DNA of 35,694 nt from Eubacteriales bacterium (lineage in GTDB: Bacteria > Bacillota > Clostridia > Tissierellales > Dethiosulfatibacteraceae): positions 1 through 35,694 of the forward strand of contig JAUYTY010000155.1 in assembly GCA_030694905.1 (NCBI GenBank), in the 5' to 3' direction. Numbering within the stretch: position 1 is the first letter of the stretch; each line of letters begins with the position of its first letter. The position numbers were made by a program, and so were the translations under genes. Positions 1 through 35,694 of this stretch are shown here, piece by piece. The notes beneath the pieces are model-generated. The model saw only the letters and a program-made list of their open reading frames with translations. It did no database searches and was not told the origin of the DNA.

Positions 1-325
1 TAAAAAAATAAAAAAAATAGATTATTTAGCAAATTAAGAAAAAATATGCAAGATTTAAAATGCATTATCTAAAAACTTAAACATAAATTTGGAATTTGAT
101 TATTGAAATATGCAAGATGAAATGCAACTTATGCATAATAATCATCATAGCAAGCGAGTACTCAAAAAAAAAGTATCCGGTTGCCTCTGGCAACCGGATC
201 CAACCGTACAACAAAACAAATATATATTTTAAAGAGGGGGGAATTTATAAACCATAATCATTATATACAAAAAAACTTATTTGTAAACAGCTATATTATT
301 AAATAAATGTAACAATATATGGACA
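1..325. other. AT-rich intergenic region
   Basis: No supportable gene. The stretch is very AT-rich. It holds a minus-strand terminator (163-199) and two near-copies of an ATATGCAAGAT...AAATGCA motif, starting near 44 and 108. A GAGGGGGG run near 233-240 looks like a ribosome binding site on the plus strand, but no start codon follows at a suitable distance. Confidence 0.6.
163..199 (-). terminator. Rho-independent terminator downstream of folC
   Basis: Perfect 11-bp inverted repeat ATCCGGTTGCC (175-185) / GGCAACCGGAT (189-199) with a 3-nt loop. It is flanked on the left by a run of A residues (164-172), which is a U-tract when read on the minus strand. It lies about 130 bp beyond the folC stop and should end the glycosyltransferase-folC transcript. 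Confidence 0.85.
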
Positions 326-1636
326 TTATTTGTCCAGGTTGTTTTTGTTATTGATTAGTCTTCTGATGCAGCCTATCAAATATAGTGAACCACAAAATAG
401 ATTGACATCATTAGATCCGGTTTGTATATAATCTATGAATTGTTCAATGTTATCACACACAGTTACTTCTATATCTGATATCTCTTTAATCATCTCCGCA
501 GTATCCAGTGCGGATTTTGCCCGTGGATTATCAGGTGTCAATGTTACAACATCCGAACAATGTGAAAGCAGTATTTTTAAAGAGGAACTAATCTCCTTGT
601 CAGCCAGCATTCCAAAGAACAGATGCACAATGCAATTTTTAAAATAGGAGGCTATATTTTCGGATAAACGTTCCAAGCCATCGGCGTTATGAGCCCCATC
701 GATTATAATCAGCGGTTGTTGATTTAATATTTCCATTCTGCCATTGAATCTGACTGTTTCGAGTGCCTCGATTATCTGTTCTGAATCTATCGCATAACCC
801 TTGTCAATTAATACCTCAATCGTTTTAAGGGCAGTGAGGCAATTAATGGCTTGATGGGATCCTATAAGATTCAGTGAGAAATCTTTGATACCGGTGTTGG
901 TGGATTTGTTATGATATGTCAGCTTTTGTCCAAAAGGTCCGAATGATACGACGCTTATGTCCTTTATATCCACAGGATGAATAACAGCTGATTTATCAAT
1001 CGCAAAATCTCTAATGACTCCAAAAACTGTATCTTTCTGAGGGTATATGACAACATCACAATTGGCTTTTATGATGGATGCTTTTTCAAAGGCTATTTTT
1101 TCCAGCGTGTCTCCCAGATACTCGCTATGATCATTGCTTATGCTGGTTATAACAACCACTTCGGGTGTTTCTATTACGTTGGTGGCATCTAGCCTACCCC
1201 CCATACCTACTTCAAGAACGACTATATCAACTGCCTTCTGACTATAATAGACCATTGCAGTGGCTGTAACAACTTCGAATTCAGTGGGGTGATTTTCGCC
1301 TTCTTTTATCATATCGTCAATTGCATCTTTAACAATGGAGACACAGAATGCAAGATCTTCATCTGAGATGTGTATATTGTTTATCTGAATTCTTTCGTTG
1401 AAGCTTTCCAAATAAGGAGAAATAAACAAGCCGGTTCTATAACCAGCTTTTTTTAATACATATGATAGCATGACACAAGTGGATCCCTTGCCGTTTGTTC
1501 CGGCTACATGGATAAATTTCAATCTGTTTTGAGGATTGCCGAGTCTGTTCATTAATTTTCTGATGTTTTCAAGACCCAATTTAGATCCGAATTTGTAAGT
1601 CGAATGGATGTAATCGATAGCTTCTTGGCTATTCAT
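326..1636 (-). CDS. folC: Bifunctional folylpolyglutamate synthase / dihydrofolate synthase
   Basis: This is a cytosolic Mur-ligase-family enzyme that adds glutamate to dihydropteroate and to reduced folates, using ATP. The 436-aa protein is normal length. It has the folate-ligase P-loop GTNGKGS at residues 46-52. Downstream are the family motifs SPYLESFNERIQI, LEVGMGGRLDATNV, SISNDHSEYLG (Mg/ATP site) and DGAHNADGL in the C-terminal domain. The ATG is preceded on the minus strand by AGGAGCAAGAA, a well-placed ribosome binding site. It follows the glycosyltransferase gene by 26 bp in the same direction, so the two are probably co-transcribed, although they share no obvious pathway. Nothing in the gene looks damaged. 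Confidence 0.95.
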   Translation of the reverse strand: MNSQEAIDYIHSTYKFGSKLGLENIRKLMNRLGNPQNRLKFIHVAGTNGKGSTCVMLSYVLKKAGYRTGLFISPYLESFNERIQINNIHISDEDLAFCVSIVKDAIDDMIKEGENHPTEFEVVTATAMVYYSQKAVDIVVLEVGMGGRLDATNVIETPEVVVITSISNDHSEYLGDTLEKIAFEKASIIKANCDVVIYPQKDTVFGVIRDFAIDKSAVIHPVDIKDISVVSFGPFGQKLTYHNKSTNTGIKDFSLNLIGSHQAINCLTALKTIEVLIDKGYAIDSEQIIEALETVRFNGRMEILNQQPLIIIDGAHNADGLERLSENIASYFKNCIVHLFFGMLADKEISSSLKILLSHCSDVVTLTPDNPRAKSALDTAEMIKEISDIEVTVCDNIEQFIDYIQTGSNDVNLFCGSLYLIGCIRRLINNKNNLDK

Positions 1637-1662
1637 TTCTTGCTCCTGATTAGTTTAAGACG

Positions 1663-2760
1663 TCACATGGTGTATCTTGACAGCAGATCCTGAACTATGT
1701 TTTTGGAAGATGATGATCTGTAAAAATTAGACAGGCTTTTTTTCATTTGATTAAGCACTTCTTCATCATTCAGCACATGAACTACATGTTTATAGACTTC
1801 CTCAGATGTATTAGCAATCAAAGCGGCTCCTTTGTGGACAAAATAATCAGCATTTTCTTTTTCCTGACCGGGAATAGGTTTATAAAGAATCAGAGGAAGC
1901 TTTGCTGCAGCTGCTTCACTTAGGGTTATACCACCTGGTTTTGTAATCATAATTGTTGCCAATCTATACAACTCATGTATTTCATCTATGTAACCAAATG
2001 TTTTTACATTGTTTAATGCAAGATTATCTATCTTGTTTCTGAGTTTCAGATTATTCCCACATACCAAAAGTATCTGAATGCCTTCAATCTTATTCAGCTT
2101 TGTGCAAACATAATCCAAATCTTTCGATACACCTGCTGCGCCAGCTGATATGAGGATTGATCTTTTGTCGGTATCCACTAAGTACTTCTTAGCAACCTCC
2201 AATATATCAATTTCCTCTTCAAATCCTGGTCTGATGGGGATACCGGTAACTTCAAGTTTATTGACTGGAATATGCATTTTAATCAGCTTCTCTTTTAAAT
2301 CGTCTGTCGCCAGGTATATTCTGTCAAAATCTTCGTTGATCCACAATCTATGACAACAATAATCAGTAACCACATTGATGACAGGAACACCCAATTGATA
2401 TTTTCTCATAAATTCAGGTGCGGACAGCATTGGAAAGGTATTGATGATTATTTGAGGTTGGTATTCCTTTATGATTTTTTTGAGTGTATGGTATCCGAAC
2501 ATACGATAAACATTGATCAATCTAGTGGAGGAAATCTTATCAATTCCATAGTAGAAATATGAATATGTGCTTCCAAGGCTGAACAAGCGATTATGCGTTT
2601 TGGAAATATTGCTTGTTAGCACAGGATGTGATTCGGTGAACAAATCGCATACGATCACATTACAGCCTTCTTGCTTAAAGGTTTCAGCTAAAGACTTGGC
2701 TGCCATTTTATGACCATTTCCGAAGGGAGCGGTTAGTATTAGAATATTTAAGTTTTTCAT
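1663..2760 (-). CDS. MGDG-synthase/UgtP-like glycosyltransferase
   Basis: 365-aa GT-B glycosyltransferase of the monogalactosyldiacylglycerol-synthase type. Members transfer a sugar from a UDP-sugar to diacylglycerol, or act in MurG-like reactions, at the cytoplasmic membrane face. The N-terminus has the family signature TAPFGNGHKMAAKSL, which replaces a classical Rossmann start. The C-terminal half has TKPGGITLSEAAAAKLPLILY, the nucleotide-sugar binding region. An in-frame start 14 codons upstream exists (2802), but the ATG at 2760 follows GGAGGTGACTTG on the minus strand and begins the conserved sequence. The likely role is membrane glycolipid synthesis. The sugar and acceptor cannot be read from sequence. 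Confidence 0.85.
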   Translation of the reverse strand: MKNLNILILTAPFGNGHKMAAKSLAETFKQEGCNVIVCDLFTESHPVLTSNISKTHNRLFSLGSTYSYFYYGIDKISSTRLINVYRMFGYHTLKKIIKEYQPQIIINTFPMLSAPEFMRKYQLGVPVINVVTDYCCHRLWINEDFDRIYLATDDLKEKLIKMHIPVNKLEVTGIPIRPGFEEEIDILEVAKKYLVDTDKRSILISAGAAGVSKDLDYVCTKLNKIEGIQILLVCGNNLKLRNKIDNLALNNVKTFGYIDEIHELYRLATIMITKPGGITLSEAAAAKLPLILYKPIPGQEKENADYFVHKGAALIANTSEEVYKHVVHVLNDEEVLNQMKKSLSNFYRSSSSKNIVQDLLSRYTM

Positions 2761-2779
2761 CAAGTCACCTCCTCGATAT

Positions 2780-2808
2780 ATTATAGCATATAACAGATTC
2801 ATTGGTAA
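2780..2808 (-). promoter_or_regulatory. Sigma-A-type promoter for glycosyltransferase-folC
   Basis: On the minus strand there is a TATAAT -10 box (2785-2780) with an upstream TGC, that is an extended -10. A weak TTACCA -35 box (2808-2803) lies 17 bp upstream. The predicted start site is close to the ribosome binding site, so the leader would be very short. Confidence 0.45.
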
Positions 2809-2843
2809 TAGGTTAAAAAAATGTTAAAAATACATTAACCTTT

Positions 2844-2890
2844 ATCAGATGGCGTATGAAACGCCAAATGAACCTTAGAAACCTGTTGAT
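2844..2890. repeat. Partial copy of dispersed hairpin repeat (copy D)
   Basis: The stretch TGGCGTATGAAACGCCA followed by ATGAACCTTAGAAACCTGTTGATT matches the second-hairpin half of the repeat at 8971-9105, in the same orientation. Matched blocks include TGAAACGCCA, TGAACCTTAGAAAC and CTGTT. The first hairpin is absent. GGCGT...ACGCC forms a short stem. It sits between the divergent glycosyltransferase and sigma-54 activator genes. Confidence 0.6.
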
Positions 2891-2938
2891 TGTGTAAAGA
2901 GAATAATACATTAATTGAAAAAATCAATCAAAAATAGA

Positions 2939-2967
2939 TTGATATATTTTAAACAAAGTTGTATAAT
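2939..2967 (+). promoter_or_regulatory. Sigma-A-type promoter for the sigma-54 activator gene
   Basis: TTGATA (2939-2944), a 17-bp spacer, then TATAAT (2962-2967). The gene start is about 80 bp downstream. The activator therefore appears to be expressed from a housekeeping promoter, not from a sigma-54 promoter. Confidence 0.7.
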
Positions 2968-3048
2968 AACAATAAGCCACATAATGTTAATCATAACTTA
3001 CAATAATATGCTTGCCAAGGGGGTATTGATCTGTTAATACGAGAAATC

Positions 3049-5097
3049 ATGATGAAAAACCCAGTCATCATTTACGAAAACGAATCTTTGCTTGATGTTC
3101 TTGAAAAAATAAAAAAGTATAGCGTTGATAGCTTTCCAGTTATTAACATGCTCAATGAACCAGTTGGCATTTTGACTGGACGTGCTTTAACAATGAATAT
3201 CGATGATCTTTCGGGTAAAAGAGTCAATGATATAATGAAACCAGTTGACGAACTCTGTATTGTCAAGGAATTTGAAGAGGCAAACACGATTTTCAACAAA
3301 TCATGCGAGCTGTTTTTCGTCGTAGATGACCTGGGCAGATTTAAAAGTTTAATCCGAAAAAGACATGTCATGAAAATGCACTTTGAAAAGCTTGAGTACA
3401 GTCTATCCAATCAAAAATCCATTATGTCATGTGTGGATAGTGGTGTGTTATTGTTGAACAGAGTTGGCAATATTGTGGAAGCAAACAAAAGGGCAGAAGA
3501 AATATTTGATCTTGATACAAATCATATAATTGGTTTGAACATTTCTGAGATTATTGACGATTACGATATCTCAGGCATTAAAGGTGAACATAAAGAGTCT
3601 TACAGCACAGTTTTGAATTTAAGAAATAAAAAGATCATCGTCTATAAGGAACCAGTCCTTAGAAAAAACCATTATATTGGATGTGTTCTGACTGCTAGAG
3701 ATATTACAGAGTATAACCGAATAGAAGAGCAATTGACCTCAGAGAAAACGGAAAAGGAAATACTTAAAACAATTTTTGATATGGCGTATGACGGGTTGAT
3801 TGTTGTTGATTCAGAAGGTTATGTGAAAATGATTTCAAATGCTTATAAAAAATTTCTTGGTCTTGAAAAAGAAAAGCTTGAGGGGAAGCATGTAACTGAG
3901 GTTATTGAGAACACTAGACTTCATATAGTTGCAAAGACTGGCGTTTCAGAAATAGGGGATCTGCAAAAAATAAAAGACAATTACATCATTGCTTCAAGAA
4001 TTCCTGTTTTCGAGAATGGAAAGGTCACCAACGTAGTGGGGAAAGTAATGTTCCGCAACATCGGGGAACTGGATGAGCTCTATAATAAAATCACGAAAAT
4101 TGAACAGCAACTTGAAAACTATCGCGATGAAATAACTCAGATGAATAAGGCTAAGTATCGTTTCAGCAATATAGTCGGGAAAAGCAATGCCATTAAGCAG
4201 GCGATCAGCATGGCAAAAAAATCCGCCTATACTGATTCCAATGTTTTAATTTTAGGTGAAAGCGGCACAGGGAAAGAGCTTTTCGCCCAATCTATCCATA
4301 ACTCAAGTGCAAGAAGAGGAAATCCATTCATAAAGGTCAATTGCGCAGCTATACCAGATGATCTTCTAGAATCAGAATTATTCGGTTATGAAGAAGGATC
4401 GTTTACTGGCGCTAAAAAGGGCGGGAAAATTGGCAAGTTTGAAGCTGCGGATCAAGGCACTATTTTTCTGGACGAAATAGGAGATATGCCTCTCAATATG
4501 CAGGCCAAATTATTAAGAACCATACAAGAGAGAGAGATAGAGCGAATAGGTTCTACCAAGACAAAAAAGATTGATGTAAGGATTATTGCCGCTACGAACA
4601 GAAACATTCAGCAAATGATAGAAGCGAAAAAATTTAGATTGGATTTGTACTACAGACTAAATGTGGTCACTCTACACATTCCAGCCTTAAGAGAACGGAC
4701 TGAAGATATTGAGGAATTAAGCAAAAGCTTCATTGAAAAATTCAGAGTAAGGTATCTTAAGAAAATCGAAACAATCAGCGAAAGTGCAATCATGAAACTA
4801 AAGAGATACAATTGGCCTGGTAACGTCAGAGAACTGGAAAATATTATAGAAAGAGCAATCAATATCATAGATGAAGGATCCGTAATCAAACCAAAGCACT
4901 TACCTTTGGATATTACAAGCAATTATGATTTTGAGGAACTTAAGACTTTAAAGGAAATTGTAGACGAAACTGAAAGAAAAGCCATATTGAACTGTCTTGA
5001 GGCTGTCAACTACAATAAGTCAAAGGCATCAAAAATATTGGGCATCAGCAGAACAGCTTTTTATGAAAAAATTGACAAATACAATCTAGATGTGTAA
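3049..5097 (+). CDS. Sigma-54-dependent activator with CBS pair and two PAS domains
   Basis: This 682-aa enhancer-binding protein would remodel sigma-54 RNA polymerase using ATP. Order: a pair of CBS motifs (about 1-110, a likely adenine-nucleotide sensor), PAS (about 118-225), PAS (about 240-345), a short coiled linker, an AAA+ domain and a C-terminal Fis-type helix-turn-helix (about 640-682). Visible motifs are Walker A GESGTGKE (403-410), the sigma-54 contact loop GSFTGA (450-455, a common variant of GAFTGA) and Walker B FLDEIGDM (D475, E476). There is no receiver domain, so the signal is probably a small molecule. The first CBS motif normally begins a few residues before MMKNPV. The in-frame codons LLIREI upstream, with AAGGGGG at 3017-3023, suggest translation may really begin at CTG 3031. 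A sigma-54 promoter lies just downstream, before the acyl-CoA operon, its probable target. Confidence 0.93.
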   Translation: MMKNPVIIYENESLLDVLEKIKKYSVDSFPVINMLNEPVGILTGRALTMNIDDLSGKRVNDIMKPVDELCIVKEFEEANTIFNKSCELFFVVDDLGRFKSLIRKRHVMKMHFEKLEYSLSNQKSIMSCVDSGVLLLNRVGNIVEANKRAEEIFDLDTNHIIGLNISEIIDDYDISGIKGEHKESYSTVLNLRNKKIIVYKEPVLRKNHYIGCVLTARDITEYNRIEEQLTSEKTEKEILKTIFDMAYDGLIVVDSEGYVKMISNAYKKFLGLEKEKLEGKHVTEVIENTRLHIVAKTGVSEIGDLQKIKDNYIIASRIPVFENGKVTNVVGKVMFRNIGELDELYNKITKIEQQLENYRDEITQMNKAKYRFSNIVGKSNAIKQAISMAKKSAYTDSNVLILGESGTGKELFAQSIHNSSARRGNPFIKVNCAAIPDDLLESELFGYEEGSFTGAKKGGKIGKFEAADQGTIFLDEIGDMPLNMQAKLLRTIQEREIERIGSTKTKKIDVRIIAATNRNIQQMIEAKKFRLDLYYRLNVVTLHIPALRERTEDIEELSKSFIEKFRVRYLKKIETISESAIMKLKRYNWPGNVRELENIIERAINIIDEGSVIKPKHLPLDITSNYDFEELKTLKEIVDETERKAILNCLEAVNYNKSKASKILGISRTAFYEKIDKYNLDV

Positions 5098-5304
5098 ATT
5101 AAACAGAACACAATATCTGATTTTGACAGCAATATGTAATGTAAAATTAACAACTATAGCCATTTGTGTCAACAATTCAATACAAAAATATCAAATTTAG
5201 TCAAAATCAAATGATAAAAAATTAACGAAAAAATACAATGATTTCTCATTTTACGAAACTGTTGAAATAATTAGCTTTAGAGATTTTTTAGAAAAAGTAC
5301 ATTG

Positions 5305-5321
5305 TTGGCATGAAAAATGCA
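5305..5321 (+). promoter_or_regulatory. Sigma-54 (-24/-12) promoter
   Basis: TTGGCATG (5305-5312) then AAAAA and TGCA (5318-5321). The invariant GG (5307-5308) and GC (5319-5320) are separated by exactly 10 bp, as required for sigma-54 RNA polymerase, and the flanks match TTGGCAYG and TGCA. The predicted start is near 5332, about 25 bp before the hydratase start codon. Upstream 5098-5300 is AT-rich. The half-sites TGTCAACA (5167-5174) and TGTTGAAA (5260-5267) form a loose inverted pair that could be the enhancer, but this is weak. Confidence 0.85.
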
Positions 5322-5356
5322 TAACTATAAATGTAAATAAGAAAAGGAGGTATTAG

Positions 5357-5773
5357 ATGAAAGGCAAAACGATTAAAGAGATAAAAATTGGCGACAAGGC
5401 TTCTTTCCAAAAGACTATTAGTGAGTCGGATGTCTATCTTTACGCAGGCATCACAGGTGATATCAATCCAGCTCATATCGATGAAGAAACATCTAAAAAC
5501 ACAATGTTCAAAGGCAGAATAGCACATGGTATGCTCACAGCGGGACTGATTTCAGCTGTTTTAGGGGTACATCTACCAGGTCCGGGAACAATTTACCTAG
5601 CTCAGGAATTAAAATTTACAGCCCCCGTTAAATTTGGAGACACCATAAAAGCTGAAGCCGAAGTTGTTGAAATCAACGAAGAAAAAAATAGAATTGTAAT
5701 GAGAACAACCTGCACAAATCAGAATAATGTAATTGTACTAGACGGAAAAGCGACATGTATGCCACCTAAGTAA
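5357..5773 (+). CDS. phaJ: MaoC-type (R)-specific enoyl-CoA hydratase
   Basis: This 138-aa hot-dog-fold hydratase interconverts trans-2-enoyl-CoA and (R)-3-hydroxyacyl-CoA. The hydratase-2 motif is clear: YAGITGDINPAHIDEE, with the catalytic pair D35 and H40, followed by FKGRIAHGMLTAGL, typical of PhaJ/MaoC proteins. Length matches single-domain PhaJ. The start ATG follows AAAAGGAGGTATTAG. It is the first gene after the sigma-54 promoter and lies upstream of an acyl-CoA dehydrogenase and ETF genes. With these it could feed or drain an enoyl-CoA pool. A polyhydroxyalkanoate role is only one option, and no PHA synthase is in the window. The dehydratase of an unusual acyl-CoA route is equally possible. 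Confidence 0.88.
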   Translation: MKGKTIKEIKIGDKASFQKTISESDVYLYAGITGDINPAHIDEETSKNTMFKGRIAHGMLTAGLISAVLGVHLPGPGTIYLAQELKFTAPVKFGDTIKAEAEVVEINEEKNRIVMRTTCTNQNNVIVLDGKATCMPPK

Positions 5774-5814
5774 GAATATTCAAATAGTCCGTTTTTAAAT
5801 TAGAAGGTGAGACT

Positions 5815-5837
5815 AAGACTTTCTGAAAGAAAGTCTT
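5815..5837 (+). terminator. Intra-operon hairpin between hydratase and dehydrogenase genes
   Basis: Perfect 9-bp stem AAGACTTTC (5815-5823) / GAAAGTCTT (5829-5837) with loop TGAAA, followed by TTCTT. The U-tract is short, so it may only partly terminate or may stabilise the upstream mRNA. No clear second promoter is seen before the dehydrogenase gene. Confidence 0.55.
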
Positions 5838-5903
5838 TTCTTAAAAATTAGATTGTTAAAAAAATATCTAAAATAATATTTTATCAAACAATGGAGGTTA
5901 AAA

Positions 5904-7040
5904 ATGAACTTTAACATTACAAAAGAGCAAATTTTACTTCAACAGCTATACCGAGAATTCACAGAAAGAGAAGTAAAGACAATTGCAGCAGAGGTAGACG
6001 AAGAGGAAAGATTCCCAATCGAGACAGTTGAAAAAATGCAAAAATACGGCATGATGGGAATACAGTTTCCCAAAAAATATGGTGGAGCAGGTGGTGACAA
6101 TGCTTCATACATCATGTTGGTAGAAGAGGTTTCAAAAGCCTGTGGAACGACAGGGGTTGTATTATCGGCACATGCATCATTATGTGCGGCTCCAATTTAT
6201 GAGTTTGGAACAGAAGAGCAGAAGCAAAAATATCTGGTGCCCTTAGCTAGCGGGAAAAAGTTAGGTGCTTTTGGTTTGACAGAACCAAATGCAGGTACTG
6301 ATGCAGCAGGACAGCAGACAAAAGCTGTTTTAAATGGTGATCATTATATATTGAACGGATCGAAGATATTCATTACTAATGCATCATATGCTGACATCTT
6401 CATCGTTATGGCTATGACAGACAAATCCGTTGGCACGAAAGGTATTTCAGCATTTATAGTAGAAAAGGATTTCGAAGGATTCTCTATAGGAAAAAAAGAG
6501 TTAAAACTAGGCATAAGAGGTTCTGCTACATGTGAGTTGATATTTGACAATGTAAAGGTACCAAAAGAAAATCTGCTTGGCAAAGAAGGAAAAGGATTCT
6601 CTATTGCAATGAAGACTTTGGACGGCGGTCGTATCGGTATTGCGGCTCAGGCCTTGGGAATTGCTCAAGGAGCCATTGATGAGACAGTCAAATATGTCAA
6701 GGAAAGAAAGCAATTTGGAAAATCAATCTCCAAATTCCAAAACACACAATTTATGCTGGCAGATATGCAGACTAATGCTGATGCAGCAAGATTGTTGGTT
6801 TATAGGGCAGCGTTCAACAAAGATAATGGACTGCCATATAGTTATGAAGCTGCAATGGCAAAACTGTTCGCTTCAGAAGCTGCAATGAAAATTACGACAC
6901 AAGCTGTTCAACTGCATGGCGGGTATGGATATACTAGGGAATATCCAGTTGAGAGAATGATGAGAGATGCTAAAATAACTGAAATCTATGAAGGAACTTC
7001 AGAAGTTCAAAGAATGGTAATTTCAGCACATATGCTATAG
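5904..7040 (+). CDS. Acyl-CoA dehydrogenase (short-chain/butyryl-CoA type)
   Basis: 378-aa FAD enzyme that oxidises acyl-CoA to trans-2-enoyl-CoA, or runs in reverse, with ETF as electron partner. Family signatures are GAFGLTEPNAGTDAAGQ, the FAD-binding ITNASYADIFIV region, RKQFGKSISKFQ and, near the end, ITEIYEGTSEVQRMVIS, where E363 is the expected catalytic base. The first block resembles clostridial Bcd. TGGAGG precedes the ATG. etfB starts 12 bp after its stop, so the three proteins are probably made together and may form a Bcd-EtfAB complex. In Clostridia such complexes can bifurcate electrons to ferredoxin. Whether this one does cannot be decided by reading alone. No thiolase, crotonase or 3-hydroxybutyryl-CoA dehydrogenase is adjacent. 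Confidence 0.93.
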   Translation: MNFNITKEQILLQQLYREFTEREVKTIAAEVDEEERFPIETVEKMQKYGMMGIQFPKKYGGAGGDNASYIMLVEEVSKACGTTGVVLSAHASLCAAPIYEFGTEEQKQKYLVPLASGKKLGAFGLTEPNAGTDAAGQQTKAVLNGDHYILNGSKIFITNASYADIFIVMAMTDKSVGTKGISAFIVEKDFEGFSIGKKELKLGIRGSATCELIFDNVKVPKENLLGKEGKGFSIAMKTLDGGRIGIAAQALGIAQGAIDETVKYVKERKQFGKSISKFQNTQFMLADMQTNADAARLLVYRAAFNKDNGLPYSYEAAMAKLFASEAAMKITTQAVQLHGGYGYTREYPVERMMRDAKITEIYEGTSEVQRMVISAHML

Positions 7041-7052
7041 GAGGAATAAACA

Positions 7053-7838
7053 ATGAAAATTGTCGTATGCATAAAACAAGTACCAGATACAAATGAAGTA
7101 AGACTTGATCCAATTACTGGAACACTAATAAGAGATGGCGTGCCTAGTATCATCAACCCGGATGACAAGAGTGGCCTTGAAGCTGCTTTGACGTTGAAAG
7201 ACAAGCATGGTGCTCATGTAACAGTTTTGACCATGGGACCTCCTCAAGCGGATCTTGCTTTAAGAGAAGCCTTGGCTATGGGAGCAGATGAAGCTTTCTT
7301 GTTGACCGACAGAGCCTTTGCAGGTGCAGATACATGGGCAACCTCTCTTACTTTGGCAAAAGCCTTGGAAAAAATGGAATACGATCTGATTGTTACAGGC
7401 AGACAAGCGATTGACGGGGATACAGCCCAAGTAGGTCCTGAAATTGCAGAGCATTTGGGAATACCTCATGTAAGCTATGCCAAAGACGTTCAGAAGGAAG
7501 AAAATAGCTTAGTTATCAAAAGAATGTTTGAGGAAGGATATCACTTGATAAGAGTTAAAATGCCTTGCCTTATAACGGCATTGTCAGAGATGAATTCACC
7601 TAGATATATGAATGTAGCCGGTGTATTTGACGCATATAGGGAAAAAGAAGTGAAGATCATGAGCATAGCAGATCTTAATATCGACAAAGATGAGTTAGGA
7701 CTTAAGGGCTCTCCGACAAAAGTTAAAAAATCATTTACTAAAGGTGCGAAAACTGCAGGGAAACTATATAAAGATCTAGACGAAAAAGAAGCTGCAAAAA
7801 TAATCGTCGAAAAATTGCAAGAGAAGTTTATTATATAA
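7053..7838 (+). CDS. etfB: Electron transfer flavoprotein, beta subunit
   Basis: This 261-aa beta subunit pairs with the etfA product to carry electrons from the adjacent acyl-CoA dehydrogenase. It opens MKIVVCIKQVPDTNEVRLDP, the ETF-beta start. It contains INPDDKSGLEAAL and the ETF-beta signature region GRQAIDGDTAQVGPEIAEHLG. The ATG has AGGAGGAATAAACA in front. The gene order dehydrogenase-etfB-etfA is the usual clostridial one. In bifurcating ETFs this subunit holds the bifurcating FAD, in classical ETFs AMP. That distinction needs an alignment. The gene is intact and normal length. Confidence 0.95.
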   Translation: MKIVVCIKQVPDTNEVRLDPITGTLIRDGVPSIINPDDKSGLEAALTLKDKHGAHVTVLTMGPPQADLALREALAMGADEAFLLTDRAFAGADTWATSLTLAKALEKMEYDLIVTGRQAIDGDTAQVGPEIAEHLGIPHVSYAKDVQKEENSLVIKRMFEEGYHLIRVKMPCLITALSEMNSPRYMNVAGVFDAYREKEVKIMSIADLNIDKDELGLKGSPTKVKKSFTKGAKTAGKLYKDLDEKEAAKIIVEKLQEKFII

Positions 7839-7856
7839 CAGATGGGAGGCACTAAA

Positions 7857-8870
7857 GTGAAAAAAGAAGATTACAGTGGCGTATTTGTATTCATAGAACA
7901 AAAAGATCAGAAGATTCAAAATGTATCCATAGAGCTTTTAGGAAAAGCCCAAGAACTTGCTAAAGACTTGGGACAAGAAGTGACAGCTGTGTTGGTAGGA
8001 TATGATGTGGCGAATGTTGAGAAACTTGGTCATTATGGAGCTGACAACATATTGTACGCTAATCAGAAGGACTTAGATGTCTATATGACGGAACCTTATA
8101 CAAAAGTGTTGACGGAAGTAGTCAATAATAAAAAACCGGAAATATTCCTATTCGGCGCAACAGCCATTGGCAGGGACTTGGCTCCTAGACTCGCTGGAAG
8201 AGTGTTTACCGGTTTGACAGCAGATTGCACATCACTGGAAATCAGTGCGGAAAACAAAGACTTTTTGATGACTAGACCTGCCTTCGGTGGAAATATCATG
8301 GCAACAATCATTTGCCCGGATCATAGACCTCAAATGGCAACTGTCAGACCTGGCGTTATGAAAAAAAGCGCAATCGATACAACAAGAGACATAAGGATTG
8401 AATCAATTGACGTTAAAATCAATCAAGAAGATAAAACCTATGAGATATTGAAGGTTGTCAATGAAGTAACAGAAAAAATGGATATTCAGGAAGCACATGT
8501 TCTAATCTCCGGGGGCAGAGGGGTAGGGAATCCTGACAATTTTGCAAAGCTAGAAGATCTGGCACATGAATTGGGTGGAATTGTATCCTCTTCAAGAGCA
8601 GCGGTTGATGTAGGCTGGATGCCAAAAGAAGTCCAAGTCGGCCAAACAGGCAAGACGGTCAGACCCAATCTATACATTGCTTGTGGTATCTCCGGAGCGA
8701 TTCAGCATCTTGCAGGAATGGAAGAATCGGATTTTATAGTAGCCATCAATAAAGATGAGACGGCACCAATCTTTGAAGCAGCAGATGTAGGTGTTGTTGG
8801 TGATCTGAACAAAATAATTCCAGCACTGATTGAAGAGCTGAAACTTGCGAAAATTGCTAAAAACCAATAA
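7857..8870 (+). CDS. etfA: Electron transfer flavoprotein, alpha subunit
   Basis: 337-aa alpha subunit. The N-terminal alpha/beta domain begins KKEDYSGVFVFIEQ. The C-terminal FAD domain shows VLISGGRGVGNPDNF, SSRAAVDVGWMP, QVGQTGKTVRPNLYIACGIS and GAIQHLAGM, the ETF-alpha FAD signature. The longest frame starts at ATG 7842, but the sequence GGGAGG (7844-7849) inside that extension is the likely ribosome binding site for GTG 7857, which I take as the start. There is no extra N-terminal ferredoxin domain. The gene ends the sigma-54 operon and is followed by a dispersed repeat and a strong terminator. Confidence 0.94.
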   Translation: MKKEDYSGVFVFIEQKDQKIQNVSIELLGKAQELAKDLGQEVTAVLVGYDVANVEKLGHYGADNILYANQKDLDVYMTEPYTKVLTEVVNNKKPEIFLFGATAIGRDLAPRLAGRVFTGLTADCTSLEISAENKDFLMTRPAFGGNIMATIICPDHRPQMATVRPGVMKKSAIDTTRDIRIESIDVKINQEDKTYEILKVVNEVTEKMDIQEAHVLISGGRGVGNPDNFAKLEDLAHELGGIVSSSRAAVDVGWMPKEVQVGQTGKTVRPNLYIACGISGAIQHLAGMEESDFIVAINKDETAPIFEAADVGVVGDLNKIIPALIEELKLAKIAKNQ

Positions 8871-8970
8871 ATTGTAATTGATTCAGTATGTCTCAGATTA
8901 TATTGGCAGATAAAAAGGAAGAAGAGATAACTAGCTTGGAAGAAAGACAAGACAAGGATTCTACAAATAT

Positions 8971-9105
8971 TAACAGATTAACAAGGTTCTTGGGTTCAGG
9001 TAGCGTTTGAAACGCCATCTGAACCTTAGAAACTGTTATCCAGGGACTCTACAGTGCTAATCTCACACTTATAGAAGTGAGAGTCTTAGCACTGTTAGTC
9101 ATCGG
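8971..9105 (-). repeat. Full copy of dispersed hairpin repeat (copy A)
   Basis: About 135 bp. Its reverse complement matches 24631-24763 nearly end to end, including 17 identical bases at one end (CCGATGACTAACAGTGC) and the blocks TCCCTGGATAAC, TTTCTAAGGTTCAGATGGC and CTGAACCCAAGAACC. It folds into two hairpins. One is an outer ACAGTGCTAA/TTAGCACTGT-type stem with an inner CTCAC...GTGAG stem. The other is GGTTCAG-N-TGGCGTTT against AAACGCTA-N-CTGAACC. The ends carry short inverted repeats (AACAG/CTGTT). It contains no ORF, so it is probably a non-autonomous MITE-like or structured-RNA repeat. Confidence 0.85.
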
Positions 9106-9115
9106 ACAAACGACT

Positions 9116-9151
9116 AAAAAGCAAAGATGAAAGTTGTCTTTGCTTTTTTTT
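9116..9151 (+). terminator. Rho-independent terminator after etfA
   Basis: Stem GCAAAGA (9121-9127) / TCTTTGC (9137-9143), extended by A residues pairing with the T run, then eight T residues (9144-9151). It is the clear end of the hydratase-dehydrogenase-ETF operon. Confidence 0.9.
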
Positions 9152-9195
9152 CATTTGATGGATTTTGTATGAGCAATTATATAGGAGATACTGTT

Positions 9196-9223
9196 TTGCA
9201 TATTGATTATATTATAGTATAAT
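9196..9223 (+). promoter_or_regulatory. Sigma-A-type promoter for the NUDIX-alr operon
   Basis: TTGCAT (9196-9201), a 16-bp spacer, and TATAAT (9218-9223). The NUDIX start codon lies about 40 bp downstream with a good CTGGAGGTC ribosome binding site. Confidence 0.55.
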
Positions 9224-9264
9224 ATTATTCTATTGATATATATTCAATCACCTGGAGGTCAATT

Positions 9265-9891
9265 ATGGATATGGACAAAATCAAAGAGATTTTCAAGAAC
9301 CGAAAATCAAAGCCGCTGGAGATCAAACAATACTATTCTGTATTATTACCCTTGATATATATAGATGATGAGATACATATATTGTATGAGGTCAGATCGC
9401 AAAACATAAAAACACAACCCGGTGAGATTTCGTTCCCAGGCGGGAAGGTGGAGGTTTGTGAAGACTTCAAGGAAGCTGCCATCAGAGAAACCTTTGAGGA
9501 AATCGGAATTGATATTAAGGACATAGAAGTGATCGGAGAACTGGATTACGTGACGCGGGAAAATAACTTCATACTGTATCCCTACATCGGCATATTGCAT
9601 ACAGATATCAATTCTCTCAAAATCAATGAAGATGAAGTGGAAAAAATTTTTACGGTACCAATAAAATACTTCATCGAAACCGAGCCTGAAGAGTATAATA
9701 TATCATTTTCAATGGATATAGATGATGGTTTTCCTTTTGACAAGATACCAAATGGTCAAAACTATAATTGGCGTAAAATTGGACATCCGGTGCTTTTCTA
9801 CGACTACAATGGGTATATCATTTGGGGAATGACAGCGAAAATGACAGAGAATTTTATCAAACGGGTTAAAAAAGGTGAAAAATATGTATGA
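9265..9891 (+). CDS. NUDIX hydrolase, CoA-diphosphatase type
   Basis: 208-aa NUDIX protein, probably cleaving CoA or acyl-CoA to 4'-phosphopantetheine and 3',5'-ADP. The Nudix box runs from G60: GKVEVCEDFKEAAIRE then TFEEIGID, matching Gx5Ex7REUxEExGU. Just before it, YEVRSQNIKTQPGEISFPGG matches the NuCoA/UPF0035 signature that marks CoA pyrophosphatases. The ATG follows CTGGAGGTCAATT. Its 3' end overlaps the alanine racemase start by 8 bp, so they are translationally coupled. The second half (after 120) is less conserved but within family length. The NuCoA motif makes CoA more likely than other NUDIX substrates. Confidence 0.9.
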   Translation: MDMDKIKEIFKNRKSKPLEIKQYYSVLLPLIYIDDEIHILYEVRSQNIKTQPGEISFPGGKVEVCEDFKEAAIRETFEEIGIDIKDIEVIGELDYVTRENNFILYPYIGILHTDINSLKINEDEVEKIFTVPIKYFIETEPEEYNISFSMDIDDGFPFDKIPNGQNYNWRKIGHPVLFYDYNGYIIWGMTAKMTENFIKRVKKGEKYV

Positions 9892-11050
9892 AGCACATAG
9901 ACCCGCCTGGGTGGAAGTCAACATAGATCATATGGCTCATAATATAAAAGAAGTAAAACGGGTCATCAAAAAAGGGACCCGGATTTGTGCCGTGATTAAG
10001 GCAGACGGATACAAACTCGGCGTTATTAAAGCCGCTGAGGTTTATATGGCCAATGGGGCGGACATGCTTTCTGTCGCTATGCTGGATGAAGCATTGGAGA
10101 TTAGAAAACACTTCAAAAACTATGAAATTCTTGTATTGGGGTACACGCCGGTTGCTTTATTTGATCAAGCCGTCGAAAACAATATAATTCTGACGATTTA
10201 TGACTATGACCACGGCATACTATTGAATCAAGCTGCACAAAAGCTTGGAAAAGCTGCAAGGATTCATTTAAAACTGGAAACAGGGATGAATCGATTGGGC
10301 TTCCTTCCAAAACATAAGAGTGTGAATGAAATCGCGTCGTTATATCAGATGCCAAACCTCATAATAGAAGGTATCTTTACTCATTTGGCCAGAGCAGATG
10401 AAACCGACAAAACTTGGGCTTATAAACAGAAAAGTACGTTTGATGATTTTTATAAAAGACTGACGGATATTGATGTGACAATACCTATAAGACATTTATC
10501 TAACAGCGCAGCAATAATAGATCTTCAGGATTTTAACTATGAGATGGTCAGACCCGGCATTATGCTCACTGGCTTGTATCCATCAGATGAGGTTATTAAA
10601 GACAATATAAGACTAAAGCTTGCATTTAAACTGAAAGCCAATCTTGCCCTCGTAAAAACAATCAATAAAGGCGACGGTGTCAGCTATGGTCATCAATTTG
10701 TAGCGGATAGGGAGATGACAGTAGGCACACTTCCCATCGGATACGCGGATGGCTTTTCTCGAATGCTGTCTGGCAAAATGTCAGTATCTATTAAGGGTGT
10801 AAGTTGCAGGATTCTAGGAAGAATATGCATGGACCAATGTGTGGTCGACTTGTCCGATGTTCCAGATCCAGCCATAGGAGATGAAGTGGTTTTATATGGC
10901 GACGGGTCGGAATATGCAAAAACCCCTGACCAGGTTGGAAAAATACTGGGCACAATAAATTACGAAATCATAACAATGCTTGATAGAAGACTTCCTAGAA
11001 CTTATCTAATTAATGGCAAGATTTCAGAGATAAAAAATTATCTACTTTGA
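9884..11050 (+). CDS. alr: Alanine racemase
   Basis: 388-aa PLP enzyme making D-alanine for peptidoglycan. It has the fold-type III barrel start RPAWVEVNIDHMAHN and the PLP lysine K39 in AVIKADGYKLG. The second catalytic residue is Y268 in GVSYGHQF. It also has GYADGFSR and RICMDQCVVDL. The longest frame begins at GTG 9875, but AAGGTG (9872-9877) is a well-spaced ribosome binding site for ATG 9884, which also starts at the usual place. The PLP loop reads KADGYKLG where most Alr proteins have KANAYGHG. The lysine and tyrosine are kept but the GH is replaced, a mild oddity. It overlaps the NUDIX gene and is followed closely by the GGDEF gene. Confidence 0.94.
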   Translation: MYEAHRPAWVEVNIDHMAHNIKEVKRVIKKGTRICAVIKADGYKLGVIKAAEVYMANGADMLSVAMLDEALEIRKHFKNYEILVLGYTPVALFDQAVENNIILTIYDYDHGILLNQAAQKLGKAARIHLKLETGMNRLGFLPKHKSVNEIASLYQMPNLIIEGIFTHLARADETDKTWAYKQKSTFDDFYKRLTDIDVTIPIRHLSNSAAIIDLQDFNYEMVRPGIMLTGLYPSDEVIKDNIRLKLAFKLKANLALVKTINKGDGVSYGHQFVADREMTVGTLPIGYADGFSRMLSGKMSVSIKGVSCRILGRICMDQCVVDLSDVPDPAIGDEVVLYGDGSEYAKTPDQVGKILGTINYEIITMLDRRLPRTYLINGKISEIKNYLL

Positions 11051-11057
11051 GGAAACA

Positions 11058-12176
11058 ATGAAAGAGAAAGATAAATACTTGATTAACAGATTCACTTGTA
11101 GATTCAAAGATAACCTATTGGAGCAGGAATACTTCGATAGGACGATGGATGCCGACAAAAAATATACGCAGCCACTAATAATCTTGATCTCTGTAGTATT
11201 TTTGCTATTTATTATCCCGGAGATGTTGTTGCTGTCTTACAATACCAGTCTGAGGGAAATATTCTTAATTAGGTTTTTAACATTTGTTATTTTGATAGGA
11301 TTATATATCATCATAAGACAGGGTTCCGATAATAGAAAGATTGCATATTTGATCTCTATAGTTGAACTTGTATTGATGTTTATCTATTTCAATGTTATGC
11401 ATACCTTCGCCTCAATGGAGTTTTTGATTTCAGTACTCAATCTTGTTGTTTTGATTTCAGTAATCTTTATCATTCCAAACATGTTTATCAATAAGATTGC
11501 AGTAGCGGGAATTGTATTCGTTGGTTTTTTTGTTTTTCCAAATCAGACATTATCAACTATGGACATTGGCCTTTATGCGATTGCTATGACTAATGCTTTT
11601 CTTATTGTTTTAATGATTGGAATTGTACATTATCGGGTAAATTATTTCGATAGGGTTAAATTTGTTAATGAAAAAGAACTGATTATTTTAAGTGAAACTG
11701 ATTCGCTGACAAAAATCTATAATAGGGCAAAATTCGATAGCGAGCTGATCAAATGGATCAAAATAAAGGATAGATATCAAAATCCTTTGGCGGTCATACT
11801 AATGGATTTTGATCATTTTAAAGAGGTTAATGATCAGCACGGACACCTAAAGGGAGACAAGGTATTGGTAGAAACAGCGAGGCTAATGGAGAAACTTATA
11901 AGGGAAACGGATATATTTGCAAGGTGGGGTGGCGAAGAATTTATTCTGCTGTTGCCGGAAACGGACAGGACCAATGCTATAAAGCTTGCAGAAAGGATTA
12001 GAGAAACGATTAGCACCTTTGATTATGAACTGGAGACACCTATTACCTGCTCCTTTGGAGTGACAGAGGTTTTCGATAATGATAATATATACAGTGTCTT
12101 TGACAGGGTTGACGAGCTATTGTATAAAGCAAAGGACAAGGGCAGAAATATGGTCATTAGTGAGGAGTCTGCATGA
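11058..12176 (+). CDS. Membrane diguanylate cyclase (GGDEF)
   Basis: 372-aa inner-membrane protein predicted to make cyclic di-GMP from GTP. Residues about 35-200 hold roughly six hydrophobic helices (for example PLIILISVVFLLFIIPEM), with no recognisable named sensor domain. The C-terminal GGDEF domain begins ETDSLTKIYNRAKF. It has the active-site motif GGEEF at 291-295 and a product-inhibition I-site R282-E-T-D285 placed five residues upstream. An active, feedback-inhibited cyclase is therefore expected. The start ATG is 7 bp after alr, with GAGGAAAC as ribosome binding site. Its stop overlaps the next gene by 4 bp (ATGA). Confidence 0.92.
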   Translation: MKEKDKYLINRFTCRFKDNLLEQEYFDRTMDADKKYTQPLIILISVVFLLFIIPEMLLLSYNTSLREIFLIRFLTFVILIGLYIIIRQGSDNRKIAYLISIVELVLMFIYFNVMHTFASMEFLISVLNLVVLISVIFIIPNMFINKIAVAGIVFVGFFVFPNQTLSTMDIGLYAIAMTNAFLIVLMIGIVHYRVNYFDRVKFVNEKELIILSETDSLTKIYNRAKFDSELIKWIKIKDRYQNPLAVILMDFDHFKEVNDQHGHLKGDKVLVETARLMEKLIRETDIFARWGGEEFILLLPETDRTNAIKLAERIRETISTFDYELETPITCSFGVTEVFDNDNIYSVFDRVDELLYKAKDKGRNMVISEESA

Positions 12177-12448
12177 AAAACTATTTGATGAATTATTACC
12201 TTCTTATTAATTTTTCGACATTGATAATATCAGGTATTGATAAAATAAAAGCCAGAAGAACAAAATGGCGTATTAAAGAGAGCACATTATATCTGCTTTC
12301 TTTTTTGGGTGGCGCTTTTGGAATGGTTCTTTCAATGGCCCTGTTCAGGCATAAGACACGGAAGACTAATTTCATTCTGATAGTCACGTTGGCATTTGTA
12401 TTACATGTGTTTATCTTAGGTATGAATGTCTACATGGATTTACTATAA
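12173..12448 (+). CDS. DUF1294 family membrane protein
   Basis: 91-aa protein with two or three hydrophobic segments. It shows the DUF1294 pattern: YLLINFSTLIISGIDKIKARRTKWRI, then ESTLYLLSFLGGAFGMVLSM and LFRHKTRKTNF. The family is widespread, membrane-bound and of unknown function. The start overlaps the cyclase stop (ATGA), showing tight translational coupling. That is the only hint at a role and may not be functional. Confidence 0.85.
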   Translation: MKNYLMNYYLLINFSTLIISGIDKIKARRTKWRIKESTLYLLSFLGGAFGMVLSMALFRHKTRKTNFILIVTLAFVLHVFILGMNVYMDLL

Positions 12449-12468
12449 ATAAAAAGAGAGCGTTTTCA

Positions 12469-13821
12469 ATGAAAAAAGGCGATTTAAGCAATGTTAAAAT
12501 CACAGGGTATGAATTCCCCAACAAAGGCATAGCAAAGCTGGAGAATCAACGAATCATCGTTAAGAATGCATTGCCTGATCAGGTGCTGGAGGTCAGGATT
12601 TCCAAAATAAGGAAAAGCAAAATAGAGGCCAACCTGATTTCAGTTGTGGAAAAGGCCGACTATGAGATAGAACCGGTTTGCGATCACTTTGGCAAATGTG
12701 GTGGCTGTCTGATTCAAACGATGCCTTACACAATGCAGCTTGAGTATAAAGAAGCTTATGTAAAAGACATATTAGATCGGATAGTTGAGTCACCCTATGA
12801 GTACCAACCAATCGTGGCAAGCCCCGAGCCCTTCGAGTACAGGAACAAAATGGAGTTCTCTTTCGGAGACGAATACTTCGAAGGCCCTTTATCACTTGGG
12901 TTGCATGAGAGAGGGAAATTTTACGAAATAGTGACCGTCGACACCTGTAAATTGGTGGACAGCGATTTTACACGCATTTTAGAATCAGTACTCACATATT
13001 TCCAAGAGAAAGGCACTGCTTTTTACCATAAGGGGAGGCATGAGGGATTCTTAAGACACCTTGTGGTCAGAAAAGGAAAACAAACCGGAGAAATACTGAT
13101 TAACCTGGTCACATCTTCTCAGGGAGAGCTAGATGGTGGGGAATTCGCATCAAAACTTCTGAATTTGTCACTTAAAGGGGTCATAAGAGGTATACTTCAC
13201 ACGATCAATGATTCGAAGTCAGATACAGTGAAAAGTGACGAAACAAGTGTTTTGTATGGAACTGAACATATGACTGAGAAACTGATGGGTCTTAGCTTCG
13301 ACATATCGCCATTCTCGTTCTTCCAAACAAACACGTTAGGCGCTGAAAAACTATATGAAGTGGTAAGAGAATATATCGGAAATTCAAAAGATAATATTAT
13401 TTTTGATCTTTATACCGGAACTGGCACTATCGCTCAGATCATATCAACAGTAGCAAAGAAAGTCATCGGAGTGGAAATTGTATTAGAGGCAGTCATAAAA
13501 GCAAAAGAGAATGCATCACTCAATGGCATCACCAATTGCAAGTTCATAGCTGGTGATGTACTTAAGGTAATGGATGACTTGGAAGAAAAACCGGATATCA
13601 TCATTCTTGATCCACCCAGAAGCGGGATCCATCCAAAAGCAATCAATAAGATTATTAGTTTCAGACCCGATACCTTCATCTATATTTCCTGCAATCCAAA
13701 AGCTCTGCTGGTGGACTTGCCAAACTTTTTAGAAGCAGGGTATGAAGTGAAAAAAGCGGTGGCTGTGGATATGTTTCCGATGACTGGGCATGTTGAGACA
13801 TGCATCCTCTTAGTGAGGTGA
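12469..13821 (+). CDS. rlmD: 23S rRNA (uracil-C5)-methyltransferase, RlmD/RlmCD-like
   Basis: 450-aa TrmA-family enzyme that methylates uracil C5 in 23S rRNA using SAM. It has an N-terminal TRAM domain (about 5-60). The 4Fe-4S cysteines are C71, C77, C80 and C160 (CDHFGKCGGC and VDTCKLVD). It also has the SAM-binding FDLYTGTGTIAQI, then DPPRSGIH and the nucleophile C408 in YISCNPKAL. Gram-positive homologues often modify two uracils (RlmCD). It is the last gene of the NUDIX-alr-GGDEF run, 20 bp after the DUF1294 gene. Its last codons and stop fall inside a short repeat (13810-13853) that recurs near 19145. Confidence 0.93.
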   Translation: MKKGDLSNVKITGYEFPNKGIAKLENQRIIVKNALPDQVLEVRISKIRKSKIEANLISVVEKADYEIEPVCDHFGKCGGCLIQTMPYTMQLEYKEAYVKDILDRIVESPYEYQPIVASPEPFEYRNKMEFSFGDEYFEGPLSLGLHERGKFYEIVTVDTCKLVDSDFTRILESVLTYFQEKGTAFYHKGRHEGFLRHLVVRKGKQTGEILINLVTSSQGELDGGEFASKLLNLSLKGVIRGILHTINDSKSDTVKSDETSVLYGTEHMTEKLMGLSFDISPFSFFQTNTLGAEKLYEVVREYIGNSKDNIIFDLYTGTGTIAQIISTVAKKVIGVEIVLEAVIKAKENASLNGITNCKFIAGDVLKVMDDLEEKPDIIILDPPRSGIHPKAINKIISFRPDTFIYISCNPKALLVDLPNFLEAGYEVKKAVAVDMFPMTGHVETCILLVR

Positions 13822-13853
13822 AGCCGAGCTTAGAGATGCAGTCCGCATTATGA
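13810..13853 (+). repeat. Short dispersed repeat overlapping the rlmD stop (copy 1)
   Basis: TTAGTGAGGTGAAG...CTTAGAGATGCA...TTATGA resembles 19145-19190 (TTAGTGAGGCGAAG...CTTGGAGATACA...ATATGA) at roughly 75% identity by eye. In both places the repeat starts within, or one base before, the stop codon of the upstream gene. The two copies may be remnants of an inserted element or of a duplicated gene tail. Confidence 0.5.
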
Positions 13854-13995
13854 GGCAGAGCGAAGCGATGCAACATAAGGTGAACCTTATCATAATTGAT
13901 AACAAGGGTAAAAGAGTAAGGGCTTAGAAAGCCCAGTATTCAAGCTGTTTATGTGTTTCTACTGTTGGAACCAGAGAGTGGAAAATGTGAATTTT

Positions 13996-14059
13996 TCGCT
14001 TCGTGGAAACATATCGAAAAGGCCAATCATGAACGTTACAGAATGATTTAGATGTCAGT
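13996..14059 (+). repeat. 64-bp dispersed repeat (copy 1)
   Basis: Gap-free alignment with 15254-15317 gives 44 of 64 identical bases. The ends are best kept: GTGGAAACA near the left and GATTTAGATGTCAGT with 14 of 15 bases at the right. The copies lie on either side of the EFR1 ferredoxin gene in the same orientation, as expected for a duplicated flank or an old insertion. Confidence 0.6.
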
Positions 14060-14115
14060 GCTTAGCGAGTGGTCAGTTTAGATGTTGGGCGTTCGTGAGT
14101 GGTCGATTTGGATGT
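14047..14115 (+). repeat. 30-bp tandem repeat, about 2.3 units
   Basis: TTTAGATGT occurs at 14047 and 14077 and TTTGGATGT at 14107, exactly 30 bp apart. The intervening bases share GAGTGGTC before each new unit. Units are about 70-75% identical. It overlaps the right end of the 64-bp dispersed repeat. Confidence 0.65.
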
Positions 14116-14292
14116 GTTTTGGTTTTAAAAGTATGAGAGAACAGATAGGTTGAAAGCACAGAAAGCACAGACTGGATGCTTTGATTGCAGGATTTACGGA
14201 TATTAACTGTAGATAAATTTAAAGATTTTGAAGTGGATTATAAAGATTTAAAAACATTCACGAACCATTGATCTGGATAGGAGGAAAAGGAA

Positions 14293-15162
14293 ATGGCAAG
14301 CAGCTTAGAGTTGTACTTTTTTTCAGGAACAGGAAATTCACTCTTTCTATCAATGGAGATTAAAAAGCGTATTTCGGATACCGTTCTTATTCCCATTGCT
14401 GCCCTAAGAGGGAAAAAAACTGTTTTGCCTAGAAGTAAAAGAATAGGTTTTTGCTTTCCAAATCATGGAGGACAAATTCCGGTAGCTATGAAGCTGTTTA
14501 TTGAGAAGTTGAAGCTAGAGGGGGATGAGTATATTTTTGCGTTGGTGAGTAGCGGTGGCACAGGCTGTAATGCCTTTGGAACCATCAACAGAATAATTGA
14601 GAAGAAGGGACTTCAGTTAAGCGGAGAGTTCCTGATTAATGTACCTAGTTTTAACCCTAAAACAGATGATGCAAGGACACTGCCATCTGAGCAAAATCTT
14701 GAAGATTTTAAGATGCGCATTCCCAAAAAAATGGATTTTATTACTGATGCAATATTGCAAAATAAACGACTGATCTATTTGGATTCACCGTCCTTTCAAT
14801 TACCGCTTATTATTGAGAAATACCTTGCGCCATTTGTCTTGAACGTCTTTGAGAGTTATCCCACATTTTTTAAGAATTACTTTTATACTGATTCGGGGTG
14901 CACCGGATGTGGAATTTGTGAGCGGATCTGTCTAACAGATCGTATAAAACTCAATAACGGGCGTCCGGAGTGGAACCCGAAGGTGTTCTGTTATATCTGC
15001 CATGCTTGTCTTGCCTTCTGTCCTGCTGGAGCTATCCAGGTAAGGCCAAGTATAAAGTGGGCAGGGTCAAAGACAAAACACAATCCAAGGTTTAAACCTC
15101 CATTTGCCAGCATAGAGGATATTTCAAGGCAAAAAAGAGAGAGTGAATACCGTTTAAAGTAG
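14293..15162 (+). CDS. EFR1-type ferredoxin/flavodoxin protein
   Basis: 289-aa redox protein of the EFR1 type: an N-terminal flavodoxin-like domain fused to two 4Fe-4S clusters. The FMN phosphate loop is visible at the start (LYFFSGTGNSLFLS), as is VSSGGTGCNAFGTI. Cluster cysteines are C203, C206, C209, C213 and C233, C236, C239, C243, the second ending CPAGAI. It would act in the cytosol, moving electrons between low-potential carriers. The partner is unknown. The ATG follows AGGAGGAAAAGGAA. It stands alone between two copies of a 64-bp repeat, so its neighbours give no functional clue. Confidence 0.88.
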   Translation: MASSLELYFFSGTGNSLFLSMEIKKRISDTVLIPIAALRGKKTVLPRSKRIGFCFPNHGGQIPVAMKLFIEKLKLEGDEYIFALVSSGGTGCNAFGTINRIIEKKGLQLSGEFLINVPSFNPKTDDARTLPSEQNLEDFKMRIPKKMDFITDAILQNKRLIYLDSPSFQLPLIIEKYLAPFVLNVFESYPTFFKNYFYTDSGCTGCGICERICLTDRIKLNNGRPEWNPKVFCYICHACLAFCPAGAIQVRPSIKWAGSKTKHNPRFKPPFASIEDISRQKRESEYRLK

Positions 15163-15253
15163 AAGAATGGCGCTAGTTCTCAGAAGTTAATCTGTAATAT
15201 TTTTTTTAGCTCACTTAAATAAAAAATTCAGTAGGCTGAAAATACCAAAAATA

Positions 15254-15317
15254 TCGGTTTGTGGAAACAGGTCAAAAGGCATGGATTTGGTCGTGATAGA
15301 GCGATTTAGATGTCAGT
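15254..15317 (+). repeat. 64-bp dispersed repeat (copy 2)
   Basis: Second copy of the repeat at 13996-14059 (44 of 64 identical, no gaps). It lies in the 266-bp gap between the EFR1 gene and the first DUF3788 gene, which otherwise shows no gene or clear promoter. Confidence 0.6.
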
Positions 15318-15428
15318 TTGAATGTTGTGAAGGGTGAGCCTGCTTATCCAAGGTTAAAACAATTGTAAAATGGACCACTTAACAATCTGATGAATACTGC
15401 GTTCATAACCATAAAACAAGGTGATATT

Positions 15429-15917
15429 ATGAAAAATAAAAAAAAGGAAACTGAAGTTATGAAATCAACCAAGCAACAATTGCTTAGAAATCCTGATATT
15501 CAACCTTCAAATGATATTATTGCAACCGCGCTTGGAACATCGAACAATGCCTATGAGAAGTTTGTCAACGAACTAGCGAGCCATGACATACAATTAGAAT
15601 GGCGTTACTATACTGATGGCAAGGCGTGGCTGGCAAAGGGGCTCTATAAGTGGACAGGCGTTCGAGGCGGGCAAAATGAAACAACCGTTTTTTGGCTATC
15701 GATTTGGGACGGATTTTTCAAGGTGACCATATATATTCCTGAAAAAGCCCATGCAGATGTATTTAGTCTCCCGCTTGATAATGAGGTTAAGCAAATTATT
15801 GCGGACTCAAAACAAATGGGGAAGCTGAAGTACTTTCCTCTTGTTTTCGACTTGTGTTCGGATGAAATGTTTGAGGCATTTTTTTCGCTTGCTGATTTTA
15901 GGAAAAACATTAAATAG
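15429..15917 (+). CDS. DUF3788 family protein (copy 1)
   Basis: 162-aa soluble protein, function unknown. Conserved DUF3788 features are LEWRYYTDGKAWLAKGLYKW, TVFWLSIWDGFFKV and the C-terminal LKYFPLVFDL. A second copy at 18241-18702 is about 60-65% identical by eye, and its start aligns with the internal ATG at 15459. I place the start at ATG 15429 because AAGGTGAT (15418-15425) precedes it closely. AAGGAAA before 15459 makes the shorter form (152 aa) a real alternative. The longest frame starts at 15390 without a binding site. It is followed after 9 bp by a GNAT gene, probably co-transcribed. Confidence 0.82.
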   Translation: MKNKKKETEVMKSTKQQLLRNPDIQPSNDIIATALGTSNNAYEKFVNELASHDIQLEWRYYTDGKAWLAKGLYKWTGVRGGQNETTVFWLSIWDGFFKVTIYIPEKAHADVFSLPLDNEVKQIIADSKQMGKLKYFPLVFDLCSDEMFEAFFSLADFRKNIK

Positions 15918-15926
15918 GGGGATAAT

Positions 15927-16313
15927 ATGGAGATTAAGAAATACGGCAAAGCCGATGAATCTTTACTTTTTGATTTGATTGCTGATGAGGGAGATGAGTG
16001 GATCGATTACCATGGGTCAACAGGCCGTGATAAATACATAAAAGCACTTGAATCGAGCATAACCTATATAGCTTATGATGGTATTATTGTCTGTGGATAC
16101 GCTCGCTGCCGAGAAGATGATGGTTTCGGTGTTTATGTTTATGATTTACTCGTAAGAAAATCATTTCGGGGAAATCAGCTTGGAAAAATGCTGATGGAAC
16201 AGGTGTGTATTGATTTTCCGGATCAACCAGTCTATGTTATGAGTGATGTAGACTCATATTATAAAAACCTCGGATATCGCAAAGAGGGATCGATATTCGA
16301 GGTCAAGATATAA
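15927..16313 (+). CDS. GNAT family N-acetyltransferase
   Basis: 128-aa acetyltransferase-fold protein expected to transfer an acetyl group from acetyl-CoA to an amine. The substrate is unknown. It has the beta-strand IAYDGIIVCGYARC, the acetyl-CoA-binding VRKSFRGNQLGKMLME (motif A, R-x-x-Q-L-G) and a C-terminal YYKNLGYRKEGS typical of the fold. The ATG follows TAGGGGGATAAT. It is 9 bp behind the first DUF3788 gene. The next genes downstream are separated by a terminator. Confidence 0.88.
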   Translation: MEIKKYGKADESLLFDLIADEGDEWIDYHGSTGRDKYIKALESSITYIAYDGIIVCGYARCREDDGFGVYVYDLLVRKSFRGNQLGKMLMEQVCIDFPDQPVYVMSDVDSYYKNLGYRKEGSIFEVKI

Positions 16314-16317
16314 AGAT

Positions 16318-16357
16318 AAGGCACTCTACGTTGTAATGTCGCAAGAGCCTTGTTTTT
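16318..16357 (+). terminator. Rho-independent terminator after GNAT gene
   Basis: Stem AAGG(ca)CTC / GAGCCTT (16318-16326 with 16345-16351) with a two-base bulge, then GTTTTT. It starts 5 bp after the GNAT stop. Confidence 0.65.
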
Positions 16358-16555
16358 AATCTTATTCTTACAAGCAAGTAAAACAATACTCGCTGGTCCA
16401 ATAGTCATTCACGAATAGGGACACATGTTAGCAGGGTATATACTTGGAATTCACAAAAGTAAAATAGCAATAGGAGTTATAAATAGAGAAAAGAAAAAGA
16501 ATTTTATACATGCTGACAAAAGGCCATTGGAATTATAAGTCAACATATAATGTTA

Positions 16556-16584
16556 TTGAAAATTCTAATAATATGTGGTAATCT
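16556..16584 (+). promoter_or_regulatory. Possible promoter for the YegP-like gene
   Basis: TTGAAA (16556-16561), a 17-bp spacer, TAATCT (16579-16584). The predicted start falls almost on the AAGGAGG ribosome site, giving a very short leader. Other AT-rich boxes upstream (TATAAT at 16546) could serve instead. Confidence 0.35.
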
Positions 16585-16607
16585 TAAATCAATAAGGAGG
16601 GATTTCA

Positions 16608-16982
16608 ATGGCAAGCAAATTTGTAATAGTCAAAATAGATGACCAGGTTAGGTTTCATCTAAAAGCTGTAAATGGTGAAATAATACTAAGTTCACAACCT
16701 TACGCATCTCTTGCATCATGTAAAAAAGGTATTGAGAGTATAAGGGTGAATGCGCCTATCGCCCCTATTGAAGACCAAACTATCGAGGGATTTACAACAG
16801 AGAAGAATCCTAAATTTGAGGTATACGAGTATAGAAATGGAGATTATCGTTTTAGGTTGAAAGCAAGGAATGGAGAGCTTATTGGTACCGGTGACAGATA
16901 TAAATCTAAAGCTGGATGTCAAAATGGAATAGATTCCATAAAGAAAAATTCTGTAGAAGCGATAATCGTAGAAGAAGAATAA
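16608..16982 (+). CDS. YegP-like DUF1508 (UPF0339) protein
   Basis: 124-aa protein made of two DUF1508 repeats. The first runs about 4-46 (KFVIVKIDDQVRFHLKAVNG, then ILSSQPYASLASCKKGIESI). The second runs about 66-115 (KFEVYEYRNGDYRFRLKARNGELI, then YKSKAGCQNGIDSI). Each repeat ends with the family pattern Y-x-S-x-x-x-C-x-x-GI-x-S-I. The family folds as small beta-alpha units and has no proven function. AAGGAGGGATTTCA precedes the ATG. It appears monocistronic and ends in a strong hairpin. Confidence 0.9.
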   Translation: MASKFVIVKIDDQVRFHLKAVNGEIILSSQPYASLASCKKGIESIRVNAPIAPIEDQTIEGFTTEKNPKFEVYEYRNGDYRFRLKARNGELIGTGDRYKSKAGCQNGIDSIKKNSVEAIIVEEE

Positions 16983-17111
16983 AACTAAAATGCCCGTATT
17001 ATTCCAAAATGAGTCATGCGATGTTTGATCGTGAACAGTGATATCGCTAATTTCTGTGCTATACAGATTCAGGATAAATGAAGTATATAAGCTAGCTATA
17101 ACTTTTAATAT

Positions 17112-17151
17112 ACCGTTATCGGAATAATGTCAACATTATTCCGATAACGGT
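17112..17151 (+). terminator. Perfect 19-bp inverted repeat, probable terminator
   Basis: ACCGTTATCGGAATAATGT (17112-17130), loop CA, and its exact complement (17133-17151), followed by GTTTAGTTT. This very stable hairpin is 130 bp after the YegP-like stop. The U-tract is broken, so a protein-binding palindrome is an alternative. Confidence 0.6.
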
Positions 17152-17177
17152 GTTTAGTTTAAATGAGGTGATTTTTC

Positions 17178-17255
17178 ATCAAATATATAATTTCTAAAGA
17201 AGCAAGTGAGAAATGGAAAATAAGTGATCGTCAAATTCGGGTGCTTTACAGTGAG
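17178..17255 (+). pseudogene. Truncated helix-turn-helix gene remnant
   Basis: The plus strand reads KYIISKEASEKWKISDRQIRVL, which matches the N-terminal winged-helix start seen in many clostridial excisionase-like or HTH_17-type proteins (pattern YISxKEAxEKWxISxRxIxxL). A proper ribosome site GAGGTGA (17165-17171) is present at the right distance, but the start codon position is ATC, as if ATG had mutated. Similarity stops after about 26 residues, and the frame then runs into the convergent GNAT gene. It looks like a decayed fragment. Confidence 0.6.
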
Positions 17256-17286
17256 GCGTGTTCAACATCCCCGTTTAAAAGTCTTT

Positions 17287-17787
17287 TTAGTCCAGTATTT
17301 TGTGAAAAATCAAATCATCAATATATTCACCGGTTATTATATCTTTATGATGTTTTAGTACAGTACCTGCATGGATGAAATTCAGTTTCTTTATGGCGTT
17401 TATGGAAGCACAGTTGTTACTGTATACATAAATCCTGGCAATATTGACGCCTTCATCTTTCATTTCTTTTAAAGCGAATTCCGTCAGTTTTGCCACAAGA
17501 CCATTACCTCGGAAATGAGGGCGAGTAGCTGCGGATAGAAATGCTGCATGCTTTTTTTCAACTGTCATCTCTCTTCTGGCTTTAACAATGCAAAGCACCT
17601 CATGAGGATCTTCTTCCAAAATAGCCACATACGTCAGTTCAGAAGGGTTGTCCACAAAAGCCAGGATTTCTTCTTTTTGAGTGATTTCCGCAAAAGACAT
17701 GTCGATTTTTTCCGCCTTTATTCCCTGAAACAAAGTCCAGATACTTTCTGTATCATCCACATGCATTTTTCTGAGAATGTAATTCAT
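17287..17787 (-). CDS. GNAT family N-acetyltransferase
   Basis: 166-aa GNAT protein, the only minus-strand gene in the accessory stretch. Motif A reads SAATRPHFRGNGLVAKLTEFAL, with the R-x-x-G-N-G-L acetyl-CoA loop. The following part has SNNCASINAIKKLNFIHAGT, the usual NxxAxxxYxKxGF-like block. The minus-strand start has GAGGTGGTATC before ATG. It resembles the AblB-like group of GNATs in layout, but no lysine aminomutase is nearby, so I do not assign the substrate. It converges on the truncated helix-turn-helix remnant. Confidence 0.87.
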   Translation of the reverse strand: MNYILRKMHVDDTESIWTLFQGIKAEKIDMSFAEITQKEEILAFVDNPSELTYVAILEEDPHEVLCIVKARREMTVEKKHAAFLSAATRPHFRGNGLVAKLTEFALKEMKDEGVNIARIYVYSNNCASINAIKKLNFIHAGTVLKHHKDIITGEYIDDLIFHKILD

Positions 17788-18240
17788 GATACCACCTCGC
17801 TAATTGCTTCTCTAATTATAGTACATGGATGAGGGTATGCATAGTCCGTACGATCATAAATTTTGCATACTAGCTTCTTTATTTAAAATGGGCGTTTGAA
17901 ACTCAAATTGAGATTGTGATACTCAACAACTCAAAGAATTGCTTTACAATAAGTGTTTCTTTGAATCAGAAATATATTTTGGGTTTTTGATAGATAAAAC
18001 ATTAATCGATAAACGACAATGTGGTACAATTAGGAAAGGATTATGAACCATCTGGGGAATTGAATGGCTTCTCAGGCCATTAACATGAGATTGTCAATGA
18101 TTCTGTGGCATCCTTTGGAGAACTTGCTATTATCATGACATCAAGCATAAGAAATAGAACGGTATGCGGATGCAATACCCTTGGAATCGGCCAGTCGTGA
18201 ATTGAAAATCCGAAAAACATATTGATGGAGGATGCTTATA
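17788..18240. other. Intergenic region before the second DUF3788 gene
   Basis: No gene is supported in 453 bases. GGCGTTTGAAACTCAAATTGAG (17890-17911) faintly resembles the second hairpin of the dispersed repeat. A possible extended -10 (TGGTACAAT) lies near 18013-18021. From about 18090 a plus-strand frame reads FGELAIIMTSSIRNRT, then stops. It could be a gene remnant, but I cannot identify it. Confidence 0.5.
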
Positions 18241-18702
18241 ATGAAATCACACAAGCAGCAATTACTTAGAAACCCTGAAATAAAACCTGAAAGCGACATT
18301 ATTGAGGGAGCGCTTGGAGAAGCTAACAATACTTATATAAGATTTCTTGATGGTCTGGCAAACCATGACATCCGATTAGAATGGCGTTACTACAACGACG
18401 GCAAGGCGTGGCTTGCCAAAGGACTCCACAATTGGATAGGCGCTCGTGGCGGTAAAAGACAAGTAACAGTTTTCTGGCTATCCATTTGGGAAGGCTTTTT
18501 CAAAGTGGCCATCTTTATGCCGGAAAAATCCCGACTAGATGCAATGAACCTTCCGCTGAATGATGAGGTCAAGCAAATGATATCAGAATCAAAACAAATG
18601 GGTGAGAAATTGAAATATTTTCCAATTGTCTTTGAATTGTATTCGGATAAAATGTTAGAGGCATTATTTATGATTGCTGATTTCAAGAAAAACATTAAAT
18701 GA
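18241..18702 (+). CDS. DUF3788 family protein (copy 2)
   Basis: 153-aa paralogue of the 15429-15917 product. It shares MKS-KQQLLRNP at the start, LEWRYYNDGKAWLAKGL, TVFWLSIWEGFFKV and KLKYFPIVFEL at the end. Function is unknown. A longer frame starts at ATG 18232, but GGAGG (18227-18231) is placed correctly only for ATG 18241. The stop overlaps the ATGATGA before the DUF2809 gene. Two copies 2.3 kb apart suggest a duplication, or two separate acquisitions. The intervening sequence is not duplicated. Confidence 0.85.
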   Translation: MKSHKQQLLRNPEIKPESDIIEGALGEANNTYIRFLDGLANHDIRLEWRYYNDGKAWLAKGLHNWIGARGGKRQVTVFWLSIWEGFFKVAIFMPEKSRLDAMNLPLNDEVKQMISESKQMGEKLKYFPIVFELYSDKMLEALFMIADFKKNIK

Positions 18703-18737
18703 TGACTGGCATTGGTTTCACTTATATTGGAGGTTTT

Positions 18738-19148
18738 ATGCGTATTAAGCGCAATAGAATTATTTATGGTGTTTTGATTTTACTTACTATAGTTTTGGGT
18801 CTATGTTCTAGAACATATTCAGATAATTTACCATACTGGATAGGAGCGTATTCAGGAGATACACTATGGGGGCTTATGATTTTCCTTATGATAGGATTTC
18901 TGTTTACAGTAATGAAAACGAGGCACGTAGCAGTTATTTCAATTTTACTTACATTCATAATTGAGACAAGTCAGCTATATCATGCCCTATGGATAGATGC
19001 AATACGAAGAACATTAATAGGTGGTCTCATTCTTGGCTATGGGTTTTTATGGAGTGATTTGATATGTTATACTATTGGTATTCTAATCGGTGTACTAATT
19101 GAGAAATTTCTGTGTATAAGTTTTCATGTTGAACATGCAACCGATTAG
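18738..19148 (+). CDS. DUF2809 family membrane protein
   Basis: 136-aa protein with four predicted transmembrane helices. It opens RNRIIYGVLILLTIVLGLCSR and continues with LPYWIGAYSGDTLWGLMIFL, TRHVAVISILLTFIIETSQL and the C-terminal SDLICYTIGILIGVLIEKFL. This pattern, especially the conserved GDTLW and ETSQL, is that of DUF2809, a family of unknown function. The longest frame starts at 18699, but TTGGAGGTTTT directly precedes ATG 18738. It follows the second DUF3788 gene by 35 bp and may be co-transcribed. Confidence 0.82.
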   Translation: MRIKRNRIIYGVLILLTIVLGLCSRTYSDNLPYWIGAYSGDTLWGLMIFLMIGFLFTVMKTRHVAVISILLTFIIETSQLYHALWIDAIRRTLIGGLILGYGFLWSDLICYTIGILIGVLIEKFLCISFHVEHATD

Positions 19149-19190
19149 TGAGGCGAAGATGATCTTGGAGATACATCGCAAGCAATATGA
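19145..19190 (+). repeat. Short dispersed repeat at the DUF2809 stop (copy 2)
   Basis: Matches 13810-13853 (TTAGTGAGG, GAAG, GAGAT, ATGA blocks in the same order and spacing). As at rlmD, the repeat begins at the stop codon of the upstream gene (TAG at 19146-19148). Confidence 0.5.
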
Positions 19191-19231
19191 AATCAGTAAA
19201 GGATTATTCAAACATGACAGGAGGTTTTCAA

Positions 19232-19484
19232 ATGTATTCACCTTTTACACTGAACATAAGTCCCATGGAGCGATTGTTCCTCATCAATTTTGAGAAGGAT
19301 TCGGATGAGTCAGCAGGAGTTTTGAGAGGTTCTTATGAGGTTAGTCGCAGAGGTGAAGAGGTTGAAGTAACATTAAACCCTAGCGGTGGGTGGAGCCACA
19401 TCCCAAGACACATTTTCTGAAGTTCCTGTTAAGCTTCATAAAGATCTTGAGACAGTGGCCAAAAACCTACCTGTGGACAGCTAA
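19232..19484 (+). pseudogene. Frameshifted small gene, unknown function
   Basis: A frame with a good start (AGGAGG then ATG 19232) reads MYSPFTLNISPMERLFLINF...VTLNPSGGW and stops at 19420 after 62 aa. Shifting the frame by one base near 19391-19394 (GGTGGGTGGAG) gives a smooth continuation ATSQDTFSEVPVKLHKDLET...NLPVDS ending at 19484. The two parts together would be an 83-aa protein. I read this as a single-base insertion in the window or in the organism. I do not recognise the family. Confidence 0.5.
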
Positions 19485-19586
19485 AATCAAGCTAAATGAA
19501 GGCGATCCGCCCATTATGGAGTCAAGATGGACGAGGATTTAATCAGAGGTGTAGAGAATAACAACTTAAGAAGGAGAGCATACATA

Positions 19587-20024
19587 ATGATAAAAAAATT
19601 TGAGGCAAGTGATTTGAGAGAATGTGCAGAAATCATGATGTCAGTATATAACAATGAACATTGGCAGTGTTGTTGGACATTGGAAACAGCTACAAGCTAC
19701 TTGCATGATTATTATGATAGTAAAAAATTTGTTGGATATACGTTATGGATAGACGGGGTAATTAAAGGCGCTATATTCTGTCATGAGAAGATTTGGTGGA
19801 ATAACAATGAGGTTTTCATCGATGAGATGTTTATATCCCCTCAACTTCAAAGGCGGGGATATGGGACAGAACTTCTCAATGTTGTAGAAAAATATGCAAA
19901 AGAGCATGACTTAGCAGGTTTGACATTGTCAACAAACCGTTTCACACCAGCACCTAACTTTTATAAAAAAAATGATTTCTCAGATGCAGAACATGTCTTG
20001 TTTATGTACAAAGAGATTTCATGA
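19587..20024 (+). CDS. GNAT family N-acetyltransferase
   Basis: 145-aa GNAT protein: IKKFEASDLRECAEIMMSVYN at the start, the strand VFIDEMFISPQLQRRGYGTELL (motif A with RRGYGT) and NFYKKNDF near the end. The longest frame begins at 19527, but AAGGAGAGCATACATA immediately precedes ATG 19587, which also starts at the normal place for the fold. The substrate is unknown. A 46-codon frame overlaps its stop by 4 bp (ATGA). Confidence 0.87.
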   Translation: MIKKFEASDLRECAEIMMSVYNNEHWQCCWTLETATSYLHDYYDSKKFVGYTLWIDGVIKGAIFCHEKIWWNNNEVFIDEMFISPQLQRRGYGTELLNVVEKYAKEHDLAGLTLSTNRFTPAPNFYKKNDFSDAEHVLFMYKEIS

Positions 20025-20161
20025 TAAGTATAAAGAAAGTCCTAAACAATGGATGGGAAAAGGCGGCTCCTTCATTTAATGACCTTCCCTTCAAAGGGAA
20101 TACAATAGTCGGTAATGATATGCGGATTGATCTGCACAAAAAAATTTCAGTAATCTGGTAG
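20021..20161 (+). CDS. Small hypothetical ORF coupled to GNAT gene
   Basis: 46 codons starting in ATGA overlap with the GNAT stop, reading MISIKKVLNNGWEKAAPSFN and ending KISVIW. No family is recognised. The coupled start favours expression, but the frame breaks off early and a second open piece (20235-20312) follows in another register. It may therefore be the start of a broken gene. Confidence 0.3.
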   Translation: MISIKKVLNNGWEKAAPSFNDLPFKGNTIVGNDMRIDLHKKISVIW

Positions 20162-20334
20162 CGCTTTGCAGTGGAGATCTTACAAGGATTAAGAAAATAT
20201 AATGATTTAAAACATCATAACGCATGGCGTGTTTATGAATTGGAATGAAATGTTTAATGCAGATTATTTTCCTACTGATGAAGATATCAGAGAATATCTG
20301 GGCATAGCATAATGTAAATTTTCGGAGGTTAATC
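20025..20334. other. Probable decayed gene between GNAT and DUF3784 genes
   Basis: Apart from the small frame at 20021-20161, the stretch has an open piece at 20235-20312 reading MNWNEMFNADYFPTDEDIRE then YLGIA and a stop. It looks like a protein C-terminus in style. No intact gene, repeat or clear terminator is seen. Confidence 0.35.
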
Positions 20335-21072
20335 ATGTGGTTTTATATACTAACAGGTGCATTCTTTATCGCAATAGGACTAGCCGTTCATGTGTTCAAG
20401 TGGTATTTTCTTATAGCAGGCTATAACACCATGTCGAAAGAGAAAAAGGCAAATGTCGATACAGAAGGCCTTGGTCGTCTGATGGGAGTGTATTCCTATG
20501 TTAATGGCGGTGTTTTAATTGTGATGGGCGTATTACATGCTTTGGGTCTGAAACCAGTTCTGACTCCAGTCATTTTGATATTTGGAATTACAACAGTATA
20601 TTTTCTGATTCGGGCTCAGAAGTATGATGGCAATATTTATGATAAAAGCGGAAATCTGATAGAGGGAGCATGGAAGCAATTTGCCTTGCCTGTTGGAACT
20701 GTCGTTGTGACGCTAATATTTGTTGTTATTCTCATGTTTTTCTCATCCCAGGAAACAAAGGTGACATTTCTTGAGGAAGGTCTGCAAATTCATGGTATGT
20801 ATGGTGAGATTTATAGCTGGGAGTCAATTGATACCGTCAAGTTGATGGAAGAATTGCCCACCATTGAGATGAGAACCAATGGTTCAGCACTAGGTTCAAA
20901 CTTAAAGGGACATTTCAGGACAACTGAACTAGGCTCAGTGAAGTTGTTTGTTAATACCCAAAAGTCGCCCTACATTTATCTTGAGTCTGATGAGGGAGAT
21001 ATCATCTTAAACATGAAAAATGAGGATGAAACACAGAAAGTATTTGAAGAAATACTAAGAATAATTAAATAA
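20335..21072 (+). CDS. DUF3784 membrane protein with C-terminal PH-like domain
   Basis: 245-aa protein. The first 105 residues match DUF3784: three helices, with KWYFLIAGYNTMSKEKKANVD between the first and second and LGRLMGVYSYVNGGV after it. A fourth helix (about 119-138) is followed by a soluble tail from about 141 (VTFLEEGLQIHGMYGEIYSW) that resembles bacterial PH-like domains (strand-rich, SWESIDTVKLM). DUF3784 proteins are usually about 100 aa, so this is a fusion. TTCGGAGGTTAATC precedes the ATG. A SAM methyltransferase gene follows after 17 bp. The role is unknown. Confidence 0.8.
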   Translation: MWFYILTGAFFIAIGLAVHVFKWYFLIAGYNTMSKEKKANVDTEGLGRLMGVYSYVNGGVLIVMGVLHALGLKPVLTPVILIFGITTVYFLIRAQKYDGNIYDKSGNLIEGAWKQFALPVGTVVVTLIFVVILMFFSSQETKVTFLEEGLQIHGMYGEIYSWESIDTVKLMEELPTIEMRTNGSALGSNLKGHFRTTELGSVKLFVNTQKSPYIYLESDEGDIILNMKNEDETQKVFEEILRIIK

Positions 21073-21089
21073 CTGGAGGATTTTGGATC

Positions 21090-21851
21090 ATGAGACAGTG
21101 GTACGAAAAACTATTCGAGAATTATGGTGAACAGTATGATAAAGAGTCTTTTACTCAGGGAACTATAGGTGAGTGCGATTTTATCGAGAAAGAGCTAAAT
21201 TATGACAAGTCTTTAAGAATTATTGACGTTGGTTGCGGGACTGGTAGACATGCCATAGAACTTACAAAAAGAGGCTATTCCGTCACAGGAATTGATTTAT
21301 CTGAATCTCAGTTGAAAAAAGCCCGAGAAAAAGCCGATAGGGAGAACTTGAAGATTGATTTTTTGAAGCATGATGCTAGAAGCCTGCCTTATTACAAACA
21401 ATTTGATGTAGCTATTATGCTTTGTGAAGGTGGATTTCCTTTAATGGAAACTGATGAGATGAATTTTGAGATATTGGAAAATGTTGCAAAATCACTGAAA
21501 AGCCCTGCTAAGTTAATATTTACAACGCTTAATGGTTTGTTTCCCCTACTTCATTCCATAGATGATTTTCACGAAACGGGCAAGCATGAGGAAGGTGCGC
21601 ATTATAAAAGCGACGGTTTTGATTTTATGACTATGAGAGATCATAATGTCACCACTTTCATTGATGATGATGGAAATGAGCATACACTTGTGTGCAATGA
21701 AAGATATTATATGCCAAGTGAAATCAAATGGCTGCTTAAATCTTTAGGATTCAAAAAGATTGAGATTTTTGGAGCAAAGATTGGTGCTTATTCGAGAGAG
21801 GATAAGCTTTCAGCAGAGGATTATGAAATGCTGGTGTTAGCGGAAAGCTAA
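21090..21851 (+). CDS. Class I SAM-dependent methyltransferase
   Basis: 253-aa Rossmann-fold methyltransferase. Motif I is RIIDVGCGTGRHAIELTKRG, followed by the acidic strand GIDLSESQ (ribose binding) and FDVAIMLCEGGFPL in the motif IV position. The C-terminal EIKWLLKSLGFKKIEIFG is typical of small-molecule methyltransferases. The substrate cannot be read. It starts after CTGGAGGATTTTGGATC and lies 17 bp behind the DUF3784-PH gene, so they may be one transcript. Confidence 0.9.
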   Translation: MRQWYEKLFENYGEQYDKESFTQGTIGECDFIEKELNYDKSLRIIDVGCGTGRHAIELTKRGYSVTGIDLSESQLKKAREKADRENLKIDFLKHDARSLPYYKQFDVAIMLCEGGFPLMETDEMNFEILENVAKSLKSPAKLIFTTLNGLFPLLHSIDDFHETGKHEEGAHYKSDGFDFMTMRDHNVTTFIDDDGNEHTLVCNERYYMPSEIKWLLKSLGFKKIEIFGAKIGAYSREDKLSAEDYEMLVLAES

Positions 21852-21888
21852 CAAATCAGTTATTTTATCAGATTTGAGTAGGAACAAA

Positions 21889-22056
21889 ATGAACGTAAAG
21901 GATAATCAATTAAACATACTTATCAAGGAAAACGGAATGATGGAAAGAATAGCTGGCTTTCCTGAAGACGCCTGGATCCATAGCATATTGATCTATAAAA
22001 TCGATGATAAAAATATATCAAATAATCTAAGTATCAATCTAATAAAAGAAGAATAA
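21889..22056 (+). CDS. Small hypothetical protein
   Basis: 55 codons from ATG 21889, with AGTAGGA upstream as a fair ribosome site. A TTG 15 bases earlier is a less likely start. The sequence begins MNVKDNQLNILIKENGMMER and has a mixed hydrophobic and charged composition like a folded domain, including AGFPEDAWIHSILIYKIDDK. I do not recognise it. It lies between the methyltransferase and DUF2087 genes in the same direction. Confidence 0.4.
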   Translation: MNVKDNQLNILIKENGMMERIAGFPEDAWIHSILIYKIDDKNISNNLSINLIKEE

Positions 22057-22104
22057 TAAGCAAGCTAGTGAAATCACATAACGACGCACAAGGAGGAAGT
22101 CTAG

Positions 22105-22389
22105 GTGGTTGAGAGATATGTTATTACTCAGACAGAAAGGGATAATGTGTTGAAAAACTACATTAAGGATGGTAAGGTGAGCACATTTCCGAGCAAGGAA
22201 AAAAGAAAAGTAATAATTTTAGAATACGTTATAAGTAGATTTGATCCCAATCAAAGTTACTCGGAAAAACAAGTGAATGAAATCATAAAAAGCACAATAG
22301 ATGACTATGCAACCGTTAGACGGTATCTTATTGACTACGGATTTATGAAAAGAAACAATGATGGAAGTGAATATTGGGTTTTGGATTAA
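22105..22389 (+). CDS. DUF2087 domain protein
   Basis: 94-aa protein starting at GTG, with AAGGAGG (22090-22096) eight bases upstream. The DUF2087 pattern is clear: VSTFPSKEKRKVIILEYVIS, SYSEKQVNEIIKS and the end DYATVRRYLIDYGFMKRN then GSEYWV. The domain is winged-helix-like and often found in, or beside, transcription regulators, so a DNA-binding role is plausible but unproven. It ends before a strong terminator. Confidence 0.85.
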   Translation: MVERYVITQTERDNVLKNYIKDGKVSTFPSKEKRKVIILEYVISRFDPNQSYSEKQVNEIIKSTIDDYATVRRYLIDYGFMKRNNDGSEYWVLD

Positions 22390-22435
22390 AAGTCAGTAAT
22401 TAGACAGAATTATTGAGAATAATATTAAGAAAGAT

Positions 22436-22477
22436 AAACACCAAAATGTAATTGAGATTGATTTTGGTGTTTATTTT
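22436..22477 (+). terminator. Rho-independent terminator after the DUF2087 gene
   Basis: Perfect 12-bp stem AAACACCAAAAT (22436-22447) / ATTTTGGTGTTT (22461-22472), then ATTTTAAT. It separates the DUF2087 gene from the TetR operon. Confidence 0.8.
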
Positions 22478-22496
22478 AATGAATTCCAATTAGTAC

Positions 22497-22525
22497 TTGA
22501 CAATTTATAACTTACACTATATTAT
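22497..22525 (+). promoter_or_regulatory. Promoter of the TetR-oxidoreductase operon
   Basis: Consensus TTGACA (22497-22502), 17-bp spacer, TATTAT (22520-22525). The -10 box and the predicted start near 22532 lie inside the 44-bp palindrome, so binding there would block RNA polymerase. Confidence 0.85.
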
Positions 22526-22554
22526 ATAACATATGTTATATAATATAGTGTAAG
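22511..22554. promoter_or_regulatory. 44-bp perfect palindrome, probable TetR operator
   Basis: Every base from 22511 to 22554 pairs with its mirror. The left arm starts CTTACACTATATTATA and the centre is CATATG (22530-22535). It covers the spacer, -10 box, start site and part of the leader up to the AAGGAGTG ribosome site. The position and symmetry fit an autorepressor operator for the TetR-family gene starting at 22565. It is longer than a usual single TetR site, so it could hold two dimers. Confidence 0.85.
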
Positions 22555-22564
22555 GAGTGTTGTC

Positions 22565-23143
22565 ATGCCACCAAGAACAAAGTTTGATAAAACCGCTATT
22601 GTAGAAGCAGCATTGGATATTGCTAAAGAAAAGGGCTTATCTGGTATAAGCGCTCGAAGTGTGGCAAATCGGCTAAAATCTTCAGTCGCGCCAATTTACG
22701 TGAATTTTGCTACTGTTGAAGAATTGGTAGAGGCTGTGGTACAGCGAGTTTTCGCGATGTCTGAGGAGTTGCTTGCGCAACAAAAAGGGAACAGCATGTT
22801 TGAAAACATGGGGAAAGCCAGCTTGGCTTTTGCTCGAGAGTATCCGGTGTTATTTCGCGAGTTGTCCATACAGCCAAATCCATATAGGGCTTCGTACGAG
22901 ACTGTTGAAAACATCATGATTGAGTCCTTGCGTGAAGATGAGGCCATGCGGGATTGGACTCTTGCGGAACGTAAACGACTATTGCTGAAATTGCGAGTAT
23001 TTCAGATGGGATTGTCAGTAATGGTGGCCAATGGCCATGTGCCGTCATGGATCGATAATGATGAGCTGGACCAATTGCTGATGGAGGTAGGAGATGACGT
23101 GCTTCTTTCACACCAAATAAAACGAAAGGAGAACGTGCAATGA
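22565..23143 (+). CDS. TetR/AcrR family transcriptional repressor
   Basis: 192-aa regulator. The N-terminal helix-turn-helix reads AIVEAALDIAKEKGLSGISA then RSVANRLKSSVAPIYVNFAT, with the TetR pattern ending in V-x-P-I-Y-x-N/H-F. The remaining 130 residues form the ligand-binding, dimerising part and give no ligand clue. It overlaps the oxidoreductase gene by 4 bp (ATGA). It probably represses its own operon from the 44-bp palindrome and is released by the oxidoreductase's substrate or a related lipid-like compound (inference from layout only). Confidence 0.92.
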   Translation: MPPRTKFDKTAIVEAALDIAKEKGLSGISARSVANRLKSSVAPIYVNFATVEELVEAVVQRVFAMSEELLAQQKGNSMFENMGKASLAFAREYPVLFRELSIQPNPYRASYETVENIMIESLREDEAMRDWTLAERKRLLLKLRVFQMGLSVMVANGHVPSWIDNDELDQLLMEVGDDVLLSHQIKRKENVQ

Positions 23144-24636
23144 AAAAGATTGTTATTATTGGAGGGGGAGTAGCTGGACTAAGTGCAGGAATTTTCGCCC
23201 AAAAAAATGGTTTCAATAGCATTATTCTAGAAAAACACCATACCGTAGGAGGAGAGTGTACCGGTTGGGATCGGCAAGGTTATCACATCGATGGCTGCAT
23301 ACATTGGTTATTGGGCACAAAAGAAGGAACTCCTATCAAAAAACTATGGGAGACTGTGGGGGCCTTGAATGGTGTGGGTATATATGATCCTGAGAGCTTC
23401 ATGGCTGTAGAGCATGATGGCGTTATCGTACATTTTTATCGAGACATTGGAAGGATGAGGTCCAACTGGCTGGAGATATCTTCAGAAGACAAAGACAGCA
23501 TAGAAGAGTTTTGCAGAGATATCAAGAAGTTGAATTCTTTTACAGTTCCTGTTGCAAAACCAATGGATATGATGAGTATCATTGAAAAGATAAAGTTTAT
23601 CATTTCAATGAAGAATGCTGGCGCAATAATGCAAAAATATGACAAGGTTAGCGTGCAGGATCTCTCCAAGAAATTTAAGCACCCTGCTCTAAGAGAAGCC
23701 ATATCTTCATTTATGCCGGAAGGGGATTACAGCGCTTCCTCGGTAATTTTTCCTCTGGGAACCTTTACAGGTGGCCAGTCGTCTATTCCAATTGGAGGCT
23801 CTAAGGCTTTGGCCATGCGCATGATGAATAGATATCGATCTCTAGGTGGAATCATTGAAACATCATGTGAGGCGGTGGATTTGGATATAACAGGGGATAC
23901 CGTAAGAAGTATTAAATGTAAAAACGGTAAATCATTTGAAGCTGATTACATTATTGTTGCCTGCGATGCTCATGTATTATATGAGCAGTTGCTTAAGGGA
24001 CAATATCCAGATCCTGAATTTCAGAAAAGGTACAACAATCCTGAGGTCTATCCTTTGGCCTCCAATATCTATGTTGGTATTGGATACGAGGGAACAATGG
24101 ATAATATTCCTAGAACCCTCAAATTTCCCGTAAAACCCATTGATATCAACCAAAACCAGAAGCCAATAGAGCATCTGCAGATGACTCATTATGCTTATGA
24201 GCCTGACTTTGCTCCAAAGGGACACACAGCTATAACCTTTGCCATTAATCAGTTCCAACCTGAACTAGACAGATGGCAGGCTTTGGTCGAAGACAGAGAT
24301 GCTTACAACACTGAAAAGACAAGAATAGGTGAATCAGTTATCCAGGCAATGGAAACTCGTTTTCCACATATGAAAGGCAAACTCAGATTACTAGATGTAG
24401 CCACACCACAGACATACAAACGATATTGCAACGCCTATCAGGGAGCATTCATGGGATTTTGGCCTACCATTCCCGGTAAGCCATTGACTCACACCGGCCA
24501 CGTAAAGGGATTAAACAATATTGTGTTAAGTGGACAGTGGTTGCAGCCACCAGGAGGGCTACCAACAGCTCTGATTACCGGTAAAGACTCAATTATGCGA
24601 TTATGCAAAAAGACAAATCAGCCTTTTATCCGATGA
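23140..24636 (+). CDS. FAD-dependent oxidoreductase, phytoene-desaturase-like
   Basis: 498-aa flavoprotein of the CrtI/retinol-saturase superfamily. The dinucleotide-binding start is KKIVIIGGGVAGLSAGIFAQ, with EKHHTVGGECTGWDRQGYHI after it (the GGxxxxW-type second motif) and an insert DGCIHWLLGT. The C-terminal FAD motif is VLSGQWLQPPGGLPTALITG. Members desaturate or saturate long hydrophobic chains. The substrate here is unknown, and no carotenoid genes are present. It is co-transcribed with the TetR gene (4-bp overlap). Its stop codon lies in the first bases of a dispersed repeat, which may provide its transcription end. Confidence 0.88.
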   Translation: MKKIVIIGGGVAGLSAGIFAQKNGFNSIILEKHHTVGGECTGWDRQGYHIDGCIHWLLGTKEGTPIKKLWETVGALNGVGIYDPESFMAVEHDGVIVHFYRDIGRMRSNWLEISSEDKDSIEEFCRDIKKLNSFTVPVAKPMDMMSIIEKIKFIISMKNAGAIMQKYDKVSVQDLSKKFKHPALREAISSFMPEGDYSASSVIFPLGTFTGGQSSIPIGGSKALAMRMMNRYRSLGGIIETSCEAVDLDITGDTVRSIKCKNGKSFEADYIIVACDAHVLYEQLLKGQYPDPEFQKRYNNPEVYPLASNIYVGIGYEGTMDNIPRTLKFPVKPIDINQNQKPIEHLQMTHYAYEPDFAPKGHTAITFAINQFQPELDRWQALVEDRDAYNTEKTRIGESVIQAMETRFPHMKGKLRLLDVATPQTYKRYCNAYQGAFMGFWPTIPGKPLTHTGHVKGLNNIVLSGQWLQPPGGLPTALITGKDSIMRLCKKTNQPFIR

Positions 24637-24763
24637 CTAACAGTGCTAAGACTCCCACTTCGATAAGCGGGAGATAAGCACTGTAGCGTCCCTGGATAAC
24701 GGTTTCTAAGGTTCAGATGGCATCTCAAACTCCACCTGAACCCAAGAACCCTGTTGATCAGTC
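24631..24763 (+). repeat. Full copy of dispersed hairpin repeat (copy B)
   Basis: 133 bp, inverted relative to copy A (8971-9105). The first hairpin has an outer ACAGTGCT/AGCACTGT stem and an inner CTCCC/GGGAG. The second has GGTTCAG-N-TGG/CCA-N-CTGAACC. The two are separated by CCCTGGATAACGGTTTCT. The ends, GATGACTAACAG and CTGTTGATCAGTC, are imperfect inverted repeats. The repeat starts inside the oxidoreductase stop codon region and ends just before the GNAT gene's ribosome site. Confidence 0.85.
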
Positions 24764-24781
24764 AATAAAAAGGGGTTTAAA

Positions 24782-25234
24782 ATGAAAATTATATCTATAA
24801 GAAACCAACCTGAATTTAAGGATACAGCTATTGCATACTTTCAAAATAAATGGGCTTCTCCTGAAACCATGAAGGTTTATGAGGACTGTATTGAGCATTG
24901 TATTGATACTATTAACCCATTGCCACAATGGTATCTTTTGTGTGATGCTGATGCAATCATTGGTTGCGCCGGCCTTATAACAAATGATTTTATAAGTCGA
25001 ATGGATCTATATCCTTGGGTTTGCGCTCTATATATTGAGAAAAAATTCAGAGGACATGGTTATGGTTCTATCTTGCTGGATAAGGCAAAAGATGATGCTA
25101 GAATGGCGGGATTTTCTCACCTTTATCTAAGTACGGATCATGTCGGGTATTATGAAAAATATGGATTTGAATATATTGGAACGGGATATCATCCTTGGGG
25201 AGATAGTTCGCTTATTTATGCTATAGAGCTGTAG
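24782..25234 (+). CDS. GNAT family N-acetyltransferase
   Basis: 150-aa GNAT protein: ISIRNQPEFKDTAIAYFQNK at the start, PWVCALYIEKKFRGHGYGSILL as motif A (RGHGYGS), and LYLSTDHVGYYEKYGFEYIG in the C-terminal half. The order fits the aminoglycoside/histone-type GNAT fold, with no substrate clue. AAAAGGGGTTTAAA precedes ATG. It is flanked by two copies of the dispersed hairpin repeat, in the same orientation (24631-24763 and 25279-25350). Confidence 0.88.
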   Translation: MKIISIRNQPEFKDTAIAYFQNKWASPETMKVYEDCIEHCIDTINPLPQWYLLCDADAIIGCAGLITNDFISRMDLYPWVCALYIEKKFRGHGYGSILLDKAKDDARMAGFSHLYLSTDHVGYYEKYGFEYIGTGYHPWGDSSLIYAIEL

Positions 25235-25278
25235 AAACTTTTTAACTAATTATGTTTAAAAACAAATTTTAATTTATC

Positions 25279-25350
25279 TGATGACTAACAGTGCTAAGAC
25301 TCCTTAGAGTCCCTGGATAACGGTTTCTGAGGAGAACCCTGTTGATTGAT
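25279..25350 (+). repeat. Shortened copy of dispersed hairpin repeat (copy C)
   Basis: 72 bp. TGATGACTAACAGTGCTAAGA, AGTCCCTGGATAACGGTTTCT and GAACCCTGTTGAT match copy B in order, but both inner hairpin segments are missing. The deletions remove the stem-loops and keep the ends and the middle. Confidence 0.8.
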
Positions 25351-25512
25351 TATATAAAAGTTGTGTGATATCTTAAATGAAGACTATCACTCTTTTTTAA
25401 GAAAGATTAACAGTAATATTGAAAATAGGATCGATATCGTCAATTGCTACAATAGGTGGGTTGATTATGGTAGAGATTAGAAGAAAAAAGTTATGATAAA
25501 AGGAGGCTTTTT

Positions 25513-26088
25513 ATGGTCATCAAGGAAAGTAGTGTTACGGGATTCTTATCTGATGCGCAAAGGGAAATGAGATCAGCTTTTTTAGGTGGATTTGCAGGAC
25601 AGCTTGTTTCTGGAGTGATATGGTTGCTGGCTGCTGTCATTAGTACTATCAGTACACCAACGTATGGTATGATTTTTCTATTTTTTGGTTGTATGAGTAT
25701 ATTTCCTCTTACACAATTGACATTGCGTATGATGGGGAGAAGTGCAAAAGTGAGTAAAGGGAATGGATTATGGGAACTCGGATCCCAAATAGCTTTTACT
25801 GTACCTCTAAATTTTCTTTTAGTAGGTGCAATTATCCATTACAGACAGATATGGTTTTTCCCCGCTGCTATGATTGTAGTTGGAACTCATTATTTACCCT
25901 TTATTACGCTTTATGGCATGAAAATGTTTGGTATCCTGGCTGGGCTTCTAATACTAATCGGTACAGGACTGGCGATGTATGGTCCACCTGTTTTTAGTCT
26001 GGGTGGATGGGTGACAGGTATCATTTTAATTGTTTTTGCTATTTTAGGCAGATCAGTTGTTCTCAAGGAAGAAAAATCACATCAATAA
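25513..26088 (+). CDS. Multi-pass membrane protein, possibly DUF7010-like
   Basis: 191-aa protein with about six hydrophobic segments, including GQLVSGVIWLLAAVISTIST, MIFLFFGCMSIFPL and VTGIILIVFAILGRSV. The N-terminal soluble stretch (VIKESSVTGFLSDAQREMRS) is short. The pattern resembles the DUF7010 family, but I hold this name loosely. AAAAGGAGGCTTTTT precedes the ATG. It lies 108 bp before the first alpha/beta hydrolase and may share its transcript. Function is unknown. Confidence 0.65.
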   Translation: MVIKESSVTGFLSDAQREMRSAFLGGFAGQLVSGVIWLLAAVISTISTPTYGMIFLFFGCMSIFPLTQLTLRMMGRSAKVSKGNGLWELGSQIAFTVPLNFLLVGAIIHYRQIWFFPAAMIVVGTHYLPFITLYGMKMFGILAGLLILIGTGLAMYGPPVFSLGGWVTGIILIVFAILGRSVVLKEEKSHQ

Positions 26089-26196
26089 ACGCAATCTGAA
26101 ATATTCGGTTAACTGGCTATATTTTAAATAATGAATATGTTCCCATTAAAAAACAATACCAATACTGATGACAATAAGAAAACAATAGGAGATATG

Positions 26197-27276
26197 ATGG
26201 CACAACTTGACAATAGAAAGAGAAAGATTAGAATTTTTGGATTGAGCATAGTAGGTTTCATTTTGATATTTTCTGTCATTTCGATGATTGTTGTATCGAT
26301 TATTTACAATGGACAATTTCCAAGATATGACAGACATGATTCGACTATTACAGCTGGTTTGAGATATGAAGACCTTGAGTCGGAGTATCCGAGAAATCTT
26401 GTGAATTTCAAATCAGGTAGTAATACTTTGCAAGGATATCTATATGACACCAATCTAGATCAAGGTCTGGTGGTAGTGGCTCACGGGCTTGGAGGAGGAG
26501 CAGATAGTTATTTGTCTCAAATCACCTATTTTGTGGATCAGGGGTGGTGTGTTTTTGCCTATGATGCAACCGGAAGCTTTGATAGTGAAGGCAAGACCAC
26601 AAAAGGATTTCCTCAAGCGTTGATTGACTTGGATGCAGCCTTGACATTTATCAACACACAGGAGACATTTCTTGATATGCCAATTCTTTTGTTTGGCCAC
26701 AGTTGGGGTGGCTATGCGGTAGCCAATATATTGCATTACGACCACAGAATTGCTGCCGTCACAACAGTATCCGGTGCCAACAGTGCAATGGAAATGATTA
26801 TGGAACAAGGTCGAAGCATGATGGGTCCATTTATCAACATTCAATATCCATTTCTTTGGTTATATCAAAGAATCCTATTTGGAGAAACAGCTTCTTTTAA
26901 TGCGGTCGACGCCGTCAATCAATCAAATGTACCAGTTCTGATAATTCACGGAACAGAAGATGAATCTGTTGCCTATAAGGGTAGCTCCATTATTTCAAAA
27001 TTAGACGAGATCAACAATCCTAATGCCAAAACCATATCCATAATCGAGCCTGGAAGAAACGGACATAACAATCTATTTCGCTCCAATACAGGAATGACCT
27101 ACATTGATGAAATCAATATTGAGTATCGGAAGCTTTATGATTCACACAATCAAAATATTCCATATGAAATCAAACAAGGTTTTTATTCGAAGATAGATAG
27201 AGCTTTAGCCCAAGATATAAACAGAGATTTGATGGATGAAATCAATGATTTCTTCTTGGAGAGCATAGGGCAGTAA
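26197..27276 (+). CDS. Membrane-anchored alpha/beta hydrolase
   Basis: 359-aa serine hydrolase anchored by one N-terminal helix (IFGLSIVGFILIFSVISMIV), with the catalytic domain predicted outside. The nucleophile is S169 in FGHSWGG, the acid D255 in HGTEDESVA and the base H290 in RNGHNN. An oxyanion region VVAHGLGGGAD is present. The longest frame begins at ATG 26131 without a ribosome site. AGGAG (26187-26191) sits correctly for ATG 26197, so I use that. The substrate is unknown (peptidase- or lipase-like). A second membrane hydrolase gene follows after 30 bp. Confidence 0.83.
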   Translation: MAQLDNRKRKIRIFGLSIVGFILIFSVISMIVVSIIYNGQFPRYDRHDSTITAGLRYEDLESEYPRNLVNFKSGSNTLQGYLYDTNLDQGLVVVAHGLGGGADSYLSQITYFVDQGWCVFAYDATGSFDSEGKTTKGFPQALIDLDAALTFINTQETFLDMPILLFGHSWGGYAVANILHYDHRIAAVTTVSGANSAMEMIMEQGRSMMGPFINIQYPFLWLYQRILFGETASFNAVDAVNQSNVPVLIIHGTEDESVAYKGSSIISKLDEINNPNAKTISIIEPGRNGHNNLFRSNTGMTYIDEINIEYRKLYDSHNQNIPYEIKQGFYSKIDRALAQDINRDLMDEINDFFLESIGQ

Positions 27277-27306
27277 AGGCAATCAAAATTACAAGGATGT
27301 AGAAAA

Positions 27307-28611
27307 ATGGGTATGATCATATTTTTAACTGTAGCTATTATTGAAGTTTCGCTTGCGGCATTTTGCATTTATACAAAAACGAATCAAGTAAAAGGAAGAA
27401 GCATAATCAGAATAGCCACTTTTTCAGGGTTAATGATTCTTGTTATACTGCTTGTAATTGACTGGGGCTTTCGTTATTATGCTCTCGCCACCCTTCTTTT
27501 GATGCTATCAATAATCGGCGCAATCAACCTAATTTTCGAAAAAGAAGAAAAAAGAGAGTATAAAACAATAAATATTGTTTTTAAGGCCATTGGGATGATG
27601 GTTCTTTTTTTTGCATTAACCCTACCGGCTATCATCTTCCCACAAAACAAACCGGTGATAGATGTCACAGGTGATTATCAAGTTTCAACCAAAACCTACA
27701 CATACATTGATAAAAATCGCGTCGAGATATATGGGAACAATGAAAAAAACCGAAAACTGAATGTACAGATGTGGTATCCTGTTAGTGGAGATGGGAAATA
27801 TCCTTTAATCGTCTTTTCACATGGCGGTCTTGGTGTTAAAGCAAGCAATGAATCACTATACAATGAGCTTGCAAGCGATGGCTATGTTGTATGCTCAATA
27901 GACCATACATACCATAGCTTTTTCACAACAGACAATGATGGCGTTACGACATGGATTGACTTAGGCTATATACAGGAGTTATTCGATGAAAATCCACGAT
28001 CAGACATGCAACAAAGTTTTGAGTATTATAAGAAGTGGATGCATATACGCACTGAAGATATTGGCTTCGTCATTGATTATATCATTTCGGAAGCGGAAGA
28101 TAAAAATGAGAATTCATTGTATTCGCTTGTGGACACTTCAAAAATTGGTGTTATGGGACATTCTCTAGGCGGTTCTGCGGCACTGGGTATTGGTAGAATA
28201 AGAGATGATATCAGTGCGGTTATTGCGCTAGAGTCACCATTCATGTATGATATTGAGGGTGTTGAAGACGGACAGTTCATTTTCACAGAAGAGACTTACC
28301 CTGTACCCGTGCTAAATGTTTATTCAGATAGCGCATGGAATATACTTTCGGATCGACCGCAATATGCTGCTAACCACGTCATGCTTAATGATACTGATGC
28401 GACCGCATTTAATGTCTACATCAACGGGGTGGGACATTTAGGACTGACTGATTTTGCATTGACCAGCCCTTTTCTAACACGCGTATTAGATGGCCAGAAA
28501 TCAACCAAGGAAGCGGAAGACTCCCTTAAGATAATTAACAAGGTTTGCCTGGAATTTTTCAACTGCTATCTCAAGATATCAGGAGAGTTTACTTCAAGTG
28601 GCTTATACTAA
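27307..28611 (+). CDS. Alpha/beta hydrolase with four-helix N-terminus (PAF-acetylhydrolase-like)
   Basis: 434-aa protein. About four transmembrane helices cover residues 1-110 (for example MIILFLTVA-like start and FKAIGMMVLFFALTLPAII). A hydrolase domain resembling platelet-activating-factor acetylhydrolases follows. That domain has VFSHGGLGVKASNESLYNEL, the SIDHTYHSFF segment typical of PAF-AH, and the nucleophile S286 in GVMGHSLGGSAALG. It ends with a histidine in NGVGHLGLTD. The start follows AAGGATGTAGAAAA. Substrates of such proteins are lipid esters or small esters, and this one is undetermined. It sits 30 bp after another membrane hydrolase. Confidence 0.83.
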   Translation: MGMIIFLTVAIIEVSLAAFCIYTKTNQVKGRSIIRIATFSGLMILVILLVIDWGFRYYALATLLLMLSIIGAINLIFEKEEKREYKTINIVFKAIGMMVLFFALTLPAIIFPQNKPVIDVTGDYQVSTKTYTYIDKNRVEIYGNNEKNRKLNVQMWYPVSGDGKYPLIVFSHGGLGVKASNESLYNELASDGYVVCSIDHTYHSFFTTDNDGVTTWIDLGYIQELFDENPRSDMQQSFEYYKKWMHIRTEDIGFVIDYIISEAEDKNENSLYSLVDTSKIGVMGHSLGGSAALGIGRIRDDISAVIALESPFMYDIEGVEDGQFIFTEETYPVPVLNVYSDSAWNILSDRPQYAANHVMLNDTDATAFNVYINGVGHLGLTDFALTSPFLTRVLDGQKSTKEAEDSLKIINKVCLEFFNCYLKISGEFTSSGLY

Positions 28612-28688
28612 GTGAAAACAAACCACATCATTGGTTGAAAATGGAGAATTCAAAAGAAAACTTAATAAAAAATATAGGATGTGATTTT

Positions 28689-29609
28689 ATGTCTATAGGT
28701 TTTAGAAACTATAATGGAAAGGCTGGAATAACTGAGGATTATTTCATAGTTAGAGATTTTTTGATAGAATTAGGGTACAGTGAGTTTGTTTATGCTAGAT
28801 GGGACTGGATGATAACACACAGTTATCTGGACAAAGAGGCCATCGGGAGAATAGGACTATGGGAAGACGATGGAAAACTTGTTGGTCTAGCAACATTTGA
28901 TTCTATACTAAGTAACGCTTATTGTCTCACCAAGCCAGCGTATGCTTTTTTGAAAAGAGAGATGTTGATTTATGCTAAAGAACATTTAGCCGGTAAAAAT
29001 GAGTTTGGTATAGTTATACCGTCAAAGGATTTGGAATTTCAAAATATTGCTATAGAACTAGGATTCAAAGCAACTGATGATACTGAAGATGATGCCGTTT
29101 TCCATATTGATGAAACACCAACTGAGTATCAATTGCCAGAGGGATATCATATAACATCAATGAAGGAAAACTACAATCCTTATGAGTATTTGAGAGTCCT
29201 GTGGAGAGGCTTTAATCATGAGCTAAATGGAGAAGGTGAATTTTCATTTTCGGAAGAAAAAAATAGAAGTGTAGAGGATCAAATGATGCGTCCTAACGTC
29301 GATCTGAATCTTAAGATAGCAGTTGTTGGACCCGATGGACACTTTGTTTCCTATTGTGGCATGTGGTACGACGAAAAGGCTGGATTTGCTATAATAGAAC
29401 CTGTTGCCACAGATCCTGATTACAGGAAGATGGGATTTGGTAAGGTAGCTGTTTTGGAAGGAATCAGCCGCGTCGGGAAACTAGGCGCAAAGACTGTGTT
29501 TGTAGGTTCTTCGCAACAATTCTATTACAGCATCGGGATGGCATCATTTGCGACTTCAACCGTCTGGAAGTATCTTCAGGAAACGGTTGACATAGACCCT
29601 CATATCTAG
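28689..29609 (+). CDS. Tandem-GNAT acetyltransferase
   Basis: 306-aa protein with two GNAT-like halves. The N-terminal half (about 20-140) has IGLWEDDGKLVGLATFDSIL but a weak acetyl-CoA loop. The C-terminal half has AIIEPVATDPDYRKMGFGKVA, where RKMGFGK is the acetyl-CoA loop, and SSQQFYYSIGM near the end. The longest frame begins at 28545 inside the hydrolase gene. ATG 28689 has AGGATGTGATTTT before it and starts the fold properly. The first half may be a structural copy, as in other tandem GNATs. The radical SAM gene follows 55 bp later. Confidence 0.83.
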   Translation: MSIGFRNYNGKAGITEDYFIVRDFLIELGYSEFVYARWDWMITHSYLDKEAIGRIGLWEDDGKLVGLATFDSILSNAYCLTKPAYAFLKREMLIYAKEHLAGKNEFGIVIPSKDLEFQNIAIELGFKATDDTEDDAVFHIDETPTEYQLPEGYHITSMKENYNPYEYLRVLWRGFNHELNGEGEFSFSEEKNRSVEDQMMRPNVDLNLKIAVVGPDGHFVSYCGMWYDEKAGFAIIEPVATDPDYRKMGFGKVAVLEGISRVGKLGAKTVFVGSSQQFYYSIGMASFATSTVWKYLQETVDIDPHI

Positions 29610-29664
29610 TATTGTAGGAAAAGTTAAGTGAGATTTGACATGAAGATAATTAGGAGTAAAATAT

Positions 29665-30789
29665 ATGAAAATTTCAAAGAAAGATGCATTGATGTGGTTC
29701 GAGTTTTTTTCGGCATTGCCTGAAGATGAAGACATCATGACAAAGCAACAAGAAATAATCTATGCAACTTTTGCACAAATTGAGGAAGCAATCGATCATA
29801 GAAACAATACATTGAAGTCGGAAATCAAAGGCTTGAGAAGTTTAGAGAACAGAACGTATTTTGTGGGTAACGAAAGCAAATTTCCTAAGGGGTGCGCTTC
29901 TTGTCTTTTGGGAACCGGATTGAGCGCTATACGGAAGACAAACACATGCAACCTGGAATGCAAGTTCTGCTACAATTATGGAGAACTGGATGATATTTCT
30001 CCTGTGGGAGAAGGCATGTGGGAAATTGGCGGGACGAAATTCTACGAGAAGGATATTGATTTGCTACTCTCTATCCAACAGAAACCAACTGGAATATCCT
30101 ATGTCTTTTTAGAGCCCTTCATGGAAATTGAAAAATACTACCCAGTAATAAAAAAATTTAGTGATGCTAAGGTTCATCAACATTTATACACAAATGGCAC
30201 TTTGGCGACGGAAGAGAACTTAAAGGCCTTGGGGGAAGCTGGACTTGATGAGATACGTTTCAATCTGGGAGCCTCTGATTGTTCAGATAAGGTTATTGAG
30301 AACATGGGGATCGCGAAAAAATTCATTAGAAATGTTGGCATTGAGACACCTATGACACCTGAGTTTTTCCAAGCATTTTTCGAAAAAAAGCGGACTATCC
30401 TAGAGACAAGATTAGATTTTATCAACTGTGCTGAACTGCACCTTAACGCGAACAACATCGATAATTATGATGGCGAAAACATGTATATTTCCAGGCATGG
30501 CTACATATCGCCGATATGGAGCAGGGAACTGACACTTAAGTTAATGAAAATAGCCGATGAGGAAAATTGGAATTTAGTGGTCCACGACTGCTCGAACCAT
30601 ACCAAATTTGCCAGAGGTCTGAATTTAGGAACTAAAGAAGGCAGATGGTTCGGATCAAGCAATTATGCATCTGAATTTTCAAAGATACCCTACAAAGTAT
30701 TCCTGCCGATTCTACGTGATGACAATTTTAAATTTTTAAGTGAAGAAGAAATGCCGGCTGGCTATCAACCGGGCGAGTTATTTTTTTGA
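29665..30789 (+). CDS. Radical SAM enzyme of unknown function
   Basis: 374-aa enzyme that should cleave SAM through a 4Fe-4S cluster. The cluster motif is C95-x3-C99-x2-C102 (TNTCNLECKFCYNYGEL). A CxxC (C77, C80) in FPKGCASCLLGTG lies just before it. This is unusual and could bind a further metal or support the cluster. SYVFLEPFMEIEKYYPV and LYTNGTLATEENLKAL follow the radical SAM barrel pattern. The C-terminal third holds VVHDCSNHTKFARGL but no clear SPASM cysteine cluster. AGGAGTAAAATAT precedes the ATG. Its neighbours are GNATs, which give no pathway. The sequence does not match a named radical SAM enzyme that I recognise. Confidence 0.85.
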   Translation: MKISKKDALMWFEFFSALPEDEDIMTKQQEIIYATFAQIEEAIDHRNNTLKSEIKGLRSLENRTYFVGNESKFPKGCASCLLGTGLSAIRKTNTCNLECKFCYNYGELDDISPVGEGMWEIGGTKFYEKDIDLLLSIQQKPTGISYVFLEPFMEIEKYYPVIKKFSDAKVHQHLYTNGTLATEENLKALGEAGLDEIRFNLGASDCSDKVIENMGIAKKFIRNVGIETPMTPEFFQAFFEKKRTILETRLDFINCAELHLNANNIDNYDGENMYISRHGYISPIWSRELTLKLMKIADEENWNLVVHDCSNHTKFARGLNLGTKEGRWFGSSNYASEFSKIPYKVFLPILRDDNFKFLSEEEMPAGYQPGELFF

Positions 30790-30801
30790 TGGGGTAATAA
30801 T

Positions 30802-31326
30802 ATGTCTCAGATAAAACTGATAAAACCAACTTTGGAGTATGCCAAAGATATTATGGAATACAGACAAGAGTTTCTGGACTTAGGAGATAGTTTGGACGGT
30901 TGTGGAAGCTTGCGAGCTTGCTCTTCAGCTATGGAATGGATCAGTGACTTGAGAATGCTTGAGAATTTGGATACTTGTCCGAAAGAAAAGGTTTGCTCAG
31001 ACACCTACCTTGTAATTAGAGTCAGCGATAATGCAATCGTTGGAATAATTGACTTCAGGCATCACATCAATCACCCGATTCTTGGTGTTTGGGGAGGACA
31101 TATTGGTTATTCTGTCCGGCTGAAAGAAAGAAGTAAGGGCTACGCAACAGAAATGCTTAGGCAGATTCTTCTGATTTGCAGACAACATGGCTTGGAAAGA
31201 GTTTTGGTAACCTGTAATGATGATAATATTGCGAGCAAAAAGACAATCATCGCCAATGGTGGCATATATGAAAAAACTGTAATGGTGGATGGTGGTAATA
31301 AAGAACGTTATTGGATTTGCTTATAA
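30802..31326 (+). CDS. GNAT family N-acetyltransferase
   Basis: 174-aa GNAT protein. It begins IKLIKPTLEYAKDIMEYRQE. Motif A is GYSVRLKERSKGYATEML, with the K-G-Y-A-T loop, and it is followed by VTCNDDNIASKKTIIANGGI, as in RimJ/RimL-like proteins of this subgroup. GATGGGGTAATAAT precedes ATG. It follows the radical SAM gene by 12 bp, so the two may be co-transcribed. The gene ends 15 bp from the stop of the convergent ABC transporter operon. Confidence 0.87.
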   Translation: MSQIKLIKPTLEYAKDIMEYRQEFLDLGDSLDGCGSLRACSSAMEWISDLRMLENLDTCPKEKVCSDTYLVIRVSDNAIVGIIDFRHHINHPILGVWGGHIGYSVRLKERSKGYATEMLRQILLICRQHGLERVLVTCNDDNIASKKTIIANGGIYEKTVMVDGGNKERYWICL

Positions 31327-31343
31327 AACATCATCCGGGTGTT
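31327..31343 (-). terminator. Weak hairpin between convergent genes
   Basis: AACATC (31327-31332) / GGTGTT (31338-31343) with loop ATCCG and one G-T pair, overlapping the end of the minus-strand ATPase gene. On the minus strand it is followed by TTTATAAG. It is only a possible shared terminator. Confidence 0.35.
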
Positions 31344-32124
31344 ATGTCAGGAAGGACTTGATGAGTTTCTGGGCATATGGATTCTGAGGATCAGAGAGCA
31401 TTTTTTCCGTATTCTCAATTTCAACAATTTCGCCTTGATACATAACTGCGATTCTATTGCACATGTGTTTCACAACATTTAAGTCATGGGTGATAAATAC
31501 ATATGTCAAATTAAGCTCTTCCTTAAGTTTAAGAAGCAGATTCAATATCTGTCCTTGAACTGATACATCCAGTGCGGAAACAGGTTCATCACAGACAATA
31601 ACTCTTGCTCTTGTTGCAATTGCCCTTGCAATCAAGATTCTCTGATTCTGACCGCCACTCAGTTGTGATGGGAACTTATTTTTTTCTGATTTTGACAGAC
31701 CCACCAATTCAAGTAACCGGTCCACCTCATTATCTATCTGATATTTAGCAACCACTTGGTGTATTTCAAGAGGTTCTCTTAGAAGCTCCGAGATAGTCAT
31801 TTTTGGATCCAGTACCGCATGCGTGTACTGGAATATGATTTGTATGTCACCTCTGTATATTCGCATTGATTCTTCGCTCAATTGTGTTATATCTTTTCCA
31901 AATAGCTCAATCCTGCCTTCACTTGGTTCAATCAATTTTAGCAAAAGATTGGCGACGGTAGTTTTCCCCGAACCGCTTTCACCAATCAAACCAAGTGATT
32001 CTCCTGATTTAACTTCAAAACTTATTTTTCTAACCGCATGAATTATTTTCTTTTTTGAAAAAACATTGTTTCTGATAACAAAGTGTTTTGAAAGGTCTAC
32101 TACCTTTAAAGCAATATCAGACAT
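31342..32124 (-). CDS. Oligopeptide-type ABC transporter ATPase (DppF/OppF-like)
   Basis: 260-aa ATPase of a peptide/nickel importer. Walker A is GESGSGKTT, the signature is LSGGQNQRILIARAI (an LSGGQ helix with QNQR instead of QQQR) and Walker B is VIVCDEPVSALD, followed by the H-loop VFITHDLNVV. It ends soon after DPQNPYAQKLIKSFL and lacks the long C-terminal domain of DppF homologues. It follows the second ATPase by 4 bp on the minus strand, with AGAGGTGAAAAG before its ATG. It is the last gene of the transporter operon in this window. Confidence 0.92.
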   Translation of the reverse strand: MSDIALKVVDLSKHFVIRNNVFSKKKIIHAVRKISFEVKSGESLGLIGESGSGKTTVANLLLKLIEPSEGRIELFGKDITQLSEESMRIYRGDIQIIFQYTHAVLDPKMTISELLREPLEIHQVVAKYQIDNEVDRLLELVGLSKSEKNKFPSQLSGGQNQRILIARAIATRARVIVCDEPVSALDVSVQGQILNLLLKLKEELNLTYVFITHDLNVVKHMCNRIAVMYQGEIVEIENTEKMLSDPQNPYAQKLIKSFLT

Positions 32125-32128
32125 CTTT

Positions 32129-33088
32129 TCACCTCTTTTTATGTTTGACGCATCTAATTTTGCGATTGTCCAATTCTATTATCTGTGGAATCTCCAGAGT
32201 GCATTCGGGCAGTCTATATTTGCATCTTGAGAAAAATGGGCATTCTTCCTTGAATTGAAAAGGAGTAGGCGCAGTGCCTTCAAGGGTATATACAGGACTG
32301 TCTCCACGAGTCAATGAACTGGCACATTCGATGAGTTCTCTGGTATATGGATGAAGTGGTTCTTCAAATATATCATTTACAGTTCCTTCCTCCATTACAA
32401 GCCCTCCATACATGATAATCAATCGGTCACACAGATACCTTGCCACATCAAAATCATGTGTAATTAGTATAATAGCCATACCTGATTTTTGGTTGATATT
32501 TTTCAATAAATCAAGCACGGTTTTTCTCAGAGAAGCATCAATGGAACTTGACGGTTCATCGGCAATTAACAAGTCCGGTTTGCTGATAATCCCTTGAGCA
32601 ATCATGATTCTCTGATTTTGGCCACCACTTAATTGAAATGGGTACATATCATAGACCATATGAACCTCTTCAATTCCAACTCCCTTCAACGCATCTAAAA
32701 CAATGGTTCTTGAATAAGGCAATTGATGATTTTTCAATACTTCCGTCAACTGGAGGCCAATCTTTTTGTAAGGATTCAAAGCACTGGAAGCATTTTGAAA
32801 AACATAAGAGATCCGATTGCCTCTAATCTTTCTGTATTCCTTTTCAGTTAGTTCAATAAGATTTCTATCCTTGTAAAAAACTGTTCCAGAGTCGATTGAT
32901 CCCGCTTCATCCTCCAATCTCAGAATAGAGGTTGCAGAAACGGTTTTTCCACTACCCGACTCGCCAAGAATTCCTACAATCTCTCCACTATCCATGCTCA
33001 GATCAAATCCTCTAACCACTTGAATTTTTCCATTCTCATGAAAAAAAGAGATCTTTAAGTCTTTTATAGCAATAAGTTTATCCTTCAT
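32129..33088 (-). CDS. Oligopeptide-type ABC transporter ATPase (DppD/OppD-like)
   Basis: 319-aa ATPase. Walker A is GESGSGKTV, the signature LSGGQNQRIMIAQGI, Walker B LLIADEPSSSID and the H-loop ILITHDFDVA. The C-terminal oligopeptide domain is present: HPYTRELIECASSLTR, then a cysteine region (CPFFSRCKYRLPEC and a later RCVKH) that in DppD homologues forms a small metal or Fe-S site. It pairs with the 31342-32124 ATPase to drive the two permeases. It lies 25 bp after the fused permease gene. Confidence 0.93.
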   Translation of the reverse strand: MKDKLIAIKDLKISFFHENGKIQVVRGFDLSMDSGEIVGILGESGSGKTVSATSILRLEDEAGSIDSGTVFYKDRNLIELTEKEYRKIRGNRISYVFQNASSALNPYKKIGLQLTEVLKNHQLPYSRTIVLDALKGVGIEEVHMVYDMYPFQLSGGQNQRIMIAQGIISKPDLLIADEPSSSIDASLRKTVLDLLKNINQKSGMAIILITHDFDVARYLCDRLIIMYGGLVMEEGTVNDIFEEPLHPYTRELIECASSLTRGDSPVYTLEGTAPTPFQFKEECPFFSRCKYRLPECTLEIPQIIELDNRKIRCVKHKKR

Positions 33089-33113
33089 CTAAATGCTCCC
33101 CATGGCATACCAA

Positions 33114-35378
33114 CTAATAATTGTTTTTATTGATCACTTCTAAAACAATGCTTCCTAAAGTTTCCAAATCCCAAATGTTGTTATCTGTTTTCACTGTTCC
33201 TAATATAACTGTGGGTATACCCCGATTCCAGAAAAGTGCGTTATCTGATTCGCTTTTCGTGAAATAGTATGATCCATCTATGTAGTTGGTCTCCAACAGT
33301 TGGATAGGATATCCTTTTTGATTCAGCTTAGAATCAAAAAGACGTCCGAGGCTCCATGCGAATTGCCTTGTTGGAGGGGCTTGTGCTGTGCTAAATTCAA
33401 TTTCCCCAAAGCGTTCATGAGTAATTGACGTTAAGTCAATATATACCTGGATCTTTTGAGGACTATATGGAAAATCCTGTGCGATATAATGAATTCCATG
33501 TTGATTTTCATTGATAGTACCATCAAGGAACAAGAATATGATGGCTCTTTTTTGGTCAGCCATCTGACATAACCGTTCCATCAGTTTTAAATTAAATTTT
33601 AGCACTTCTCCGCCTTCTTGATTTAAATAGTTGTAATTCATACCAACAACAATAGCTTCGTCACCGATATGGGGGTCCGTACCACGGTGAATTCCTACCA
33701 CATTGTATCCATTTGATGTCAATGGTTTGACGGTTGTGTGAACAGCAATAACCAAGTCCGGATTTTCTTTTAATACTTGTGAAACTTCTTGAGATACGAC
33801 AATAACGGCATTGTCTTCATCAGCGTCAACAATATGATTCTGAATGACTTGATTTGCCCGAGCCACAAGTATTATACCCTTAACTCCAGCATTGACGGTG
33901 ATTGTTTCAATAAAGTGTCGGATTGCCGAATCACTGTAATAAAGTTGTTCAATCAATATAAATTTATCCGCAAAACGATCGAAACTCGAAATATTGAATA
34001 AATCATCTTTGGTAGCGTCGTAGACAACTCCAGACTCACTGATATTACCAGAAGTCAAAAAAGCATAATCTGTTCCCTGATTCAAGTTATGTATGCCACT
34101 CTCCATAGAAAGTGTCATCATCTGTTCCTCGATCAGGAACGATTGACCTATATCAAATGGCATTAAAAGACTGTCATTGCGCAGAGGTACAATTCCCAAT
34201 CTTGTCATATAATCTGCGATAAAACCGGCTGAAAACAAAGCCTCCTCTGTCCCAATAACCGTTGTCTCAGGAAGATCAACCCTGACAGAAGCATATCCGA
34301 TGCTATAATCCTTATAATTAATAAACGAGAAAAACCCGATTATTAAAGCAAACAATGCAATCCAGAGAGTAATCTTAAACTTGGATCTTTTGTCAACATT
34401 TACGCAAAAGTACTTAAAATCCAGTGTTATGATTTTTCTGAATGCAAGGACGGATCTTGACTCCTTTTTCTGCATCAATGTTCTGAGACCTTCTCCAAAC
34501 AGATTGAAACCAAGTACACTGATAAAAAAGGCAAGAGCAGGATAGATTACCGTCCACGGAGCGATAGTGATTAACGTTCGTGATGTGCTCAACATGCTTG
34601 CCCATTCCGGTTCAAAGCTGATATCAGTATTAATTTGAACACCTGAAGTCGCATCGTTGATCAAACCCAGATTTCCAATAAAGACTGAGAATATGCCGAG
34701 TTGCATTAATGTAGATAGATTTCTTGCAATTTCCATAAAAAACAATACGATCAACTCCGGTGCAAGATGTGGTATGACATTTTCAATGGCTATCCTGAAA
34801 TGCTTCTTACCTATGGCCACTTCACCTTTAATAAATGGTTGTGTCAATATTGTTTCCACTCTCTCCATCACAAGATTGCCTAGTCTTGCCCAACTGACAG
34901 CGGTTAACACCAAAATAAATGACATGATTGATTTTTGTTTCTCAAGTCCGACAAAGTAATCCAATTTCAATATGATAATGGCAATCAACAAAGCTGGAAT
35001 AGCAGAAAATATGACATTGAATTGTTGAATGACAGATTTGGCGATCCGACTGCCGAATCCGGCATATAAAGCCATAGGCACTGCAATTAGAAATTGTCCA
35101 AGTGCGATAAGAACTCCTAATGAAATTGTAAGTCTGGTTCCATAAATAATATAGCTATAAATATCTCTGCCAAGATGATCACTGCCAAGCAAAAAACCAT
35201 CATCAGGGGAAAAAGGAGCACGTTCTACTGAGAGTCTTCCTTCATCATGAAGAAATCTTATGTGTTGAATCGTATAGGGGCTATGACTGGCAAACATTTC
35301 CGGAAAGAGCATCACTAAAAGAACCAACAAGAGAATGACAATTCCAAAAATCAAAGGCACATTTCTCCTATTCATCAT
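33114..35378 (-). CDS. DppC-type permease fused to an M28-peptidase-like extracellular domain
   Basis: 754 aa, about two and a half times a normal DppC (about 300). Residues 1-305 are the permease: a first helix (7-29), GSDHLGRDIYSYIIYGTRLT, and an EAA-type loop (184-213, GEVAIGKKHFRIAIENVIPH) that docks the ATPases. An extra helix (about 336-354) then leads to a segment from 372 onwards that should be outside the cell. That segment resembles a PA domain (about 440-545) followed by an M28 aminopeptidase-like domain (from about 555; YNVVGIHRGTDPHIGDEAIV). The metal-binding motifs look lost: GMNYN (580-583 region) where active enzymes have a H-x-D, and LDGTI (618-622) where they have GEE. It is probably a non-catalytic, peptide-binding domain. 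The start overlaps the upstream permease stop (TAATG). Confidence 0.85.
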   Translation of the reverse strand: MMNRRNVPLIFGIVILLLVLLVMLFPEMFASHSPYTIQHIRFLHDEGRLSVERAPFSPDDGFLLGSDHLGRDIYSYIIYGTRLTISLGVLIALGQFLIAVPMALYAGFGSRIAKSVIQQFNVIFSAIPALLIAIIILKLDYFVGLEKQKSIMSFILVLTAVSWARLGNLVMERVETILTQPFIKGEVAIGKKHFRIAIENVIPHLAPELIVLFFMEIARNLSTLMQLGIFSVFIGNLGLINDATSGVQINTDISFEPEWASMLSTSRTLITIAPWTVIYPALAFFISVLGFNLFGEGLRTLMQKKESRSVLAFRKIITLDFKYFCVNVDKRSKFKITLWIALFALIIGFFSFINYKDYSIGYASVRVDLPETTVIGTEEALFSAGFIADYMTRLGIVPLRNDSLLMPFDIGQSFLIEEQMMTLSMESGIHNLNQGTDYAFLTSGNISESGVVYDATKDDLFNISSFDRFADKFILIEQLYYSDSAIRHFIETITVNAGVKGIILVARANQVIQNHIVDADEDNAVIVVSQEVSQVLKENPDLVIAVHTTVKPLTSNGYNVVGIHRGTDPHIGDEAIVVGMNYNYLNQEGGEVLKFNLKLMERLCQMADQKRAIIFLFLDGTINENQHGIHYIAQDFPYSPQKIQVYIDLTSITHERFGEIEFSTAQAPPTRQFAWSLGRLFDSKLNQKGYPIQLLETNYIDGSYYFTKSESDNALFWNRGIPTVILGTVKTDNNIWDLETLGSIVLEVINKNNY

Positions 35379-35694
35379 TATCCCCCCTTTCGCTTCATGG
35401 GATTTATGACTTTTGCAAGAAATTGAAATCCTTTTGTTAACGTAATATAGATAAGTCCCAATGTTAAAGCGAGTGGCACAAACCGATATACATCCTGACG
35501 ATTATACAGGTAGATCAAGAAATAAAGGATACCATGATAATTGAATAAATACTCAACAATAATCATATTGGAAAGCAGCATTGTAACAATAGTCGGCATA
35601 GCGTCGACAATCCTAAAAATTATGGCTGGGAGCAATTCAACAAAAATGATTTTTTGTCGGGAGAAACCCTTAGCTTTTTCATTTTTGATATAGT
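35378..35694 (-). CDS. DppB-type permease, C-terminal part (cut by window edge)
   Basis: The frame is open to the window edge, so the N-terminal part lies beyond it. The visible 105 residues start with YIKNEKAKGFSRQKIIFVEL, the EAA loop of peptide permeases (A-K-G-F-S). Two helices follow (MPTIVTMLLSNMIIVEYLFN and VPLALTLGLIYITL). The apparent TTG start inside is not a real start. It overlaps the fused permease gene by 1 bp, so the operon order is permease, fused permease, ATPase, ATPase. A substrate-binding protein may lie further upstream, beyond this window. Confidence 0.85.
   Translation of the reverse strand, partial: YIKNEKAKGFSRQKIIFVELLPAIIFRIVDAMPTIVTMLLSNMIIVEYLFNYHGILYFLIYLYNRQDVYRFVPLALTLGLIYITLTKGFQFLAKVINPMKRKGG

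Follow-up and report, generated by a model that had tools for sequence, protein, structure and literature searches.

The stretch of DNA analyzed here (the window) comprises 35,694 nt of contig JAUYTY010000155.1 from the Eubacteriales bacterium assembly GCA_030694905.1, which is fragmented into 221 contigs. Its minus strand carries a 754-codon open reading frame at 33114-35378; the plus strand is stop-rich across the same interval. A sequence-only reading of this DNA had picked out the frame, without stating its strand, and had described it as a DppC permease (residues 1-305) followed by an extra helix and a degenerate extracellular domain. Residues 1-305 (34464-35378, minus strand) do match Pfam BPD_transp_1 (PF00528, 7.6e-8) and NCBIfam Opp2C (4e-33), and they contain a six-helix core with an EAA-type loop (E186..G190). 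Orthologues with 47-70% identity run over residues 2-754 and further, more distant ones are found across the class, indicating that the fusion is more than a chance event.

Hydropathy analysis of the DppC-M28 protein reveals a basic stretch (residues 289-335, 11 Lys and Arg) and, after it, a predicted seventh transmembrane helix at residues 336-354 (34317-34373, minus strand). Since this helix comes after a basic loop, a positive-inside reading places residues 355-754 outside the cell, and the extracellular tail of the sequence-only reading therefore stands as a topology prediction. The continuous frame thus joins the permease to a putative extracytoplasmic domain.

The tail gave no significant match to Pfam or NCBIfam models, and a phmmer search against PDB sequences returned nothing useful. 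GalF, TarL, and SNaCT8 were considered as relatives and rejected, as these weak matches are at chance level. An AlphaFold2 model of the tail calculated from eight orthologues (pLDDT 71.5, pTM 0.66) was compared with the PDB by using Foldseek, which retrieved PaAP (E 6e-14), AM-1 aminopeptidase (1e-12), and BSAP (5e-12), followed by the transferrin receptor and GCPII. Among the matches listed, the top 50 are all M28-superfamily proteins, with no SBP (substrate-binding protein) fold encountered; TM-scores are only ~0.55, as expected from a moderate model. In hhalign, the tail profile also matches that of seven genuine M28 peptidases from related genomes over its full length (364 columns, E 7e-13, probability 97.8). 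On the strength of the Foldseek matches and this alignment, residues 372-754 (33117-34265, minus strand) are best described as a PA domain plus M28 fold, predicted to be extracellular, as had been suspected from the letters alone. A full-length AlphaFold2 model of DppC-M28 (pLDDT 55.6) is too poor to place the ectodomain relative to the permease.

The DppC-M28 gene lies within an operon ordered M28-DppB, DppC-M28, DppD, and DppF, most of which is held by the window; the four genes are whole only in relatives and are split over two contigs in the window genome. The frame at 35378-35692 (minus strand) encodes the C-terminal 104 aa of the DppB fusion. This gene is cut by the contig end, and the rest, with the M28 domain, is on another contig of the same genome (C160:1-2073, minus strand). 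Where DppB is complete (L011, L012, L013, L015, and L017), the protein has ~800-840 aa and consists of an N-terminal helix, an M28 domain of ~440 aa, and then the DppB permease. The N-terminal domain is recognized as M28 both by Pfam (E values to 9e-18 in the three tested) and by hhalign (E 3e-61). DppD (32129-33088, minus strand) and DppF (31342-32124, minus strand) both have intact ATPase motifs. In the window lineage, DppF is without most of the C-terminal oligo_HPY/4Fe-4S domain, whereas DppD retains the C-terminal Cys set typical of a 4Fe-4S domain. With permeases of the DppB and DppC types and two ATPases of the Dpp/Opp type, the operon encodes a transporter of that family.

Other DppC proteins with the same tail, which the sequence-only reading had proposed to search for, were found. 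A profile search detected DppC-M28 fusions in 14 of 391 genomes of the class, including that of the window, and all searches combined yielded 25 loci in 23 genomes. These totals are lower bounds, as divergent fusions in two genomes (G154 and G158) escaped an order-wide search that used only the window tail as query. A phylum-wide sample contained no fusion outside the class and only a single M28-like frame, of 472 aa, so that the architecture seems to be restricted to the class. In a scan of viral_contigs, nothing related to the window protein was found, nor was anything related to the L100 tail among PLSDB plasmids. The fragmented assembly and the DppB gene cut by the contig end could raise the suspicion that the fusion is an artefact of assembly or gene calling. 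The probability of this is negligible, however: the frame is continuous in most of the 25 loci, the fused DppCs form one clade, and the independent loci by themselves refute a contig-end origin. Apparent split genes at L014 (DppB) and L109 (DppC/M28) were likewise rejected, because the interruptions fall on runs of N.

We next aligned the fused domains with genuine M28 peptidases. The HxD motif is replaced in the window tail by GMNYN (residues 579-583, 33630-33644, minus strand), with Asn581 at the position of the His, and the GEE region by LDGT (residues 618-621, 33516-33527, minus strand), with Thr621 in place of the catalytic Glu and Ile622 in place of the next one. The bridging Asp, together with its entire loop, and the final His are missing. 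Asp648 (33435-33437, minus strand) is the sole metal-ligand equivalent kept, leaving one of five. The replaced motifs named in the sequence-only reading thus hold up after proper alignment, and the intact zinc ligands that would have contradicted it are not there. Its structural view, of a DppC permease with an extra helix and a PA/M28 pseudo-enzyme, is fully supported and holds across species. All 25 DppC tails retain 0-2 of the five ligands. The DppB domains are degenerate in the same way (0-2 of five in 9/9), while free M28 peptidases keep 5/5.

Could the fused domains still be enzymes, working with one metal, with another metal site, or by nonhydrolytic chemistry? Activity has changed in other M28-fold proteins, such as the glutaminyl cyclases, D2 is kept in most DppC tails, and 3/34 fused domains keep the catalytic Glu. 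Set against this, the His of HxD is present in 0/34, no domain has more than two ligands, and the window tail combines the loss of the bridging-Asp loop with the loss of the catalytic Glu. We regard retained catalysis as quite improbable, with residual peptidase activity in particular being disfavored by the ligand loss. The former active-site segments are nonetheless the best conserved of the tail: invariant columns amount to 39% in them vs 15%, and 5/398 circular shifts score as high. Some of this conservation may come from the motif strands being part of the fold core. The most divergent M28-DppB, at L108:4551-6902 (minus strand), has kept the bridging Asp (DNASG) and the catalytic Glu and lost the other ligands, as if caught at an intermediate stage of decay.

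Phylogenetic trees (unrooted, with L108 as a long branch) separate the fusion system from its ordinary counterparts. The permease parts of the fused DppCs fall on one side of a 100/100 branch, opposite ten DppCs from ordinary systems, and the DppBs of the fusion system likewise form one clade (100/100). In the window lineage (the window, L011-L017, L096, L097, and L108), M28 domains are present on both permeases wherever DppB is readable; in the other lineages, DppC alone carries one wherever DppB was seen. The M28 tree places the DppC tails together (100/99) and the DppB domains with free peptidases (100/99). As the DppB domains group with the free peptidases and apart from the DppC tails, the M28 domain looks to have been recruited onto DppB in a second, separate event. 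Both the second M28 domain and the finding that the architecture marks a whole clade go beyond the sequence-only reading.

Inspection of the neighboring genes for an SBP, another check that had been suggested, showed that none of the fusion clusters encodes a PF00496 SBP (cluster C). In E. coli, a scoop motif of DppB reaches into the cleft of DppA and closes off the cavity, and DppBCDF shows no ATPase activity when DppA is absent (PMC12136057). The TM1-TM2 region that contains the scoop spans 62-71 residues in nine SBP-paired DppBs of ordinary systems, with a PGxP motif in 7/9. In the fusion branch, it is altered in all 20 DppBs; it measures 52-56 residues in 18/20 (one has 84, and one has 32), and PGxP is found in 0/20. 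The altered scoop is an independent sign that the fusion transporters dock no ordinary SBP.

A different possibility is that the permease receives its substrate from an ordinary SBP whose gene lies elsewhere, with the M28 domains only aiding assembly or regulation. Shared SBPs acting from a distant locus are known, for example P. aeruginosa DppA5 (PMC4206461). G220, G221, G398, and probably the window genome contain additional SBPs that are not paired with any DppC found, with G220 and G221 each having one such SBP; a distant SBP might thus serve the fusion permease in some genomes. Three other genomes argue against this as a general solution. In G315, which is 100% complete, the sole SBP locus (on C16) adjoins an ordinary DppC, and the two SBP loci in each of G364 and G313 lie beside unfused DppCs, so that no unpaired SBP is left in any of the three. 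Together with the scoop region altered in 20/20 branch DppBs, these observations make a distant SBP rather unlikely as the explanation. The sequence-only reading had proposed a peptide-capturing or peptide-presenting domain within the transporter itself, in place of a separate binding protein or in aid of one. This proposal is consistent with all that was found, and the SBP-free operons, the lack of a spare SBP in three genomes, and the scoop loss give it independent support; peptide binding and import we infer rather than observe.

Two loci, L110:5139-6929 (G000:C81) and L111:3988-5775 (G364:C124), encode an odd DppC of a different kind, with ~595 aa and an insert of ~280 residues between helices 1 and 2. 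It is partnered by a very large SBP of 784-815 aa and by a DppB without PGxP in which the long scoop region is kept.

The surroundings of the operon differ among lineages. In one lineage outside that of the window (L099, L100, L104, L109, and partly L106), pheS-pheT and, mostly, zapA-U32 peptidase genes border the region of the DppC-M28 operon; these neighbors were named from their sequences. At the same loci, the operon is followed by genes for an HlyD-like adaptor, an ABC ATPase, and a permease in the same order, which resembles an export set. A complete DppF-DppB-DppC-M28-DppD set in L102 is immediately preceded, at the edge of a contig, by the terminal part of another degenerate M28 domain (L102:7255-7935, minus strand), which probably reflects tandem copies of the system. 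Finally, a lipoprotein M28 peptidase with all ligands intact is encoded at L107:2249-3724 (minus strand), 20 bp upstream of DppC-M28 and on the same strand. This arrangement, seen at one locus only, suggests an enzyme that makes fragments beside a receptor that catches them.

These neighborhoods bear on the direction of transport. Rather than import, an Opp/Dpp-like core without an SBP might export, flip, or extract its substrates (peptides, lipids, or wall fragments), and the pseudo-M28 domains would then act as outward acceptors or plugs. Loss of the SBP and the scoop strips away import-specific parts, and the export-like genes directly downstream in L099, L100, L104, and L109 point the same way. 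However, the permeases and ATPases are still Dpp/Opp-like, no export gene was seen adjoining the operon in the window lineage, and the codirectional peptidase gene in L107 would fit the uptake of cleavage products. Overall, we consider such a role unlikely, although it is the alternative to which we give the most weight.

With modest confidence, we favor an ABC transporter of the Dpp/Opp type that needs no free SBP and in which the tethered pseudo-peptidase ectodomains serve as substrate receptor or gate. Each permease half in the window lineage would hold a dead PA/M28 domain, anchored by its extra helix, above the outer opening of the channel. The metal-free pocket of the former active site could bind peptides, or a related ligand, without cleaving them. 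By docking or closing on the permease, the two ectodomains may then do the job of an SBP: they would deliver substrate, cap the outer cavity, and trigger the ATPases. A fuller and more tentative version, for which we would put the chances at slightly below even, holds that in this SBP-free Dpp-type clade recognition and ATPase triggering passed to dead M28 domains, on DppC first and later, independently, on DppB in the window lineage, so that the channel would be covered by a heterodimeric lid made of the two pseudo-peptidases.

Comparison with known systems sets the proposed transporter apart. It shares with the Dpp/Opp importers of E. coli (DppABCDF, PDB 8z1v-8z1z) and M. tuberculosis (Dpp, 8wd9) the permease folds, as judged by sequence, the heterodimeric DppB/DppC combined with DppD/DppF, the intact ATPase motifs, and the DppD Cys set. 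It differs from them in having no SBP in its operon, in the loss of the PGxP/scoop region from DppB, in the additional helices and M28-fold domains that one or both permeases carry, and in forming a separate clade. Receptor domains covalently tied to the permease outside the membrane are known from GlnPQ and OpuA (PMC11065425, PMC8025302), and the window lineage resembles these in having two predicted ectodomains per complex; the proposed transporter would function in a similar way. The tethered domains there are Venus flytraps of the SBP fold, whereas the fusion system has PA/M28 pseudo-peptidases attached to a Dpp-type core, and because the receptor fold differs, it falls outside the GlnPQ/OpuA kind. 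PaAP, BSAP, and AM-1 aminopeptidase, which are M28 enzymes with a PA domain, match in fold and, by profile, end to end, but the fused domains have 0-2 of five metal ligands and are joined to a transporter subunit. The nearest parallel in principle is nicastrin, described as the substrate receptor of a membrane complex (γ-secretase) with a peptidase-derived site (PMC2647162). Nicastrin and the transferrin receptor, the latter itself among the Foldseek matches, are likewise dead M28-like ectodomains reused as receptors; both are eukaryotic, have other membrane partners, and involve no ABC transporter, so the analogy is one of principle only. A search of open-licence PMC papers, which is weak evidence of absence, returned no description of an M28-ABC permease fusion, and the system looks like an undescribed branch of a very thoroughly studied transporter family.

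An SBP is regarded as indispensable to peptide ABC importers; E. coli DppBCDF, for example, is inactive as an ATPase without DppA (PMC12136057). A clade that seemingly dispenses with both SBP and scoop and uses a different fold instead would allow the contribution of the SBP, be it affinity, lid, or trigger, to be tested. The analysis also identifies as pseudo-enzymes a group of proteins that, in their DppB half, Pfam would annotate as M28 peptidases. More broadly, a peptidase appears to have been turned into a transporter part twice within one machine, in parallel with what happened in eukaryotic nicastrin and the transferrin receptor.
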